A program made the translations under genes and the position numbers. The notes beneath the pieces were generated by a model. That model worked only from the letters and a program-made list of their open reading frames with translations. It was not told the origin of the DNA and made no database searches. This document shows, piece by piece, positions 1 through 64,000 of a stretch of 64,000 nt of DNA; positions within the stretch are counted from its first letter, which is position 1; every line of letters starts with the position of its first letter. Source of the DNA: Anaeromyxobacter diazotrophicus (GTDB lineage Bacteria > Myxococcota > Myxococcia > Myxococcales > Anaeromyxobacteraceae); assembly GCF_013340205.1 (NCBI RefSeq), contig NZ_BJTG01000004.1, positions 248,001 to 312,000 on the forward strand, in the 5' to 3' direction.

Positions 1-828
1 AACGGCTCCAACGAGCTGCTCGAGCTCGTGGTCCGCACCTTCGTGGCCGAGGGCGAGGAGACGCTCACGGCCGAGGGGAGCTTCGTGGTGTACCGGCTCG
101 CCAGCCAGGCCCACGGGCGGCGCTGCGTCGAGGCCCCCATGCGCGAGCGCCGGTACGACCTGCGCGCGCTGGCCGAGCGGCTCTCGCGCCGGACCCGTGT
201 CGTCTTCCTCGCCAACCCCGACAACCCCAACGGCACCTACTTCTCCGAGGCGGAGCTGCGCGCGTTCCTGGAGGCCGTCCCGCGCGACGTGCTGGTGGTG
301 CTGGACGAGGCGTACGTCGAGTTCGTCGACGCGAAGGACTTCCCCGACGCGCTGGCGCTGCGCCGCCGCTTCCCGCAGCTCGCCGTCTCGCGCACCTTCT
401 CCAAGATCTACGGGCTGGCCGGGCTGCGCCTCGGCTACCTGGTGGCGAGCCCGGAGGTGGTGGCCTTCCTCGACCGCGTGCGCGCCCCGTTCAACACCAG
501 CCTGCCGGCGCAGGCGGCGGGCGTGGCGGCGCTCGAGGACGAGGAGCACCTGGCCCGCAGCCGCGCGCTGGTGGCGAGCGAGCGGCCCTTCCTCTCCGCC
601 GGCCTGCGCGCGCTCGGCGCGACCGTGTGGCCGTCGCAGACGAACTTCGTGCTGGCCGACTTCCCCGGCCGCCCCGGCGGCGCGCTCTTCGAGGCGCTCC
701 TGCGCGAGGGCGTGGTGGTGCGGCCCATGGGCGGCTACGGGATGCCCACCGGCCAGCGGATCACCCTCGGCCTGCGCGCGGAGAACGAGAAGCTGCTCGG
801 CGCGCTGAAGAAGCTCCTCCGCGCATGA
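1..828 (+). CDS. hisC: Histidinol-phosphate aminotransferase, 5' end outside window
   Basis: PLP-dependent class I/II aminotransferase that makes histidinol phosphate from imidazole-acetol phosphate and glutamate in histidine synthesis. The frame is open from base 1, so the N-terminal part is missing; 275 residues remain. The first visible residues, NGSNELLEL, match the conserved HisC segment near the cofactor phosphate site. VVLDEAYVEF carries the aspartate that contacts the PLP ring nitrogen, and SRTFSKIYGLAG holds the Schiff-base lysine (codon 403-405). The stop overlaps the start of cmk (ATGA), so the two are probably translated in a coupled way. A tyrosine/phenylalanine or cobyric-acid aminotransferase is less likely given these motifs. 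Confidence 0.93.
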   Translation, partial: NGSNELLELVVRTFVAEGEETLTAEGSFVVYRLASQAHGRRCVEAPMRERRYDLRALAERLSRRTRVVFLANPDNPNGTYFSEAELRAFLEAVPRDVLVVLDEAYVEFVDAKDFPDALALRRRFPQLAVSRTFSKIYGLAGLRLGYLVASPEVVAFLDRVRAPFNTSLPAQAAGVAALEDEEHLARSRALVASERPFLSAGLRALGATVWPSQTNFVLADFPGRPGGALFEALLREGVVVRPMGGYGMPTGQRITLGLRAENEKLLGALKKLLRA

Positions 829-1619
829 CGAAGCGAACGGCGAGCGGAGGCGGAGCCGGAGGAGGCTCTGCCGGAGCGAGCGGGGGGCATGGGGGGGCAG
901 CAGGCCCCCCCATCTCCAGACGTCCTTTCATCGTCGCCATCGACGGGCCGGCCGGCGCCGGCAAGAGCACCGCCGCCCGCCGGCTGGCGGGGCGGCTCGG
1001 GTTCGCCATGGTGGACACCGGCGCCATCTACCGCGCGGTGGCGCTGGCGGCGACCCGCGCCGGGGTCGCGTTCGACGACGACGCCCGCCTCGGTGACCTC
1101 CTGCCGGGGTTGGCCATCCGCTTCGAGCCCGCGCCCGGGGGCGGCCAGTGCGTGCTGCTCGATGGCGAGGACGTCTCGGCGGAGATCCGGACCGCCCCCA
1201 TCTCGCTCGGCGCGAGCGCCGTCTCCGCCCGGCCGGTGGTGCGCGCCGCGCTCCTCGGCCTGCAGCAGCGGCTCGCCACCGCCGCCGGCCACCGCGGGGC
1301 CGTGCTCGAGGGCCGCGACATCGGGACGGTGGTCTTCCCCGACGCCGACGTGAAGTTCTTCCTCACCGCGACGCCCGAGGTGCGGGCGCGCCGCCGCCAC
1401 GACGAGCTGGTGGCGAAGGGCCAGCCGAGCACGCTCGCGCAGGTGCTCGCGGACCAGCAGAAGCGCGACCGCGACGACAGCGAGCGGGCGGTGGCGCCCC
1501 TGCGTCCGGCGGACGACGCGCTGCTCGTGGACACGAGCGGGCTGCCGCTCGACGGGGTAGTGGAGGCGCTGGCGGACGAGGTCCGGGCCCGGCTGGCCGC
1601 GCGGGCCCAGCCCGGCTAG
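825..1619 (+). CDS. cmk: Cytidylate (CMP/dCMP) kinase
   Basis: Phosphorylates CMP and dCMP with ATP for pyrimidine nucleotide supply. It is 264 residues, somewhat longer than the usual 220-230, because about 27 residues rich in Gly, Ala and Ser precede the kinase core. The core starts with the P-loop DGPAGAGKST, followed by the substrate segment VDTGAIYRAV and the motif EGRDIGTVVFPDADVKFF typical of Cmk. The lid segment ATPEVRARRRHDEL follows. ATG 825 overlaps the hisC stop. No usable start lies closer to the P-loop in this frame. The extension includes a G7/C7 inverted repeat (891-897 and 905-911) that may fold in the mRNA. Confidence 0.93.
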   Translation: MTKRTASGGGAGGGSAGASGGHGGAAGPPISRRPFIVAIDGPAGAGKSTAARRLAGRLGFAMVDTGAIYRAVALAATRAGVAFDDDARLGDLLPGLAIRFEPAPGGGQCVLLDGEDVSAEIRTAPISLGASAVSARPVVRAALLGLQQRLATAAGHRGAVLEGRDIGTVVFPDADVKFFLTATPEVRARRRHDELVAKGQPSTLAQVLADQQKRDRDDSERAVAPLRPADDALLVDTSGLPLDGVVEALADEVRARLAARAQPG

Positions 1620-1631
1620 GATGCGCCGCGG

Positions 1632-2288
1632 ATGGACGGGCTGGAGCGCGCCTACGGACCGAAGGAGTGCGGGAGCTGCCGGCTGTGGCGCCCCATCCTG
1701 GAGGACGAGCGCGGGCCGATCGGCCCCTGCCGCCTGCGCGTCCGCACCGGCGACTTCCCTGGCTCGGCGCCCCGCTGCGAGCGCTACCTGGCGCGGGACG
1801 AGGCGCTGCCGGCCAGGCCCCCGCCGCCCCCGACCCGCCGCCACGCCGCGGCGCCACCGCGCGTGCACCACGCCGAGCCTCTCGCCCCCGGGCAAGGACC
1901 GGGTGGGGCCGCGCTGGACCACGACATCCCCGAGGAGATCCTCCACATGACGCGCGAGGAGTTCGCCCAGGCCATCCGCGACGTGCTGCGCGAGGAGCAG
2001 GCGCAGGTGCAGCTCTCGCCCAAGTGGGAGGGCGGCACCGCGCTGCTGAAGCCGCGCGACCCGGCCCTGCAGGCCAAGGAGATCCCGCTCGACCAGCTGT
2101 TCCACAAGGTGGTCATGGTGCGCGACCGGCTCCGGGTGCTGGAGCAGAAGATCAACGCGCACGACAAGCTCACCGACGCCGAGAAGGTCGATCTCCAGTC
2201 CTACGTGACGAAGTGCTACGGCTCGCTCACCACCTTCAACGTGCTCTTCCGCGACGAGCGCGACCGGTTCGTCGGCGAGAAGGCGTGA
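1632..2288 (+). CDS. Conserved hypothetical protein with N-terminal Cys cluster
   Basis: Not recognised; 218 residues. The N-terminal 55 residues contain spaced cysteines (CGSCRLW at 14-17, then single Cys near 34 and 50) that could bind zinc or another metal. A proline-rich linker of about 40 residues follows. The C-terminal half is charged and helical (EEILHMTREEFAQAIRDVL, then DQLFHKVVMVRDRLRVLEQK) and may form a coiled coil. There is no Shine-Dalgarno sequence; a TAGGAT box lies 9 bases before ATG 1632, suggesting a leaderless transcript. It lies between cmk and ispH, with no functional inference possible from position. Confidence 0.7.
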   Translation: MDGLERAYGPKECGSCRLWRPILEDERGPIGPCRLRVRTGDFPGSAPRCERYLARDEALPARPPPPPTRRHAAAPPRVHHAEPLAPGQGPGGAALDHDIPEEILHMTREEFAQAIRDVLREEQAQVQLSPKWEGGTALLKPRDPALQAKEIPLDQLFHKVVMVRDRLRVLEQKINAHDKLTDAEKVDLQSYVTKCYGSLTTFNVLFRDERDRFVGEKA

Positions 2289-2375
2289 GCCGAGCGGCCC
2301 GCCCGCGGCGTTGCGCGGGCGCGCCCCCGCGGCCATAAAGCAGGCGGACCGAGAGCAGGGAAGGACGGGGTGGGC

Positions 2376-3215
2376 ATGGAAGTCCGCATCGCGAAGACCG
2401 CCGGGTTCTGCTGGGGCGTCCGCCGCACGGTGGACCGGGTGATGGAGGTGGCGGGCGCCGCCAGCAACCCGGTCGTCACGCTCGGCCCCATCATCCACAA
2501 CCCGCAGGCCGTCGAGCGGATGCGCGCGCAGGGCGTCGGCACCGTCCAGGCCGTGGCCGAGGTGGAGCGCGGGACGACGGTGGTGGTGCGGACCCACGGC
2601 GCGATCCGCTCGGAGCTGCAGGCGGCCAAGGAGCGCGGGCTCTCGGTGGTGGACGGGACCTGCCCGTACGTGAAGTACCCGCAGGCGATGGCCCGCCGCC
2701 TCTCCGGCGAGGGCTACCACGTCGTCGTCGTCGGCGACGCCGCCCACGCCGAGGTGAAGGGCGTCCTGTCCTACGCCGAGGGGCCGTGCACGGTGGTGAA
2801 GCCCGGCGGCCCCATCCCGGAGATCGACGCCAAGCGGGTGGCGGTGCTGGCCCAGACCACCTGCATCGGCGCGGAGTTCGAGCGGGTGGTGGGCGCGCTC
2901 GCGTTGCGGCACCGCGAGGTGCGGGCGGTGAACACGATCTGCAACGACACCGACGAGCGCCAGGCCGACGCGCGCCAGCTCGCCTCCGAGGTGGACGCGG
3001 TGGTGGTGGTGGGCGGGAAGAACAGCGCCAACACCCGCCACCTGGCCGAGCTCTGCCGGCAGATCCAGCCGCGCACCTGGCACGTCGAGACCGAGGAGGA
3101 GCTGCAGCCCGGCTGGTTCGAGGGCTGCAAGGTGGTCGGGCTCTCCGCCGGCGCCTCGACGCCGGACTGGGTGGTCGAGGGCGTGGCGGCTCGCCTGAGG
3201 AGCCTGCCCGCCTAG
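2376..3215 (+). CDS. ispH: 4-hydroxy-3-methylbut-2-enyl diphosphate reductase
   Basis: Last enzyme of the MEP isoprenoid pathway; an iron-sulfur enzyme reducing HMBPP to IPP and DMAPP. The three cluster-binding cysteines are present: C12 in TAGFCWGV, C96 in DGTCPYV and C189 in NTICNDT. The conserved histidine segments LGPIIHNPQ and VVRTHGA and the ending SAGASTPDWVVE are also seen. Its 279 residues are normal for the short bacterial form. ATG 2376 has a GGAAGG-type ribosome site about 11 bases upstream; a GTG two codons earlier (2370) is an alternative start. It is a single gene before rpsA. Confidence 0.95.
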   Translation: MEVRIAKTAGFCWGVRRTVDRVMEVAGAASNPVVTLGPIIHNPQAVERMRAQGVGTVQAVAEVERGTTVVVRTHGAIRSELQAAKERGLSVVDGTCPYVKYPQAMARRLSGEGYHVVVVGDAAHAEVKGVLSYAEGPCTVVKPGGPIPEIDAKRVAVLAQTTCIGAEFERVVGALALRHREVRAVNTICNDTDERQADARQLASEVDAVVVVGGKNSANTRHLAELCRQIQPRTWHVETEEELQPGWFEGCKVVGLSAGASTPDWVVEGVAARLRSLPA

Positions 3216-3248
3216 CGGGGCGCCGCCCGTCCCCCGGCCTGGTGCGCC

Positions 3249-3277
3249 TTGACGGCGCAGGGGCGGCCGGGTAGGTT
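3249..3277 (+). promoter_or_regulatory. Sigma-70-type promoter for rpsA
   Basis: TTGACG (3249-3254) and TAGGTT (3272-3277) are separated by 17 bases. The same -10 sequence is found upstream of gapA in this window. Transcription would begin near 3284, leaving a leader of about 160 bases before rpsA. That is long enough for the autoregulatory leader known for S1 in other bacteria; no specific leader structure was established here. Confidence 0.55.
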
Positions 3278-3447
3278 CCCCCCTTCTTTTTGTAGGCTGG
3301 GGTGTGCCCGGCTTACGAGCGCCACCGCCTCGCTCCCCGGACGGACCGGCGCGCCTCAGACCAGGGGTCAAACGAAGCAGACTTCCGGCGGCGCCTCCTC
3401 ACCCTCGGCGCCCCGCCAGCCCGCGCGAGAGATAGAGCCCGAACCGA

Positions 3448-5151
<1,704 letters not shown>

Positions 5152-5178
5152 CCGGCCTCGCGCCGTCGAAACACCGAG

Positions 5179-5211
5179 CGGGCGGTCCTCCGGGGCCGCC
5201 CGTCTTCTTTT
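5179..5211 (+). terminator. Intrinsic terminator after rpsA
   Basis: A 7-bp stem CGGGCGG / CCGCCCG (5179-5185 and 5196-5202) with a 10-base loop is followed by TCTTCTTTT. It lies 28 bases past the rpsA stop, as expected for a factor-independent terminator. Confidence 0.85.
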
Positions 5212-5321
5212 GCGCGGAGCGTACGGCCGCCACGCCGCCGGCTCGTCCCCCCACCGGAGCCGCCGCTCGGGGTGGTGGCCGCGCCCTGCCCCCGCTAACG
5301 AAGCGGCCGGAGGAGGCGACC

Positions 5322-5531
5322 ATGAAGGACTTCCACTGCAGCGACGCCGGGATGAAGTGCGACTTCGTAGCCCGCGGCGAGTCGAAGGACGAGATCCTGC
5401 GCCAGGCGGGTCAGCACGCGCAGCAGGCGCACCAGATGACGGTCACGCCGGAGCTGGCGAAGAAGGTCGAGACCCTCATCCACGACGAGGGGAGCGAGGA
5501 GCACCGCCGCTCCATGGCGGCCCGGCACTAG
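5322..5531 (+). CDS. Small DUF1059-family protein
   Basis: A 69-residue protein starting MKDFHCSDAGMKCDF, the pattern of the DUF1059 family of small predicted metal-binding proteins; their function is unknown. Two cysteines near the N-terminus (C6 and C13) and several histidines (HAQQAHQM) could bind a metal. GGAGGAG at 5309-5315 is well placed before ATG 5322. It lies 8 bases before the cytochrome b-like gene, so they may share a transcript, though the functional link is unclear. Confidence 0.75.
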   Translation: MKDFHCSDAGMKCDFVARGESKDEILRQAGQHAQQAHQMTVTPELAKKVETLIHDEGSEEHRRSMAARH

Positions 5532-5539
5532 CGCCCGCG

Positions 5540-6247
5540 ATGCAGCCCGCTCCAGAGCTCGGGCACCGGCCGGGGCGCACCCCGGCCGGCCCCCGGCGCC
5601 CCCAGCCGGCGCTCATCCGCGCCACGCACTGGGCGAACGTCGTCCTCTTCGTCATCCTGGCGGGGAGCGGGCTCCGCATCCTGGCCGCCTACCCGCGGCT
5701 GGGCGAGCGCGGGCAGGACTACGGCTGGTACCCGTTCCAGGGGGCGAGCCCGCCCGCCGTGCTCACCCTGGGCGGCTGGCTCGCCGGCGCGCGCCACTGG
5801 CACTTCGCGTTCGCCTGGCTCTTCGCCGCGAACGCCCTCGTCTACGCGGTCTACTTCTTCGCGAGCGGGGAGTGGCGGCGCCGCCTCTTCTTCCCGCGCC
5901 GGGACGCGCGCAACGCCTGGGGGACCTTGCTCCACGACCTCCGGCTCCGGCGGGCCGCGCCGCCCCCGGTCGGGCTGTACAACGGCATGCAGCGGCTCAG
6001 CTACACCGGGGTGCTCGCCGCCGCGCCGCTGCTCGTCCTGTCCGGGCTCGCCCTCTACAAGCCGGTGCAGCTGCCGCACCTCACCGCGCTCCTCGGGGGG
6101 TACGACGCGGCGCGCGCCCTCCACCTGCTGGTGCTGGCGGCGCTGGCGCTCTTCACCGTCGTGCACGTCGTCCAGGTGGCGCTCCACCCGCGCACGCTCG
6201 CCGACATGACCCTGGGCGGCCGGCCGCGCGCGGAGACGCGCTCGTGA
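5540..6247 (+). CDS. Cytochrome b561-like membrane subunit
   Basis: 235-residue membrane protein of the cytochrome b561 / Ni-hydrogenase b-subunit / thiosulfate-reductase b type. Four membrane segments are visible: around ANVVLFVILAGSGL, HFAFAWLFAANALVYAVYFF, LAAAPLLVLSGLAL and LHLLVLAALALFTVVHVV. Histidines in ATHWANV, RHWHFAF, RALHLLV and VVHVVQV are candidate haem ligands. Its stop overlaps the GTG start of a sulfite-oxidase-fold oxidoreductase, so the two likely form a complex in which the haem protein exchanges electrons between the quinone pool and the periplasmic molybdoenzyme. The exact substrate cannot be told from sequence. Confidence 0.82.
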   Translation: MQPAPELGHRPGRTPAGPRRPQPALIRATHWANVVLFVILAGSGLRILAAYPRLGERGQDYGWYPFQGASPPAVLTLGGWLAGARHWHFAFAWLFAANALVYAVYFFASGEWRRRLFFPRRDARNAWGTLLHDLRLRRAAPPPVGLYNGMQRLSYTGVLAAAPLLVLSGLALYKPVQLPHLTALLGGYDAARALHLLVLAALALFTVVHVVQVALHPRTLADMTLGGRPRAETRS

Positions 6248-6939
6248 GCGGCTCGACGCGTCGGCGCTTCCTCGCCGGAGCCGGGCTGGCCGCGCTGGGC
6301 GGGCTCGCCTGCGACGGCCGGCGCCCGCAGGCGGGCTTCCTCGGCCTCATGGAGCGCGCCAACGAGCGCTTCCAGCGGGCGCTCTTCGACCCCCGGCGGC
6401 TCGCCCCCGAGCTGCCCGAGGAGGAGGAGAGCGATCCGGCCGACTTCCCCGCCTACCGGATCGGCGCGGTCTACCCGCCGCCGCCGGCCGGCTGGGCGCT
6501 GCGGGTGACCGGCCTCGTCGCGCGGCCGCTCGCGCTCGGCCTGGACGACCTGCGGCGCCTCCCGGCGGCGCGCACCCGCGTCCGGCACCACTGCGTGGAG
6601 GGCTGGTCGGCGGTGGCCTCCTGGGACGGGGTGCGGCTCTCGGAGGTGGCGCGGCTCGCCGGCGTCGACCCGCGCGCCCGCTACGTCGAGTTCCGCTCCT
6701 TCGAGCCCGGCTACTTCTCCTCCTGGGACCTCGAGAGCGCGCTCCACCCGCAGACGCTCCTCGCCTACGGCATGAACGGCGCGCCGCTCGCCCGGGAGTA
6801 CGGGGCGCCGCTCCGCCTCTACTCGGCGGTGAAGCTCGGCTACAAGATGGTGAAGTACCTCGCGGAGGTGAGCTTCCTGCCGGTGCGCACCGGCGGGTAC
6901 TGGGAGGACCAGGGCTACGAGTGGTTCGCGGGCGTCTGA
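6244..6939 (+). CDS. Tat-exported molybdopterin oxidoreductase (sulfite oxidase fold)
   Basis: 231 residues beginning with a Tat signal: STRRRFLAG and then a hydrophobic stretch ending LGGLAC, which could also serve as a lipobox. The mature part has the SUOX/MsrP fold: HHCVEGWSAVASWDGV contains the cysteine expected to bind molybdenum, and AREYGAPLRLYSAVKLGYK is the conserved segment near the pterin. It starts with GTG 6244, overlapping the stop of the cytochrome b gene, an arrangement like MsrP/MsrQ. Substrate may be methionine sulfoxide, sulfite or another small oxide; this is inference. Confidence 0.85.
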   Translation: MSGSTRRRFLAGAGLAALGGLACDGRRPQAGFLGLMERANERFQRALFDPRRLAPELPEEEESDPADFPAYRIGAVYPPPPAGWALRVTGLVARPLALGLDDLRRLPAARTRVRHHCVEGWSAVASWDGVRLSEVARLAGVDPRARYVEFRSFEPGYFSSWDLESALHPQTLLAYGMNGAPLAREYGAPLRLYSAVKLGYKMVKYLAEVSFLPVRTGGYWEDQGYEWFAGV

Positions 6940-6994
6940 GCGCGCCCGTGTTCCGGTTGCGGCGCCGCGGCGCGCGTGCTTACCTGTCCGCGCC

Positions 6995-8131
6995 ATGAGC
7001 GAAGAGCAGAAGCCTCCCGAAGGCGCCGGGCCGTCCGCCAGCCCCGGCGAGCCCCTCCCCACCTCGCCGCCGCCCCCTCCGGCCGCCCCCGCCGGCCAGG
7101 CCTCGCAGCCGAGCTGGGGCGGACCGCCGCCGGTCCCGCCGGCGCCGGCGACCTGGGCCGCGGCGCCCCCGCCCGTCCTCCCGCCGCCGGCCCCGCCGCG
7201 GCGCGACCGGGCCGCGCTGGCGGTGGTGCTCTTCGTCTTCGGCGGCCTGCTGGTCGTGTTCTTCGCCTTCCTGCTGCTCGCCTACGGCGCGGTGCGAGGG
7301 GAGGGGCCGCGGCTCGGCGGCGGCCCGCGCATCGGGGTGGTGGAGGTGAAGGGCGAGATCGGCGCCGGCGCGCGCGGCTCGGTCGACCCCGACGAGACGC
7401 TCCGGGTCATCAAGCGCTACCTCGACGACGCCGACATGAAGGCGATCGTGGTCCGGATCGACTCGCCCGGCGGCGCGGTGGCGCCGAGCCAGGAGATCTA
7501 CGACGAGCTCAAGAAGCTCGCCGAGAAGAAGACCGTGGTGTGCTCGATGGGGAACCTGGCCGCGTCGGGCGGCTTCTACATCGCCATGGCCTGCCCGCAC
7601 ATCCTGGCCGAGCCCGGCACGCTCACCGGCTCCATCGGCGTCATCTCGCAGTTCGCCAACGTGAAGGGGCTCGCCGAGCGCTTCAACGTGAAGATGGAGA
7701 CGATCAAGAGCGGCAAGCTCAAGGACGCCGGCAACCCGTTCCGCGACATGACGGCGGAGGACCGCGCCTACTGGCAGTCGCTCATCGACCAGGTCTACCT
7801 CCAGTTCCTGCAGGCGGTGGTGGAGTCGCGCGACCTGCCGGAGGCCGAGGTGCGCAAGATCGCCGACGGCCGCGTCCTCACCGGCCAGCAGGCGCAGGAG
7901 CTCGGCCTCATCGACGAGCTCGGCAACTTCAACGACGCGGTGGACACCGCCAAGGAGGAGGCCGGGCTCACCGGCGAGCCGCGCCTGGTCTACCCGCCCG
8001 AGGGGCGCTCGCGCATCTTCGAGGAGCTGCTCGGCGGCGCCGTGCACTCGGTGGCGGACGCGGTGCGGAGCGAGATCCACCACGAGGCCGGGGCCGCGGC
8101 CTCTCCCGGCGTGTACTACCTCGCGAGGTAG
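6995..8131 (+). CDS. sppA: Signal peptide peptidase SppA (S49, short form)
   Basis: Membrane-anchored serine protease that degrades cleaved signal peptides. Its 378 residues comprise a Pro/Ala-rich cytoplasmic N-terminus (about 70 residues), one membrane segment (LAVVLFVFGGLLVVFFAFLL) and a single S49 domain. The nucleophile is the serine near residue 191 in NLAASGGFYIAMAC. The catalytic lysine is probably in SGKLKDAGNP about 50 residues later, the spacing of short bacterial SppA. A TTGCGG-N18-TACCTG promoter ends 8 bases before ATG 6995 and there is no ribosome site, so the transcript may be leaderless. The HIT gene follows after 3 bases. Confidence 0.9.
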   Translation: MSEEQKPPEGAGPSASPGEPLPTSPPPPPAAPAGQASQPSWGGPPPVPPAPATWAAAPPPVLPPPAPPRRDRAALAVVLFVFGGLLVVFFAFLLLAYGAVRGEGPRLGGGPRIGVVEVKGEIGAGARGSVDPDETLRVIKRYLDDADMKAIVVRIDSPGGAVAPSQEIYDELKKLAEKKTVVCSMGNLAASGGFYIAMACPHILAEPGTLTGSIGVISQFANVKGLAERFNVKMETIKSGKLKDAGNPFRDMTAEDRAYWQSLIDQVYLQFLQAVVESRDLPEAEVRKIADGRVLTGQQAQELGLIDELGNFNDAVDTAKEEAGLTGEPRLVYPPEGRSRIFEELLGGAVHSVADAVRSEIHHEAGAAASPGVYYLAR

Positions 8132-8134
8132 CAG

Positions 8135-8785
8135 ATGCCCGCCTCGCGCTCGGGAGCCGGTTCGGGGTCACGGTCGTCGGGCTCGACCTCGCGGTCGAGG
8201 TCGGGTTCGGGCTCGCGGTCCGGATCGCGGTCGAGCTCGCGATCGCGGTCGCGGTCGAAGCCGGCCTCACGCGCGCCGTCTCCCTCGCCGCCGCCCCCCC
8301 AGCGCCTCTGGGCCCCCTGGCGCCTCGAGTTCATCCACGCCCCCAAGCCGTCCGGCTGCATCTTCTGCCGCTTCCCCTCCGAGCCCGAGGCGAACGACCG
8401 GCAGAACCTGGTCGTCCACCGCAGCGCGCGCTCGTTCGCGGTGCTGAACCGCTACCCCTACAACTCGGGCCACCTCATGGTGATCCCGCGCGCCCACGTC
8501 GCCGACCTCGACCTGCTCGGCGCGGAGGAGCTCCACGACCTGCACGAGGAGCTCCGGCTCGCCTCCCGGGTCCTGCGCGCCACCTACCAGCCGGAGGGGC
8601 TCAACATCGGGATGAACCTGGGCCGGGTGGCGGGCGCCGGCATCGCCGACCACCTCCACTACCACCTCGTCCCGCGCTGGAACGGCGACACGAACTTCAT
8701 GCCGGTGCTGGCGGACACGCGGGTCATGATCGAGCACCTCGACGGCGCCTGGCAGCGGCTGCGCGCGGGGTTCGAGCGGGCGTGA
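8135..8785 (+). CDS. HIT-family nucleotide hydrolase/transferase with Arg/Ser-rich N-terminus
   Basis: 216 residues. Residues from about 58 on are a HIT domain of the AP4A-phosphorylase/hydrolase type. CIFCRF may hold zinc, NRYPYNSGHLMVIPRAH is the conserved core, and ADHLHYHLVPRW carries the HxHxH triad whose middle histidine forms the nucleotidyl intermediate. The first 50 residues are almost only Ser, Arg and Gly, encoded by a degenerate hexanucleotide repeat; this is not part of the family. GAGGT at 8124-8128 is a plausible ribosome site for ATG 8135. A shorter protein starting inside the repeat cannot be excluded, but no good start is seen there. Confidence 0.85.
   Translation: MPASRSGAGSGSRSSGSTSRSRSGSGSRSGSRSSSRSRSRSKPASRAPSPSPPPPQRLWAPWRLEFIHAPKPSGCIFCRFPSEPEANDRQNLVVHRSARSFAVLNRYPYNSGHLMVIPRAHVADLDLLGAEELHDLHEELRLASRVLRATYQPEGLNIGMNLGRVAGAGIADHLHYHLVPRWNGDTNFMPVLADTRVMIEHLDGAWQRLRAGFERA
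8143..8260 (+). repeat. Degenerate hexanucleotide (TCGNGG-like) repeat in coding DNA
   Basis: Roughly 17-19 units of a six-base pattern, such as TCGCGG, TCGAGG and TCGGGC, run through the 5' end of the HIT gene and encode alternating Ser, Arg and Gly. Because the unit is six bases, gain or loss of units keeps the reading frame. A related six-base array occurs at 12211-12300. Confidence 0.75.
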
Positions 8786-9894
8786 CGCGGCAGGGCTGGC
8801 TGCTCGCCGCGATCGCGCTCCTGGGCGCGGCGCTCGCCCTGCTCGCCGACCGCTGGTGGCGCCGCCGCCAGGAGGCCCGCGCCTACCTGCGCGGCGTGCG
8901 GTACGTCCTCTCCGACGACCCCGACGCGGCCATCGCGGCGCTCTCCGACGCGGCGCAGCTCGGGACCCCGGAGGCGGTCGAGACCTACCTGGCGCTGGGG
9001 GCGCTCTTCCGGCGCACCGGCGACCTCGCCCACGCCATCCGGCTGCACCGCAACATGCTGCTCCGGCCCGGGCTCGAGCCGGCGCGGCGGGTCGAGGTGG
9101 AGCGGGAGCTGGCGCACGACTACCGGCGCGGCGGCATGCTGGAGGAGGCGCTCGCCGCCTACCGGGTGCTGGCGGACCAGGGCGACCGCGCGGCGCGCGA
9201 GGGGCTGCGCGACGTGCTCGTCGACCTGGGGCGGCTGGCCGAGGCGGCCGGCGTCCAGCGGCAGCTCTCGTCCCGCGCCGAGGACCCGCTCCTCGCGCAC
9301 CTGCTGGCGGCCCAGGCCCGCGGCGAGCTCGCCGCCGACGTGGAGCGGGGCCGGGCGGCCGCGCTGGCGGCGGTGACGGCGGCGCCCAGGAGCGCCGACG
9401 CGCTCCTGGCGCTGGCGGAGGCGCAGGGCGCCGCCGGGCTGGCGCCCGACGCCGCCGAGGCCATCGGCGCCGCGCTGGACGAGGACCCCGGGGCGGCGCT
9501 CCTGGCGTGGCCGGCGCTCCAGGCCGCGGGCGTGGCCGCCGCGCTGCCCCTGGTCGAGGCGCGCCTCGCGCTCGCGCCCGACGACGCCCCCCTCCACTAC
9601 CTGCGCGGCCGGGTCCTGCAGCGGGCCGGGCGGACGCCCGAGGCGGCGGCGGCGCTGCGCCGCGCGCTCGAGCTCGACGTCACCGGCGAGACCACCCTCG
9701 CCATGCGCGACCTGCTGCGCGAGGCGGAGGCGCCCGCGCCCGACGAGCTGGCGGCCCGGCACGACCTGCTCGTGCTGGCGCTCCTGCGCAAGGCGCGCCC
9801 GGTGCGCTGCGCCCGGTGCGGGGCGGAGTCGCCGGTGCGTCAATGGCGGTGCCGCCGCTGCGGGGCGTTCGAGAGCTTCGTGGCCCCGGGCTGA
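8782..9894 (+). CDS. LapB-like TPR protein with C-terminal zinc ribbon
   Basis: 370 residues starting at GTG 8782, overlapping the HIT stop. Order of parts: a membrane segment (GWLLAAIALLGAALALLADRWW), TPR repeats from about residue 40 to 320 (for example TYLALGALFRRTGDLAHAIR and LHYLRGRVLQRAGRTPEAAA), and a C-terminal rubredoxin-like ribbon with two paired cysteines (CARCG and CRRCG). This matches LapB/YciM, the inner-membrane TPR protein that controls LpxC stability and LPS synthesis in enterobacteria, in order and length. Orthology rather than mere similarity is inferred from architecture only. Confidence 0.75.
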   Translation: MTRQGWLLAAIALLGAALALLADRWWRRRQEARAYLRGVRYVLSDDPDAAIAALSDAAQLGTPEAVETYLALGALFRRTGDLAHAIRLHRNMLLRPGLEPARRVEVERELAHDYRRGGMLEEALAAYRVLADQGDRAAREGLRDVLVDLGRLAEAAGVQRQLSSRAEDPLLAHLLAAQARGELAADVERGRAAALAAVTAAPRSADALLALAEAQGAAGLAPDAAEAIGAALDEDPGAALLAWPALQAAGVAAALPLVEARLALAPDDAPLHYLRGRVLQRAGRTPEAAAALRRALELDVTGETTLAMRDLLREAEAPAPDELAARHDLLVLALLRKARPVRCARCGAESPVRQWRCRRCGAFESFVAPG

Positions 9895-9985
9895 GGGCGC
9901 CGCCGGGCCCCGGCGCGCCTTCGCCCGGCCGCCGCCGGCAGGCGAGCCTTGCGCCCCCGGCGGGCGGAGGGTATGCAGCCCCACC

Positions 9986-11770
9986 ATGATCAGGGACCAC
10001 GTCATCGCGCTGTTCGAGAAGGCGCTCGCGCGCGGCGCCGCCGAGGGGCGCTGGCCGGCGCTCGCGGGCGGGTTCACGGTGGAGCCGCCGCGCGACCCCA
10101 AGCACGGCGACTTCGCGGTGAACGCCGCGATGGTGCTGGCGAAGCCGGCCCAGAAGCCGCCGCGCGAGCTGGCGCAGGCGCTGGTCGAGGTGGTGCGGGA
10201 GATCGACGCGGCGGGCGACGTCGCCTCGATGGAGGTGGCGGGGCCCGGCTTCGTCAACGTGCGGCTCGCCCCCGACCTCTGGTACCGCGCGCTCGGCGAG
10301 GTCGAGCGGCAGGGCGCGGCGTTCGGCCGGACGTCGGTGGGGAAGGGGAAGAAGGTCATCGTCGAGTACGTGTCGGCGAACCCCACCGGCCCCATGCACG
10401 TGGGCCACGGGCGCAACGCCGTCACGGGCGACGGGGTGGCGCGGCTGCTCCAGTGGAGCGGGCACGAGGTCACCCGCGAGTACTACGTCAACGACTACGG
10501 CGCCCAGGTGCAGACGCTGGCGCGCTCCGTCCACCTCCGGTACCAGCAGCTCCTCGGGCGCGCGGTGGAGATGCCGCCCAAGAGCTATCCGGGGGAGTAC
10601 GTGATCGACGTCGCGCGCGCCCTGAAGGAGGAGCACGGGGCGCGCTTCCTCGACGCGCCCGAGGCGGACTGGCTGGCGCTCTTCCGCGACCGCGCGGTGG
10701 CGCACGTCCTCGAGCTCATCCGCGGCGACCTGGCCGTGCTCGACATCACCTTCGACGTCTGGTCGTCCGAGAAGGCGCTCTACGCCTCCGGCGACGTGGA
10801 GCGCTTCCTCGCCCAGCTCGAGGCGAAGGGGCTCGTCTACGTCGGCAAGCTCCCGCCCCCGAAGTCGAAGAAGGGCGCGCCGCCGCCCCCGCCGCAGCCG
10901 GACGAGGAGGGCGTCTCCGTCTCCGACGACCTGACGCTCTTCCGCAGCTCGCAGTTCGGGGACGAGGTGGACCGGCCGGTCAAGAAGTCGGACGGGACGC
11001 CCACCTACTTCTGCGCCGACATCGCCTACCACTGGCAGAAGCGGCAGCGGGCGGAGGCGCTGGTGGACGTCCTCGGCGCCGACCACGGCGGCTACGTGCC
11101 CCGGCTGCAGGCCGCGCTGCAGGCGCTCGGCTACGACCGGAAGGACCTGCACGTGGTCCTCATCCAGATGGTGAACCTCACCCGCGGCGGCGAGGCGGTG
11201 AAGATGTCGAAGCGCGCCGGCACGGTGGTGAGCCTGCGCGAGGTGGTGGAGGAGGTGGGCGCCGACGCCACCCGGTTCCTCTTCTTCACCCGGCGCGCCG
11301 ACGCCCAGCTCGACTTCGACCTCGAGCTCGCCAAGCAGCAGACGCTCGACAACCCGGTGTTCTACGTGCAGTACGGCCACGCCCGCCTGGCGAGCATCCT
11401 CCGGAAGGCCGCCGAGGCCGGGCTCCCGCCGCCGGCCTTCGACCTGGCCGCGGCGCGCGCCCTCGTGCTGCCCGAGGAGCAGGATCTGCTGCGCCGCATC
11501 GTCTCCTTCCCCGACGTGCTGGCCGGGGCCGCGGTCGCCTACGAGCCGCACCGGGTCGCCTACTGGCTGCACGAGACCATCGCCGCCTTCCACGCCTACT
11601 ACACCGGCGGGAAGAAGAGCGGGGAGCGCGTCATCGGCCCCGACCCGGTGAAGACCGCGGCGCGCCTCTACCTGTGCAGCGCGCTGAAGCAAGCGCTCGC
11701 GAACGGGCTCTCGGCGCTGGGCGTCTCCGCGCCGGAGCGGATGGAGTCGCGCGACCTCGCCGAGGAGTAG
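9986..11770 (+). CDS. argS: Arginyl-tRNA synthetase
   Basis: Class I aminoacyl-tRNA synthetase charging tRNA-Arg. 594 residues: an N-terminal Add1-type domain, the HIGH-type motif NPTGPMHVGHGRN near residue 134, KMSKRAGTVVSL near 406, and the C-terminal anticodon-binding helices ending LGVSAPERM. An unusual proline- and lysine-rich insert (LPPPKSKKGAPPPPPQP) near residue 290 looks like a surface loop. A TTGCGC-N17-TATGCA promoter ends 8 bases before ATG 9986 and no ribosome site is seen, so the message may be leaderless. A GC-rich hairpin without a T-run follows the stop. Confidence 0.96.
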   Translation: MIRDHVIALFEKALARGAAEGRWPALAGGFTVEPPRDPKHGDFAVNAAMVLAKPAQKPPRELAQALVEVVREIDAAGDVASMEVAGPGFVNVRLAPDLWYRALGEVERQGAAFGRTSVGKGKKVIVEYVSANPTGPMHVGHGRNAVTGDGVARLLQWSGHEVTREYYVNDYGAQVQTLARSVHLRYQQLLGRAVEMPPKSYPGEYVIDVARALKEEHGARFLDAPEADWLALFRDRAVAHVLELIRGDLAVLDITFDVWSSEKALYASGDVERFLAQLEAKGLVYVGKLPPPKSKKGAPPPPPQPDEEGVSVSDDLTLFRSSQFGDEVDRPVKKSDGTPTYFCADIAYHWQKRQRAEALVDVLGADHGGYVPRLQAALQALGYDRKDLHVVLIQMVNLTRGGEAVKMSKRAGTVVSLREVVEEVGADATRFLFFTRRADAQLDFDLELAKQQTLDNPVFYVQYGHARLASILRKAAEAGLPPPAFDLAAARALVLPEEQDLLRRIVSFPDVLAGAAVAYEPHRVAYWLHETIAAFHAYYTGGKKSGERVIGPDPVKTAARLYLCSALKQALANGLSALGVSAPERMESRDLAEE

Positions 11771-11905
11771 GCGGGGAGGGGGGAGCGCGCGCCGCCAGGC
11801 GCGGCCTCCCGCCCCCGGTTCACGGGACCACCCGAAAACTGGCGGTATCGCCGGCCGCGCCTACCATGAGCCCCTGCCGCGCGTCGCGGCGAGGGAGCTC
11901 CAGGG

Positions 11906-12616
11906 ATGCGCGAGAACAGCCGCGTGCGGCGACAGCGTTCGGGGCTCGCGCTCGGCGCCACGCGCGCGGCCGCGCTGCTCGCGGTGGCGCTGGCGATGCT
12001 GGGCGGGGCGTTCCTGCTCGGCGTGTCGGTCGGCCGCCAGGCCGCGGCGGTGGCGCCGGCGACGCCGGTGGCGACCCGCGCTGCCCTCGACCACCTCGAC
12101 GACCTGCCGGCGATGCGCGACGAGGCGCCGCCGGTGCTCAAGGCGCCGCAGGTGCTGACCGACACCCGGCCGGTCGAGAAGGCGATGCCGCTCGCGCCGG
12201 CGAAGCTGGTCCCGACCCCGACCCCGACCTCGACCCCGACCTCGACCTCGACCCCGACCTCGATCCCGACCTCGACCTCGGCGGCGACCGCGACCGCGGC
12301 GGCCGCGAGCCCGAAGCAGCCGGGCGCGTCGCCTCCTTCGCCGCGCGCCGGCGCGGAGAGGGCTTCCCCACCCGCCGCGCCTCCCGGCGCCTTCACCATC
12401 CAGGTGGCCTCGTCCGCCAGCCGCGCCGACGCGGAGCGCTTCGCGGCGCGCCTCGCCGGCAAGGACCCCCGCGTCGTCGCGGCGGACGTCCCCGGGAAGG
12501 GCCGCTGGTACCGCGTCCAGCTCGGCTCCTACCCCACGCAGGAGCTGGCCCGGAAGGCGCTGCCCGAGCTCGCCCGCGCCGGCGTCCGCGGCCTGGTGGT
12601 GACCGCGTCGCGGTGA
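11906..12616 (+). CDS. SPOR-domain membrane protein
   Basis: 236 residues. A basic N-terminus precedes one membrane segment (AALLAVALAMLGGAFLLGVSV), then a low-complexity linker with a Thr/Pro/Ser repeat, and a C-terminal SPOR domain (FTIQVASSASRADAERF and then WYRVQLGSYPTQELARKA). SPOR domains bind denuded peptidoglycan at division sites, so a role in cell-envelope or septal functions is likely, as for FtsN/DedD-like proteins. The linker repeat is encoded by a hexanucleotide array. It follows argS by 135 bases and precedes a cupin gene; the three are not obviously related. Confidence 0.82.
   Translation: MRENSRVRRQRSGLALGATRAAALLAVALAMLGGAFLLGVSVGRQAAAVAPATPVATRAALDHLDDLPAMRDEAPPVLKAPQVLTDTRPVEKAMPLAPAKLVPTPTPTSTPTSTSTPTSIPTSTSAATATAAAASPKQPGASPPSPRAGAERASPPAAPPGAFTIQVASSASRADAERFAARLAGKDPRVVAADVPGKGRWYRVQLGSYPTQELARKALPELARAGVRGLVVTASR
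12211..12300 (+). repeat. Hexanucleotide (YCGACC) repeat in SPOR gene
   Basis: About 13 units of the six-base pattern CCGACC or TCGACC, with a few variants at the end, encode alternating Pro/Ser and Thr in the linker of the SPOR protein. Frame-neutral length variation would lengthen or shorten the periplasmic linker. Confidence 0.75.
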
Positions 12617-12633
12617 CGGGTTAGCTTGTCGGC

Positions 12634-12996
12634 ATGAAGACCTTCGACCAGCCCAAGCGCGTCGAGAAGCCGTGGGGCCACGAGCTGTGGTGGGCCCAGA
12701 CCGACCGCTACGTCGGCAAGCTGCTCCACGTGAAGGCAGGCCACCAGCTCTCGCTCCAGTACCACCGGAAGAAGGACGAGACGATCCACCTCTGGAGCGG
12801 CCAGCTCACCCTGGTGCTCGACGAGGACGGCTCGGGGCTCACCGAGCACCGGCTCTCGCCCGGCGAGAGCTACCGCGTGAAGCCCGGCACCAAGCACCGG
12901 ATGATCGCCGTCACCGACTGCGACATCCTCGAGGCCTCCACCCCGGAGGTCGAGGACGTCGTGCGGCTCGAGGACTCCTACGGGCGGGCGGGGTAG
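12634..12996 (+). CDS. Cupin, mannose-6-phosphate isomerase type II-like
   Basis: 120 residues forming a single cupin barrel like the C-terminal domain of bifunctional ManC/AlgA: VEKPWGHELWW, then LLHVKAGHQLSLQYHRKKDETIHL with the metal-binding histidines and glutamate, and GESYRVKPGTKHRM. It probably interconverts mannose-6-phosphate and fructose-6-phosphate or binds another sugar phosphate; a free-standing cupin this small is not certain to be catalytic. TAGCTT (12622-12627) lies exactly 6 bases before ATG 12634 and there is no ribosome site, predicting a leaderless mRNA. Confidence 0.78.
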   Translation: MKTFDQPKRVEKPWGHELWWAQTDRYVGKLLHVKAGHQLSLQYHRKKDETIHLWSGQLTLVLDEDGSGLTEHRLSPGESYRVKPGTKHRMIAVTDCDILEASTPEVEDVVRLEDSYGRAG

Positions 12997-13008
12997 AACG
13001 CGGCCGAG

Positions 13009-13036
13009 GTAGGGAGGGGGCTCGTCCCCCGCCGCG
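13009..13036. repeat. Short GC-rich palindrome, GGGGGCTCGTCCCCC family
   Basis: GTAGG then GAGGGGG, loop CTCGT, CCCCC and GCCGC. It shares its core GGGGGCTCGTCCCCC with the copy at 18883 and a close variant with the pair at 62562-62621. It lies between the convergent cupin and GYF genes and can form a hairpin in RNA from both strands; there is no T-run. Confidence 0.7.
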
Positions 13037-13037
13037 C

Positions 13038-13322
13038 TCAGCGCAGCCCGCGCGCGAGCAGCGCCAGCGCGAGCGCGAGGATCATCGCCGCCGCCAGCAC
13101 CACCAGCATCCGGCGCGGATCGGCGCGCCGGTCGCGGACGCCGTGCAAGGCCGGCATGCGCCCGGCCGGCGTCCAGCGCTCCGCCCCCTCCTGCCGCACC
13201 AGGTCGTCGTCGGACAGGAAGCCCTGGGCATAGAGCGCGTGCAGGTCTGCGAGGCTCGGGCACACGAGCTCCTCGCCCTGCCGGTTCCTGATGACGTAGC
13301 GCGCCGGCGCCCGCGGGGTCAT
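13038..13322 (-). CDS. Small GYF-like membrane protein
   Basis: 94 residues. The N-terminal 60 residues resemble the GYF_2-type domain common in myxobacterial signalling and envelope proteins (YVIRNRQGEELVCPS, then YAQGFLSDDDLVRQEG, then ERWTPAGRMPAL). A C-terminal membrane anchor follows (MLVVLAAAMILALALALLARG). The start overlaps the stop of the FAD-dependent gene upstream on the same strand (ATGA), so the two are co-translated. Function unknown; a tail-anchored adaptor is a reasonable guess. A protein at 27599 has a similar domain plus a membrane segment. Confidence 0.75.
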   Translation of the reverse strand: MTPRAPARYVIRNRQGEELVCPSLADLHALYAQGFLSDDDLVRQEGAERWTPAGRMPALHGVRDRRADPRRMLVVLAAAMILALALALLARGLR

Positions 13323-14911
13323 GCCGGGCCCAGCTCCGCGCAGATGGCCTCCGCCGCGCGCAGCCCGTCCACCGCCGAGGAGACGATGCCGCCCGCGTAG
13401 CCGGCGCCCTCGCCGGCGGGGTAGACGCCGCCCAGGCCCGGGGCCTGGTAGTCCTCGCCGCGGACGAGGCGGCAGGGGGAGCTGGTGCGCGACTCGACGC
13501 CGATGAGGACCGCCTCGCCGGTGAGGTAGCCGCGCATCCGCCGCTCGAAGGCGCGCAGGCCGTCGCGCAGGGCGGCCTGGACCTGGGGCGGGTAGAGCGT
13601 CGCCAGGTCGGCGTGGACCAGGCCGGGCGGGTAGGACGACCTCCCGGGCGGCTGGCCGGGCCGGCCCGCCACGTAGTCGGCGATGCGCTGCGCGGGAGCC
13701 CGGTACCCTCCGCCGCCCAGCGCGTAGGCGCGCGCCTCCCACTTGCGCTGCCAGGCGAGGCCCGCCAGCGGCCCGTGGAAGCCCTCGGCCTCGAAGTCGG
13801 CCGGGCTCACCGCGGCCACCACGCCCGCGTTGGCCAGGCGGGAGCTGCGGTGCGAGTTCGACATCCCGTTGGTGCACTGGAGGCCGGGCTCGGTGGGGGT
13901 CGGCACCACCACGCCGCCCGGGCACATGCAGAACGAGAAGACGCCGCGCGCCTGGCCCTCGACGCGCGGGTTGTCGGCGAGCTTGTAGTCGGCGGGCGGG
14001 AGGCCGGGCCGGCCGGCCGCGGCGCCGTACTGGATCTGGTCGATGAGCGCCTGGGGGTGCTCGGCGCGGAAGCCGACCGCGAACGGCTTCGCCTCGATGG
14101 GCCAGCCGCGCGCGGCGAAGAGCTCGAACAGCTCGCGGGCGCTGTTCCCCGGCGCGAGCACCAGCCGGTCGCAGGGGAGGGTGCGGCCGTCGGCGAGCAC
14201 GAGCCCGCGCACGCGCCCCTCGCGCAGCTCGAGGTCGACCGCCCGGGCGTTCCAGTGGAACTCGCAGCCGCCCGCCTCCAGCTCGGCGCGCATGGCCGAG
14301 ACGGCCCCGGGCAGCAGGTCGGAGCCGACGTGCGGCTTCCCCTCCGCCAGGATGCGGGACACGCCGCCGTAGTGCGCGAAGAGCTCCACCACCCGCCGCA
14401 CCGCCGGGTGGTGGATGCGCGTCCCCAGCTTGCCGTCGGTGTAGGCGCCGGCGCCGCCCTCGCCGAAGCTCATGTTCGACTCGGGATCGAGCTCGCCGCT
14501 GCGCATGAGCCGGGTCACGTCGAGCCGGCGCGGCTCGACGCGCTTCCCGCGGTCGACCACGATCGAGCGCACGCCGCGCGCGAGCAGCGCGTGGGCGCAG
14601 AAGAGCCCGGCGGGCCCGGCGCCCAGGATGACCGGCGGCAGCTCGGGCGCGCGCACCGGGCCGGGCTCGGGCTCGGGCGCCGGGGCTGGCGAGACGTCCG
14701 GGCGCGCGCCCGCCAGCTCGCCTTCCAGCGACACCTCGAGGTTCACGAGCCAGCGCGGGTGGCCCTTCTTCCGGGCGTCGAGCGAGCGGCGGAGCACGGC
14801 CACGTCGCGCAGCGCGCCGCGCCCGACGCCGAGCTTCTCGGCGGCGCGGGAGACGAGCAGCGCCTCGTCCTCGTCGAGCCAGAGGGGAATGTTGACGACG
14901 CGGTAGCGCAT
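13319..14911 (-). CDS. FAD-dependent dehydrogenase-like protein (COG2509 type)
   Basis: 530 residues. The first 90 residues form a small alpha/beta domain (MRYRVVNIPLWLDEDEALL and so on) found in the uncharacterised FAD-dependent dehydrogenase family. The flavoprotein core follows: PVILGAGPAGLFCAHAL is the dinucleotide fold with GxGxxG, FGEGGAGAYTDGKL binds near the flavin, and GGVYPAGEGAGYAGGI near the C-terminus is the second flavin motif. The family's substrate is unknown. It heads a two-gene minus-strand operon with the GYF-like gene. Confidence 0.85.
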   Translation of the reverse strand: MRYRVVNIPLWLDEDEALLVSRAAEKLGVGRGALRDVAVLRRSLDARKKGHPRWLVNLEVSLEGELAGARPDVSPAPAPEPEPGPVRAPELPPVILGAGPAGLFCAHALLARGVRSIVVDRGKRVEPRRLDVTRLMRSGELDPESNMSFGEGGAGAYTDGKLGTRIHHPAVRRVVELFAHYGGVSRILAEGKPHVGSDLLPGAVSAMRAELEAGGCEFHWNARAVDLELREGRVRGLVLADGRTLPCDRLVLAPGNSARELFELFAARGWPIEAKPFAVGFRAEHPQALIDQIQYGAAAGRPGLPPADYKLADNPRVEGQARGVFSFCMCPGGVVVPTPTEPGLQCTNGMSNSHRSSRLANAGVVAAVSPADFEAEGFHGPLAGLAWQRKWEARAYALGGGGYRAPAQRIADYVAGRPGQPPGRSSYPPGLVHADLATLYPPQVQAALRDGLRAFERRMRGYLTGEAVLIGVESRTSSPCRLVRGEDYQAPGLGGVYPAGEGAGYAGGIVSSAVDGLRAAEAICAELGPA

Positions 14912-15076
14912 GGCGGCGAGGGGGGCGGGGCGGGGCGGGGCGACGAACCCGGTCAGGCTGCGAAGGTGTCTACGCGATGCGGCTGCTCTGGCGGTGGGCG
15001 GTGCGAAGCGCGGTTCGCGGTCGGTCTGGGAGACGGGAGGGGTCGATATCCTATAAGGGCCCGGAATTCTGGATGA

Positions 15077-15117
15077 CGTAATGCGTTACGCGGGCTGGCC
15101 CGTCCCTTGCTCAAGGG
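15077..15117. promoter_or_regulatory. Two inverted repeats upstream of small gene
   Basis: CGTAA-TGCG-TTACG (15077-15090) and CCCTTG-CT-CAAGGG (15104-15117) stand 14 bases apart in the 277-base space between the FAD gene and the small gene at 15189. Both are perfect and lie in DNA less GC-rich than the surroundings, next to TATAAG (15052-15057). They look like protein-binding operators; the regulator is unknown. Confidence 0.4.
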
Positions 15118-15188
15118 GGTTCCAGAGACACCGTACCACCTCGTCGCCGTCGCTGGGGCCACGCCCTGACGGTTTTTGGAGCGAAGCC

Positions 15189-15395
15189 ATGATGGTCCCC
15201 TCGATGCTGGACAACAAGGCCACGAAGATCCTCGCGAAGTCGCTGTTCAAGGAGCTGCGCGGCAACGGCTACACCGCCAACCAGATCCTGGGGCTCTCCA
15301 CCGAGCTCATCGACCTCGTGACCCAGGACCTGCGCGAGGCGAACGGCGCGGCGCAGGTGCCGGCCGTCGGGGACGAGCTGCGCGCGACGGCATAA
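15189..15395 (+). CDS. Small conserved hypothetical protein
   Basis: 68 residues starting MMVPSMLDNKATKILAKSL. It is mostly helical, with no cysteines and no membrane segment (FKELRGNGYTANQILGLST, then ELIDLVTQDLREANG). A GGAG ribosome site lies about 7 bases before ATG 15189. A good intrinsic terminator follows, and the upstream region has two inverted repeats, so it is probably an independently regulated small protein. Not recognised; a small regulator or stress protein is possible but unsupported. Confidence 0.7.
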   Translation: MMVPSMLDNKATKILAKSLFKELRGNGYTANQILGLSTELIDLVTQDLREANGAAQVPAVGDELRATA

Positions 15396-15428
15396 CCGCG
15401 CACCTCCTCCCGAGTCGTGCCAGCCCGG

Positions 15429-15462
15429 ACGGCGCCGAAAGCGGCGCCGTTCTTCATTTTTT
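15429..15462 (+). terminator. Intrinsic terminator
   Basis: Perfect 9-bp stem ACGGCGCCG / CGGCGCCGT with an AAAG tetraloop, followed by TCTTCATTTTTT. It ends the small gene at 15189 and insulates the gapA promoter just downstream. Confidence 0.92.
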
Positions 15463-15477
15463 CCGTCCGGGTTTCCG

Positions 15478-15506
15478 TTGACTGCGGCGGGCGGTGCAAG
15501 TAGGTT
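15478..15506 (+). promoter_or_regulatory. Promoter of the gapA-pgk-tpiA-secG operon
   Basis: TTGACT (15478-15483), 17 bases, TAGGTT (15501-15506). The -10 box is identical to that of rpsA. Transcription is predicted to start near 15513, with a leader of about 44 bases to gapA. Confidence 0.65.
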
Positions 15507-15556
15507 ACGCGCGGCTTCGCTCACCCCACACACACGGTTCCGGGAGGGATTCGTCC

Positions 15557-16558
15557 ATGGCGCGGATCGCTATCAACGGCTTCGGTCGCATCGGGCGCTG
15601 CATCGTACGCGCCGCGCTGGAGCGGGGGGAGAAGGACCTCGAGTTCGTCTCCATCAACGACCTCACCGACACGAAGACGCTCGCCCACCTGCTCAAGTAC
15701 GACTCGGTCCACGGCGTCCTCGACGCCGAGGTGAAGGCGACCGAGAAGGGCATCGTGGTCAACGGCAAGGAGATCCAGGTCACCGCGGTGAAGAACCCGG
15801 GTGAGCTGCCGCACGGCGCCAACAAGGTGGACCTCGTCCTCGAGTGCACCGGACTCTTCACCGAGCGGGCCAAGGCCGAGGCGCACCTCGCCGCCGGCGC
15901 CCCGCGCGTGCTCATCTCGGCCCCTGGCAAGAACGTCGACATCACGGTCGCCTACGGCATCAACCACGAGCAGCTCGACCGCGCGAAGCACAAGGTCATC
16001 TCGAACGCCTCCTGCACCACCAACTGCCTCACCCCGGTGGCCAAGGTCCTGCTCGAGAGCTTCGGCATCAAGCGCGGCCTCATGACCACCATCCACAGCT
16101 ACACCAACGACCAGAACCTGCTCGACCTGCCGCACAAGGACCTGCGCCGGGCCCGCGCCGCCGCCCTGTCGATGATCCCCTCCACCACCGGCGCCGCCAA
16201 GGCGGTGGCCGAGGTGATCCCGCAGCTCAAGGGGAAGCTCCACGGCACCGCCGTCCGCGTCCCGACGCCCAACGTCTCGCTGGTGGACCTCACCGTCGAA
16301 ACCGAGAAGCCGGTGACCGCCGAGAGCATCAACGCGGCCTTCCAGGCGGCGGCCCGCGGGCCGCTCAAGGGCGTGCTGCAGTACTCGGACGAGCCGACCG
16401 TCTCCGTCGACTACAACGGCAACCCGCACTCCTCGATCTTCGACGCGACGAGCACGTTCGTCATCGACGGGACGTTCGCGAAGGTCTTCGCCTGGTACGA
16501 CAACGAGTGGGGCTTCTCGAACCGGATGGTCGACGTCGCCAAGTACCTCACCAAGTGA
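15557..16558 (+). CDS. gapA: Glyceraldehyde-3-phosphate dehydrogenase
   Basis: Glycolytic enzyme forming 1,3-bisphosphoglycerate. 333 residues: NAD-binding start [15 protein letters not shown], catalytic cysteine in [13 protein letters not shown], the histidine segment [14 protein letters not shown], and the ending [22 protein letters not shown] 15557 has GGAGGG about 8 bases upstream. An ATG-proximal reading upstream is excluded because homology begins at MARIAING. It is first in a gap-pgk-tpiA-secG operon with gaps of only a few bases. Confidence 0.97.
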
Positions 16559-16566
16559 GGCCGGCC

Positions 16567-17757
16567 ATGGCGCTCAGGACCCTCGACGCGCTCCAGCTCG
16601 CCGGGAAGCGCGTCTTCATCCGCGTCGACTTCAACGTCCCGCTCGACGAAGCCGGGAAGGTCTCGGACGACCGGCGCATCCGCGCCGCCCTGCCCACCAT
16701 CCGCCGCGCGGTGGAGCAGCGGGCGAAGGTCATCCTGGCCTCGCACCTCGGGCGGCCGAAGGGCAAGCCCGAGGACAAGAAGAAGTACACGCTGCTCCCG
16801 GTGGCCGAGCGGCTGCAAGAGCTGCTCGACCAGGAGATCGTGTTCGCCGACGACTGCATCGGCGACGGGGTGAAGAAGCTCGTCAAGGAGCTCAAGGACG
16901 GGCAGGTGCTCCTGCTCGAGAACCTGCGCTTCCACCCCGAGGAGGAGGCGAACGACGAGGGGTTCGCGAAGGAGCTGGCGAGCCTCGCCGACGTGTGGGT
17001 GAACGACGCGTTCGGCACCGCCCACCGCGCCCACGCCTCCACCGCCGGCATGGCGAAGTTCGTGAAGGAGAAGGCGGCCGGGTACCTCATCCAGAAGGAG
17101 GTCGAGTACCTGGGCAAGGCGCTCCTGCGCCCGGAGAAGCCGTTCGTCGCCATCCTGGGCGGCGCCAAGGTCTCCGACAAGATCAAGGTGCTCGAGAACC
17201 TGCTCGCCAAGGCCGACGCGGTCTGCATCGGCGGCGCCATGGCCTACACCTTCCTCAAGGCCGAGGGCGTGCCGGTCGGGAAGAGCAAGGTCGAGGAGGA
17301 CAAGCTCGACCTCGCCCGCGCCATCCTCGAGAAGGCGAAGGCGCGCGGGGTGGACTTCATGCTGCCGGTGGACCACGTCTGCGGCGCCGAGGCCACCGCG
17401 ACCGCGAAGCGCGAGGTGGTGAACGACCGGGCCATCCCGGACGGCCTCATCGGCCTCGACATCGGCCCGAAGACGCTCGACCGGTACCGGCAGCGCGTGC
17501 TCTCCGCCAAGACCGTCTTCTGGAACGGCCCCATGGGCCTCTTCGAGCAGAAGCCGTGGGCGGAGGGCACGTTCGGCGTCGCCCGCGCCATGGCCGAGTC
17601 GCCGGCGGTGACGGTGGTGGGCGGCGGCGACAGCGCGGCGGCGGTCGAGGAGGCCGGGCTGGTCCCGAAGATGAAGCACGTCTCCACCGGCGGCGGCGCC
17701 AGCCTCGAGTTCGTCGAGGGGCGCGTCCTCCCCGGCATCCAGGTGCTGGAGAGCTAG
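16567..17757 (+). CDS. pgk: Phosphoglycerate kinase
   Basis: Transfers phosphate from 1,3-bisphosphoglycerate to ADP. 396 residues with the family landmarks [56 protein letters not shown] and the C-terminal [14 protein letters not shown]. The start ATG 16567 is 8 bases after gapA and the stop is 2 bases before tpiA, consistent with one glycolytic transcript. Confidence 0.97.
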
Positions 17758-17759
17758 CG

Positions 17760-18523
<764 letters not shown>

Positions 18524-18527
<4 letters not shown>

Positions 18528-18886
18528 TCACCCTCGTCACCGTCGTCCACGTCATCGTCTGCGTCGTCCTCATCCTCGTGATCTTGCTGCAGGCCGGGAA
18601 GGGCGGCGGCATGGGCGCGGCCTTCGGTGGCGGCTCGCAGACGGTCTTCGGCGGCCGCGGCGCGCAGACCTTCCTCGGCAAGGTGACGAGCGCCTGCGCG
18701 GCGATCTTCATGATCACCTCGCTCACGCTCGCCTACCACGCCTCCCACACCAGCTCGGTCGTGAAGCCCGACTTCGCCGCCCCGGCGCGGCCGGCCGGCC
18801 CGACCGGCGAGACGAACGTCCCGGCGCCTCCGCCGCTCGGCCAGACGAGCGCTCCGCAGAGCCCGGCGCCCGCGCCCGCGAAGTAG
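18524..18886 (+). CDS. secG: Protein-export membrane subunit SecG
   Basis: Auxiliary subunit of the SecYEG translocon. 120 residues: two membrane segments ([20 protein letters not shown] and [17 protein letters not shown]) around the conserved loop [22 protein letters not shown], then a Pro/Ala-rich tail of about 45 residues. The start is TTG 18524, overlapping the tpiA stop (TTGA), with AAAGGTG as ribosome site; no other in-frame start fits. The TAG stop lies within a short GC-rich palindrome of a dispersed family. tpiA-secG linkage is common in bacteria. Confidence 0.93.
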
Positions 18887-18909
18887 GCGGGGGCTCGTCC
18901 CCCGCCGCA
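18883..18909. repeat. Short GC-rich palindrome overlapping the secG stop
   Basis: GTAGGCGGGGG, loop CTCGT, CCCCCGCCGC. The TAG within it is the secG stop codon. It shares the core GGGGGCTCGTCCCCC with the element at 13009 and is close to the pair at 62562-62621. A classical terminator follows 13 bases later. Confidence 0.75.
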
Positions 18910-18922
18910 GCGCCTCCAAAAG

Positions 18923-18951
18923 AAAAGGGACCCGTCGCCGGGTCCCTTTTT
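18923..18951. terminator. Strong bidirectional terminator
   Basis: AAAAGGGACCC (18923-18933), loop GTCGCC, GGGTCCCTTTT (18940-18950) and a further T. The A-run and T-run make it work on both strands: it ends the glycolytic operon on the plus strand and the tRNA-Leu transcript on the minus strand. Confidence 0.93.
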
Positions 18952-18968
18952 CGTTGCTGCTTCTCGAG

Positions 18969-19050
18969 TGCCCAGGGCGAGATTCGAACTCGCACGCCTT
19001 ACGGCGCCACCCCCTCAAGATGGTGTGTCTACCAGTTCCACCACCTGGGC
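18969..19050 (-). tRNA. tRNA-Leu (anticodon GAG)
   Basis: Minus-strand cloverleaf: acceptor GCCCAGG / CCTGGGC with discriminator A, D arm with GGTAGACAC, anticodon stem CCATC / GGTGG with loop TTGAGGG (anticodon GAG), long variable arm CGCC-GTAA-GGCG, and T arm GCGAG-TTCGAAT-CTCGC. The long variable arm identifies a class II tRNA. CCA is not encoded. Confidence 0.95.
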
Positions 19051-19144
19051 GTTTCGGCGGGGCTTATCTAGCAAACGGCCGTCTGGGGCGCAAGGAGGCG
19101 TTGCGCGTGCTTGCCACTTCTCCGGCGTGCGTTACCCATCTCAC

Positions 19145-19351
19145 ATGAACACGGAGCTTCAGGAGGAGACGACGACTCGCGATCTGGACCTGCCGGGCGC
19201 CTGCGTGGGCTGCGGCGGACCCCTCGCCGCCCGCTTCAGCCCGGGGCGCGCACATGGTGTGTGCTTCACCTGCCACCTCGTCAGCGAGCTGGGCCTGGCC
19301 CGCTCCGCCGAGGGCGTGCAGCTCATCCAGCTGCCCCGCGCAGCCGCCTAG
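19145..19351 (+). CDS. Small zinc-ribbon-like protein
   Basis: 68 residues. Two cysteine pairs, CVGCGG and CFTCH, are spaced like a small zinc ribbon. The flanks are acidic N-terminally (NTELQEETTTRDLD) and hydrophobic C-terminally (LGLARSAEGVQLIQL). No ribosome site is obvious upstream of ATG 19145, so the call rests on the ordered cysteines. It sits alone between the tRNA and the ferredoxin gene, convergent with the latter. Function unknown. Confidence 0.5.
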   Translation: MNTELQEETTTRDLDLPGACVGCGGPLAARFSPGRAHGVCFTCHLVSELGLARSAEGVQLIQLPRAAA

Positions 19352-19458
19352 GCGGCCGCGGGCGGCGCCGGGGGCCCCGAGGCCCTCCAGCGGGCCCGGG
19401 AGGTCTCCAGAGGCCTTCCCGCGGCCCCGCCGAGGCGCCGCCGGACGCCGGGGACCCG

Positions 19459-19785
<327 letters not shown>

Positions 19786-19807
19786 GAGGGAACGCTCCTT
19801 TCGCGCA

Positions 19808-19835
19808 TGGATAATGGCCGCGCCGGGCTGCGCAA
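19808..19835 (-). promoter_or_regulatory. Promoter for fdxA
   Basis: On the minus strand TTGCGC (19835-19830) and TATCCA (19813-19808) are 16 bases apart. Transcription would start near 19800, just before the ribosome site of fdxA. Confidence 0.55.
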
Positions 19836-20246
19836 GCGTGACTCCGGGCAGACCCCTTCGGCTCGGCGGTTCGCCCGGCCCGCGCGCGCCGGGGCACGAC
19901 GCGGTACGTGGCGATACGCGCCGGCGTGTCCGAGGGGGGGCGCGAAGCGGCGCACGGCTCCGGCCGCGTGGTCCTCGCGCCGCGCGTGTAGCTCGGGGCC
20001 ACGCCGCGCGACGCGTGACCCGGGACGGCCGGCGAAAAACTCGCTCGCGCGGTGGCGGGTGCACGAACTGAACGCCGCGCTCGCTCAGACAGTTTCGCCG
20101 GCCGACACGGCACACAGGGCGCGGCGTGGCGGCCACGGGCCACGTGGGCGGCGCTGCGGAGGCGGCCTTCGCCGCGCGCCGCTTCGCGCCCCACCGCGCG
20201 GCGTGTTCGCGCTCGCCGCCAGCCCGCTCGCGGAGCGACGCCGGGA
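19836..20246. other. Gene-free stretch upstream of fdxA
   Basis: About 410 bases without a convincing gene on either strand. Open frames here have no start signals and no recognisable protein. The DNA holds many CGCG-rich short inverted segments but no ordered repeat apart from the palindromic element that begins at 20247. No RNA gene was recognised. Confidence 0.5.
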
Positions 20247-20462
20247 GGCGGCGGGGTGGCCCTCCGCCGGAGCGCAGGCCGACCTGCGGAAGAGCACGCT
20301 CGGTGAACAGGCGCTGCACCGCCGGTGCCGCGCCGCGCGCGTTTTTCCCGCGCCTCCGCGGCGCGGCACGTTGCGGTGCAAGCCGCCGAGCGTTTCTGAA
20401 CCGGCGGCCGTAGCAATCCGGCAGGTCGTCGCCGAGCACCGCCGGAGGGCCACCCCGCCGCC
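20247..20462 (-). repeat. Large palindromic intergenic repeat, copy A
   Basis: A 216-base imperfect palindrome, in inverted orientation relative to copies at 28549 and 54556. The terminal arms GGCGGCGGGGTGGCCCTCCG and their complement form a 20-bp perfect stem (20247-20266 with 20443-20462). Inside lie a GACCTGC / GCAGGTC stem and a central hairpin with GCACCGC / GCGGTGC and GTGCCGCGCCG / CGGCGCGGCAC stems. The segment CAGAAACGCTC is conserved among copies. It lies 107 bases from the inositol-phosphate synthase stop, in the space before fdxA. No target duplication and no reading frame of interest were seen. Confidence 0.85.
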
Positions 20463-20569
20463 GACCCCCGGCAACCCCGCGAAGGAGTACCCCGCGGGCG
20501 TCCGAAAGAGCACCGCCGCCGGCCCCAGGGAGGCCGGCGGCGGGAGTACCACCTCAGGGATCGCGGACC

Positions 20570-21892
<1,323 letters not shown>

Positions 21893-22073
21893 GTGTGTGT
21901 TCTCCTCGCGCGCTGTGGCGCAGACATGCGCGGCGGCCTCACCCGCGATCCGGCCTGCAGAGCGAGGGGACCGATGCGACGGGTGGGGTTCCGGCGCGCG
22001 CCGGCTCGGCAGGGTACACTTCCTCGACCATGGGATCCAAGCATCGAACGGGTGGCGGGATGGCGCAGGCGGC

Positions 22074-22445
22074 ATGAGAGCGCTCGTCCTCTTCCTCCGG
22101 GCGCCGGAATGGGAGGCGCGGCACCACGCGATCTCGCTCGCCATCACGGCCGCGGCGCTGGGCGACGAGGTGCACCTGGCGCTCTTTGGGGGGGCCCTCT
22201 CGGCCTTCGCCCGGGGCCAGTTCGGCGACGGCGCCCCCGAGGCCGCGCGGGCCGCCCGCGTGCCCCCGCTCGACGCCACCCTGGCCGAGGCCCGGCGCGA
22301 CCTGGGGGTGCGGGTGGTGGCCTGCGAGACCGCCCTCAGGCTGGCCGGCCTCGACCCGGCGAGCGCGGTCCCGCCGCTCGACGCGGTGGTGAGCCTGCCG
22401 GCGCTGTGGCGCCTGGCGCAGCAGGGCCGCGCACTGACCGTGTAG
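22074..22445 (+). CDS. DsrE-family-like small protein
   Basis: 123 residues resembling the DsrE/F fold: an N-terminal strand RALVLFLRAPEWEA, then ISLAITAAALGDEVHLALFGGAL as in small sulfur-relay or peroxiredoxin-like proteins, and a C-terminal helix. The cysteine in RVVACETAL is placed where DsrE-like proteins often have their reactive cysteine. The gene is divergent from the inositol-phosphate synthase and 73 bases before a ThiF/MoeB gene, at the head of a sulfur-related block. Assignment to DsrE is by pattern, not by search. Confidence 0.65.
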   Translation: MRALVLFLRAPEWEARHHAISLAITAAALGDEVHLALFGGALSAFARGQFGDGAPEAARAARVPPLDATLAEARRDLGVRVVACETALRLAGLDPASAVPPLDAVVSLPALWRLAQQGRALTV

Positions 22446-22518
22446 GGGGCCGGCGGCGCGCCGCCGCGGCGACGAACGGGGTTGCCCCGGCGCCACCACC
22501 TCCTCTATGAAGGCGTCG

Positions 22519-23259
22519 ATGAGCACGACCTTGGCCGACAAGCGGGCGCTGGTGATCGGGGCCGGCGGGCTGGGCGGCCCGGCGCTGCTGGCGCTGGCGA
22601 GCGCCGGGGTCGGGCGGCTCGTCCTGGTGGACGACGACGCGGTCGACCCCTCGAACCTCCACCGGCAGCCGCTCTTCGGCGCGGCCGACGTCGGGGCGCG
22701 CAAGGCGGAGGTGGCCGCGCGCCGACTCGGGCGGCTCTTCCCGGGCGTCCAGGTGGAGCCGCACGACCGGCGCTTCGACGACGCGAGCGCGTTCGAGCTG
22801 GCGCGCGCCGCCGACGTGGTGGTCGACGGCTCGGACAACTTCCCCACCAAGTTCCTCGCCAGCGACGCGGCCGTCGCCGCCGGCAAGCCCCTCGTCCACG
22901 GCGGGGTGCTCCGGTACACGCTCCAGCTCCTCACCGTGCTGCCCGGGGAGACGGGGTGCCTGCGCTGCCTCTTCGAGGCGCCGCCGCCCGAGGGCGCCGT
23001 CCCGAGCTGCGCCGAGGCCGGCGTGCTCGGGCCGCTGGCCGGCTTCGCCGGCTCGCTCATGGGCGCCGAGGCGGTGCGCGTGCTCTCGGGGGACCGCGGC
23101 AGCTACGCGGGGCGGCTCCTCGTGTACGAGGCGCGCGCCGCGCGATCGCGGACGGTCCCGGTGCGGCGGCGCGAGGGGTGCCCGGCCTGCCGCGCCCGCG
23201 CCGCCGCCGCGGCCCAGCACCTCGAGATCGACCGCACGCCGCGCGGGGGCGAGGCGTGA
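22519..23259 (+). CDS. ThiF/MoeB-family adenylyltransferase (E1-like)
   Basis: Adenylates the C-terminal glycine of a small sulfur-carrier or ubiquitin-like protein. 246 residues: nucleotide-binding LVIGAGGLGGPALLALASAG, VLVDDDAVDPSNLHRQ with the arginine, GARKAEVAARRL with the lysine, and VVVDGSDNFPTKF with the metal-binding aspartate. Zinc-binding cysteine pairs CLRC and CPAC are present, so this copy looks fully functional. ATG 22519 has AAGG 6 bases upstream; ATG 22507 is an alternative with no ribosome site. It overlaps the TusA-like gene by GTGA. Confidence 0.88.
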   Translation: MSTTLADKRALVIGAGGLGGPALLALASAGVGRLVLVDDDAVDPSNLHRQPLFGAADVGARKAEVAARRLGRLFPGVQVEPHDRRFDDASAFELARAADVVVDGSDNFPTKFLASDAAVAAGKPLVHGGVLRYTLQLLTVLPGETGCLRCLFEAPPPEGAVPSCAEAGVLGPLAGFAGSLMGAEAVRVLSGDRGSYAGRLLVYEARAARSRTVPVRRREGCPACRARAAAAAQHLEIDRTPRGGEA

Positions 23260-23531
23260 GCGCTCCCGCCGCGGCGCGGGTGGACGTGCGGGACGTGGCC
23301 TGCCCGCTCACCTGGGTCCGCACCCACCTCGCGCTCTCGCGCGTGGCGGTGGGCGAGGCGGTCGAGGTGCTCCTCCTCGCCGGCGAGCCGCTCGAGAGCG
23401 TCCCGCGCACCGCCGAGGAGGAGGGGCACCGCGTCGTCGCGCGCGAGCCGTGCCCGGAGGCGGGGGAGGGCGCCTGGCGGCTCCTGCTGGTGAAGGGCGA
23501 ACCGCCGCCGCGCGACGCGTGGACCCCGTGA
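23256..23531 (+). CDS. TusA/SirA-like sulfur-relay protein
   Basis: 91 residues. The N-terminal pattern VDVRDVACPLTWVRTHLAL matches the TusA family, in which the cysteine of CP carries a persulfide; the rest (GEAVEVLLLAGEPLESVP) follows the two-layer fold. The start GTG 23256 overlaps the stop of the ThiF gene. In this context it probably hands sulfur to the carrier activated by the neighbouring E1-like enzyme. YedF-like or other TusA paralogue roles are possible. Confidence 0.82.
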   Translation: MSAPAAARVDVRDVACPLTWVRTHLALSRVAVGEAVEVLLLAGEPLESVPRTAEEEGHRVVAREPCPEAGEGAWRLLLVKGEPPPRDAWTP

Positions 23532-23555
23532 GCGACCTCGCTGGAGGCTAGACCC

Positions 23556-24245
23556 TTGTCCCTGTCCGACGACGAGCTGGCGCGCTACGCCCGGCAGCTC
23601 ATCCTCCCCGGCTTCAACGCCACGGCCCAGGAGTTCCTGCGGGCCGCCCGGGTCCACGTGGTCGGCGCGGGCGAGCTGGCCGGCCCCGCCCTCGTCTACC
23701 TGGCGCAGGCGGGTGTCGGCGCGCTCTTCGTGGACGACGCGCTCGACGTGGCGGCGGAGGACCCCGCGGCCTGGCTCTACCGCGCCGACCAGGTGGGCGA
23801 GCCGCGCCTCTTCACGGCCATGGCCGCGCTGCGCGAGCTGGCGCCCTGGGCGCGGGTCCGCCCGTACGCCACCGGGGCCGATCCGACGGCGGTGCTCGTC
23901 TGCGCCCCGTCGCTCGGGCTGGCGCGCGAGGCCGCCGAGCGCGCCCGCACCGCCGGGCTGCCGCACGTGGTGGCGCTCGCCGATGGGGACGGCGGCGAGG
24001 TGGTCTCGGTGCCGGTGGGCGCGCCCTGCTACTCCTGCGGCTCCCGGCCCGGCACCGGCGCCCTCCCGCGGGCCGGCGTCGCCGCGGCCCTGGGCGCGCT
24101 GGGGGCGGCGGAGCTCCTGCTCATCCTCACCGGGCTCGCCCCGGCGCGGACGGGGCGCCGCCTCGACCTGGTGCTGGGGCAGCCGCAGGCGCGCGCCACC
24201 GCGCGCCTCCCGGGCTGCGCCTGCGGGCAGGGGCGGGGAGTCTGA
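23556..24245 (+). CDS. Degenerate ThiF-like protein (likely pseudo-E1)
   Basis: 229 residues. The start DDELARYARQLILPGF is the typical MoeB/ThiF opening. The nucleotide loop is altered: VGAGELAGPALVYL replaces GAGGLGSP, and the NLxRQ and DVGxxKA segments are not recognisable. A C-terminal cysteine pair set, CYSCGS and CACG, could still hold zinc. It may be a non-catalytic partner of the intact ThiF, as in split E1 heterodimers, or a diverged enzyme. TTG 23556 is the likely start, with TGGAGG 9 bases upstream. Confidence 0.75.
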   Translation: MSLSDDELARYARQLILPGFNATAQEFLRAARVHVVGAGELAGPALVYLAQAGVGALFVDDALDVAAEDPAAWLYRADQVGEPRLFTAMAALRELAPWARVRPYATGADPTAVLVCAPSLGLAREAAERARTAGLPHVVALADGDGGEVVSVPVGAPCYSCGSRPGTGALPRAGVAAALGALGAAELLLILTGLAPARTGRRLDLVLGQPQARATARLPGCACGQGRGV

Positions 24246-24670
24246 TCCCGCCCGCGGCGCTGGCCGAGGTGGCGCGCCTCGCCGAGGGGCAGCCCGGCCG
24301 GGAGGTGTGCGGGTTCGTGGTGCGGCGGGGCGCCGGCGCGGTGGAGGTCCTCGAGGTCGCGAACGTCGCGGCGCCGGACCGGGCGGCCGCGGCGTTCGAG
24401 CTCGACCCCGCGGAGGAGCTGAGGCTCCTCCAGCGGCTGGCCGCCGAGGGGGGCGAGGTGCTGGCCATTTTCCACTCGCACCTCGACGCCCCCGCGATCC
24501 CCTCGCCGAGCGACGTGGCCGGGGCCTTCGGGGACGGGGTGCCCCTGTGGCCGGGCGTCGAGCACGTCATCGTCTCGGTGCGGGCCGGCCGGGCGGCCGA
24601 GGTGCGGCGATATCGCGCGGTCCAGGGGGCGCTGGTGCCCGCCGGCGCGCCCGAGCCGAACTGTGCGTGA
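24242..24670 (+). CDS. JAMM/MPN+ metalloprotease (Mec-like)
   Basis: About 142 residues of the prokaryotic JAB1/MPN family. The zinc site is complete: the glutamate in REVCGF and HSH followed by seven residues, Ser, two residues, Asp, the exact HxHx7SxxD spacing. Such enzymes cleave sulfur-carrier proteins from cysteine (Mec/CysO) or remove C-terminal extensions. The start is uncertain: homology begins at LIPPAALAEV, which would use CTG 24242 overlapping the preceding stop; the first GTG is 24269 and would remove the first strand. Last gene of the ThiF-TusA-ThiF-JAMM set. Confidence 0.85.
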   Translation: MIPPAALAEVARLAEGQPGREVCGFVVRRGAGAVEVLEVANVAAPDRAAAAFELDPAEELRLLQRLAAEGGEVLAIFHSHLDAPAIPSPSDVAGAFGDGVPLWPGVEHVIVSVRAGRAAEVRRYRAVQGALVPAGAPEPNCA

Positions 24671-24715
24671 ACGGGCCGGGCGGCCGTTTCCTGGCCGAAA
24701 AGGGGAGCCTGCCGT

Positions 24716-24721
24716 TATACT
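24716..24721 (+). promoter_or_regulatory. Candidate -10 box before APS kinase gene
   Basis: TATACT (24716-24721) is close to the sigma-70 consensus and stands out in this GC-rich DNA. No good -35 hexamer is seen at the expected distance. It lies 51 bases before the APS kinase start. Confidence 0.4.
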
Positions 24722-24772
24722 GGAACCCTCGCAGCAGGCCGGCGAGCAGCCAGACGTCGCCCGGAGGACGGC

Positions 24773-25498
24773 ATGGACCCGCAGGCGCAGACCGGATTCA
24801 TCCTGTGGATCACCGGCATGAACGGGACGGGCAAGAGCTCGCTCGCCCGCTTCGTGCACCAGCGGCTGTCCCTCATCGGCCGTCGCGCCGAGCTCGTCGA
24901 TGCGGACGACCGCGCCGAGCTGCTCACCGCCGGCCTCGGCCCGAGCAAGGACGACCGCGACCTGGCCGTGAAGCGGGTGGGGCACGTGGCGAAGATGCTG
25001 GCCCGCAACGGGGTGGTGGCGGTCTGCGCGGCCCTGTCCCCTTACCGCGAGCCGCGCGAGGCGCTGCGCCGCGAGTCCCGGCGCTTCGTCGAGGTCTTCG
25101 TCGACTGCCCGATGGAGGCGCTCCTCGGGCGCGACCCCATCTACAAGAAGGCGATGGCGGGCGAGGTGAAGAACGTGCCCGGGGTGGACGACCCCTACGA
25201 GCCGCCCAGCCACGCCGAGGTCACGGTCCACTCGGACCAGGAGCGCACGGAGGCCGCGGCGCTCCGCATCTTCCAGGCGCTGGTGGACCTCAAGTACCTC
25301 GCGCCCGCGGAGTTCGGGCGCCTCACCGGCGGGCAGCGCCCGAAGCGCGCGCGCCCGGCGGGGCGGGGCAAGGCCGCCGGCCAGGGAGCTGGCAAGCCCC
25401 GCGCCCGGCCCAAGGCCGCCGGCCGTCCCAGCGCCCGCCAGGCCACGAAGAAGGCGGCCGCCCGCGCCCCCGCTCCGCGGCGGCAGCGCAAGCGGTAG
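24773..25498 (+). CDS. Adenylylsulfate (APS) kinase-like protein with basic tail
   Basis: 241 residues. Residues 1-180 are an APS-kinase fold: WITGMNGTGKSSLARFVHQ is the P-loop, VDADDRAELL stands where the family has its DGDxxR motif, and VFVDCPMEALLGRDPIYKKA is the conserved lid-side segment. It would make PAPS from APS. The P-loop and DGD variants mean substrate is not certain. Residues from about 185 to the end are Lys, Arg, Ala, Pro and Gly only, like histone H1 tails, and are not part of the enzyme. GGAGGA precedes ATG 24773. Confidence 0.78.
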   Translation: MDPQAQTGFILWITGMNGTGKSSLARFVHQRLSLIGRRAELVDADDRAELLTAGLGPSKDDRDLAVKRVGHVAKMLARNGVVAVCAALSPYREPREALRRESRRFVEVFVDCPMEALLGRDPIYKKAMAGEVKNVPGVDDPYEPPSHAEVTVHSDQERTEAAALRIFQALVDLKYLAPAEFGRLTGGQRPKRARPAGRGKAAGQGAGKPRARPKAAGRPSARQATKKAAARAPAPRRQRKR

Positions 25499-25576
25499 CC
25501 CCGGGGCGCCGCGATCCGGCAGGCGGGGCGAGCGGCGGTTTGCCGCGCGCCCCGGCTCGGTTAGATTGCGCCCGCC

Positions 25577-26422
25577 ATGTCATCGCTCGAAGAGGTCCGG
25601 CGCGCGTCCGAGGACAAGCTGCGCCAGATGAAGTCGTCGCTCTCCGGCCTGGGGGGCGCGGTCGTCGCCTTCTCCGCCGGGGTGGACTCCACGTTCGTGC
25701 TGGCCGTCGCCCGCGAGGTCCTGGGCGACGGCGCGGTCGCGCTCACCGCCCACTCGCCCAGCGTGCCCCAGGCCGAGCGCGAGGACGCGCGCGCGCTGGC
25801 GCGCCGGCTCGGCGCGCGGCACCTCGAGGTGACGAGCCACGAGCTCGACGACCCGCGCTACGCCGCGAACGGCACCGACCGCTGCTTCTGGTGCAAGAGC
25901 GAGCTCTACCGGCTGTGCGAGGAGGCCGCCCGCCGCGAGCAGCTCCCGGCCGTGCTGGACGGCTTCAACGCCGACGATCGCCGCGACCACCGCCCGGGCC
26001 ACCGCGCCGCCGAGGAGCGGGAGGTGCGCTCGCCGCTGGCGGAGGCGGGGCTCACCAAGGACGAGGTGCGCGCCTGGAGCGAGGCGTACGGGCTGCCGAC
26101 CTGGGACAAGCCGCAGATGGCCTGCCTCGCCTCGCGCCTGCCCTACGGCACGGCGGTGACGGCGGAGCGGCTCTCGCAGGTGGAGCGCGCGGAGGCGGCG
26201 CTGCGCGCGCTCGGCCTCCGCAGCTTCCGCGTCCGCTTCCACGGCGAGATCGGGCGCGTCGAGGTGGCCGCCGACGAGCAGGAGCACGCCTTCGCGCGCC
26301 GGGCCGAGCTGGCCCGCGCCGTGCGCGAGGCGGGGTTCAAGCTGGCGGTGCTCGACCTCGAGCCGTTCCGCTCCGGGCGGATGAACGAGCTCGCCGGCGT
26401 CGCGCTCCCGGTGCTCGGCTAG
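25577..26422 (+). CDS. larE: LarE-type ATP-dependent sulfurtransferase
   Basis: PP-loop enzyme; LarE adenylates and sulfurates the nickel-pincer cofactor precursor of lactate racemase. 281 residues: PP-loop VAFSAGVDSTFVLAVA, the LarE/ExsB-like TDRCFWCKSELY, and KPQMACLASRLPYG, whose cysteine corresponds to the sacrificial sulfur donor in single-cysteine LarE proteins. No larA, larB or larC is nearby, so the true cofactor may be another. TAGATT (25562-25567) with TTGCCG 16 bases earlier ends 9 bases before ATG 25577, suggesting a leaderless mRNA. Confidence 0.85.
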   Translation: MSSLEEVRRASEDKLRQMKSSLSGLGGAVVAFSAGVDSTFVLAVAREVLGDGAVALTAHSPSVPQAEREDARALARRLGARHLEVTSHELDDPRYAANGTDRCFWCKSELYRLCEEAARREQLPAVLDGFNADDRRDHRPGHRAAEEREVRSPLAEAGLTKDEVRAWSEAYGLPTWDKPQMACLASRLPYGTAVTAERLSQVERAEAALRALGLRSFRVRFHGEIGRVEVAADEQEHAFARRAELARAVREAGFKLAVLDLEPFRSGRMNELAGVALPVLG

Positions 26423-26441
26423 CGAGTCAAGAGCCCTTTTT

Positions 26442-26469
26442 TTGACAGGAGGCTATCGGCTGGTAGCGT
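26442..26469 (+). promoter_or_regulatory. Promoter for RHH gene
   Basis: TTGACA (26442-26447), 16 bases, TAGCGT (26464-26469). The -35 is a perfect consensus hexamer, set in an unusual T-rich stretch. Transcription near 26476 leaves a 30-base leader with AAGGAGAG. Confidence 0.65.
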
Positions 26470-26505
26470 GTGGGCAAAGGTGATCCAAAGAAGGAGAGAG
26501 CCTAC

Positions 26506-26724
26506 ATGGACCTGCACGCCCCCACGAACCCGATCGAGTCGAACGAAGCCCTCACCACCTCCCGGCTGGAGCCGATGCTGATCCGGCTCCCGCCCCCGCT
26601 GGCCGACCAGCTCCGCGAGCTGGCCCGGACGACGCGCATCCGCCAGTCGGACTACCTGCGCGAGGCGGTGGCCGACCTCCTCGCGAAGTACCGCAACGTC
26701 CAGGGCATCAGCGCGGCGCGGTGA
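26506..26724 (+). CDS. Ribbon-helix-helix (CopG/Arc-like) protein
   Basis: 72 residues. The C-terminal 50 form an RHH motif: strand RLEPMLIRLPPPLADQ, then helix ELARTTRIRQ and helix SDYLREAVADLLAKY. RHH dimers bind operators, so this may be a small transcription factor or the DNA-binding half of a stability system; no toxin gene is beside it. ATG 26506 has an ideal AAGGAGAG site. Its 3' end overlaps convergent truA by 17 bases. Confidence 0.8.
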   Translation: MDLHAPTNPIESNEALTTSRLEPMLIRLPPPLADQLRELARTTRIRQSDYLREAVADLLAKYRNVQGISAAR

Positions 26725-27541
26725 AGGCCGCGCCCGGCTGGAAGGGGCTCCGCGGGTACGCGACCCGTACGAGCGTGAGCCCCCAGCCTGGCGCCCGCAC
26801 CCCCCGGTAGCGGACGGAGGGCGCGGCCAGCAGCTGGGAGACGCGTTCCGGCCGCTCGGCGCCCACCCCCGCCGCGACCGCCATCCCGACCAGGTTGCGG
26901 ACCATCGCCCGCAGGAAGCCGTGCCCCTCGACCACGAAGGCGGCGAGCGGCCGCTCCGCCGCGGTCACCACCTCCGCCCGGGTCACCGTCCGCACCGTCG
27001 CGCGCGGGTCGCGATCGCGCCGCGCGGTCTGCTCCCCCGGCCGCGCCAGCCCGGCGAAGTCGTGCTCGCCCACGGCCCTCGCCAGCGCGTCGGCCGCCCG
27101 CGCCGGGTCGAGCCGCTGCGCCGGCCTGTCCGGGAAGGCCCGCGCGTCGGGCAGCGCCCAGGCGAAGCGCGCCAGCTCCGGCGGCGGCGGCCAGCCGACC
27201 AGGTAGACGTAGGTGCGACTCCGGGCGGAGGCGCGCGCGTGGAATCCCGGCGGCGCGACCGCCGCCTCGAGGCAGGTGAGCCCGCCCGGCGTGCGCGCAT
27301 TCACCTCGGCGCGGAGGCGCGCCGGGTCGAGCGCCGCGCGGGCGCTGAAGGTCACCACCTGGTCGAGCGCGTGGACGCCGGCGTCGGTGCGGGCGGCCGC
27401 GTCGAGGCGCACCTCGCCCGCGAGGTGGGAGAGCGCCTCCTGCAGGCACCCTTGCACCGTGATCATCCCAGGTTGGCGCTGCCAGCCGCGGAAGGCGTCG
27501 CCTTCGTAGGCGAGGCGCAGCGCGTAGCGGCGCTTTTCCAT
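26708..27541 (-). CDS. truA: tRNA pseudouridine(38-40) synthase
   Basis: Modifies uridines 38-40 in the anticodon arm of tRNAs. 277 residues: LRLAYEGDAFRGWQRQP opening, catalytic aspartate in AARTDAGVHALDQVV, SRTYVYLVG, and VEGHGFLRAMVRNLVGMAV of the C-terminal half. ATG 27541 begins MEKRRYALRL. Upstream a 7-bp inverted repeat lies between it and the divergent AgmX-like gene. Confidence 0.95.
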   Translation of the reverse strand: MEKRRYALRLAYEGDAFRGWQRQPGMITVQGCLQEALSHLAGEVRLDAAARTDAGVHALDQVVTFSARAALDPARLRAEVNARTPGGLTCLEAAVAPPGFHARASARSRTYVYLVGWPPPPELARFAWALPDARAFPDRPAQRLDPARAADALARAVGEHDFAGLARPGEQTARRDRDPRATVRTVTRAEVVTAAERPLAAFVVEGHGFLRAMVRNLVGMAVAAGVGAERPERVSQLLAAPSVRYRGVRAPGWGLTLVRVAYPRSPFQPGAAFTAPR

Positions 27542-27542
27542 C

Positions 27543-27562
27543 GCGTGCTAACTTGAGCACGC
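27543..27562. promoter_or_regulatory. Inverted repeat between divergent genes
   Basis: GCGTGCT-AACTTG-AGCACGC, a perfect 7-bp inverted repeat that begins one base before the truA start and lies 37 bases before the AgmX-like gene. TAACTT within the spacer could serve as a -10 box for the plus-strand gene, making the repeat a candidate operator. Confidence 0.4.
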
Positions 27563-27598
27563 TTCCGCCGCGCCCTTCCAGCGCGAACCTTTCCCACG

Positions 27599-28483
27599 AT
27601 GAACGACGCTCTCGACACGCAGGCCGCCACCCGCGAGTGGCTCTTCAAGGACGGCGTCCAGGTCTTCGGCCCCATCCCGGAGGCGCGGCTCGTGGAGCTG
27701 CTCCTCGAGGGACGCGTCGGCCCGGGCACCCTGGTGGCGAACGAGGATGGGGCCTGGCGGCCCGCGTCCGAGGTGCCGGGGTTCCTCGTCCACCTGCGCA
27801 AGGCGGAGGCGCGCGCCCGGGTCGAGGCCGAGGTGACCGGCGCGGCGCGGCTCGCGCGGCGCCGCACGGCGCTGCAGGGCTCGGCGCTCGCGGTGGTGAT
27901 CCTCCTCCTCGTCACGCTGGTGGGAGTGGGCGCGTTCCTCCTCGCCACGCGGCGGTGGGAGCGGCGCAGCGCGCTGCTCGACGACCTGGGCGACGGCATC
28001 GCCATCACCTCCGCGCGCGTCGGCAACGGCGCGCGCTCGAGCGCGGCCGACGACGAGATCGCCATCCCCGACCTGCCCGCCGGCGCGCCGGCCGGCGCCA
28101 GCGCGGCCCCGAAGCCTCACGCCGCCGCCGCCGCGCGCGGCGCGCGGCCGGGCGCGGCCACCGGCTCGGCCGAGGGCGGTGACCTCGTCATGGCGCAGTA
28201 CGACCCGCGCCGGATCCAGGCCGTGGTGGCGCGCCAGCAGGGCTCGCTCGCGCCGTGCCTGCGGGACGAGGCGAAGCGCTCCCCCGAGTTCGCCGGGGAC
28301 ATCCCCATCGAGTTCGCGGTCGGGAACGACGGGCGGGTGGCGGCGCTCTGGATCGACGAGCCGCGCTTCAAGTCGGGCCCGCTGCGCGAGTGCCTCTTCG
28401 CGCGGCTGCGGGAGTGGAGCTTCGACCGCTTCCCGGGGCAGCGGCCGGTGGTGTCGCTCTCCTTCCGGATCTCGCCGCTCTAG
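27599..28483 (+). CDS. GYF-like / AgmX-PglI C-terminal domain membrane protein
   Basis: 294 residues. Parts in order: a GYF_2-like domain (EWLFKDGVQVFGPIPEARL and GAWRPASEVPGFL), one membrane segment near residue 100 (GSALAVVILLLVTLVGVGAF), a low-complexity Ala/Gly linker, and a TonB-like AgmX/PglI C-terminal domain (RIQAVVARQQGSLAPCL, then DIPIEFAVGNDGRVAALWI and LREWSFDRFP). AgmX/PglI belongs to myxobacterial gliding-motility sets, but this domain is widespread in that phylum, so motility cannot be concluded. Copy B of the palindromic repeat follows 65 bases later. Confidence 0.8.
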   Translation: MNDALDTQAATREWLFKDGVQVFGPIPEARLVELLLEGRVGPGTLVANEDGAWRPASEVPGFLVHLRKAEARARVEAEVTGAARLARRRTALQGSALAVVILLLVTLVGVGAFLLATRRWERRSALLDDLGDGIAITSARVGNGARSSAADDEIAIPDLPAGAPAGASAAPKPHAAAAARGARPGAATGSAEGGDLVMAQYDPRRIQAVVARQQGSLAPCLRDEAKRSPEFAGDIPIEFAVGNDGRVAALWIDEPRFKSGPLRECLFARLREWSFDRFPGQRPVVSLSFRISPL

Positions 28484-28548
28484 CACGCGGTTCCCGAGGT
28501 CCCCTCGCCGCGCCGCGAGCCGCGCCGCCAGCCGCCCTAGGAGCGGCT

Positions 28549-28785
28549 GCGAGCGGGGCTGCGGGGTGGCCCTCCGGCGGTGCTCGGCCAACGACCTGCC
28601 GGGTTGCTACGGCGGGCGGTTCAGAAACGCTCGGCGGCTTGCACCGCATCGTGCCGCGCCGCGAGGACACCGGCGGCTCGCGCGCCGGCGCGGCACCGGC
28701 GGTGCAGCGCATGGTCCATCGGACGCGGATCTTCCGCAGGTCGGGCCTGCGCTCCGGCGGAGGGCCACCCCTCCGCCCCGCTCGC
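28549..28785 (+). repeat. Large palindromic intergenic repeat, copy B
   Basis: Core 28561-28770, similar to copies A and C, with an added outer arm GCGAGCGGGG (28549-28558) complementary to CCCCGCTCGC (28776-28785). Inner stems match copy A: GCACCGC / GCGGTGC and GTGCCGCGCCG / CGGCGCGGCAC, with a further CGCGAG / CTCGCG stem near the tip. It fills most of the 383 bases between the AgmX-like gene and the gene at 28867; nothing else is seen in that space. Confidence 0.87.
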
Positions 28786-28866
28786 GCGGGCGGCTCGCTT
28801 CGCTTCGCGGACGACAGGCGGGTTCGCCGCGGCTCGCCTGTCAGGGGATCCCGCTACAACGTCGCC

Positions 28867-29481
28867 GTGACCGCCACCGCCGAGAAGCTCCAGGAGCGCC
28901 TGGAAGATCTGCCCGAGGGCTCGCTGCGCCGCACCGTGCTCGAGAGCGCGCGCCGCTTCAAGTCGTCCTGGGTGGAGCTGGGGCGGATGCTCTCCGAGGT
29001 GAAGCGGGACGCGCACTGGCGGGAGTGGGGCTACGCCAGCTTCGAGGCGTACTGCGCGAAGGAGCTCTTCATCCGGAAGCAGACCGCCGACAAGCTCACC
29101 GCCAGCTTCGGCTTCATGGAGCGGCACGAGCCGGCGCTGGTGCGCGGCGCCGCGCCGCGGCCCGCGCCGTCGTTCGAGGTCATCGAGGTGCTCTCGCGCG
29201 CCGAGGCTGCGGGGCGGCTCCCCGCGGACGGGTGGGGAGAGCTGCGCGAGGAGATCCTGGAGCGCCCGCCGACGCCGGCCGCCTTGAACCGGCAGCTGAG
29301 CGAGCGCTACGGACCCGCGCCCCGGCCGGAGCCGCCCGCCGAGCCCGAGCGGCTGCGGAAGCTCGCGGCGCTGGCGCACCGGCTGGCCGCCGCGTGCGGC
29401 GCCGAGGAGGGCGTGCCGGGCGCCGTGGCCGAGCGCGCCCGCGCGCTGGCCGAGGACCTCGACGAGCTGGTCGAAGGCTGA
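28867..29481 (+). CDS. Conserved hypothetical protein
   Basis: 204 residues, not recognised. It is predicted soluble and largely helical. The first 90 residues (SARRFKSSWVELGRMLSEVK, then WGYASFEAYCAKELFIRKQT) read like a DNA-binding or protein-protein helical domain; the C-terminal third (RLRKLAALAHRLAAACGAEE) is a likely coiled coil. GTG 28867 is chosen because composition becomes protein-like there; no clear ribosome site is visible. It stands alone, 81 bases after palindromic repeat B and 211 bases before clpX. Confidence 0.65.
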   Translation: MTATAEKLQERLEDLPEGSLRRTVLESARRFKSSWVELGRMLSEVKRDAHWREWGYASFEAYCAKELFIRKQTADKLTASFGFMERHEPALVRGAAPRPAPSFEVIEVLSRAEAAGRLPADGWGELREEILERPPTPAALNRQLSERYGPAPRPEPPAEPERLRKLAALAHRLAAACGAEEGVPGAVAERARALAEDLDELVEG

Positions 29482-29645
29482 CGCCGCGAGCCGCTCGCTC
29501 GCGCGCCGGACTGGCCGCCGACGCGGCGCGCCGTAGCGCGCTTTGACGCAGCTCACGCGGGCGGGATGACCGCTGCGGGGCGGGTGTGAGCCGCCCTGGC
29601 GGGCGGCTCCGCGAGACCCTGGCTATATTCGCTCCGGGCGCCGGC

Positions 29646-29673
29646 TTGGAGCGCGCCGGTCTTGGTGTAAGAT
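29646..29673 (+). promoter_or_regulatory. Promoter for clpX
   Basis: TTGGAG (29646-29651), 16 bases, TAAGAT (29668-29673), placing the transcript start near 29680, just before the GAGGGA ribosome site of clpX. Confidence 0.55.
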
Positions 29674-29692
29674 CCGCACCTGCGAGGGACGC

Positions 29693-30979
<1,287 letters not shown>

Positions 30980-31170
30980 CAGCAAGGCCGCGTCAGCGGC
31001 CGCGCAGGCACCCGCCCGCCTCCAGGAACCGCCGCATCAGCACAGGAACCGCCCGCCTGGGATGCCCACCCGCGGCGCCCGCCCGCCTGCCCGGTCCTCC
31101 CCGGCGCGCCGCCACACTGTGTCCCCCCGTCACGGCGGCGCTCCTCGGAAAGCGCCCGTGATCACGGCGG

Positions 31171-31199
31171 TTCCAGCCCGGCACCCCCCTTGCTATACC
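31171..31199 (+). promoter_or_regulatory. Promoter for YXWGXW-type gene
   Basis: TTCCAG (31171-31176), 17 bases, TATACC (31194-31199). Transcript start near 31206 leaves a leader of about 53 bases with AGGAGG-like sequence before ATG 31259. The rest of the 279 bases after clpX holds no recognisable feature. Confidence 0.45.
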
Positions 31200-31258
31200 T
31201 CCCGTTGAACAGGAGGCTCCGCTCGGACGTCTCTCGGGTGCCTCGGAGGAACCGGACC

Positions 31259-32503
31259 ATGACCCGCCATCTCGCGATCGCGCTCGGACTCGCCCTGGCC
31301 CTGCCGGCCCTGGCGCAGGACGATGGCTACGCCGACCAGGACGAGTACGGCCAGGCGTGGGACGACAGCTACGAGCCGGAGGCGCCGCCGCCGGACGACG
31401 GGGGCGCGCGGGTGGACGTCAACGTCGACATGGGCGCCGCCGGAGCGGGCGTGACCTTCGACACGTTCCGGGACGGGCTCGCGCCGTACGGCGAGTGGGT
31501 GAACGCCGGCGCCTACGGCCGCGTGTGGCGCCCCACCCACGTCGCGGCGGGCTGGCGCCCCTACTACTACGGCCGCTGGCAGTGGACGGACGAGGGCTGG
31601 CTCTGGGACTCCGAGGAGTCGTGGGGCTGGGCCACCTACCACTACGGCCGCTGGGCGTACGACCCGTCCTACGGCTGGGTCTGGGCGCCGGGCTACCAGT
31701 GGGCGCCCGCGTGGGTGACCTGGCGCTACGGCCCCGAGTACGTCGGGTGGGCGCCGCTGGCGCCGGGGTTCTCGGTGTACGTGTCGAGCTACCCCTTCGC
31801 GTACTCGTGGTGGAGCTTCGTCCCGTGCAACCGCTTCGCGGGCGTGCCGGTCTACTCGGTCGCCTACACCGGCGGTTACGTCCGGAACATCTTCCGCGGG
31901 ACGCAGCCCGCGCCGCCGCGCGCCTCGGTCTACGGCGCGGTGGCCCCGGCCTGGGGCGGTCCGGCCCGGCCCTTCGTCGAGCGGAGCGTCGGCCACGCCA
32001 TCGCGCCGGTGCGGCTGCAGCCGGTCGGCTCGCCGGTCGCGGCGGCGGCGCCGTCTCGCGGCGGGGTCGTCTCCATCTACCGCCCCGACGTGCGCCCCGC
32101 GCCGGCCGGGCGGCCCACCGCCATCGCGCCCTCTCGCCCCTGGGGCAGCCCGTCCTCCGCGGCGATCGCGCCCGGCCGTGCGGCGCCGCGCCCGTCTGGC
32201 GCGTGGCGGGGTGGGGCCACCCAGGCGCCGTCCGCGCCGCGGCAGTACGCGCCGGCGCCGCGCCAGTACACGCCCGCCCCGCGGCAGTACAGCCCGGCCC
32301 CGCGGCAGTACGCGCCCTCGCCGCGCCAGTACGCGCCGGCGCCCGGCGGCGGGATGCGCCCCCAGGGCGGCGGCGGATTCGCCCCGCGCGCGGCCCCGCA
32401 GCTCCAGGGCGGCGGCGCTCCGCGCGGCGGAGGGGTCGCCCCGCACGGCGGTGGCGGTGGCGGCGGCGGGCACGTGGCCGCCCCGGCCCCGCACCGCCGC
32501 TAG
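31259..32503 (+). CDS. Secreted YXWGXW/DUF6600-type protein
   Basis: 414 residues with a Sec signal (RHLAIALGLALALPALA, cut near AQD). The middle part carries tryptophan- and tyrosine-rich repeats such as YYYGRWQWTDEGWLW, SWGWATYHYGRWAYD and YGWVWAPGYQWAP, the hallmark of the YXWGXW / DUF6600 family of exported proteins of unknown function. Residues from about 325 hold five near-identical RQYxPAP units, and the end is Gly-rich. It is probably an envelope or surface protein, possibly carbohydrate-binding by its aromatic repeats (inference). GGAGGA precedes ATG 31259. Confidence 0.82.
   Translation: MTRHLAIALGLALALPALAQDDGYADQDEYGQAWDDSYEPEAPPPDDGGARVDVNVDMGAAGAGVTFDTFRDGLAPYGEWVNAGAYGRVWRPTHVAAGWRPYYYGRWQWTDEGWLWDSEESWGWATYHYGRWAYDPSYGWVWAPGYQWAPAWVTWRYGPEYVGWAPLAPGFSVYVSSYPFAYSWWSFVPCNRFAGVPVYSVAYTGGYVRNIFRGTQPAPPRASVYGAVAPAWGGPARPFVERSVGHAIAPVRLQPVGSPVAAAAPSRGGVVSIYRPDVRPAPAGRPTAIAPSRPWGSPSSAAIAPGRAAPRPSGAWRGGATQAPSAPRQYAPAPRQYTPAPRQYSPAPRQYAPSPRQYAPAPGGGMRPQGGGGFAPRAAPQLQGGGAPRGGGVAPHGGGGGGGGHVAAPAPHRR
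32236..32343 (+). repeat. In-frame 24-base tandem repeat
   Basis: Four to five units of about 24 bases encode PRQYAPAP-like octapeptides near the C-terminus of the YXWGXW-type protein. Unit-to-unit differences are mostly synonymous or Ala/Thr/Ser changes. Confidence 0.75.
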
Positions 32504-32563
32504 CGCGACGGCCGACACGATCGCGGCTCCTCGGCTCCGTCGGCGGAGCGAGGAGCCGCCGGC

Positions 32564-34093
32564 TCAGCTCTGCGTCACCCGGAGGGTGCGCTTCATCTGC
32601 TTGCCGGTGTCGAGGTCGCTCGCGCTGACGGTCAGGATGCCCTCGACGTTCACCTCGAACAGCACCTCCAGGCGGACCGCGCCGGCCGGCGCCGGGCGGA
32701 CGCCGCGGAAGGTGAACTCGCCCAGGAGCTCGTTCGCCGCCACCTCGGCGTGATCCCCCTGGAAGATGCGCAGCATGAGCTCGCTCTGGTCGTCGAGCGA
32801 GCTGGTGGCGGCGAGCGCCTTGGCGTTGGGGATGGGGGCGTTCCGCGGCAGCACCACGTGCATGGCCCCGCCGGCCGCCTCGAGCCCGATCGCCATCGGG
32901 ATCACGTCCAGGAGCTGCAGCTTGAGGTCCGAGCTCTCCTGCAGCGACCAGCCGTAGAGCGCGGCGCCGATGGCGACCGCCTCGTCGGGGTGGACGGCCT
33001 TGGAGGGCGGCTTCTTGAAGTAATGGGTGAGCGTCTGCTGCACGAGCGGCATGCGCGTCTGCCCGCCCACCAGCATCACCTCGTCGATGTCCTTGGGCTC
33101 GACGCCGGCGTCGGCCATCACCTGCTCGACCAGGTCGAGCGTCCGCTGCACCAGCCCGCGGGTCAGCTCCTCGAGCAGCTCGCGCGAGAAGCGCGCCTCG
33201 AGGTTCAGCGGCTGCCCCTGCGGCGTCATGGTGATGAAGGGGATGGAGAAGGGCGCCTCGGTGCGGACCGAGAGGTCGATCTTGGTCCGCTCGGCCAGGT
33301 CGCGCACCCGCTGCATGGCGACCGGGTCGCCGCTCAGGTCTATCCCGTGCTTCTCGCGGAAGCCGTCGAGGACGTGGCGGATGATGGCGTCGTCGAAGTC
33401 GAGGCCGCCCAGGAAGATGTCGCCGCCGGTCGCCTTCACCTCGAAGACCCGGTCGCGGATCTCGATGATCGAGACGTCGAAGGTCCCGCCGCCCAGGTCG
33501 TAGACCAGCACCCGCTCCTGCAGCTTCTTGCCGGCCCCGTAGGCGAGGGCGGCGGCGGTGGGCTCGTTGATGATGCGCACCACCTCCAGCTCGACCAGCC
33601 GCCCGGCCTCCTTCACCGCCTGCCGCTGCCGGTCGGTGAAGTAGGCCGGCACCGTCACCACCGCCCGGCGGACCTTGAACCCGAGGTGGTCCGAGGCGAC
33701 GTCGCGGATCTTGGCCAGCAGCTTGGCCGCCACGTCCTGCACCTGGAAGGTGCGGCCGTGGCAGTCGAGCTCGACGTCGTTGTGGGCCCCGCCGTGCAGC
33801 CGGTACTGGACCGAGCGCTGCACGGTGTCCACCACGTCGTCCTTGGGCGAGCGGCCGATGAGGCGCTTCGTGGCGTACAGGGTGTTGCGCGGGTTGAGCT
33901 GCCACTGCCGCTTCGCCTCGTGCCCGATGAGCTCGTGGCCCTTGTCGTCGATGGCGAAGATGGAGGGGATGGTGAACTCGCCGCCCTTGTAGGGCACGAG
34001 CCGCACCTGGCCGTCGCCGGTGGCGACGGCCGCGCACGAGTTGGTCGTTCCGAGGTCGATCCCGACGATCGTGTCGGGGGAGAGCTTCGCCAC
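32564..34093 (-). CDS. Short Hsp70-family (DnaK-like) protein
   Basis: 509 residues against about 630 for DnaK. The ATPase domain is complete: VGIDLGTTNSCAAVA, AVVTVPAYFTDRQRQAV, VYDLGGGTFDVSIIE, and MLVGGQTRMPLVQQ. A substrate-binding beta domain follows (residues about 385-505; GEFTFRGVRPAPAGAVRLEV). The alpha-helical lid and C-terminal tail of DnaK are absent; the protein ends LRVTQS. No J-domain or GrpE gene is next to it, so it is a specialised chaperone rather than the housekeeping DnaK. Confidence 0.9.
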   Translation of the reverse strand: MAKLSPDTIVGIDLGTTNSCAAVATGDGQVRLVPYKGGEFTIPSIFAIDDKGHELIGHEAKRQWQLNPRNTLYATKRLIGRSPKDDVVDTVQRSVQYRLHGGAHNDVELDCHGRTFQVQDVAAKLLAKIRDVASDHLGFKVRRAVVTVPAYFTDRQRQAVKEAGRLVELEVVRIINEPTAAALAYGAGKKLQERVLVYDLGGGTFDVSIIEIRDRVFEVKATGGDIFLGGLDFDDAIIRHVLDGFREKHGIDLSGDPVAMQRVRDLAERTKIDLSVRTEAPFSIPFITMTPQGQPLNLEARFSRELLEELTRGLVQRTLDLVEQVMADAGVEPKDIDEVMLVGGQTRMPLVQQTLTHYFKKPPSKAVHPDEAVAIGAALYGWSLQESSDLKLQLLDVIPMAIGLEAAGGAMHVVLPRNAPIPNAKALAATSSLDDQSELMLRIFQGDHAEVAANELLGEFTFRGVRPAPAGAVRLEVLFEVNVEGILTVSASDLDTGKQMKRTLRVTQS

Positions 34094-34205
34094 GGGCGAG
34101 AGGGTACTACGGGTACGGCGGGAACCGGGAGGCGCCGGCGGGGCGCCCGCGCTGGCGCCGGCGTGGGTCCCTTCGCCACACCGGCCCCGCGCGCCGGCGC
34201 GCGGG

Positions 34206-35492
34206 TCAGTGCTGGAGCGCCACCGTCTCGGTCTCCTCCTCGTAGGAGAAGAGGTCGCCGAAGCGGGACCAGCTGACGAAGACCTCGAACACGTCCTCCG
34301 GGCTCTCGTTGGGCATGTTGAGCGCGAGCAGCTCCAGGACGAACTCGCGCGACAGCCGGTGCTGCGGGTCCTGGTCGAGCGCCGCCTTGACCTGCCGGAA
34401 GAGCTGGAGCTCGAGCAGCTTCTCGCGCCAGAGGGCCTTGCGCGCCGCGGCGCTGGCCCGGACGAAGCGGAGCCCCTCCGCCGACAGGACCACCGTCCGG
34501 CGCGGCGTGTCGACCAGGTCGAGGAGCTCGGCCGCGTTCACCACCGTGATGAGCCGCCCGAACTCGCGGTTCGTGTCGGAGGCGATGCGGAACACGTCCT
34601 CCTTCCCGCCGCGTGCGTCCAGGTACTCGAGCAGGCCGACGATCTCGCTGGTGCGGGCCACCGGGATGGTCTCGAAGGTGGGGACCGACGGCGCCGGGAC
34701 GTCGGGCATCTCCATGCCCGTGATGATGTCGTGCAGGCGGTCGACGAGCTGCAGCAGGCCGGGGGAGCGGTAGTCGCGCGGCCGGGACAGCCCGTTCTCC
34801 ACCACCGTCCGCACCCGGCCCGGGTTGGCGTCGAGCACCACGATCCGGTCGGCCATGTAGACGACCTCCTTGATGTCGTGGCTCACCATGACGAGCGAGG
34901 AGGGGTTCCGGTCCTGCACCGCCCAGATGTCGAGCACCTCCGCCCGGAGGCTCTCGGCGGTGAGGGCGTCCACCTGGCTGAAGGGCTCGTCCATGAAGAG
35001 CAGCTCGGGGTCGAGCGAGAAGGCGCGCGCCATGCCCACCCGCTGCTTCATGCCGCCCGACAGCTCGCGGGGGAACGCCTCCTCGAAGCCCGAGAGGCCC
35101 ACCATGCGGATGGCGCGCGCGGCGCGCTCCTTGACCGCCTCGCGCGGCAGGCGCTTGGCGACGAGGACCGCCTCCACGTTCTCGCTCACCGTCATCCACG
35201 GGTAGAGCGCGAAGCTCTGGAAGACGAAGCCCACCCCGGGGTTGAGGCCGCGGAGCGGCTCGCCGTGGTAGAGCGCGGTGCCGCGGGTGGGGGCGGTGAG
35301 GCCGGCCAGCACGCGCAGGATGGTGGACTTCCCGCAACCCGACGGCCCGAGCAGCGCCACCACCTCGCGCGGGCGGATCTGGAGGGAGATGTCCTGCAGC
35401 ACCCGCAGCGCGGGCCCGTTCGCCTGCGGGAACTCCTTGTCCACGTGGCGGAGCTCGCACAGCACCTGCGGGTCGGGGGTCGGGTCGCTCAT
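34206..35492 (-). CDS. ABC transporter ATPase of NitT/TauT type with C-terminal AAA-associated domain
   Basis: 428 residues. An ABC domain of about 260 residues has Walker A LLGPSGCGKSTILR, signature ELSGGMKQRVGMARA and Walker B LLFMDEPFSQVD. The remaining 170 residues (ARTSEIVGLLEYLDARGGKE and on) form the domain found at the end of some nitrate/sulfonate/bicarbonate-type ATPases. ATG 35492 is 8 bases after the permease stop, so the two are one operon. No periplasmic binding protein is in the window; substrate unknown. Confidence 0.88.
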   Translation of the reverse strand: MSDPTPDPQVLCELRHVDKEFPQANGPALRVLQDISLQIRPREVVALLGPSGCGKSTILRVLAGLTAPTRGTALYHGEPLRGLNPGVGFVFQSFALYPWMTVSENVEAVLVAKRLPREAVKERAARAIRMVGLSGFEEAFPRELSGGMKQRVGMARAFSLDPELLFMDEPFSQVDALTAESLRAEVLDIWAVQDRNPSSLVMVSHDIKEVVYMADRIVVLDANPGRVRTVVENGLSRPRDYRSPGLLQLVDRLHDIITGMEMPDVPAPSVPTFETIPVARTSEIVGLLEYLDARGGKEDVFRIASDTNREFGRLITVVNAAELLDLVDTPRRTVVLSAEGLRFVRASAAARKALWREKLLELQLFRQVKAALDQDPQHRLSREFVLELLALNMPNESPEDVFEVFVSWSRFGDLFSYEEETETVALQH

Positions 35493-35500
35493 GGCTTCTT

Positions 35501-37249
35501 CTAGCGGGCGAGGGAGTAGCGCTCCTCGGCCAGGCGGTGGAGGCGGCGCCAGACGAGGCGGTTGAAGAGGACCACCACGAGCGCCATGACGGTGGAGGCC
35601 GCGGCGAGCGTGGAGAAGTCGCCGGCGGCGGCCGCCACGCTGATGCGTGCGCCGAGCCCGTGGGCGGTGAGCACGCTGCCCCGGAACGCCACGTACTCCG
35701 AGACGATGCTGGCGTTCCAGGCGCCCCCGGCGGCGGTGACCCAGCCCGTGACGAGGTAGGGGAAGACCGCGGGCAGGTAGAGCGCGCGGAAGCGCTGCCA
35801 GCGCGGCAGGCGGTAGAGGAGCGCCGCCTCCCGCAGGTCGGCCGGGATGGCGGTCGCGCCCGCCACCACGTTGAACAGGATGTACCACTGGGTCCCGAGC
35901 AGCATGAGCACGACGCTCCCGGTCCCGAGGCCGACCCCGGCCGCCGCCAGCGCCGCCACCACCGCCGGGAAGAGCATGGGGGCGGGGAACGAGGCCGCCA
36001 CCTGCACCACCGGCTGGAGCACGCGCGAGAGCCGCGGCGAGAGCCCGATCGCGAGCCCGGCGGGGACGGCCCAGGCGGTGCCGAGCGCGGTCGCGACCAG
36101 CACGCGCGTGAGGGTGAAGAGCGCCGCCGTGGCGATGGAGAGCCAGGCCGCGGCCGTCACCGGGCGCAGGAGCCGCAGGAGCCCGAGCGCGCCGAGGAGG
36201 AGGAGCACCACCAGCGCGGCGAAGAGGGCGGCCGACACGCGCCCCGCCGCGCGCCCGCGCGGCCGGGCCGGGCGCGCCTCGGCCGCGAGCGCGCGCCGGC
36301 GCAGCCAGTCGCCCGGGGCCTCCCCGAGCGCGCGGGCGCGCGCCCCGAGCCAGGGCAGGATCCGCGAGCGGCGCAGCACGTCGAGGAACCACGACGCCAT
36401 CGCCTCGGTCTGCCCGCTCTCCTCGACCCGGAACTTCTGCGCCCAGACCACCACCGGCCGCCAGAGGAGCTGGTCGAGCGCCACGATCATGAGCGTCATG
36501 GTCGCGACCGCCGCCGCCATGGCGCGGCCGTCGCCGCGCGCCACCGCGACGCTCATGTACGAGCCGAGCCCGGGCAGCCGGAAGTCCTGCTCGCCCAGCA
36601 CGAACGCCTCGCTCACCATGAGGAAGAACCACCCGCCCGCCATGCTCATCATGCTGTTCCAGACGAGCCCGATGGCGCTGAACGGCAGCTCGACGCGGGT
36701 GAAGCGCTGCCACCAGCCGAAGCGGTTGAGCGTCGCCACCTCCGTGAGGTCGCGCGGGATGGAGCGCAGCGCGTGGTAGAAGCTGAAGGTCATGTTCCAC
36801 GCCTGCCCGGTGAAGATCATGAGCACCGAGGCGAGCTCGAGGCCGGCGTTGGAGCGCGGGAAGAGCCCCACCAGCCCGAGGACGAGGCCGGGCATGAAGC
36901 TCAGGACCGGGATGCTCTGCAGGATGTCGAGCGCCGGGATGAGCACGCGCTCCGCCACGCGGTCCCTGGCCGCCCAGTAGCCGTAGACGAGCGTGAAGCC
37001 GAGCGAGAGCGCGTAGGCGGCGAGGCCGCGCGAGAGCGACAGCGCCGCGTAGCCGGGCAGCGCGCGGAGCGCGAGGTCGATCTCCACGCTCGGCCGCAGG
37101 GCGCCGGTCCACTGCTGCGCCAGCCGGACCATGCCGAAGATCGCGGCCGGGACCGCCGCGGCGAGGGCGAGGTCGGTGGCGCGGAAGCGCCGGGAGCGGG
37201 CGAGCGCCGCCTGGGCCGCCCCGAAGATCGGTGTCGACGCGCGCGCCAT
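35501..37249 (-). CDS. Fused two-domain ABC permease (BPD_transp_1 twice)
   Basis: 582 residues with two copies of the inner-membrane permease domain. The first (about 75-270) has the coupling-helix motif EVATLNRFGWWQRFTRVELP; the second (about 370-575) has EAALLYRLPRWQRFRALYLP. Both match the EAA loop that contacts the ATPase. A hydrophilic linker of about 70 residues joins them. The fusion gives a full channel from one gene, typical of this NitT/TauT-like subgroup. It is upstream of the ATPase on the minus strand. Confidence 0.88.
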   Translation of the reverse strand: MARASTPIFGAAQAALARSRRFRATDLALAAAVPAAIFGMVRLAQQWTGALRPSVEIDLALRALPGYAALSLSRGLAAYALSLGFTLVYGYWAARDRVAERVLIPALDILQSIPVLSFMPGLVLGLVGLFPRSNAGLELASVLMIFTGQAWNMTFSFYHALRSIPRDLTEVATLNRFGWWQRFTRVELPFSAIGLVWNSMMSMAGGWFFLMVSEAFVLGEQDFRLPGLGSYMSVAVARGDGRAMAAAVATMTLMIVALDQLLWRPVVVWAQKFRVEESGQTEAMASWFLDVLRRSRILPWLGARARALGEAPGDWLRRRALAAEARPARPRGRAAGRVSAALFAALVVLLLLGALGLLRLLRPVTAAAWLSIATAALFTLTRVLVATALGTAWAVPAGLAIGLSPRLSRVLQPVVQVAASFPAPMLFPAVVAALAAAGVGLGTGSVVLMLLGTQWYILFNVVAGATAIPADLREAALLYRLPRWQRFRALYLPAVFPYLVTGWVTAAGGAWNASIVSEYVAFRGSVLTAHGLGARISVAAAAGDFSTLAAASTVMALVVVLFNRLVWRRLHRLAEERYSLAR

Positions 37250-37344
37250 CGCGGCCGCGAGCCTAGCAGGCGCCCGGCGGCGCGGCGGAACTTCCGCCGC
37301 GCGCGCCCGGAATAGCGCGCCGGCTCCGGCGGGTTCCCTCCGGC

Positions 37345-38196
37345 GTGCCCATGCCCCGACTCCTCGCGCGGCCTGCCCGCGCCGCAGCCCTCACCCTGGC
37401 GCTCGTCGCGGCCGCGCCGCGGGTGGGCGTCGCGGCGGCCGCCAACCCCCGCGCGGCCACCGTCCAGAAGGTGTTCCCGAGCGCGGTCCGCATCCAGCTC
37501 TCGTCCGGCGGGGAGGTGGTGCGGAGCGCCTCCGGCGTGGCCTTCGCCCGCGAGGGCGACGAGACCTACGTGCTCACCAACGCGCACGTGGTCGAGCCCA
37601 GCGCGGCCTGGAAGCAGCCGGCCGAGATCCGGATCCTGGTCACCGGCGTGCGCGCCCCGCTGGCGGCCCGGGTGGTGGCGAGCGGCCACGTCCCCGAGCT
37701 CGACGTGGCGGTGATCGCGGTCCGGGGGGCGGCCATGCCGGTCACGCCCATCGCCGCCGCGGACGCGCTCGAGCTGGGCGACGACCTGGTGGTGATCGGC
37801 GCCCCGTTCGGCAAGGGGCTGTCCGTCGCCGCCGGCATCGTCTCGCAGGTGGAGTACGAGCTGGCCGAGACGGCGGCGGCGCCGCGGCGCCCCGCGGCGC
37901 TCAAGACCGACGCCGCCATCGGCTATGGCAGCTCCGGCGCCGGCGTGTTCGACGTGCCGGACGGGCGCCTGGTGGGGCTGGTCGAGGGCTACCGGACCGC
38001 CCGCGTGGCGTTCGGCAAGGACGAGGGCTACGCGCTCGACGTGCCGATGCCGGGCGAGACCTTCGTGGCCCCGGCGGCCAAGATCCGCCGCTTCCTCGCC
38101 GACCACGGCCTCTCGCGCCTCGCGCCGGGGGGTGCGGCCGCCGCGACCGCCGCGACGGCGCCGGCCCGCGCCGAGTCTGCGGCGAGCCGGATGTAG
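37345..38196 (+). CDS. Exported trypsin-like serine protease
   Basis: 283 residues with a signal peptide (RAAALTLALVAAAPRVGVAA). The chymotrypsin-fold triad is readable: His in VLTNAHVVEPS, Asp in VPELDVAVIAV, Ser in IGYGSSGAGVFD, where GSSGAG replaces the usual GNSGGP. There is no PDZ domain, so it is not a complete DegP. The Ala-rich C-terminus may be a linker or tail. It is divergent from the ABC transporter genes and convergent with a small proline-rich secreted protein. Confidence 0.8.
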   Translation: MPMPRLLARPARAAALTLALVAAAPRVGVAAAANPRAATVQKVFPSAVRIQLSSGGEVVRSASGVAFAREGDETYVLTNAHVVEPSAAWKQPAEIRILVTGVRAPLAARVVASGHVPELDVAVIAVRGAAMPVTPIAAADALELGDDLVVIGAPFGKGLSVAAGIVSQVEYELAETAAAPRRPAALKTDAAIGYGSSGAGVFDVPDGRLVGLVEGYRTARVAFGKDEGYALDVPMPGETFVAPAAKIRRFLADHGLSRLAPGGAAAATAATAPARAESAASRM

Positions 38197-38212
38197 CGCC
38201 GGGCCGCGGCCC

Positions 38213-38758
38213 CTACCGCGGCGCCGCCGGCGGGAGCGGGCTCGGCCCGGCGGGCGCGGGCGGCGGCGGGCTCGCGCGGCTGCCGGGGTTGGGCTCCGGC
38301 TGGCCGGGGCCGGCGGGGACCTCGCCTCCTCCGGGCGGCGCCCCGCCGCCGGGCGCGGCCGCGGAGGAGGCCGCCGCGCCGGGCGGCGGCAGCACGAGGG
38401 GCGGCGCTGGCGCGGGGGCCGCCGCGGCCGGCGGCGCGGCCTCCTCGGCGCCGTGGACCTCCACCCAGTAGGCGCGCCCGTCCCCGCCGTGGGCGACGCG
38501 GATCACCTGGCCCGGGGCGAGGTCGCGCGGCGTGCCCATGCGGTGGGGCAGGTACACGGCGGTGTTGCGGTCGAAGCTGAGGGCCGCGGGCCCTTGCTCG
38601 GTGGCCACCGTGAAGCGGCGCTCCCCGTAGGAGAGCGCGGCGAGGGTGCCGGACACCGTGGTGAGCGCGGTGCGCGGGCCGGCGTCGGGCTTCGCGCTCG
38701 GGGCCTCCTCGGCGGCGAGGGCCGCCAGGGCGAGCGCGAGGGGGAGGGCGAGCGTCAT
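38213..38758 (-). CDS. Secreted proline-rich protein, function unknown
   Basis: 181 residues. Signal peptide LALPLALALAALAAEE, then a compact region of about 90 residues (VSGTLAALSYGERRFTVATE and LAPGQVIRVAHGGDGRAYWV) that reads as a small beta-barrel of the type seen in DUF5666-like proteins, and about 80 residues of Pro, Ala and Gly. ATG 38758 is the best start because it opens the signal peptide. It is convergent with the serine protease and divergent from the dCMP deaminase. Confidence 0.65.
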   Translation of the reverse strand: MTLALPLALALAALAAEEAPSAKPDAGPRTALTTVSGTLAALSYGERRFTVATEQGPAALSFDRNTAVYLPHRMGTPRDLAPGQVIRVAHGGDGRAYWVEVHGAEEAAPPAAAAPAPAPPLVLPPPGAAASSAAAPGGGAPPGGGEVPAGPGQPEPNPGSRASPPPPAPAGPSPLPPAAPR

Positions 38759-38816
38759 GCGCCCTCTCTTACCGCGTCGCACCGGGCGGGGCACCCTTCG
38801 GCTAGACTCCTCCCGC

Positions 38817-39311
38817 ATGGACCACCGAGCGAGCTGGGACGAGTACTTCATGAACATCGCGCGGGTGGTGGCGACCCGCGCCACCTGCGACCGCAAGCAC
38901 GTCGGGGCGGTGCTGGTGCGCGACCGCACCATCCTGTCGACCGGCTACAACGGCTCCATCCGCGGCCTGCCCCACTGCAGCGAGGTGGGGCACATGATGG
39001 AGGACGGGCACTGCGTCGCGACGGTGCACGCCGAGGCCAACGCCATCATCCAGGCGGCGAAGAACGGGGTCGCCATCGACGGCGCGACCATCTACACCAC
39101 CGCCTCCCCCTGCTGGCCGTGCTTCAAGCTCATCGGCAACTCGGGCTGTAAGCGCATCGTCTTCGGCGAGTTCTACCGGGACGCGCGCATCTTCGAGTTC
39201 GCCCAGCGGCTCGAGATCGAGCTCACCGAGCTCGAGGTGCCGGCCAGGCCCGACCTCGGCGCCGGCGACCTGGGGCCGCCCCGGCAGGTGGTGGGCGCGA
39301 AGGAGCCCTGA
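38817..39311 (+). CDS. dCMP deaminase-family protein
   Basis: Zinc-dependent deaminase, probably making dUMP from dCMP. 164 residues: KHVGAVLVRDRTILSTGYNGS, metal and catalytic motif VATVHAEANAI, and SPCWPCFKLIGNSG with the two zinc cysteines. ComEB-type proteins have the same layout. TAGACT (38803-38808) lies 8 bases before ATG 38817 with no ribosome site, suggesting a leaderless transcript. The stop lies in a perfect hairpin shared with the convergent CapA-like gene. Confidence 0.88.
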   Translation: MDHRASWDEYFMNIARVVATRATCDRKHVGAVLVRDRTILSTGYNGSIRGLPHCSEVGHMMEDGHCVATVHAEANAIIQAAKNGVAIDGATIYTTASPCWPCFKLIGNSGCKRIVFGEFYRDARIFEFAQRLEIELTELEVPARPDLGAGDLGPPRQVVGAKEP

Positions 39312-39323
39312 GAGGCCTCAGGG
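39306..39323. terminator. Hairpin across two convergent stops
   Basis: CCCTGAG-AGGC-CTCAGGG, a perfect 7-bp stem holding the TGA of the dCMP deaminase gene and the TGA (as TCA) of the CapA-like gene. It has no T-run, so termination is only suggested. Confidence 0.45.
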
Positions 39324-40835
39324 GGCCGGCGCCCGCGGGGGCGCCTCGCCCTCGAGGTCCTCGCCCACCACCGCCGCGATGGCGGCGCGCCTGGCGCGGT
39401 ACAGCTCCTCGCGCTGCCGCAGCTTCACGTAGCGGGCCTGCTCGGCGGGCGGGACCGGGTCGGGGAGGGCGGCCAGCTCGCGCTGCACCGCCGCCAGCGC
39501 CCGGTCCACCGAGACCACCTGGATGGAGGGCCGGGCCCGGCGGGCGCGGCGCTCCGGGTCGTCGGTGTCGTTCTCGGTCCAGAGCGGGAGCCAGTCGGCG
39601 CCGCCGAGCTCGACCTGCGTCACCCCCCGCCCGTAGTCGCGGCGCACCAGCTCGACGCGCAGGAGCAGTCCGTCGCGGGTGGCGCCGACCGCGGGCGGGG
39701 TGACGCCGTGCACGTAGTGGCGCGACTGGTTGGAGACGAAGTTGCCGAGCGAGTAGGCGATGAGGGCCGTCCGCCCGTCGGCGCGCCGGTACAGCTCGAG
39801 CGGCTGCAGGACGTGGGGGTGGTGACCGAGCACCACCAGCGCGCCGGCCTCGGCCAGCCGGTGCGCGAGCTCCACCTCCGGCTCGCGCGGCTGGCCGGCG
39901 TACTCGACGCCCCAGTGGACGGAGACCACCACCGCGTCGGCCTGCCGGGCGGCGGCGGCGACGTCCGCGACCGCGCGGTCCGGATCGAGCAGCGAGGCCT
40001 TGAGGCAGGGCGGCGCGGGGCGCGCCGGGCAGGCGTTGCCCCCCTGGTTGAAGCCGTAGGCGTAGCCGAGGAAGGCCAGCCGGAGGCCGTTCAGCTCGAC
40101 CGTGCGCGGGCCCGCCTCGTGGCCGGCGGCCCCCGCGCCGAGGTACGGGAGCCCGAGCGCGTCCAGCTCCTGGAGCGTCTCCTCGAAGCCGGGCCGACCC
40201 TGGTCGAAGAGGTGGTTGTTCGCGACGCTGACGAGGTCGACGCCGGCGCGCTTCAGGGCGCGCGCCGCCGACGGAGGGGCGTTGAAGACGAAGCTCCGCG
40301 AGCCCTGCCCGGCGCGCGGGGCGATGGGGGTCTCGAGGTTCGCGAAGGTGAGGTCGGCGCCGGCCAGCAGGTCGGCGACGGGCGCCCACAGGAACCCGTA
40401 CCCGTCGTCGTTGTCGGCGGCTCGGTGGTCGGCGGCCGCGTCCTTCACGGCGCCGTGCATGAGGACGTCCCCCACCGCCGCCAGCGAGGCGCGGCCGAGC
40501 GTGCGGACGCCGGGGTCCGCCGCCGCGAGGGGCCGGATGGGCGGCAGCCGCGGGGAGCCCGCCGCCGGCTCCGGGCTCGCGGCCGGGGACGAGGCCGGCG
40601 TCGCAGCGGCTGCCGCGGCCGCCGTCGAATCGTGCGGCGCGGTCCCGGGAGGGGGGCTCGCCGCCGTCGAGCTCGCGCCGGGGGCCGGGGTCTCGGACCC
40701 TGGCCGTACCGTCGACGCGCACGCGAGCAGGAGGACGAGGGCCGCCGCGACGCTGGAACCGATGACAGTGCGGCCGAACCGCGCACCCAAGATTGCAGTG
40801 TGCCGAGGCATGGGCTGGAAGAAATGAGGGTCCAT
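39318..40835 (-). CDS. CapA-family lipoprotein (poly-gamma-glutamate synthesis type)
   Basis: 505 residues. A membrane-anchor/lipoprotein signal (SSVAAALVLLLACAST) is followed by a Pro/Ala-rich linker to about residue 110. The CapA metallophosphatase-like domain follows: LAAVGDVLMHGAV, LVSVANNHLFDQG, VVSVHWGVEYAGQP, VLGHHPHVLQPLE and YSLGNFVSNQS. The C-terminal 90 residues are helical and charged. CapA proteins act in poly-gamma-glutamate or related polymer export; the function here is not fixed because no capB/capC is nearby. ATG 40835 has GAGGTGA upstream; GTG 40841 is an alternative. Confidence 0.83.
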   Translation of the reverse strand: MDPHFFQPMPRHTAILGARFGRTVIGSSVAAALVLLLACASTVRPGSETPAPGASSTAASPPPGTAPHDSTAAAAAAATPASSPAASPEPAAGSPRLPPIRPLAAADPGVRTLGRASLAAVGDVLMHGAVKDAAADHRAADNDDGYGFLWAPVADLLAGADLTFANLETPIAPRAGQGSRSFVFNAPPSAARALKRAGVDLVSVANNHLFDQGRPGFEETLQELDALGLPYLGAGAAGHEAGPRTVELNGLRLAFLGYAYGFNQGGNACPARPAPPCLKASLLDPDRAVADVAAAARQADAVVVSVHWGVEYAGQPREPEVELAHRLAEAGALVVLGHHPHVLQPLELYRRADGRTALIAYSLGNFVSNQSRHYVHGVTPPAVGATRDGLLLRVELVRRDYGRGVTQVELGGADWLPLWTENDTDDPERRARRARPSIQVVSVDRALAAVQRELAALPDPVPPAEQARYVKLRQREELYRARRAAIAAVVGEDLEGEAPPRAPAP

Positions 40836-40894
40836 CGTCACCTCGGCGGTGGTTCCCGCTGTAAAAAAGTAACCGGCTGGTTCAACGTACTCCC

Positions 40895-41824
40895 ATGATT
40901 GCCGACGGCTCGGCGTTCCTCGATCCCTCTGGGCGGGTCCTCGCGGCCGACCCGGCCTTCCTCGCGCTCCTGCGGCTCCCGCCCGGCAGCGCCACCGAGG
41001 CGCTGCGGGAGCGGGCCCTCTCGAGCTCCGAGCTGGCGGCCTTCCTGTCCGGCGCCGGCCCCGACGCGGTCCGGCTCGCGGCCGCGGACGGGGAGGACGG
41101 GCCGGGCTGCGAGCTCTCCCGCCTCGAGGGCGAGGCCGGCCTGCTCCTGCGCGCCCAGCCGCTCGAGAGGGGGCTGGGCGCGCCCGCCGCCGAGTATGCC
41201 ATGCAAGCGGTCCTCCTCGCCCGCCTGGCCGGCAGCCTGGCGCACGAGGTCAAGAACCCGCTCAACGCGATGGCGCTGCAGCTGGCGCTGCTCGGCGACA
41301 AGATCGGCTCGGAGAGCGAGCCCCTCGCCGCGGCCTGCGCCGGGAACCTCGCCTCGCTGAAGAACCAGATCGGGCGCGTGAACGAGGTGGTGCGGCGCTA
41401 CCTCGACGTGGCCGACCCGCCCGCCGCCGGGGGCTTCGACGCCGGCGGCCTCCTCTGCGACGTCACGCAGCTGCTCGCCCACGAGGCGCGGCGGCGCCGG
41501 GTGGCGCTCGCGTGCGAGGCCCAGCCGGGCGCGGCGCGGGCGGCCGGCGATCCGGCGCGCGCGGCGCGGCTCCTGCTCGGCCTCGTCTGGCGCGCGCTCA
41601 CCGGGACGCCCGAGGGCGGCCGCTTGCTCACGCAGGCGGCGGCCAGCGGCGCCGAGGTGACGCTCGCGGTGGAGCACGGGCGCGGGCCCAACGAGCCCTC
41701 GCAGGCGTGGATGGACGAGGTCGGGGCGGCCGGGGCCAAGGAGATGGGGGGCCGGCTGGAGGTGACGTCGGACGAGGACTCGGTCCGGGTGGCGCTGAGG
41801 CTGCCCAAGGAGCGCCCGCTGTGA
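40895..41824 (+). CDS. Sensor histidine kinase with degenerate ATPase domain
   Basis: 309 residues, no membrane segment. The N-terminal 100 residues look PAS-like (SAFLDPSGRVLAADPAFLAL). HisKA is intact, with the phospho-acceptor at H117 in SLAHEVKNPLNAMAL. The ATP-binding part is unusual: GDPARAARLLLGLVWRAL lacks the N-box asparagine, and EHGRGPNE takes the place of DxGxG. Kinase activity is therefore doubtful; it could act as a phosphatase or need a partner. The stop overlaps the GTG of the NtrC-type gene, so they form a pair. Probably cytoplasmic. Confidence 0.82.
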   Translation: MIADGSAFLDPSGRVLAADPAFLALLRLPPGSATEALRERALSSSELAAFLSGAGPDAVRLAAADGEDGPGCELSRLEGEAGLLLRAQPLERGLGAPAAEYAMQAVLLARLAGSLAHEVKNPLNAMALQLALLGDKIGSESEPLAAACAGNLASLKNQIGRVNEVVRRYLDVADPPAAGGFDAGGLLCDVTQLLAHEARRRRVALACEAQPGAARAAGDPARAARLLLGLVWRALTGTPEGGRLLTQAAASGAEVTLAVEHGRGPNEPSQAWMDEVGAAGAKEMGGRLEVTSDEDSVRVALRLPKERPL

Positions 41825-43248
41825 AGTACCGCCTGCTCATCGTCGACGACGAGACCGACAGCCGCGACGCGCTGGCCGAGCTGGCCGGCCGCTGGGGCTA
41901 CGAGGTGCAGACCGCCGCGGACGGCACCGAGGCGCTCCGGCGCGCCATCGAGTGGCACCCCGACGTCATCCTCACCGACCTCGTCATGCCCAACATGGAC
42001 GGGCTCTGGCTCCTGCGGGCGCTCCGGGCCGAGCTGCCGGACTGCCCGGTCGTGCTCCTCACCGGCCGCGGCACCGTCCAGACCGCGGTGCAGGCCATCA
42101 AGGAGGGGGCCTACGACTTCATCGAGAAGCCGCTCGAGATCTCGCGCCTGCGCGTGGTGCTCGACCGCGCGCTCGAGAAGAAGGAGACCATGCGCGAGGT
42201 GCAGCTGCTGCGGCGCCGGCTGGCCGCGCTCGCGCCCGGCACCGACATGATCGGCTCCGGCCCCGCCATGCAGCGGGTGTTCGAGCTGGTGAAGAAGGTG
42301 GCGCCCGCCAACGCGAGCGTGGTGCTCACCGGAGAGAGCGGCACCGGCAAGGAGGTGGTGGCGCGCGCCGTCCACTCGCTCTCCTTGCGCAAGGACAAGG
42401 CGTTCGTGGCCCTCAACTGCGGGGCCATCCCGGCCACCCTCATCGAGTCCGAGCTGTTCGGCTACGAGCGCGGCGCCTTCACCGGGGCCGACCAGCGCCG
42501 GCTCGGCAACTTCGAGCTGGCCCACGGCGGCACGCTCTTCCTGGACGAGATCGGGGAGCTGCCCATCGAGATGCAGGGGAAGTTCCTGCGGGTGCTGGAG
42601 GAGCGCAAGGTCCGGCGGCTGGGCGGCAAGAGCGAGGTCGAGGTGGACGTGCGCGTGCTGTGCGCCACGAACCGCGACCTCAAGGAGGAGATCAAGCGCG
42701 GGCGCTTCCGGGAGGACCTGTACTTCCGGCTGCACGTCTTCACCATCCACCTGCCGCCGCTCAAGGAGCGGCGCGAGGACGTGCCGCTGCTCGTGCAGCA
42801 CTTCATCGAGAAGTTCAACGGCGAGACGGGCAAGCACGTCCAGGGGGTGACGCCCGGGGCCATGAACGTGCTCCAGGGGTACGCCTGGCCGGGCAACATC
42901 CGCGAGCTCCGCAACACCGTCGAGCGCGCCATGATCCTCACCGACGGCGACGTCATCGACGAGGAGCACCTGCCGCCCGACATGCGGCCCTCGCGGCCCG
43001 AGGCGGCCATGCTGCGCGTGCCGCTCGGGATCCAGCTCCGCGAGGTGGAGAAGGAGTACATCCTCTCCTCGCTGCAGAGGAACGGCGGCAACAAGGCGCG
43101 CACCGCCGAGCTCCTCGGCATCAGCGAGAAGACGCTCTACAACAAGCTCAACCGCTACGCCGCCATCGCCCGCGACCGCGTGGGGGAGGGGACGCCCGTC
43201 GCGGATGAGCCGCCCGCCGCCCCCGCCGGCGCCGTGGCCAAGAGCTGA
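41821..43248 (+). CDS. NtrC-type sigma-54 response regulator
   Basis: 475 residues: receiver domain ([12 protein letters not shown], phospho-Asp in [22 protein letters not shown]), AAA+ domain with Walker [16 protein letters not shown], the sigma-54 contact loop [10 protein letters not shown] and Walker [12 protein letters not shown], and a Fis-type helix-turn-helix at the C-terminus ([20 protein letters not shown]). All active sites look intact, in contrast to the partner kinase upstream, whose ATP site is degraded. Start GTG 41821 overlaps the kinase stop. Targets unknown. Confidence 0.95.
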
Positions 43249-43272
43249 GCCGGCGCCGGCCCGCCCGCGCGG

Positions 43273-45009
43273 TCAGGGCGCCGCGGCGTCGCCGTCGGGG
43301 TCGCCGGGGACGTGCGCCACCACCTGGCCGCGGCCGGCGCGCTTCGCGGCGTAGAGCGCCGTGTCGGCGCGCCGCACCAGCGCGTCGGCCGCCTGATCGA
43401 GCGGGCCTTCGTCGAGCGCGGCCACGCCGAAGGAGGCGGCCACCTTCACCAGGCTGCCCCGCACCTCCGGCGCCGCCTCGGTCAGCCGATCGCGCACCCG
43501 CTCGGTCAGCACGCGCGCCTCGGCCGCGCTGGTGTGGGGGAGCAGGACCACGAACTCGTCCCCGCCGTAGCGCGCGGCGAAGTCGGTCTCGCGCAGCTCG
43601 CGCCGGATGACCTCCCCCACCGCGCGGATGGCGGCGTCGCCGGCCGCGTGCCCGAGCTGGTCGTTGATGGGCTTCAGGTTGTCCATGTCGACCATGACGC
43701 AGGCGAGCGGCGTCCGGTAGCGGCGGGCGCGCTTCACCTCGTCGTGGAGCCGCGCGCGGAAGGCGCGCACGTTGGGGAGCCCGGTGAGCGCGTCGGTGCG
43801 CGCCAGCTCCTGCAGCAGCGTCTCGCGCCGGGTGAGGCGGAGGGTGCGCTCGATGCGCGCCTTGAGCTCGCGCCCGGAGAAGGGCTTCGAGAGGAAGTCG
43901 AGCGCGCCGAGGTCGAGGCTGCGCGAGCGCGTGAGGTCGTCCCCGCGCGCCGAGATGAGGATGACCGGCACGTCGGCGGTGGCCGGGTCGGCGCGGAGCG
44001 CCTCCAGCGCCGCCAGCCCGTCCATGCGCGGCATGTAGAGGTCCATGAGCACGAGGTCGGGGCGCGTCGCCTGCGCCGCCTCGAGCGCCTCCAGCCCATC
44101 GGCGGCGAGCAGCACGTCGTACTCGTCGCCGAGCATCATGGCGAGCGCCTCGCGCGCGTCCTCGTCGTCGTCCACCACCAGCAGGCGCGCCCGGACGGTG
44201 ACGGAGGAGGACGCCGCGGGCTCGAGGACCTCGGTCGCGGCCAGCGGCAGCCGCAGCTCGATGGCGCGCCGGTCGCCGTGGACCGTCACCTCCAGGCCGC
44301 CGCCGTGGAGCTCGGCCAGGCTCCGGCAGACCGCGAGCCCCATGCCGATCTCGGCCAGCCGGGCCGGGGCGCGGCGGCGCGGGCGCGGGGGGCGGGTGGA
44401 GGCGGGGCGGCGATCCTCCACCACCAGCCGTGCCCCGCCGGGCGAGGCCTGGAGCGTGAGCCGGATGCGGTCGCCGCTGCGGCTGCGCGACAGGGCGCCG
44501 TCGACGAGCGCGCCCACCACCTCCTCCAGCCGCTCGGCGTCGGCCGCGAGCGTGATCCGGTAGGGCGGCACCTCGCGCGCGAGCTCGACGCCCCGCGCGC
44601 GCGCGCGCTCGGCGCGGGTGGAGGCGACGCGCTCGACGAGCTCGTGCAGGTCGGCCGGCCGGCGGCGGCGCAGGGGCACGCTGCCGCCCTCGACGCTGCG
44701 CAGCGCGACCAGGCCGTCGGCGACGAGCGCCACCCGCCGGGCTTCGGCGAGGAGCGCGTCGAGCTCCGGCCCGGCGCCGCCCGTGCGCCGCAGCCGCCGC
44801 AGGCCTCGCAGGAGCGACGCCGCCGGGCTGCGCAGGTCCTCGGCCGCCAGCGCGAGCAGGTCGTCGTGGCGCTGCGCCGACTCGCGCAGCTTCCGGTTGG
44901 CCTCGAGGAGCTGGGCCGGGTCGGCGCGGGCGCGCTCGGGCGCGGCCGCGGCGGGCGGATCGTCCGCCGCCGAACCATCGCTCGTCCCTGGTCGCTCGCC
45001 GACCGCCAT
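43273..45009 (-). CDS. Kinase-like / receiver / GGDEF diguanylate cyclase
   Basis: 578 residues. The first 270 resemble a histidine kinase, but the H-box reads LALAAEDLRSPAASLL, without the histidine, and the N-box lacks asparagine, so it is likely a non-catalytic input module. A receiver domain follows (LLVVDDDEDARE; VLMDLYMPRMDG). A GGDEF domain from about 415 has RYGGDEFVVLLP, with an inhibitory RETD site five residues before it. It should make cyclic-di-GMP when its receiver is phosphorylated by another kinase. It is convergent with the NtrC-type gene. Confidence 0.88.
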   Translation of the reverse strand: MAVGERPGTSDGSAADDPPAAAAPERARADPAQLLEANRKLRESAQRHDDLLALAAEDLRSPAASLLRGLRRLRRTGGAGPELDALLAEARRVALVADGLVALRSVEGGSVPLRRRRPADLHELVERVASTRAERARARGVELAREVPPYRITLAADAERLEEVVGALVDGALSRSRSGDRIRLTLQASPGGARLVVEDRRPASTRPPRPRRRAPARLAEIGMGLAVCRSLAELHGGGLEVTVHGDRRAIELRLPLAATEVLEPAASSSVTVRARLLVVDDDEDAREALAMMLGDEYDVLLAADGLEALEAAQATRPDLVLMDLYMPRMDGLAALEALRADPATADVPVILISARGDDLTRSRSLDLGALDFLSKPFSGRELKARIERTLRLTRRETLLQELARTDALTGLPNVRAFRARLHDEVKRARRYRTPLACVMVDMDNLKPINDQLGHAAGDAAIRAVGEVIRRELRETDFAARYGGDEFVVLLPHTSAAEARVLTERVRDRLTEAAPEVRGSLVKVAASFGVAALDEGPLDQAADALVRRADTALYAAKRAGRGQVVAHVPGDPDGDAAAP

Positions 45010-45227
45010 GACCCCCCAGCGGGGTCGGACTCGCCGCCCCGGTTACGTCGCCTCGCCTGCCCGTTCCCCAGGAAGGCTGAGGTGGATCATGCCCGTCGGC
45101 AAGGTGTACACGGCAGCGCCCAGGTGGAGCGGGCGCGCCGGGCACGTCGAGGGATTGCGCGACGCGAGCACCAGAAAGGGCTGCCGCGCTGGCCGGCCGT
45201 GCGGCATCATCGTCGCGAGGAGGCACG

Positions 45228-45446
45228 ATGAGCGCCAAGCGCGTGAGCATCTACGGTAAGGACACCTGACCCTACACCAATGCCGCCCGTGTGGACTTCG
45301 GCAAACGTGGATTCGAGGTGCAGTACTTCAACGTGAAGCGGAACCCGGAGGCGCTCGACCGGTTCCTGGATCTCTCGGGAGGCGATCGGCGCGTCCCCCT
45401 CATCGACGAGGAGGGGCGGATCTCGATCGGATTCAACGGCAGTTGA
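45228..45446 (+). CDS. Glutaredoxin-like selenoprotein (in-frame TGA = Sec14)
   Basis: 72 residues if TGA 45267-45269 is read as selenocysteine: MSAKRVSIYGKDT-U-PYTN and on. The U-P-Y-T sits exactly where glutaredoxins have C-P-Y-C/T, and the frame stays open afterwards with a complete thioredoxin-fold pattern: GFEVQYFNVKRNPEAL, then RVPLIDEEGRISIGFNG, the family's conserved cis-Pro and C-terminal glycine region. GAGGAGG at 45217-45223 is ideally spaced. A stem-loop after the TGA is a candidate SECIS. A pseudogene or sequencing error is the main alternative, but the rest of the frame shows no decay. It would reduce disulfides or mixed thiols. Confidence 0.78.
45281..45303 (+). promoter_or_regulatory. 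Candidate bacterial SECIS stem-loop
   Basis: TGCCG (45281-45285) pairs with CGGCA (45299-45303), with an inner CC/GG pair closing a GTGT apical loop (45289-45292). The apical G lies about 20 bases after the TGA, within the 16-37 base window known for bacterial SECIS elements. It is coding as well as structural. Confidence 0.5.
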
Positions 45447-45521
45447 AGCGTCTGACGGCCCCGGTCGGGGCCTCGAGTCAGGGCGCCGGCGGAGGAGGTG
45501 CTCCTCCGCGCGGCGCCAGCT

Positions 45522-46241
45522 TCAGCGGTAGGTCGCGCGCCGGCCCGGGCGAAAGCCGGGCGGCATCATCTGCGGAGGCGCCTCGACGCCGAAGTTGTAC
45601 CACTCGAGGTAGAGCTTCCCGATCTTCACCTTCTTGCCGTTCTGCACCGCCTGGAGCGCGGACTTGAGCTTCTCGTCGCTCGCGTTCGCCTCGACCCCGC
45701 GCGCGAGCACCCGCACCGCCTCTTCGTGGCGGTTCTCCTTGTCGAGGAGCCAGGCGTAGGCGCACCAGAGGAGCCCCTGCTTCCGGTTGCCGCGCCCCTT
45801 GAGCGTGTCCTCGAAGACCTTCTGCATGCCGGCGAGGTCGCGCTTCCTCCAGCGGGCGATGGCCAGCATCAGCCGCGCCGGCCACTGGCTGTTCGCGGCG
45901 CGCTCGAGGTAGGGCAGCGCCCCGTCCTGCTCGCCCTTCCACCACATGAACTGTCCGATGAGCGCGGCGACGGCCGCCTCGGACCCGAAGAGCCAGCGGC
46001 TCAAGGCGAACGCGCCCTTCGCCTGCTGGATGGCGCGGTCGAAGCGGCGCGCCTGGGCGTCCGCGACCGCCGCCTCCACCACGGCGGAGAGCCGCTTCTG
46101 CGCGCGCAGGTTGAGCGCGACGTAGGCGATGGCCGCGGCGAGCACGCCGGGGACGATGACCGCCACCCAGCCGAAGCCCGCCAGGCGAATCGCGAGCGCG
46201 ACGGCGAACCCTGCGGCGAGGCTGAGGAGGAGATTGTACAT
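45522..46241 (-). CDS. Membrane-anchored TPR-like protein
   Basis: 239 residues. Two membrane segments occur near the N-terminus (NLLLSLAAGFAVALAIRLAG and VAVIVPGVLAAAIAYVALNL). A helical repeat region follows (GALPYLERAANSQWPARLML, then GLLWCAYAWLLDKENRHEEA) that reads as TPR/SEL1-like units facing the cytoplasm. The C-terminus (KVKIGKLYLEWYNFGVEAPP) is not repeated. Function unknown. Its stop faces the Sec-glutaredoxin gene, 75 bases away. Confidence 0.7.
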   Translation of the reverse strand: MYNLLLSLAAGFAVALAIRLAGFGWVAVIVPGVLAAAIAYVALNLRAQKRLSAVVEAAVADAQARRFDRAIQQAKGAFALSRWLFGSEAAVAALIGQFMWWKGEQDGALPYLERAANSQWPARLMLAIARWRKRDLAGMQKVFEDTLKGRGNRKQGLLWCAYAWLLDKENRHEEAVRVLARGVEANASDEKLKSALQAVQNGKKVKIGKLYLEWYNFGVEAPPQMMPPGFRPGRRATYR

Positions 46242-46365
46242 GCGCGCACCCGCCCGGCGCTGCCGGCCGGAGGCGGCCGGACAGCGGTCGGGCGGGACAG
46301 ATACACGGCGCCGGAACGCCGCCGCAAGCGAAAACGCGCCTGGGCGCGCCGGCGCAATGCTCGGA

Positions 46366-46449
46366 TGGCCCTCCCCGGATTCGAACCGGGACGGGGGGTT
46401 GCCCCACTCGATTTTGAGTCGAGCGCGTTTACCATTTCGCCAGAGGGCC
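46366..46449 (-). tRNA. tRNA-Leu (anticodon CAA)
   Basis: Minus strand. Acceptor GGCCCTC / GAGGGCC with discriminator A, D arm with ATGGTAAACGC, anticodon stem CTCGA / TCGAG with loop CTCAAAA (anticodon CAA), long variable arm TGGGGCAACCCCCC, T arm with GGTTCGAATCC. It reads UUG, a rare codon in such GC-rich genomes. CCA is not encoded. Confidence 0.94.
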
Positions 46450-46568
46450 GCTTCGGCACGGAACCTAGCAGAAAATTAGATTGTGTGCACCGCGCCCATT
46501 CGATAGTAGGAGGGACAAAACGAGGCGCCGGATACCAATCCGAAATCAATCGCGCCGAGGAGGAACAC

Positions 46569-46934
46569 ATGGCCAGGCCCGCCGGGAACGGCTCCATCGA
46601 CGACATCCTTCGGCGCGCGATGGGCCCCGTGCTGCGGCGCGCGAGCGCCAGCATCGCGAAGGCCATCGCCGAGATGGCGGCGGAGCGGCTCGACAGCGAG
46701 CTCCAGAGCGGCGTCGGCCGCGCCCGCGGCCGCCGCTCGGCGCGCGCCGCCGGGGGGCGCCCGGCGCGCAGGCGCGGCGAGATGACGCGGTGGGTGGCCG
46801 ACCGCCGCGCGCGCCGCGTCCCCAAGTTCGTCATCGAGATGACCAACGGGCTCGACACCAAGAAGAAGATCGTGGCGCGCTTCGGCGCCGACGCGGCCTT
46901 CGAGAAGGGCAAGCCGCTGCCGAAGGCGAAGTAG
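46569..46934 (+). CDS. Conserved hypothetical basic protein
   Basis: 121 residues, not recognised. The first 55 residues form an amphipathic helix (DDILRRAMGPVLRRASASIA and AKAIAEMAAERLDSELQ). The middle is Arg/Gly/Ala-rich (GRARGRRSARAAGGRPARRR) and could bind nucleic acid. The end holds RRVPKFVIEMTNGLDTKKKI and FGADAAFEKGKPLPKAK, which reads as an ordered small domain. GAGGAGGA at 46557-46563 fits ATG 46569. It may act at DNA or RNA, but no family is known to me. Confidence 0.68.
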   Translation: MARPAGNGSIDDILRRAMGPVLRRASASIAKAIAEMAAERLDSELQSGVGRARGRRSARAAGGRPARRRGEMTRWVADRRARRVPKFVIEMTNGLDTKKKIVARFGADAAFEKGKPLPKAK

Positions 46935-46938
46935 ACGT

Positions 46939-48261
46939 TCAGCGCGCGGGGGGCTTCCGCGGCGCGGGCCGGCCGGGACGAGGCCCGCCGCGCCCGGGCC
47001 GCCCCGGAGACCGGGCGCCCGAAGCGCGAGCCCCGACGCGGCCGGGCCGCCCGCCGCCGGCGGAGGGCCGGGCCGCCGGCGACCGCGAGCCGGACGGGCG
47101 CGGAGCGGCGGCCGAGCGCGGAGTCGCGCTCCAGGATCGCGGACTCCCGCCCCCGGAGCGCGAGGCGCCGGTGCCGGACCGTACGCCGGCGCGCCCCGGC
47201 CGCCCGGAGCCCGGACGCGGCGGCGGCGCGGGCCGGGCGCTCGCCGGACCCGAGCCGGCCAGGGTCTCCAGCGCCAGGCCGAGCCGAGCGGCGAGGCGCT
47301 CCGGATCGCTGGGCCCGAGGCCGAGGCTCTCCGCCAGCGCCGCCGCCAGCGGGCCGGCGCGCGAGGCGCGCAGCGCGCGGGCGTGCTCCGGCAGGCGCGC
47401 GCGCAGGTCCGCCTCGAACTCGGCCAGCAGGCCCAGGTCGACGAGGCGCACCTCCTCCGTCAACAGGAGGTGCGCGCGATCGGAGAGCAGCTCGCGCCGG
47501 CGCAGCTCCTCGCGGTGCGAGGCGCGGATCGACTCGGCGGCGGCGGCGGCGCCCAGGCGCTGCAGCGCCGCCTCGAGCTCCTCGGCGGTCAGGCCGACCG
47601 CGGCCGCGGCGGCGCGGCGCACGCCCCCGGCGGCGCGCAGCGCGTGCAGCAGCTCGTCGCGCTCCCGCCGCTCGAACCCGCGGGTGAGGCCGTGGACGTC
47701 GAGCAGCCGCGCCAGGTCTTCCGCGTCGGGCGGGGTGCCGTCGCCGCGCCGCCAGGCCGCGGCCAGCGCCGCGACCAGGGGGGCCCGCCGGGCGCCGTGC
47801 TCGCGCACCAGCCGCTCCAGCACGGCGCGGCCCTCGCTCGCGTGGAGGTCGTCGAGGCGCGGCCAGACCGGCGCCGCGGGCGCCGCCGGCGCGGCGCGGT
47901 CGCGCGCGCGGTGCACCACCGGGCCGGCGGCCTTGCGACCACGCCGGGTGCCGCCGGACGCGCGGCGCGGCGCGGCCTCGGCCTCGGGCGCGGGCCGCGG
48001 GACGCCGCCCTCGCCGAAGTCGCCGGCCTGCTCGCGAGCGGCCGCCTCGGCGGGGGAGGCGCCTCGCGCCAGCTCCGACAGCGCCCGGGGACCGAGCGGG
48101 CGGGCGGGGGGCGGATCGGCGAGCAGCGCGCGCGCCGCCAGCAGCTCGTCCCAGGAGAGCGGCGCCAGGGCGTCGCGGACGGCCTGGGGCGAGGAGGGGC
48201 GGCCGGCGTCGGCGCACCAGCGGAGCGCGCGCGCGATGAGCTCCTCGTCGATCTCCGGCAT
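46939..48261 (-). CDS. Hypothetical protein with Fis-like helix-turn-helix
   Basis: 440 residues. The best recognisable piece is RAAGGVRRAAAAAVGLTAEELEAALQRLG near residues 210-240, which reads as a Fis-type helix-turn-helix (GGN-hydrophobic helix, turn, recognition helix). Before it is a helical region (DLARLLDVHGLTRGFERRER); after it a long charged helical part up to about 340. The last 90 residues are Gly/Pro/Arg/Ser-rich. It may be a DNA-binding regulator. Its stop is 4 bases past the convergent gene at 46569. Confidence 0.6.
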   Translation of the reverse strand: MPEIDEELIARALRWCADAGRPSSPQAVRDALAPLSWDELLAARALLADPPPARPLGPRALSELARGASPAEAAAREQAGDFGEGGVPRPAPEAEAAPRRASGGTRRGRKAAGPVVHRARDRAAPAAPAAPVWPRLDDLHASEGRAVLERLVREHGARRAPLVAALAAAWRRGDGTPPDAEDLARLLDVHGLTRGFERRERDELLHALRAAGGVRRAAAAAVGLTAEELEAALQRLGAAAAAESIRASHREELRRRELLSDRAHLLLTEEVRLVDLGLLAEFEADLRARLPEHARALRASRAGPLAAALAESLGLGPSDPERLAARLGLALETLAGSGPASARPAPPPRPGSGRPGRAGVRSGTGASRSGGGSPRSWSATPRSAAAPRPSGSRSPAARPSAGGGRPGRVGARASGARSPGRPGRGGPRPGRPAPRKPPAR

Positions 48262-48345
48262 GGGGGCGCAACCTGAAGGACCGACGACCCCAAGTCAAGC
48301 GTCGCCACAGTGGCGGGGGCCCGCCGGGCGTGCTTTAAGGAGCGC

Positions 48346-48963
48346 ATGGCCGTGTCGCCGACCGAGGGGTGGGCTGCCGCGCCCCGGCTGCTGCGCAAGG
48401 CGCGCCTCGCCCTGTACGTGCTCCTGCTGGCCGCCGCGGCGGTGACGCTCTTCGGCGCGCCGGCGCTGGAGCAGGCGGTGCGCGAGGGCCGGGCGCCCCG
48501 CGCCGCGCTCATCCTGGCCCCGGCGCTGCTGGCCGCCTTCATCGCCCTGTTCGCCGCCTACCGCTTCACGCTGGTGCGCGCCGGCCGCTACCTGGCGGGC
48601 AAGGCCTTCGTCCAGGTGGGGCTGATGGTGCTGGTGCTCACGCTGGCGCTGCCCGGGTCGCTCGAGCGCTGGCGCTCGGCCGGCACGGTGCGCGAGGTGG
48701 ACCTCTCGCGCCACCTGCGCGCGCCCGACGCCGAGGCGCGCGCGCTCGCCGCGGAGCTGGCGCGGCACCGGGATCCCCCGGACGCGCTCCGCTATGTGCC
48801 GCGGCTCATCGAGCTGCTCGAGGACGGCTCGCCCGAGGTGCGGCGGCAGGCGCGCGCCTCGCTGGTGGCGCTGGCCGGCCAGGACGCGGGCGGGGAGGGC
48901 GCCGAGGCGGTGCCGAAGTGGCGCGCCTTCTGGCGGGCGCACGGGGTCTCCGAGCTCCGCTGA
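48346..48963 (+). CDS. Membrane protein with HEAT-like C-terminus
   Basis: 205 residues. Three membrane segments (ALYVLLLAAAAVTLFGAPAL, LILAPALLAAFIALFAAYRF, GLMVLVLTLALPGSLE) are followed by a soluble region with a HEAT-repeat-like helix pair (LRYVPRLIELLEDGSPEVRR and QARASLVALAG). Such layouts often scaffold envelope complexes, but no family is recognised. AAGGAGCG precedes ATG 48346. It is upstream of the fur operon by 119 bases and not obviously related. Confidence 0.7.
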   Translation: MAVSPTEGWAAAPRLLRKARLALYVLLLAAAAVTLFGAPALEQAVREGRAPRAALILAPALLAAFIALFAAYRFTLVRAGRYLAGKAFVQVGLMVLVLTLALPGSLERWRSAGTVREVDLSRHLRAPDAEARALAAELARHRDPPDALRYVPRLIELLEDGSPEVRRQARASLVALAGQDAGGEGAEAVPKWRAFWRAHGVSELR

Positions 48964-49082
48964 CGCCGGACCCCGCCGGGTGCGCAGCGGTTGCGCGCGC
49001 CCGCCCCGCGCGCGCTCGCCGGCGCAGGCCCTGCGCCCCGCGAGCGCGGCCGCTTTCACGCTTGCCGCGCCGCTCCGATTCT

Positions 49083-49101
49083 GATACTGATAATCGTTAT
49101 C
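49083..49101. promoter_or_regulatory. Fur box
   Basis: GATACTGATAATCGTTATC matches the 19-bp Fur consensus GATAATGATAATCATTATC at 17 of 19 positions. It is an AT-rich island in GC-rich DNA and ends three bases before ATG 49105 of fur, so bound Fur would block both the -10 region and translation start. It should repress the fur-feoB operon when iron is plentiful. Confidence 0.88.
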
Positions 49102-49104
49102 AAG

Positions 49105-49614
49105 ATGAGAGCCGCCCCCGAGACCTCCGCGCTGCCGCGCCGCCCCGACGAGCGGCCCCGCCGCGATCCGCTCGCGGCGCTCGGCGCGTTCCTGCAGCAG
49201 AAGGGCCTCAAGCACTCGCGCCAGCGCCAGGCCATCGCGCAGATCTTCTTCGACATGGGCGGCCACGTGCCGGTCGACGCGCTGGTGGCGCGCGTGCGCG
49301 AGCAGGATCCGCGGGTGTCGGTCGCCACCGTGTACCGCACCATGAAGCTGCTCGCCGAGTGCGGGCTGGCGGTGCCGCGGCGCTTCGGGGAGGGGCAGAC
49401 CCGCTACGAGCCCGCCGACCACCACCACGGCGACGCCCACGACCACCTCATCTGCACCGCCTGCGGCGCCATCGTCGAGTTCGAGAGCGAGCGCATCACC
49501 GCGCTGCAGCGGCGCCTGGCGCGCCGCCACGGCTTCGAGGTGGAGCGGCGGCGCGTCGAGCTGTACGGGCGCTGCGCCGGCTGCCGCGGCGCGGCCGCCA
49601 AGGAGCCTGCGTGA
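49105..49614 (+). CDS. fur: Ferric uptake regulator Fur
   Basis: Iron-dependent repressor. 169 residues: N-terminal winged helix with KHSRQRQAIAQIFF and VATVYRTMKLLAECGLA, the metal-binding histidine cluster HHHGDAHDH, zinc cysteines CTAC in HLICTACGAIVEFES and CAGC near the end. Longer at both ends than E. coli Fur. ATG 49105 is 3 bases past the Fur box, with no Shine-Dalgarno, suggesting a very short leader. The stop overlaps feoB (GTGA). A PerR or Zur paralogue is less likely because of the feoB linkage. Confidence 0.9.
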   Translation: MRAAPETSALPRRPDERPRRDPLAALGAFLQQKGLKHSRQRQAIAQIFFDMGGHVPVDALVARVREQDPRVSVATVYRTMKLLAECGLAVPRRFGEGQTRYEPADHHHGDAHDHLICTACGAIVEFESERITALQRRLARRHGFEVERRRVELYGRCAGCRGAAAKEPA

Positions 49615-51677
49615 CCCCCCCGTCTTCCGCCCCCGCCCGCAGCACGCCGTTCGACCGCAAGGAGGTCGCGGCCGCGCCCCGGTCGGTGATCCTGGTCGGC
49701 AACCCGAACGTCGGCAAGAGCGTCCTCTTCGGCGCGCTCACCGGCAAGTACGTCACGGTCTCGAACTACCCCGGCACCACCGTCGAGGTGACGCGCGGCT
49801 CGGCGGTGCTCGACGGCCAGCCCTGGCACGTGATGGACACGCCGGGGACGAACAACCTCACCCCCATGTCGGAGGACGAGCAGGTCACGCGCGACATCCT
49901 GATGAAGGAGCGCGACTACGCCTGCCTGCAGGTCTGCGACGCGAAGAACCTGCGCCGCGGCCTGCTCCTCACCGCCCAGCTGGCGGAGGCCGGCGTCCCC
50001 TTCGTGCTCGCCCTCAACATGGCGGACGAGGCGAAGAGCCGCGGCTTCCACGTCGACGCCGCGCCGCTGGCCGAGGCGCTGGGGGTGGACGTGGTGCCGA
50101 CCGTGGCGGTCGAGCGCAAGGGGCTGCCGCAGCTGGTGACGGCCCTCGGCCGCGCCCGGCGCTCGCGCTTCGCCCCGCGCTACGACGAGGCGATCGAGGC
50201 GGCCCTGGCCGAGCTGGAGCCGCTCATGCCGTCGCGGGGCGGGCTTTCGCGGCGGGCGCTGGCGGTGATGGCGCTCGCCGGCGACGCCTCGCTCGGCGAG
50301 CACCTCGCGGCGGAGCTGCCCGAGGCCGACCTGCAGCGGCTGGAGGAGATCCGCCGCCGGCTGGCGGCCCGCTACCCGGAGTCGCTGCGGTTCGTCGTCT
50401 CGCGCCAGCGGCTGGCGGCGGTGGACCGGCTGCATGACGCGGTGGTGACGCGCGGCGCGCGCACGGTCGGGAGCAGCTTCTCCCGGCGGCTCGGCGGCTG
50501 GTCCACGCACCCGCTGCTCGGGCTGCCCATCCTGCTCGGCGTCCTGTTCGCCTGCTACGAGTTCGTGGGCGTGTTCGGCGCCAAGACCGCGGTCGACTTC
50601 CTCGAGAACACCGTCTTCTACGAGCACCTCGTGCCGTGGATGGACCGGCTGGTGCGCTGGGCGGTCCCGGCGAAGGGCCTGCAGGAGTTCCTGGTCGGCC
50701 CGCCCGGCGTGCCGTTCCGCGATCACGGCGGCTTCCTGGTCGGGCGCTACGGCGTGTTCTCGATGGGCCTCAGCTACGGCATGGCCATCGTGCTGCCCAT
50801 CGTCACCACCTTCTTCATCGCCTTCAGCGTGCTGGAGGACTCGGGGTACCTGCCGCGCCTGGCGGTGATGGTGAACAAGGTCTTCAAGCGGATGGGCCTC
50901 AACGGCAAGGCCGTCCTGCCCATGGTGCTCGGGCTCGGCTGCGACACCATGGCCACCATGACCGCCCGGATCATGGAGACGCGCAAGGAGCGCGTCATCG
51001 TCACGCTCCTGCTGGCGCTCGGGGTCCCCTGCAGCGCGCAGCTCGCCGTCATCTTCGCCATGCTGGCCGGGGTGGGGCCGGTCGCGGCGGCCTGGTTCGC
51101 CGGCGCGGTGCTGGCGGTGCTGTTCCTCGTCGGCTGGCTCGCCGCCAAGGTCATCCCGGGCCGCGGCTCGGACTTCATCCTCGAGCTGCCGCCGCTGCGG
51201 GTGCCGCAGGCGGGCAACATCGCGGTGAAGACGCTCGCCCGGATCGAGTGGTACCTGCGCGAGGCGCTGCCGCTCTTCGTCCTCGGCACGCTCATCCTGT
51301 GGGGCCTCGACCGCGTGCACGGGCTCCAGGTGCTGGAGCGCGCCGCCGCCCCGGTGGTGGTGGGCGTGCTGCAGCTGCCCAAGGAGGCCGCCAGCGCCTT
51401 CATCCTCGGCTTCCTCCGCCGCGACTACGCCGCGGCCGGGCTCTTCATGCACTACGAGCCGTTCATGAAGGCCGGCACCATGACCCGGGCGATGGAGGTC
51501 GAGGTGGTGACCGCGCTCGTCACCATCACGCTCTTCATCCCCTGCATCGCCAACTTCTTCATGATCCTGAAGGAGCGGGGCTGGAAGACCGGCGTCGCCA
51601 TCGCCGGCTTCATCCTGCCCTTCTCGGTGGGCGTGGGCGCGCTGCTCAACGTGCTCATGCGCCGCTTCTACCTGTGA
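49611..51677 (+). CDS. feoB: Ferrous iron transporter FeoB
   Basis: Inner-membrane Fe(II) importer with a cytosolic G domain. 688 residues: G1 LVGNPNVGKSVLFG, G2 NYPGTTVEV, G3 MDTPGTNNL, G4 LALNMADEA; a helical spacer; then a membrane core with LGLGCDTMATMTAR and GVPCSAQL, the two gate motifs with the pore cysteines. The C-terminus ends FSVGVGALLNVLMRRFYL. There is no separate feoA; a FeoA-like domain is fused to the regulator two genes downstream. Start GTG 49611 overlaps fur. Controlled by the Fur box at 49083. Confidence 0.95.
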   Translation: MTPPSSAPARSTPFDRKEVAAAPRSVILVGNPNVGKSVLFGALTGKYVTVSNYPGTTVEVTRGSAVLDGQPWHVMDTPGTNNLTPMSEDEQVTRDILMKERDYACLQVCDAKNLRRGLLLTAQLAEAGVPFVLALNMADEAKSRGFHVDAAPLAEALGVDVVPTVAVERKGLPQLVTALGRARRSRFAPRYDEAIEAALAELEPLMPSRGGLSRRALAVMALAGDASLGEHLAAELPEADLQRLEEIRRRLAARYPESLRFVVSRQRLAAVDRLHDAVVTRGARTVGSSFSRRLGGWSTHPLLGLPILLGVLFACYEFVGVFGAKTAVDFLENTVFYEHLVPWMDRLVRWAVPAKGLQEFLVGPPGVPFRDHGGFLVGRYGVFSMGLSYGMAIVLPIVTTFFIAFSVLEDSGYLPRLAVMVNKVFKRMGLNGKAVLPMVLGLGCDTMATMTARIMETRKERVIVTLLLALGVPCSAQLAVIFAMLAGVGPVAAAWFAGAVLAVLFLVGWLAAKVIPGRGSDFILELPPLRVPQAGNIAVKTLARIEWYLREALPLFVLGTLILWGLDRVHGLQVLERAAAPVVVGVLQLPKEAASAFILGFLRRDYAAAGLFMHYEPFMKAGTMTRAMEVEVVTALVTITLFIPCIANFFMILKERGWKTGVAIAGFILPFSVGVGALLNVLMRRFYL

Positions 51678-51684
51678 GGACGCC

Positions 51685-51891
51685 GTGCCTGCCCTGGTGA
51701 AGAGGAGCGAGACCTGCCCGCTGTGCGGGACCACCTTCGACGCCCAGGGCCAGGGCTGCCGCCCGAGCTGCCCGCTGGCGGCGGGGTGCAAGGTCATGTG
51801 CTGCCCGTCCTGCGGCTACAGCTTCCCCCAGGAGACCGGACTGGCCGGCCGCCTGAAGGCCCTCCTCGATCGCCGTCGCGCCCACCCTTGA
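51685..51891 (+). CDS. Small Cys-rich protein in feo operon
   Basis: 68 residues with about nine cysteines: CPLC, CRPSC, CKVMCCPSC. The pairs form one or two zinc-ribbon-like knuckles; an iron-sulfur cluster is also possible. The C-terminus is a short helix (LAGRLKALLDRRR). Its place 7 bases after feoB resembles the small FeoC or FeoB-associated Cys-rich proteins of other operons, but sequence similarity to either is not clear. Start GTG 51685. Confidence 0.72.
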   Translation: MPALVKRSETCPLCGTTFDAQGQGCRPSCPLAAGCKVMCCPSCGYSFPQETGLAGRLKALLDRRRAHP

Positions 51892-51899
51892 ACCCCACC

Positions 51900-52580
51900 A
51901 TGAACGACACCGCCCTGCACGCCCACCACGTCGAGGAGCTCCTGGAGACCGTCTTCACCGAGCGCGAGCAGGGGCGCGACGCCCTCGACGGCGTCCTCGC
52001 CCACGCGGCCGCCTCGCACGCCGGCGCGCTCGATCGCGGCGCGCTGGCGGGCCTGGAGGCGGCCGGGCTCCTCCGCCTGGACGGCGAGCGCGTCGCGCTC
52101 ACCGAGGCGGGCGAGCAGCGGGCGCGGGCGGTCGTCCGGCGCCACCGCCTCACCGAGCGGCTCTTCCGCGATCTGCTCCAGCTCTCGGAGGACGCCACCG
52201 AGAGCCAGGCGTGCGAGCTCGAGCACATCCTCTCGCCCGAGGCGACCGACTCGGTCTGCACGCTGCTCGGCCACCCGCCCACCTGCCCGCACGGGAAGGC
52301 CATCCCGCCGGGCCGCTGCTGCGGCGCCGCGCAGAAGACGGTCCGCTCTCTGGTGACGGGGCTGCCCTCGTTCGAGCTCGGCACCCCGGCGCGGATCGTG
52401 TTCATCGCCCCGCGCTTCCACGACCGGATGGACCGGCTCGCCTCGCTCGGGGTCATCCCGGGCAGCGAGATCCGGCTCCACCAGCGCTCGCCCTCGTACG
52501 TGATCGAGGTGGGCGAGACCACGCTCGCGCTCGACCCCGAGATCGCGCAGGAGATCTACGTGAAGCGGGTCGAGGCCTGA
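51900..52580 (+). CDS. DtxR-family metalloregulator with FeoA-like C-terminal domain
   Basis: 226 residues. N-terminal winged helix (GALDRGALAGLEAAGLLRLD and TEAGEQRARAVVRRHRLTER), dimer/metal region with SQACELEHILSPEATDSVC and GHPPTCPHGKAIPPG as in DtxR/MntR, then an SH3-like FeoA domain (FIAPRFHDRMDRLASLGVIP and SYVIEVGETTLALDPEIA). The Cys of ACELEH is a metal ligand in DtxR. It lies 8 bases after the Cys-rich gene, so the operon has two iron regulators; its own targets are not visible here. ATG 51900. Confidence 0.88.
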   Translation: MNDTALHAHHVEELLETVFTEREQGRDALDGVLAHAAASHAGALDRGALAGLEAAGLLRLDGERVALTEAGEQRARAVVRRHRLTERLFRDLLQLSEDATESQACELEHILSPEATDSVCTLLGHPPTCPHGKAIPPGRCCGAAQKTVRSLVTGLPSFELGTPARIVFIAPRFHDRMDRLASLGVIPGSEIRLHQRSPSYVIEVGETTLALDPEIAQEIYVKRVEA

Positions 52581-52644
52581 TCTTTTCCCCCGCGGCCCTC
52601 GAGGCCGCTCCTTCCGAGAGAGGCCTCGCGCCCACCGCCGTGCC

Positions 52645-53391
52645 GTGAACGAGAAGCTCACCGTCGCCGCCGTCCTCGCAGCCGCAGCCGTCCTGCTCGC
52701 CCCCGCCGCCGCCCGCGCCGATCGGCGCTACTACGGCGAGACCTACAACGCCGTGACCGCCCCGCCGGGCGGGCTCGACGTCGAGCTGTGGTCCACCCTG
52801 ACGCAGCCGAAGGCCGGCAGCGGCGACCGCCAGTTCTGGCGGCACCAGGTGGAGCTCGAGACCGGGATCACCCCGCGCTGGGACGTCGCGCTCTACAACG
52901 TCTTCGACCGCGTGCAGGGCGAGACGCTGCAGTACCAGGCCACCAAGATCGAGACGCGCTACCGGCTCTCCGACTACGGGGAGTGGTTCGTGGACCCGGT
53001 CCTGTACCTCGAGGTGAAGAAGGAGTGGACCGCCGACAAGCCGCTCGGCTTCGAGGGCAAGCTCATCCTGGGCAAGGACGTCGGTCCGCTCAACGTCTCG
53101 GTGAACGCGCTCTACGAGCTCGAGCTCATCCCGGGCGGCGGCCGCGAGCACGAGCTGGGCTACGCCACCGGCCTCTCCTACGAGCTCGCCCCCTGGGTGC
53201 GCGCGGGCGGTGAGGTCTTCGGCGCCTGGCACAAGGCGGACGACGCGGGCGACTGGGCGAGCGAGCACTACGCCGGCCCGGCCGTCTCCTTCGCCTGGGG
53301 CCGCACCTGGTTGGTGCTGGCGGGCGGCTTCGGGCTGACCGACACGAGCCAGAAGAACCAGCTCCGCGCCATCTTCGCGCTGCAGCTCTAG
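52645..53391 (+). CDS. Predicted outer-membrane beta-barrel protein
   Basis: 248 residues with a signal peptide (VAAVLAAAAVLLAPAAARAD). The rest alternates hydrophobic and polar residues in strands, such as LDVELWSTLTQPKAG, KIETRYRLSDYGEWFVD, LNVSVNALYELELIPG and TWLVLAGGFGLTD, ending in a phenylalanine/leucine-terminated strand (LRAIFALQL), as in small outer-membrane barrels. Substrate unknown; its place among iron genes suggests metal or siderophore passage, which is only inference. Start GTG 52645, 64 bases after the regulator. Confidence 0.65.
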   Translation: MNEKLTVAAVLAAAAVLLAPAAARADRRYYGETYNAVTAPPGGLDVELWSTLTQPKAGSGDRQFWRHQVELETGITPRWDVALYNVFDRVQGETLQYQATKIETRYRLSDYGEWFVDPVLYLEVKKEWTADKPLGFEGKLILGKDVGPLNVSVNALYELELIPGGGREHELGYATGLSYELAPWVRAGGEVFGAWHKADDAGDWASEHYAGPAVSFAWGRTWLVLAGGFGLTDTSQKNQLRAIFALQL

Positions 53392-53413
53392 CCGGAGCTC
53401 TGGAGGCCTCGCC

Positions 53414-53728
53414 ATGAAGAACGGGCTCCTCGCCGCCGCGTCCGCCACGCTCGCCCTGGCCGCCGTGCTCACCGCCTGCGCCAGCGGCCCCGCCCCACGC
53501 CCCGCCGTGGGCGCCGAGGACGCGGCCGGCGAGAAGCTCTACCGCGAGCACTGCGGCGCCTGCCACCGCCTGCGCAACCCCGCCGAGCAGACCCGGGCGC
53601 GCTGGGCCTGGGCCGTCGACCACTACGGCCCGCGGGCGCACCTCCGCGACGAGGACCGCCCGCTCGTCCTGCGCTACCTGCAGGCGAGGGCCAAGGACGC
53701 CGCCCCCGACGGCGCGGAGGCGCGGTGA
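53414..53728 (+). CDS. Monohaem c-type cytochrome lipoprotein
   Basis: 104 residues. Lipoprotein signal with lipobox VLTACAS, then a single haem-binding CGACH in EKLYREHCGACHRLRN. The axial methionine of classical class I cytochromes is not evident; a histidine (VDHYGPRAHL) could be the second ligand. It may pass electrons to bacterioferritin or ferric iron in the periplasm (inference). Its stop overlaps the GTG of bfd (GTGA), so it is translated with the iron-storage genes. Confidence 0.82.
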   Translation: MKNGLLAAASATLALAAVLTACASGPAPRPAVGAEDAAGEKLYREHCGACHRLRNPAEQTRARWAWAVDHYGPRAHLRDEDRPLVLRYLQARAKDAAPDGAEAR

Positions 53729-53937
53729 TCGTCTGCTCCTGCCGGGCCGTCTCCGAGCAGGCCCTGCGCGAGGCGGCGTGCGCGGGCCTCTCCCCCGCCG
53801 AGGTCGAGGCCCAGACGGGGGCGGGCGGCGATTGTGGCTGCTGCCGCGAGGAGGTCGCCTACATCCTCTCGCGGGCGGCGGGCCCGTGCCGCGCCGGCGG
53901 CGCGTGCCCGGGCTGCCCGCGCCGCCAGGCGGCGTGA
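53725..53937 (+). CDS. bfd: Bacterioferritin-associated ferredoxin
   Basis: 70 residues. [18 protein letters not shown] and [10 protein letters not shown] give the CxC...CxxC arrangement of the [2Fe-2S] site in Bfd, which reduces ferric iron in bacterioferritin to release it. The C-terminus has extra cysteines ([10 protein letters not shown]) that may hold a second metal. Adjacent to bfr, as in many bacteria. Start GTG 53725 overlaps the cytochrome stop. Confidence 0.88.
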
Positions 53938-53959
53938 ACCCGAGCGCGAAGGAGCCTTC

Positions 53960-54439
53960 ATGAAGGTCAGCCAGAAGGTGATCGACCTCCTCAACGAGGT
54001 CCTCACGAACGAGCTCACCGCCATCAACCAGTACTTCCTCCACGCGCGCATGTGCCAGAACTGGGGGTACGAGCGGCTCTGGCACCGGGTCCGCGACGAG
54101 TCGATCGACGAGATGAAGCACGCCGACCGCGTCATCGCGCGCGTGCTCTACCTCGAGGGCTTCCCCAACGTGCAGCGGCTGGGGAAGGTGACCATCGGGC
54201 AGACGGTGGACGAGCAGCTCAAGCTCGACCGCGCGCTCGAGCAGCACGCCATCCCGGTGCTGAACCAGGGCATCGAGACCTGCCGCCAGGAGGGCGACAA
54301 CGGGACCGCCGACCTGCTGGAGGACATCCTGGAGGACGAGGAGGAGCACCTCGACTGGCTCGAGGCGCAGCTGACGCTGGTCGACCAGGTCGGGCTCCAG
54401 AACTACCTGGCGGAGCAGATCAAGCAAGAGGGGAAGTAG
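53960..54439 (+). CDS. bfr: Bacterioferritin
   Basis: Haem-containing ferritin that stores iron. 159 residues: [21 protein letters not shown] with ferroxidase glutamate, [14 protein letters not shown] with the haem-ligating methionine and ferroxidase His, and [15 protein letters not shown]. Its start [11 protein letters not shown] and its end [13 protein letters not shown] match E. coli Bfr closely. GGAG precedes ATG 53960. It follows bfd by 22 bases. Copy C of the palindromic repeat starts 117 bases after the stop. Confidence 0.96.
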
Positions 54440-54555
54440 GCAGGATCCGCCCGTCTCGAGGTGTCGCATCTCCCTCGCCCCGCGAAGCGGGGAGAGGGGC
54501 CGCTCGAGCACGCTCGACTTCCCGGAGGCGTGTGGCAGCTGCCTCCGAGCGGGTG

Positions 54556-54773
54556 CGGCGGGGTAGCCCTCCGGCGGTGCTCGGCCAACGACCTGCCGGG
54601 CAAGATACGGCGGCCGGCTCAGAAACGCTCCGGGCCGAGCAACGCATCGTGCCACGCCGGCGAGGTGCGCGAGGTCCTCGCGTCGGCGTGGCACCGGCGT
54701 TGCTGGCGGCAGTGGGTCGATCGGCGGTCGCCCGCAGGTCGGCCTGCGCTCCGGCGGAGGGCCACCCCGCCGC
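54556..54773 (+). repeat. Large palindromic intergenic repeat, copy C
   Basis: 218 bases in the same orientation as copy B. Outer arms GCGGCGGGGTAGCCCTCCG and the complement of CGGAGGGCCACCCCGCCGC pair with one A-C mismatch. The inner stems read GCAACGC / GCGTTGC and GTGCCACGCCG / CGGCGTGGCAC: relative to copies A and B, one C-G pair became A-T in each of two stems, with both sides changed. A GCGAGG / CCTCGC stem caps the hairpin. The space from bfr to tetR (463 bases) holds no gene; this repeat and the tetR promoter are the only features. Confidence 0.87.
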
Positions 54774-54861
54774 CCCCTGGCGAGCGCCGCTGATCGGCGA
54801 ACGGTAGGGCCATCCGCGCTCCCCCCTGCGGCGGCAAGACCACGCCGCCCCCGCGCCCCGC

Positions 54862-54890
54862 TTGACGCCCGTATTCAGGCGTCTTATCCA
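54862..54890 (+). promoter_or_regulatory. Promoter with internal palindromic operator (tetR/efflux)
   Basis: TTGACG (54862-54867), 17 bases, TATCCA (54885-54890). The inverted repeat GACGCC-N8-GGCGTC (54864-54869 and 54878-54883) lies between and across the boxes, the usual place for a TetR-type operator. A second inverted repeat, TGAAT-N4-ATTCA (54904-54917), overlaps the tetR start codon. Confidence 0.7.
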
Positions 54891-54902
54891 TGTCTCCAGA
54901 AA

Positions 54903-55535
54903 ATGAATCCGCATTCAGCATCCGAAAAGCCCGTTCGGCTGCGCGAGCGCCTGCGGGAGGCCACCGGCGAGGCCATCCTCGACGCCGCCGAGCGGGCGTT
55001 CGCCGAGGAGGGCGCCAGGGCGCGCATGGAGTCCATCGCGACCCGCGCCGGGATCGCCGTCGGGACGCTCTACAACCACTTCGCGGACCGGGACGCGCTC
55101 TGGGAGGCGCTGCGCAGCTCGCGGCGCGCGGCGCTGCTGGCGCGGCTCGACGCCGCGCTCGACGCCTCGCGGGGCGGGCCGTTCCCGGACTCCCTGCGCG
55201 CCTTCCTGGGCGCGCTCGAGGCGCACTGGGCCGAGCACCGCGGCTACCTCTCCCTGCTCGTCCACGCCGAGCCCACGGTGGCGCGGGCGGGCGACCGCGC
55301 CCGGCGCGATCGCACGCTGGCGGAGGAGATGGTGGCGCGCGCCGCCCGGCTGGTGCGGCGCGGGGTGGCGGAGGGCGCGCTGCGCGAGGAGGGGCACGAG
55401 CTCTTCCCGGTGCTGCTGGTGGGGATGGTCCGCGCGCTCATGGTGCGGGAGATCGCGCGCGGCCAGCCCTGCTCCGGCGCGACGCTCGACCAGGCGGTGG
55501 AGTTCTTCCTGGCCGGGGCGGGGCGGCGGCCGTGA
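54903..55535 (+). CDS. TetR/AcrR-family repressor
   Basis: 210 residues. Helix-turn-helix: TGEAILDAAERAFAEEGARA, IATRAGIAVGTLYNHFADRDALWEAL. The C-terminal ligand domain is variable and has no recognisable family. First gene of an efflux operon; the stop overlaps the permease start. It likely represses its own operon through the palindromes at 54864-54883 or 54904-54917, and is released by an exported compound. ATG 54903 lies about 6 bases after the predicted transcript start. Confidence 0.9.
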   Translation: MNPHSASEKPVRLRERLREATGEAILDAAERAFAEEGARARMESIATRAGIAVGTLYNHFADRDALWEALRSSRRAALLARLDAALDASRGGPFPDSLRAFLGALEAHWAEHRGYLSLLVHAEPTVARAGDRARRDRTLAEEMVARAARLVRRGVAEGALREEGHELFPVLLVGMVRALMVREIARGQPCSGATLDQAVEFFLAGAGRRP

Positions 55536-57151
55536 GCGTCGCCGCCGCGCTGCCGGGGGCCGCCGCGCCGGCCCGCCCGCGCACCAACAAGTGGCTCGTC
55601 ACGGTGGCGGTGAGCTTCGGGACGCTCATGGGCGCGATCGACACGTCCATCGTCAACGTGGCGCTGCCCCAGATCCGCGGCGCGGTCGGCGCCACCGTGC
55701 AGGAGATCACCTGGATCACCACCGGGTTCGTCATCGCGACGGTGGTGGTGATGCCGCTCACCGCCTTCCTCGGCCGCTTCTTCGGCCAGAAGCGCGTCTA
55801 CCTGGCGAGCCTGGTGCTGTTCTTGGTCGGCTCGGCCCTGTGCGGCACCGCCGGCAGCCTCGGGACGCTCGTCTTCTACCGGGCGCTGCAGGGCTTCGGC
55901 GCCGGCGCGCTGCAGCCGACCGAGCAGGCCATCCTGCGCCAGACCTTCCCGCCCAAGGAGCAGGGGATGGCCATGGCCGTCTTCGCCATGGCGGTGATGG
56001 TCGGCCCGGCCATCGGCCCGACGCTGGGCGGGTGGATCGTCGACAACTATCACTGGTCGTGGATCTTCTTCATCAACCTCCCCATCGGGATCCTGGGCCT
56101 GTTCATGGTCTGGCGCTTCGTGGAGGAGCCGGACGACATCCGCGCCGCCAACCGCGCCGCCGCCGCCGAGCAGCGCAAGTACCTCGACTGGCAGGGCATC
56201 GCGCTCCTGTCGGTGGGCCTCGCCTGCCTGCAGTACGTGCTGGAGGAGGGGCAGCGCGACGACTGGTTCCAGTCGCGCACCATCGCCGCCTGCGCGGCGG
56301 TGGCCGCGCTCGGGCTCCTCGGCTTCGTCTGGCGCGAGCTCACCGCCCGCGCGCCGGCCGTCAACGTCCGCCTCTTCAAGGACCCGGTCTTCAGCTCCGG
56401 CACGCTCATCGGCGCGGTCATGTTCGCCATGCTCATGGCGAGCATGTTCCTCCTGCCGGTCTTCATGCAGGAGCTGCTCGGCTTCACCGCCACCCAGTCC
56501 GGCCTGGTGCTGGTGCCGCGGGTGGGGGTGATGATGCTCGCGACGCCGCTCGTCGGCCGCATCTACAACCGCGTCTCGCCGCGCCTGCTGGTCGGCATCG
56601 GGGTGGTGCTGGTGTCCTGGGGGTCGGTGAACCTCTCGCACGTCACGCTCCAGAGCAGCTCGGCCGAGATCGTGCGGCAGATCCTGGTGCAGGGGGTGGG
56701 CTTCAGCTTCCTGTTCGTCCCCCTCACCACCACCGCGCTCTCCAACGTGGAGCGGACGAAGCTCACCGACGCCACCGGCCTCAACTCGCTCCTCCGCCAG
56801 ATCGGCGGGTCGATGGGCCTGGCGGTGTTCGCGACCCTCCTGTCGCGCTACCAGACCCACGCCCGGCACGCGCTGGCGGCCCACGTCACCGCGGAGAACC
56901 CGCAGGTGGTGGAGCGGCTCGGACAGCTCCAGGCCGGGCTCGCCGCGCGCGGCGGGCTCGACCCGGTGAGCGCCAAGGCCGGCGCCCTGGCGGCGCTGAA
57001 TGGCCAGGTGACGCAGCAGGCGGCGGTGCTCGCCTTCGAGAAGACCTTCCTCGTGACGGGGCTCGTCTTCCTGTGCGTGCTGCCGCTCCTCCTCTTCCTC
57101 AAGGTGAATCGCCACGGCGCCGCGGGTGCGGCGCACGCGGCGCTGGAGTGA
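55532..57151 (+). CDS. DHA2-family (EmrB-like) MFS drug exporter
   Basis: 539 residues with 14 predicted membrane segments. Family landmarks: GTLMGAIDTSIVNVALP (motif D1), LGRFFGQKRVYLASLVLF (motif A-like), and FYRALQGFGAGALQPT (motif C region), VMVGPAIGPTLGGWIVDNYHWSWIF. Proton-driven exporter of amphiphilic compounds. With the HlyD-like gene just downstream it matches EmrB-EmrA. GTG 55532 overlaps the tetR stop. Confidence 0.92.
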   Translation: MSVAAALPGAAAPARPRTNKWLVTVAVSFGTLMGAIDTSIVNVALPQIRGAVGATVQEITWITTGFVIATVVVMPLTAFLGRFFGQKRVYLASLVLFLVGSALCGTAGSLGTLVFYRALQGFGAGALQPTEQAILRQTFPPKEQGMAMAVFAMAVMVGPAIGPTLGGWIVDNYHWSWIFFINLPIGILGLFMVWRFVEEPDDIRAANRAAAAEQRKYLDWQGIALLSVGLACLQYVLEEGQRDDWFQSRTIAACAAVAALGLLGFVWRELTARAPAVNVRLFKDPVFSSGTLIGAVMFAMLMASMFLLPVFMQELLGFTATQSGLVLVPRVGVMMLATPLVGRIYNRVSPRLLVGIGVVLVSWGSVNLSHVTLQSSSAEIVRQILVQGVGFSFLFVPLTTTALSNVERTKLTDATGLNSLLRQIGGSMGLAVFATLLSRYQTHARHALAAHVTAENPQVVERLGQLQAGLAARGGLDPVSAKAGALAALNGQVTQQAAVLAFEKTFLVTGLVFLCVLPLLLFLKVNRHGAAGAAHAALE

Positions 57152-57158
57152 CACGGAC

Positions 57159-58409
57159 ATGACGCCCCCCATGCAGGCCGGCCACGACTCGAGCGCCCGC
57201 GCGCTCCCCGCCGCCGTCCCCGACCCCGCGCCGGAGGCGCGCCCCGGCGGCCGCAAGCGCCTGCTCGTCCGCGCCGCCGCCGCGGCGCTGGCGGCCCTGG
57301 CGCTCCTCTTCGGGCTCCACCTCTTCCTCACCCGCGGCGAGGAGACCACCGACGACGCGCAGGTCGAGGCGGACGTGGTGCCGATCGCGCCGCGCGTCGC
57401 CGGGGCGGTCCTGCGGGTGGCGGTCCACGACGACCAGCTGGTGAAGAAGGGCGACCTCCTCTTCGAGCTCGACCCCGCCGATCACGCCGCCCGGGCGCAG
57501 CAGGCCGAGGCCGAGCTCGCCACCGCGCAGGCCCAGGCGGCCGCGGCCGACGCGCAGGTCCAGGTGGTGGAGGCGAGCGCCCGGGGCGGGTTCGCCGGCG
57601 CCCGCGCGGCGGTCAGCTCCAGCTCGGCGGCGCTGCAGCAGGCGGACGCCCAGATCGCGGCCGCCCAGGCGGCCCAGCGCCGCGCCGAGGCGGAGGCGGT
57701 GAAGGCGCGCGCCGATCTCACCCGGGCGCGGCAGCTGCGCGCGGGCGACGCCATCGCCCAGGCGCAGCTCGACGCGGTCGAGGCCGCGGCCGAGTCGGCC
57801 GAGGCGGGCGTGGCCTCCGCGCGCGCCAACCTGGCCGCGGCCGAGGAGGCCAAGCAGACGGCGCGCGGCCGGGTGGGGGAGGCGGAGGGGCGCCTCGGGC
57901 AGAGCACGCCCGTGGCGGCGCAGATCGCCTCCGCCCACGCCGGGGCGGAGCTGGCGCACGCCCGGGTGAAGAGCGCGCAGGCGGCGCTCGACCTGGCGCG
58001 CCTGCAGCTCCGCTACACGCAGGTGGTGGCGCCCGCCGACGGGCAGGTCTCGAAGCTCACGGTGCGCGAGGGGCAGCTCGTGGCGGTGGCGCAGCCGGTG
58101 GCCCAGCTCGTCCCGAGCGCCACCTACCTCGTGGCGAACTTCAAGGAGACGCAAGTCGGGGCCATGCGCCCCGGGCAGCGCGTCGACGTGGAGGTGGACG
58201 CCTACGGCGGCAAGACGCTGCAGGGGAAGGTGGAGAGCCTCTCCGGCGGCACCGGCGCGCGCTTCTCGCTCCTGCCGCCGGACAACGCCTCCGGGAACTT
58301 CGTGAAGGTGGTGGAGCGGGTGCCGGTCCGCATCGCCTGGGTCGATCCGCCGAAGGACCTCGCGCTGCGCGCCGGCCTGTCCGCCACCGTGACCGTGCAC
58401 ACGCGCTGA
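57159..58409 (+). CDS. HlyD/EmrA-type membrane fusion protein
   Basis: 416 residues: a short cytoplasmic Pro-rich start, one membrane segment (LVRAAAAALAALALLFGLHL), a barrel-sandwich hybrid with EADVVPIAPRVAGAVLRVAV, a long Ala/Gln-rich coiled coil from about 95 to 280 (QQAEAELATAQAQAAAADAQ), and the second half of the barrel (YTQVVAPADGQVSKLTVREG). Periplasmic adaptor for the MFS exporter upstream. No outer-membrane factor is in the window. ATG 57159. Confidence 0.92.
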   Translation: MTPPMQAGHDSSARALPAAVPDPAPEARPGGRKRLLVRAAAAALAALALLFGLHLFLTRGEETTDDAQVEADVVPIAPRVAGAVLRVAVHDDQLVKKGDLLFELDPADHAARAQQAEAELATAQAQAAAADAQVQVVEASARGGFAGARAAVSSSSAALQQADAQIAAAQAAQRRAEAEAVKARADLTRARQLRAGDAIAQAQLDAVEAAAESAEAGVASARANLAAAEEAKQTARGRVGEAEGRLGQSTPVAAQIASAHAGAELAHARVKSAQAALDLARLQLRYTQVVAPADGQVSKLTVREGQLVAVAQPVAQLVPSATYLVANFKETQVGAMRPGQRVDVEVDAYGGKTLQGKVESLSGGTGARFSLLPPDNASGNFVKVVERVPVRIAWVDPPKDLALRAGLSATVTVHTR

Positions 58410-58519
58410 GCGCGGTCGGCGGGGCGCGGGGGTAGGCGCCCCTCCCACCCGTAACCGGCCGAAATCTTGCGCCATCGGGGGTGGCTGCTAGCGTCCGGGG
58501 CGAGCTCGGAGGAGCTCCG

Positions 58520-58813
58520 ATGAAGCGCCTCTTCCGCCACCGCACCGCCCTCTACCTGGCCGCCCTCACGGCGCTGCTGGCCCTCTCGGCGGCCGATCCC
58601 GGCGGCCTGCGCAAGGCGCTCCTCCAGGAGCGCCAGGTGGCGCGCCTGGCCGAGGAGAACGCCGCGCTGGAGCAGAGCGTGCTGCGGCTCCGGCGCGAGG
58701 TGAAGGCGCTCTCCGGGGACCCGGCCGCCCTCGAGCGCGCCGCGCGCGAGGAGCTCGGGTACGTGAAGCCGGGCGAGATCGTCTACCGCCTCGACGAAGG
58801 CGAGGCGCGGTGA
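58520..58813 (+). CDS. Septum-formation protein FtsB/DivIC-like
   Basis: 97 residues. One membrane segment (TALYLAALTALLALSAADPG), then a coiled coil (RQVARLAEENAALEQSVLRL) and the compact end KALSGDPAALERAAREELGY-V-KPGEIVYRL, the standard FtsB/DivIC order. It acts with FtsL and FtsQ in the divisome. GGAGGAG fits ATG 58520. The stop overlaps the GTG of a GGDEF gene. Confidence 0.85.
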   Translation: MKRLFRHRTALYLAALTALLALSAADPGGLRKALLQERQVARLAEENAALEQSVLRLRREVKALSGDPAALERAAREELGYVKPGEIVYRLDEGEAR

Positions 58814-61098
58814 GCCCGCCCGCGGCCGCGGCGCCCCCGCGCGCGCCGGTGGGGAGCGCGCGAGAGATGCGCTCCCGGCTCCCGGCAGCCCGCTCGCGGC
58901 CGCTGCTCGTCCTGGCCTGGGCGGCGCTCCTCGGCGACGACGGCCTCCTGGGCGAGCCGGCCCGCCGCCGCGCCGGCCGCGCCGCGCTGCGGGCGCTCCC
59001 CGCGCTGGCGGCGGTGATGACGGCCGCGCTGCTCGTGGCGCGCCCGCTGGCGGCGGCGCCGCTCGGGCGCGCGCACGCCGCGGCGGGGCTCCTGCTGGCC
59101 GGCGCGCTGGCGGGCGTGCTCGTCCGGCGCCTGCGCCGGGGCAGGGCGGGGCGGCGGCTCGACGCGCGCGAGGCGCTCGAGCTCGGCGCCCTGGTGCTGC
59201 TCGCGGCGGCGGCGCTGACCCGCGCCGCCGAGGCCGGCGGCCTCCCCCGCGACGCCGCGCTCCAGCCGCTCGTCTACCTGGCGGTGGCGGCGCTGTCCGC
59301 CTCCCTCCCGCGCGGGCCGGGGCTGGCGCTCGTGGCCGGCGCGCTCGCGCTCGAGGCCGGCGGCTGGTGGGGGCAGGGGGGCGTGGCGGCGGACCTGCCG
59401 CGGCTGGCCGCGCGCGGCGGGTTCATCGCGCTCTTCGCGCTCCTCTACCACGGGGTCCTGGGCGCGCGGATCGCCGCCGGGCGGCGCGCGGAGGCGGCCG
59501 CCATGGAGCGGCGCCGGCGCGAGCTGGACGAGCGGGCGCGCCAGCTCCGGCTGCTGGCCGTCTCGGGCGAGGCGGCCGAGGGCGGCCGGGCCGAGCGGGC
59601 GGAGCGGCTGGGCGAGGCGGCGGTGCTGGAGACCGACGGCGCCGCCCGCGGGCTGCTCGACGTCGCGGGCGCGGCCCTCCGGGCCACCGCCGCCGGCGCC
59701 TACCTGCTGAGCGACGACGACCGCGAGCTGCGGCTGTGGGAGGGGCGCGCGGGCTCCCGCCTGGCGCGGGTGCTGGCCGCCGGCGAGGGGCCGCTGGGCG
59801 GGGTGGTGAAGCGCCGCGCCGCGGTCCGGATGCACGGCGAGCTGCGGGGGCTGCGCCACCGCGAGGGCGGCCCAGCGCCGCGCGCGCTCCTGGCGGTGCC
59901 GCTCCTCTCGCGGGTGGGTGGTCACCTGCGCGGGGTGGTGCTGGCCGATCGCGACGAGGCCGTCCCGTTCGACGAGGCGGACGAGCGGCTGCTGGAGGCG
60001 GTGGCGGCGGAGCTGGCGCGGGCGGCGGCGGCGGAGCGGCTCATCCGCGACGGCCGCGCCCGGCGCGAGGAGCAGGAGCGCTTCTACGGCGCCATCGAGC
60101 GGCTCAACCGCGTCACCACCCCGCGGCAGGTGCTCGACGCCGTGCTGGCGGCGGCGGCCGACATGGTGACGGTGGACTTCGGCGCGGTCACGCTGCAGGA
60201 CGACGGGACGGGGTCCATCCGGCACAAGGTCGCGCGCGCGGTCCTCGCCGGGGGCGCCACCGCCGCCGAGCTGGAGGGGAAGGAGTTCGCGGACAACGGG
60301 GGCCTCGTCGCCTGCGCGGTGCGGCTGGGCTCGTCCTTGCCCGGCAAGGCGCTGCGCCTCTCCGAGGCGATCGTGTTCGACGAGGAGACCCGGCTGCGCG
60401 GCCTCTCCTCCCTCAAGATCCTGCCGCTGCGGACCGGCGACGCGGTGCTGGGCACGCTGGTCGTGGGGGCGCACCGCCCGCTCGCGTACGACGGGGACGC
60501 GGTGCGGCAGCTCGAGATCCTGGGCCTCCAGGCCGGAGACGCGCTGCAGCGCGCCCGCCTGTTCGAGGCCACCGAGCGGCTCGCCACCACCGACGGCCTC
60601 ACCGGGCTCGTGAACCACCGCACCTTCCAGGCCCGGCTCGACGAGCACCTCGCCGCCGCCCAGCGCTACGGGAAGAAGCTCTCGCTGCTCCTCACCGACA
60701 TCGACCACTTCAAGTCGGTGAACGACACCTGGGGTCATCCGGTGGGCGACCTGGTGCTGAAGGGCGTCGCGCGCATCCTGCAGAAGGAGGCGCGGGTGAC
60801 CGACGTCGCGGCGCGGTACGGCGGCGAGGAGTTCGCGCTCGTCATGCCCGAGACCGACCAGGCGGGCGCGCTGCGCACGGCCGAGCGCATCCGCGAGAAG
60901 GTGGCCGGGGCACGGTTCCGGACCGAGCAGGGTGAACTCTCGGTGACGATCTCCATCGGCGTCGCGACCTTCCCCGGCGACGGGCGGCAGAAGGCGGAGC
61001 TGGTGGAGCTGGCGGACGGCGGCCTGTACCACGCGAAGCGGCACGGCCGGAACCAGACCGTCGCGCTGGGCCAGCTGCGCGCGGCGCGCCGCGCCTGA
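58810..61098 (+). CDS. GAF-GGDEF diguanylate cyclase, membrane-bound
   Basis: 762 residues. Several membrane segments up to about residue 220 (AVMTAALLVARPLAAAPL, ALELGALVLLAAAALTRAA). One or two GAF-like domains follow (about 270-410 and 430-585), then a GGDEF domain from 590 with RYGGEEFALVMPETDQAG. An RVTD inhibitory site lies five residues before GGEEF. It should synthesise cyclic-di-GMP in response to a GAF ligand. It overlaps ftsB. Confidence 0.9.
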   Translation: MSPPAAAAPPRAPVGSAREMRSRLPAARSRPLLVLAWAALLGDDGLLGEPARRRAGRAALRALPALAAVMTAALLVARPLAAAPLGRAHAAAGLLLAGALAGVLVRRLRRGRAGRRLDAREALELGALVLLAAAALTRAAEAGGLPRDAALQPLVYLAVAALSASLPRGPGLALVAGALALEAGGWWGQGGVAADLPRLAARGGFIALFALLYHGVLGARIAAGRRAEAAAMERRRRELDERARQLRLLAVSGEAAEGGRAERAERLGEAAVLETDGAARGLLDVAGAALRATAAGAYLLSDDDRELRLWEGRAGSRLARVLAAGEGPLGGVVKRRAAVRMHGELRGLRHREGGPAPRALLAVPLLSRVGGHLRGVVLADRDEAVPFDEADERLLEAVAAELARAAAAERLIRDGRARREEQERFYGAIERLNRVTTPRQVLDAVLAAAADMVTVDFGAVTLQDDGTGSIRHKVARAVLAGGATAAELEGKEFADNGGLVACAVRLGSSLPGKALRLSEAIVFDEETRLRGLSSLKILPLRTGDAVLGTLVVGAHRPLAYDGDAVRQLEILGLQAGDALQRARLFEATERLATTDGLTGLVNHRTFQARLDEHLAAAQRYGKKLSLLLTDIDHFKSVNDTWGHPVGDLVLKGVARILQKEARVTDVAARYGGEEFALVMPETDQAGALRTAERIREKVAGARFRTEQGELSVTISIGVATFPGDGRQKAELVELADGGLYHAKRHGRNQTVALGQLRAARRA

Positions 61099-61245
61099 GG
61101 GCCGGCGGGCGCTGGCCCTCTCCCTCCCCGCCGCGGCCGCCGCCCCGCCGGCTGACGGAGGCGCGCGATAGGGTGCTCCGGGAGGGCGGCGCCTGCTAAG
61201 ATCGCGGCCGGCCGGACACCCGCGCGCCCAGGGAGCGGAGCGACC

Positions 61246-62565
61246 TTGAAGAAGAACTTCATCCTCGACACGAACGTCCTGCTCCACGATCCGCGTTCCA
61301 TCTTCGGCTTCGGCGACAACAACGTCGTCGTCCCGATCCACGTCATCGAGGAGATCGACAACTTCAAGCGGGACCTGTCGTCGCTCGGCCGCAACGCGCG
61401 CCAGGTGAGCCGCTACCTCGACGAGTTCCGGGTGCAGGGGAGCCTGGGAGACGGCGTGTCGCTGGGCCCCGACAAGGGGACCATCCGCGTGCTCATCGGC
61501 ACGCACAAGCTCCCGCCCGAGATCGGCGAGGGGCACTCCGTCGACAACCACATCCTGGCCACCGCGCTCGACGTCCGCGACCGGGAGACGCTCCCGGCGG
61601 TCTTCGTCACCAAGGACACGAACCTCCGCATCCGCGCGGACGCGGTCGGGCTCCACGCCGAGGACTACGACGTCGAGGAGGTGAACCTCGACACGCTCTG
61701 GACCGGAGTGGCCGAGGTCGACGTCGGGCCCGAGGCGGTGAACGCCTTCTACACCGACGGCTCGGTGGCGGTGGAGCCCGCGCTCGACCCGCCGCCGCCG
61801 AACGAGTTCGTGGTGCTGCGGGACAAGTCGAACCCGCAGCACAGCGCGGTGGGCAAGTACAGCGCGGCGAAGCAGGCCTACGTCCCGCTCATCAAGATCC
61901 CGAAGGAGGGCGTGTGGGGCATCCGGCCCCGCAACAAGGAGCAGTCCTTCGCGCTCGACCTCCTGCTCAACGACGAGATCCGCCTCGTCACCATCGTCGG
62001 CAAGGCCGGCACCGGCAAGACGCTGCTCGCCATCGCGGCCGGCCTGCAGAAGGCGATGGAGGAGAGCGTCTACGGCAAGCTGCTCGTCTCGCGGCCCATC
62101 TTCCCGCTCGGCCGCGACATCGGCTACCTGCCCGGCGACGTGGAGGAGAAGCTCAACCCCTGGATGCAGCCCATCTTCGACAACGTCGAGTACCTCATGA
62201 ACCTGTCGCGCTCCGAGAAGAAGCAGGGGCGCGGCTACCACGAGCTCATCGACCTCGGGATCATGGAGATCGAGCCGCTCACCTACATCCGCGGCCGCTC
62301 CATCCCGAACCAGTACATCATCGTGGACGAGGCGCAGAACCTCACGCCGCACGAGGTGAAGACCATCATCACCCGCTGCGGCGACGGGACGAAGATCGTC
62401 CTCACCGGCGACCCCTACCAGATCGACAACCCGTACGTGGACGCCACCAACAACGGCCTCATCCACGTCGCCAACCGCTTCAAGAACGAGCGGCTGGCCG
62501 GGCACGTCACCATGTCGAAGGGCGAGCGCAGCCCGCTGGCCGAGCTGGCGGCGAACCTGCTGTAG
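61246..62565 (+). CDS. PIN-PhoH protein (PhoH2-like)
   Basis: 439 residues. N-terminal PIN nuclease domain (NFILDTNVLLHDPRSIFG, VIEEIDNFKRDLSS, VTKDTNLRIRADAVG), then a PhoH ATPase with Walker A IVGKAGTGKTLLAIAAG and Walker B YIIVDEAQNLTPHE. The fusion, known as PhoH2/YlaK, is thought to unwind and cleave RNA. The start is TTG 61246 with GGAG upstream. The TAG stop falls in a GC-rich palindrome of the dispersed family, duplicated in tandem. Confidence 0.92.
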   Translation: MKKNFILDTNVLLHDPRSIFGFGDNNVVVPIHVIEEIDNFKRDLSSLGRNARQVSRYLDEFRVQGSLGDGVSLGPDKGTIRVLIGTHKLPPEIGEGHSVDNHILATALDVRDRETLPAVFVTKDTNLRIRADAVGLHAEDYDVEEVNLDTLWTGVAEVDVGPEAVNAFYTDGSVAVEPALDPPPPNEFVVLRDKSNPQHSAVGKYSAAKQAYVPLIKIPKEGVWGIRPRNKEQSFALDLLLNDEIRLVTIVGKAGTGKTLLAIAAGLQKAMEESVYGKLLVSRPIFPLGRDIGYLPGDVEEKLNPWMQPIFDNVEYLMNLSRSEKKQGRGYHELIDLGIMEIEPLTYIRGRSIPNQYIIVDEAQNLTPHEVKTIITRCGDGTKIVLTGDPYQIDNPYVDATNNGLIHVANRFKNERLAGHVTMSKGERSPLAELAANLL

Positions 62566-62621
62566 GGGCGGGGGCCTGTCCCCCGCACCTGCTGTAGGGG
62601 CGGGGGCTCGCCCCCCGCCGC
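62555..62621. repeat. Tandem pair of short GC-rich palindromes at the phoH end
   Basis: A 21-base segment beginning ACCTGCTGTAGGGGCG occurs at 62555-62575 and again at 62587-62607, 32 bases apart. Each runs into a palindrome (GGGGGCCTGTCCCCC in the first, GGGGGCTCGCCCCCC in the second). The first copy contains the last codons and the TAG stop of the PIN-PhoH gene. Confidence 0.8.
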
Positions 62622-62648
62622 CCTCGGCGACGCCGTTATGTTGATCTC

Positions 62649-62930
62649 ATGACCGACGACCCGGGAGCGGCGAGCGGCGTGAAGCTCGACTACCCGCTCG
62701 AGTACGAGTTCAAGATCATGGGCCTGGCCGGCGACGACTTCGCCGAGCACGCCCGCCGCCTGGTCGAGCGGGTGGCTGGCGCCGCGCCGCCGGAGCGCGT
62801 GAGGGTCCGCGCCAGCGCGGCCGGGAAGTACCACGCGGTGTCGGTGGTGACGGTGCTCGCGAGCGAGGAGCAGCGGCGCGCCGTGTACCTGGCGCTGCAC
62901 GAGGATGCGCGGGTCGTGTACTACCTGTGA
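62649..62930 (+). CDS. DUF493 (YbeD-like) protein
   Basis: 93 residues: LDYPLEYEFKIMGLAGDDFA at the start and KYHAVSVVTVLASEEQRRAV, then YLALHEDARVVYYL at the end, the two conserved regions of the DUF493/YbeD family of small ACT-like-fold proteins. Function not established. TATGTT (62637-62642) ends exactly 6 bases before ATG 62649 and no ribosome site is seen, suggesting a leaderless transcript. Confidence 0.85.
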   Translation: MTDDPGAASGVKLDYPLEYEFKIMGLAGDDFAEHARRLVERVAGAAPPERVRVRASAAGKYHAVSVVTVLASEEQRRAVYLALHEDARVVYYL

Positions 62931-62959
62931 ACGGCGGCGGGGCCTCGGGCCCCGCGCCA

Positions 62960-64000
62960 TCAGTTCACGAGGGTGGGGCGGGGCGGGGTGGGGGTGAAGT
63001 CGATCATCTCCACGCCCGGGGGCGCCAGCGCGAACGTGATCTCCTCGCGCCACCCCTCGGCGTCGCCGCCGATCTGCAGCGGCATGGGCCGGTCGAACTG
63101 TACCTTCACCCGCTCGGCGTGGAAGTCGAGCAGGCCCGGGTTCGTCCACTCGCCCGACCAGATCCGCGGCAGGTTCCACAGCACCGAGGGGACCGAGAGC
63201 CGGGTTGCCACGCGGAGCTGCAGCATGCCCGGGCGCGCCTCCGCGAACGGGAAGGCGCGCATGCCGAAGCCGTAGAACGGCACGGTGCTGGCGGCTGCCA
63301 TCATGCAAGGGCCGGCGTAGAGCGGCTCGCCTTGGCCGACCGGGGCGCCGACCTGCCGGCCCTGGCCGTCGAGGCGGTAGGCGGGGCCGCCCAGGTTGGT
63401 GATCTCGCAGTAGGCGGCGCCGCGCTCCGCGAGGTAGCGCGGCGCGGTGCGCAGCGCGGCCGAGAGCGCGTAGCCCGGTACGCCGACGGAGAGGCGACGG
63501 AGCGCCGTTCCGGAGAGCCGTTGCTTGATCCAGCCGTAGTCGTTGATGACGGCGGCGTCGACGCCCACGCCGGCGAAGGGCGTCCGCTTGCCGTCGCAGG
63601 CGAGGAGCTGCACGCGCCGCACGCGCTGCGCCGCGCCGGTGGCGAAGGCGGCCAGCTCCTCCACGTGGGCCGACGGGCGGGCGCCGACCACGCCCGCGAC
63701 CGCGTTCCCGGTCCCGAGCGCCAGCACGCCGAAGCGCGGCGCCTGGACGCCGCGGCGCTCGGCCCCATCGAGGATGTGGTTCACCCAGCCGACGAAGGTG
63801 CCGTCGCCGCCGCCGGTGAATACCGTCTTGTAGCCGCGCGTCACGACCGCCTCGGCGATGTCGTGCGCCTCGGTGGCCGAGCGGGAGAAGAAGAGGTCGT
63901 CCTCGGGGACGATGCGCTGCAGGGACGCCCGCAGGGCGGTGTCCACCTGCCTCGCGTTCGCGTTGAGGAGCACGGCGAAGCCCGGCCGGGTGGCCGGGGT
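62960..64000 (-). CDS. Diacylglycerol/lipid kinase family protein, start outside window
   Basis: At least 346 residues; the minus-strand frame stays open to the right edge, so the N-terminus is cut or begins there. Catalytic-domain motifs: VLLNANARQVDT, YKTVFTGGGDGTFVGWVNH (the GGDGT nucleotide site), VLALGTGNAVAGVVG. The C-terminal part includes KRTPFAGVGVDAAVINDYGW and QIGGDAEG. Members phosphorylate diacylglycerol, sphingosine-like or undecaprenol lipids; which is unclear. GTG 63973 is a possible internal start but conserved sequence appears to run upstream. Confidence 0.85.
   Translation of the reverse strand, partial: TPATRPGFAVLLNANARQVDTALRASLQRIVPEDDLFFSRSATEAHDIAEAVVTRGYKTVFTGGGDGTFVGWVNHILDGAERRGVQAPRFGVLALGTGNAVAGVVGARPSAHVEELAAFATGAAQRVRRVQLLACDGKRTPFAGVGVDAAVINDYGWIKQRLSGTALRRLSVGVPGYALSAALRTAPRYLAERGAAYCEITNLGGPAYRLDGQGRQVGAPVGQGEPLYAGPCMMAAASTVPFYGFGMRAFPFAEARPGMLQLRVATRLSVPSVLWNLPRIWSGEWTNPGLLDFHAERVKVQFDRPMPLQIGGDAEGWREEITFALAPPGVEMIDFTPTPPRPTLVN

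Follow-up and report, generated by a model that had tools for sequence, protein, structure and literature searches.

Three palindromic sequences lie between genes in the 64-kb window (the whole stretch of Anaeromyxobacter diazotrophicus DNA that was analysed) and raise the question of whether they are copies of a non-autonomous mobile element or members of a structured RNA family, the two readings that the original prediction left side by side. The copies at 20247–20462 (inverted), 28549–28785 and 54556–54773 are real: they align over ∼213 columns with 84% mean column identity, and the arms GCGGGGTGGCCCTCCG/CGGAGGGCCACCCCGC, the GACCTGC/GCAGGTC stem, the segment CAGAAACGC and the central hairpin that they had been claimed to share are all seen in the three aligned sequences. 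With a covariance model derived from 30 copies, they scored 189–196 bits and the rest of the window no more than ∼14 bits, except for the opposite strand of the same elements. The prediction of a new palindromic intergenic family is supported, and of its two readings we favour the first: the sequences probably constitute a new family of non-autonomous mobile elements, MITE- or REPIN-like, of ∼260 bp and without any gene.

With its outer flanks, copy 1 occupies 20225–20480 on the minus strand (core 20251–20458, subfamily A; alignment and covariance model, 189 bits) between a ferredoxin-like gene (19459–19785, minus strand) and the myo-inositol-1-phosphate synthase gene (20570–22279, minus strand). 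Copy 2 extends over 28536–28796 on the plus strand (core 28561–28773, subfamily A; 189.6 bits), between a GYF_2-domain gene (27599–28483, plus strand) and the next plus-strand gene, and copy 3 over 54535–54795 on the plus strand (core 54558–54770; 195.9 bits), with a ferritin-like gene on one side and a tetR gene on the other. The neighbours had been named broadly correctly (myo-inositol-1-phosphate synthase, a GYF_2-domain protein, a ferritin-like protein and TetR). Next to copy 1 there is a separate inverted repeat of 58 bp (19931–19988/20141–20198, 72% complementary), and a REP-like palindrome, CGCCCCGCGAAGCGGGGAGAGGGGC, is found beside copy 3 (54476–54500), with similar sequence flanking the loci L021, L028, L030 and L122.

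The 5′ arm of copy 2, GGGGTGGCCCTCCG (28563–28576, plus strand), pairs with its 3′ arm, CGGAGGGCCACCCC (28758–28771, plus strand). The GACCTGC box (28593–28599, plus strand), also present in the cousin family described below, and GCAGGTC (28737–28743, plus strand) form the two sides of the inner stem, and between them lie the conserved segment CAGAAACGCTC (28622–28632, plus strand) and the central hairpin (28640–28706, plus strand). In this hairpin, which has a conserved asymmetric internal loop and shows compensatory changes, the 5′ strands TGCACCGC (28640–28647) and GTGCCGCGCCG (28651–28661) pair with GCGGTGCA (28699–28706) and CGGCGCGGCAC (28686–28696), respectively. Of the six arms in the window, five contain the arm word GGGGTGGCCCTCCG exactly and the sixth with one mismatch; within one mismatch, it occurs nowhere else in the window. 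The 13–14 bp outer arms pair as terminal inverted repeats in nearly all copies, with an imperfect extension by the inner and outer flanks. The predicted single-strand fold of copy 2 was more stable than 200 out of 200 shuffles (z scores of −5.1 as RNA and −6.1 as DNA). No reading frame is open in all copies and core lengths split equally modulo 3; the claim that neither a transposase nor any other protein is encoded holds for the core copies, which have no coding frame.

A covariance model search of the window's own genome (G000; 4.83 Mb, 17 contigs) revealed that dozens of intergenic copies exist, with 31 full-length ones at 135 bits or more and about five remnants. These are a copy with an internal deletion (C5:182507–182618), a rearranged piece (C3:394089–394288), two 98-bp 5′ pieces directly before full copies on C3 and C5, and an arm on C16. 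The core length of 208–212 bp given in the original prediction was close to the 208–215 bp that we measured in this genome (most commonly 210–211 bp), but the limits of the element needed widening, as the conserved unit goes ∼20–26 bp past the core on each side, most clearly in subfamily B, and with these outer flanks amounts to ∼260 bp. Two subfamilies can be told apart by the continuation of the arm (GGCGGTGCTCGG in A, GGCGTCGCTCCGGAC in B), with intermediates that include copy 3 of the window, whose arms are A-type and whose central hairpin is B-type. The unit of subfamily B takes in GGCAGCGGTTCCGAGCGGGCG on its left and CGCCCGCTGGCGGGCGTTGCCGTCCGCAGGTCG on its right, flanks that run into an array of GGTCGM hexamers; in subfamily A, conservation of the outer flanks is weak. 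Tandem GGTCGM arrays are far above chance in the window (12199–12306 and 8176–8257) and adjoin many elements in this genome and in G002, on the right flanks of subfamily B copies and on the left flanks of several G002 copies. There are also four inverted pairs of copies in G000 (C4:33610–34105, C7:6395–6933, C1:633149–633792 and C4:391471–392115), all with their right ends facing each other; two of these pairs are duplicates of one unit.

The distribution of the family is patchy. In G002, which represents another genus of the same taxonomic family, our first model matched seven central hairpins; this genome has a homologous family of its own, ∼225 bp long, with 16 copies and additional partial ones (17 model matches). 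The families of G000 and G002 have in common the AACGACCTGC box, a long outer stem and a central hairpin whose asymmetric internal loop is AAC/CG, whereas the sequence of the outer stem and arms in G002 (GGTCCTCCGCGCCCC/GGGGCGCGGAGGACC) is entirely different. A third subtype, with two copies on C27 of G002, keeps a 5′ box and a GGGAGCAGCGGGC box and differs in the outer stem and central region. The left arms of G002 occur also as tandem 44-bp repeats. No full-length copy was found by blastn in any of 40 relatives, same-genus G001 included, and a combined covariance model matched only G000 and G002 in 79 genomes from the order and 97 from the class, two overlapping samples of a size at which the stricter filters can miss weak matches. 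The family is absent from 22 of the 24 genomes of the taxonomic family, and the phages, plasmids and viral contigs that were searched contained no match. An exact-pattern scan of genome contigs for the central hairpin gave 12 matches in unrelated taxa, which had weak, mostly hairpin-only model scores and were taken as chance.

Across 42 sequences from both genomes, 99.7% of the cells in the central stems were paired and both sides had changed in 81 cells; covariation scored above 500 out of 500 shuffles, with far lower values in slid controls. The outer stem in G002 has compensatory changes too, mostly in single copies (L114, for example), and many of the compensatory changes go back to a small number of events inherited in common. 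Such changes might also result if imperfect palindromes were corrected arm to arm. Short conserved boxes beside covarying stems in two genera, together with the location after stop codons (where most G002 copies stand), would suit a family of structured non-coding RNAs (sRNAs or 3′-UTR elements) spread by duplication with the transcript fold conserved, although we consider this unlikely. If a fixed-strand transcript were selected, G-U should exceed A-C on one strand. By cells this is the case in G002 on the given strand (11 vs. 2), but the total by cells (29 vs. 18) is dominated by three pairs, and the number of pairs showing G-U vs. A-C on the given strand is 4 vs. 6 in G000, 4 vs. 2 in G002 and 8 vs. 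8 together, so that there is no clear strand signal. Copies between codirectional genes are also split, 10 sense to 8 antisense, and both sets of counts speak somewhat against a cis RNA of fixed strand. That the family is so patchily present speaks against a needed function, and comparison with Rfam gave no match to the elements at gathering score, nor any at E ≤ 1 over three copy-holding loci. The paired form may be DNA or RNA. The family is real and, judged by Rfam and the papers searched, had not been listed before.

Several observations speak for mobility. Copies that are 98–99% identical stand at different, unrelated loci (L018/L021 and L004/L005). An inverted dimer of ∼500 bp has been duplicated as a unit (C4:33610–34105 and C7:6395–6933), with similarity that stops at the outer ends (GATCGGTTCCG) and no visible flanking duplication; some of the duplication is segmental, as in L023, L026 and L028, which have a stretch of more than 1 kb in common. 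The region of copy 2 is syntenic in the same-genus G001 and in G009, and the element is absent from both gaps: G001 has a ∼127-bp gap, and the flanking genes of G009 overlap by 4 bp, with ATGA containing the stop of the upstream one and the start of the downstream one. These orthologous gaps have diverged and the empty-site junctions cannot be read exactly; since all other genomes of the taxonomic family except G002 are without the elements, the simplest reading is an insertion in the G000 lineage. In line with the statement that there is no target duplication, no direct repeat at a fixed offset was detected over 30 copies apart from conserved element sequence, with the ends and empty sites only approximately placed. 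The patchy distribution, the absence at syntenic sites, the 98–99% identical copies at unrelated loci and the lack of a consistent strand preference favour a mobile element, and we infer that it moved in the recent past.

The intergenic location of the copies was borne out, mostly at the 3′ ends of genes. For 47 copies, the neighbouring genes are convergent in 27 cases, codirectional in 18 and divergent in 2, as compared with 9, 48 and 8 of the 65 gaps in the window (genes were called by a simple home-made caller based on G+C by codon position). The convergent excess (27/47 vs. 9/65) has a Fisher p of 1.5e-6, or 5e-6 without duplicated loci, and the divergent deficit a p of 0.19 (not significant) against all gaps and 0.03 against gaps of at least 50 bp; these values are rough because the background is a single 64-kb window. 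REPs have the same preference for gaps between convergent genes (PMC3733652). This enrichment and the scarcity of divergent gaps could mean that the copies are REP/BIME-like elements that serve in bidirectional termination, mRNA 3′-end protection or supercoil handling at convergent genes and are kept by selection, not mobility. Such an explanation appears improbable: relatives lack the elements in their syntenic gaps, with no visible replacement there, 22 of the 24 genomes of the taxonomic family have none, and the conserved internal boxes seem more than a terminator would need.

For the mobile element that we prefer, two long inverted arms, the inner stem and the central hairpin would allow one strand to fold as a single large hairpin. 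An enzyme supplied in trans would recognise the folded strand and insert new copies, and these would persist mostly at the 3′ ends of genes, as selection would act against insertions in genes and promoters. The elements may have a secondary role in ending transcripts in both directions or in stabilising mRNA, which has been proposed for REP sequences. Between the two lineages, the arms and central stems have been rewritten, whereas pairing and a few boxes stay. One might speculate, with little confidence, that the elements are a mobile structured nucleic acid whose mobilising machinery recognises the fold more than the sequence; if this were true and the recognised form were RNA, copied without a resident reverse transcriptase, the mechanism of spreading would be new.

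Gene-free repeats such as ERIC, NEMIS and REPIN are widespread in bacteria, and the mobiliser is known for few of them. The MITE-like small mobile repeats ERIC/RU-1, Correia/NEMIS, RUP, YPAL/RU-2 and CIR (PMC2229807) are likewise short, gene-free, intergenic and multi-copy, with inverted ends that pair 5′ with 3′, a stable fold and a mobiliser that is mostly unknown. They are 100–200 bp long, however, compared with ∼260 bp here, and the present family is very G+C-rich, has a large conserved internal hairpin with boxes and no detected target duplication, and was not related to them in the searches run. REPIN and REP-BIME elements, which are moved by RAYT (PMC3116915, PMC3733652), also have inverted arms that fold to a hairpin, sites after genes and between convergent genes, dimer units and genomes with Y1 (HUH) transposase genes. 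By comparison, the present family has far fewer copies and is not built from two self-palindromic REPs of 20–40 bp and a constant tag; its arms, inspected in the alignments, are neither self-palindromic nor marked by a constant GTAG or CGTC tag. G000 and G002 represent two separate amplifications with different arms and the same fold, so that the parts needed for mobility could be read by comparison, and the family offers a clean set of copies in which to test hairpin action at convergent gene ends.

Candidate mobilisers were sought in the genomes themselves. Blastn with two copies retrieved only elements and remnants from G000; no longer element with the same ends was found there, and hence no autonomous partner. 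Two G002 arms 9.4 kb apart were rejected as ends of an autonomous transposon, as ordinary metabolic genes lie between them and they belong to two copies of another subtype. The arrangement of a two-part structured core within inverted outer repeats is similar to a1-msr-msd-a2, and the copies might be retrotransposed from a retron msr-msd-like RNA, for which msDNA-like repeats of Nannocystis exedens, reportedly described by Lampson and Rice in 1997 and Lampson in 2002, would be a myxobacterial precedent; judged by title, these too are a repeated structured sequence in a myxobacterium. We regard this as very improbable: no reverse transcriptase (RVT_1, PF00078) was detected in G000 or G002, whereas G001, without the element, has a match. 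An HNH-like gene (by eye, CQVPGC...HAHHVLFRSHGGGDELDNQLGLCAFHH) without a Pfam match is multi-copy (L026 1828–3225; also L023, L028 and L157), and an element or remnant arm lies at its 3′ end in four places. It was rejected as a partner, being common to three copies only, through segmental duplication, with a remnant arm beside a further paralogue.

Genes for a Y1/HUH transposase-like protein of ∼300 aa with an HFHLVL motif (L080 1315–2298; L174–L191) are multi-copy across the taxonomic family, with three matches in G000 and seven in G002, the latter including fragments or distant ones; the Pfam Y1_Tnp score of 21.8 bits is below the 23-bit cut-off. Many have ACCCAGAGTA upstream and one to several copies of TACTCTGGGT downstream, with a variant in G002. 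None of the element loci has this motif, and the three Y1 genes in G000 and three in G002 so compared have no element within ∼2 kb; RAYT/Y1 is therefore not an evident mobiliser and was set aside, although a Y1/HUH transposase may act in trans on a different hairpin. The Y1 genes and their flanking motifs look like a REP-type system of their own.

Follow-up and report, generated by a model that had tools for sequence, protein, structure and literature searches.

The Anaeromyxobacter-type glutaredoxin-like gene at positions 45228 to 45455 of the window (the whole stretch of 64,000 nucleotides analysed here, from Anaeromyxobacter diazotrophicus) very probably encodes a double selenoprotein, in which both in-frame TGA codons would be read as selenocysteine (Sec). 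The second of these, at 45444-45446, is almost certainly a Sec codon and not a stop. The case is built on what can be read in the DNA: the gene itself, its two TGAs and their conservation, the Sec machinery of the genome and a hairpin that follows the second TGA. The features of the locus are the following, with the type of evidence in brackets:

45217 to 45223, plus strand: Shine-Dalgarno-like GAGGAGG, 4 bases 5' of the ATG (sequence)
45228 to 45455, plus strand: probable gene for a double selenoprotein of 75 aa, with Sec as residues 14 and 73 and TGA 45453-45455 as its stop (sequence, relatives, profile match)
45267 to 45269, plus strand: TGA, predicted Sec codon 14, in the motif UPYT; 10 of the 24 members have Cys here (family comparison)
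45281 to 45303, plus strand: candidate SECIS 1, in which CC/GG pairs carry the apical CGUGU and are followed, past a bulge of 4 nt on the 3' side, by UGCCG/CGGCA pairing; weak by folding energy (folding, conservation)
45444 to 45446, plus strand: TGA, predicted Sec codon 73; TGA in 24 of 24 members (family comparison)
45448 to 45484, plus strand: putative SECIS 2, with a GGCCCC-GGUC-GGGGCC apical part and CUGAC/GUCAG pairing across a bulge, extending beyond the true stop (folding, conservation)
45453 to 45455, plus strand: true stop TGA; several relatives have TAG or TAA there (relatives)

From the ATG at 45228, the frame meets the first TGA at codon 14, in the context KDTUPYTNAAR; after the second TGA it continues with AGC GTC TGA, that is U-S-V-stop. 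The full 75-aa product would be MSAKRVSIYGKDTUPYTNAARVDFGKRGFEVQYFNVKRNPEALDRFLDLSGGDRRVPLIDEEGRISIGFNGSUSV. The first-pass annotation had placed an in-frame TGA at the glutaredoxin active-site motif, a GAGGAGG upstream of the ATG and 58 sense codons in frame past TGA 14, all of which are real, and the stretch VPLIDEEGRISIGFNG that it gave was also confirmed. Its proposal of a single Sec stands for residue 14, but the terminal TGA as a second Sec codon and the catalogued family were both overlooked. The corrected gene model has two Sec and three extra residues compared with that first version, and it provides an example of a TGA three codons before the true end being mistaken for an ordinary stop.

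The gene had been described as unannotatable, a statement that is outdated, as NCBIfam already has models for glutaredoxin-like selenoproteins. When Sec is replaced by Cys, the score of the 72-aa form against NF041114, the NCBIfam model of UXX-star selenoprotein family 1, is 93.7 bits (cut-off 72), and the window protein shares 41-72% identity with 23 homologues, so that the family-like features reported earlier go beyond chance. The 75-aa form reaches 101.5 bits against the same model and covers positions 1-70 of 70, while the Pfam glutaredoxin model PF00462 gives 30.4 bits (cut-off 22.9). Besides a score over the curated cut-off, the protein has the C-terminal U73-S-V-stop and, in U14-P-Y-T, the UxxT motif that mark NF041114 membership. 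A 2026 review (PMC13188914), which cites Haft and Tolstoy 2025 as the source for the UXX-star families, has an entry for NF041114 under the name 'distant Grx-like protein 1', giving it two Sec and a UxxT motif. Because the NF041114 cut-off is passed and two Sec are listed in that review, we assign the protein to a known double-selenoprotein family; the window gene adds a member, and the family itself is not new.

An AlphaFold model obtained from 24 sequences (pLDDT 92.5) shows the order E-H-E-H-E-E and does not have the final helix seen in ordinary glutaredoxins. It matches glutaredoxin and NrdH structures with a VIA Z of about 10 and 1.7-1.8 A over 65-66 residues; these matches lie within residues 5-71 and stop short of residues 72-75. 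Many glutathione transferases appear among the VIA-align rows, reflecting the common fold only.

Putting these data together, we envisage a 75-residue glutaredoxin-fold protein of UXX-star family 1, lacking the last helix, whose UGA 14 and UGA 73 would both be recoded by SelB and Sec-tRNA-Sec, each guided by the hairpin just 3' of it, the second of which would straddle the true stop. U14 of the UPYT motif would act as the nucleophile on a substrate disulfide or similar bond. Thr occupies the position +3 from it, so that residue 14 has no resolving Cys of the usual kind; this part would fall to U73, which lies in the C-terminal U-X-X-stop tail and would form a diselenide here and a Cys-Sec bond in relatives with Cys14. 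In glutaredoxins the chain that follows the final strand adjoins the glutathione site, and U73, to judge from its inferred position, would sit beside that site. A redox protein using residue 14 and U73 as a pair is the most likely function, while for the redox partnership of U14 with U73 itself we put the chances at about even.

The selenol pair could instead bind a metal, a metalloid or another substrate rather than take part in thiol redox chemistry, with the same gene model; we regard this as rather unlikely but worth keeping in mind, as the same review (PMC13188914) states that the Sec of UXX-star proteins may be a metal-binding ligand or contact unknown substrates. The glutaredoxin fold, a catalytic position occupied by Sec or Cys, and the conserved VP loop argue against it, and no metal-handling neighbour is common to the relatives. 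In Anaeromyxobacter-type genomes the selenoprotein gene is by itself, flanked by two genes on the minus strand, of which one is a kinase/response-regulator/GGDEF gene and the other encodes 239 aa and has no Pfam match. Its neighbours in two outside genomes include HhH-GPD, NDK, protoglobin-PsiE and RlmN genes, and no functional clue is common to the neighbourhoods compared. The 239-aa gene of the window (45522-46241, minus strand), convergent with the selenoprotein gene, has no Pfam match at 1e-5, and a relative of it adjoins the selenoprotein gene in 10 of the 10 same-family neighbourhoods compared. Two tRNA-Leu genes are also found in the window, at 46366-46449 and at 18968-19050 (minus strand), with anticodons CAA and GAG.

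Recoding of TGA 73 by way of a SECIS is consistent with the hairpin that follows it, which in the window folds with -22.3 kcal/mol and a z of -2.3 relative to shuffled sequences. Hairpins were scored as having at least 6 pairs and a loop of 3-6 nt that has G in the first two positions and begins 14-30 nt away from the TGA, counted from the codon's first base. By this definition a hairpin follows TGA 73 in all 24 members and only 938 of 6196 background TGAs (15.1%) of the same DNA, a comparison that ignores shared ancestry. The apical loop lies 19-29 nt downstream of TGA 73 and is mostly GGUC or CGUGN; two members (L059 and L061) qualified only with other loops. When the sequences were compared by anchoring them on the loop, compensatory pair changes were observed in the stem, such as CG/GC and CG/TA, and part of the mismatches in this comparison come from one row (L035) set on the wrong GGTC. 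A GGUC apical loop is also present in E. coli fdhF. A stable, G+C-rich hairpin at the end of a gene might equally suggest a transcription terminator; we consider this very improbable, since a terminator scan found no terminator-type T-run 3' of the hairpin, and the loop is conserved both in sequence and in its spacing from the TGA, with a GGUC/GUC loop likewise found 3' of the selD TGA.

Evidence that TGA 73 is a Sec codon also comes from the relatives. The gene is over the NF041114 cut-off in 14 of 24 genomes of the same organism family and, across the phylum, in 21 of 195 genomes (23 at E 1e-12); 24 members were read, namely the window gene and 23 relatives, two additional genomes included. 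Position 73 is TGA in every one of them, never TAA or TAG, and in each case exactly two codons separate it from a stop, which may be TGA, TAG or TAA depending on the member; because of this arrangement we set the end of the gene at 45455, and the earlier statement that it 'ends normally' at 45446 is wrong. The version of the first-pass annotation, in which only U14 is Sec and 45444-45446 is a normal stop closing a 72-aa protein, could draw on the frequency of TGA stops in G+C-rich genomes and on the fact that the 72-aa form alone passes the NF041114 cut-off. Its probability is nevertheless slight, even a shade below that of the terminator: it has to face an invariant TGA 73 ahead of a stop that varies, tail residues that are conserved among members, a tail included in the NCBIfam model and a hairpin 3' of the codon in all members.

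Insertion of Sec at UGA 14 and UGA 73, which we infer from sequence, would depend on a machinery that the genome holds. The search, over 4.83 Mb in 17 contigs, found a tRNA-Sec above the Rfam cut-off with anticodon UCA, selB (337 bits), selA (523 bits joined) and selD (395 bits, with one in-frame TGA), supporting the selenoprotein interpretation put forward earlier, for which a genome lacking these genes had been named as the refuting case. Among the 24 same-family genomes, selB is over the cut-off in 18; the gene carriers without it are one genome in which selB was matched in two pieces (G010) and the incomplete genomes G019 and G021. The selD gene (L022:1501-2427; G000:C2:35154-36080) has its in-frame TGA close to the start, followed by two strong hairpins, and because of this SelD is itself a probable selenoprotein; the second hairpin has GUC as its loop, set within GGUC. 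That the in-frame TGA marks a decayed glutaredoxin pseudogene is scarcely credible, given two TGA sites shared by many genera, a passed family cut-off, an intact Sec machinery and a pN/pS of 0.45-0.55 between the two TGAs against five relatives, meaning fewer amino-acid changes than silent ones; this ratio disfavoured the pseudogene as the absent T-run did the terminator.

Position 14 behaves differently from position 73. As anticipated by the first-pass annotation, homologues have Sec or Cys there: TGA in 14 of the 24 members, and TGC or TGT in the other 10. On the protein tree this label changes at least four times, with most inner branches weakly supported. An all-Cys (CXX-stop) form was not found in the 195 phylum genomes at E 1e-12; the sole TGA-free match of that search turned out to be an ordinary glutaredoxin and not a CXX-stop member. 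The stem-loop proposed earlier after TGA 14 does exist and is backed by conservation, but it is weak, with -7 kcal/mol and a z of -0.01, no more stable than shuffled sequences. Support for this hairpin comes from its loop, because the loop is conserved together with Sec14, and not from folding energy. GCCCGTG occurs at a fixed distance after codon 14 in 13 of 14 Sec14 genes versus 0 of 10 Cys14 genes (Fisher p 5.6e-6, a value that disregards relatedness). Four ORFs of the window have 193 Arg codons between them, and none of these is CGT, the Arg codon contained in that motif. Most Sec14 genes, but no Cys14 gene, have a CGTGN loop closed by CC/GG that stands on a further stem, either directly or over a bulge; this bulged-stem criterion was set after inspection of the sequences. 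Two Cys14 members (L032 and L033), relatives of the Sec14 member L036, keep CGTGAGG with the rare CGT loop codon, which is likely a SECIS remnant; next to L036, they look as if Sec had given way to Cys not long ago and the SECIS were decaying.

We tentatively propose, as an idea less secure than the pairing itself, that the indispensable residue is U73 and not the classical active-site residue, position 14 alternating between Sec and Cys with its SECIS decaying after each loss, in a redoxin that would form an intramolecular diselenide or selenenylsulfide and whose second SECIS spans the stop. The natural series of Cys14 and Sec14 proteins with an invariant Sec73 is a ready set for testing the role of a C-terminal Sec in a minimal redoxin.

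Among known systems, the closest is UXX-star family 1 (NF041114), with which the window protein shares an end-to-end profile match, the two predicted Sec and the UxxT motif; it differs in detail only, having the tail U-S-V where U-G-V is commoner, and GFNGS, not GFGGT/S. UXX-star families 2 and 3 and the HUGP/GUXX-star fusion (NF041211, NF047338 and NF045501) are related glutaredoxin-like models that were also matched, all three under their curated cut-offs. Glutaredoxins (PF00462; Clostridium cGrx1 and cGrx2; PDB 7c10, 7c12 and 4tr0) have the same fold and are among the best sequence and structure matches; compared with them, the window protein is shorter, lacks the C-terminal helix in the model, has Thr and not Cys at +3 from residue 14, and carries a predicted C-terminal Sec tail.
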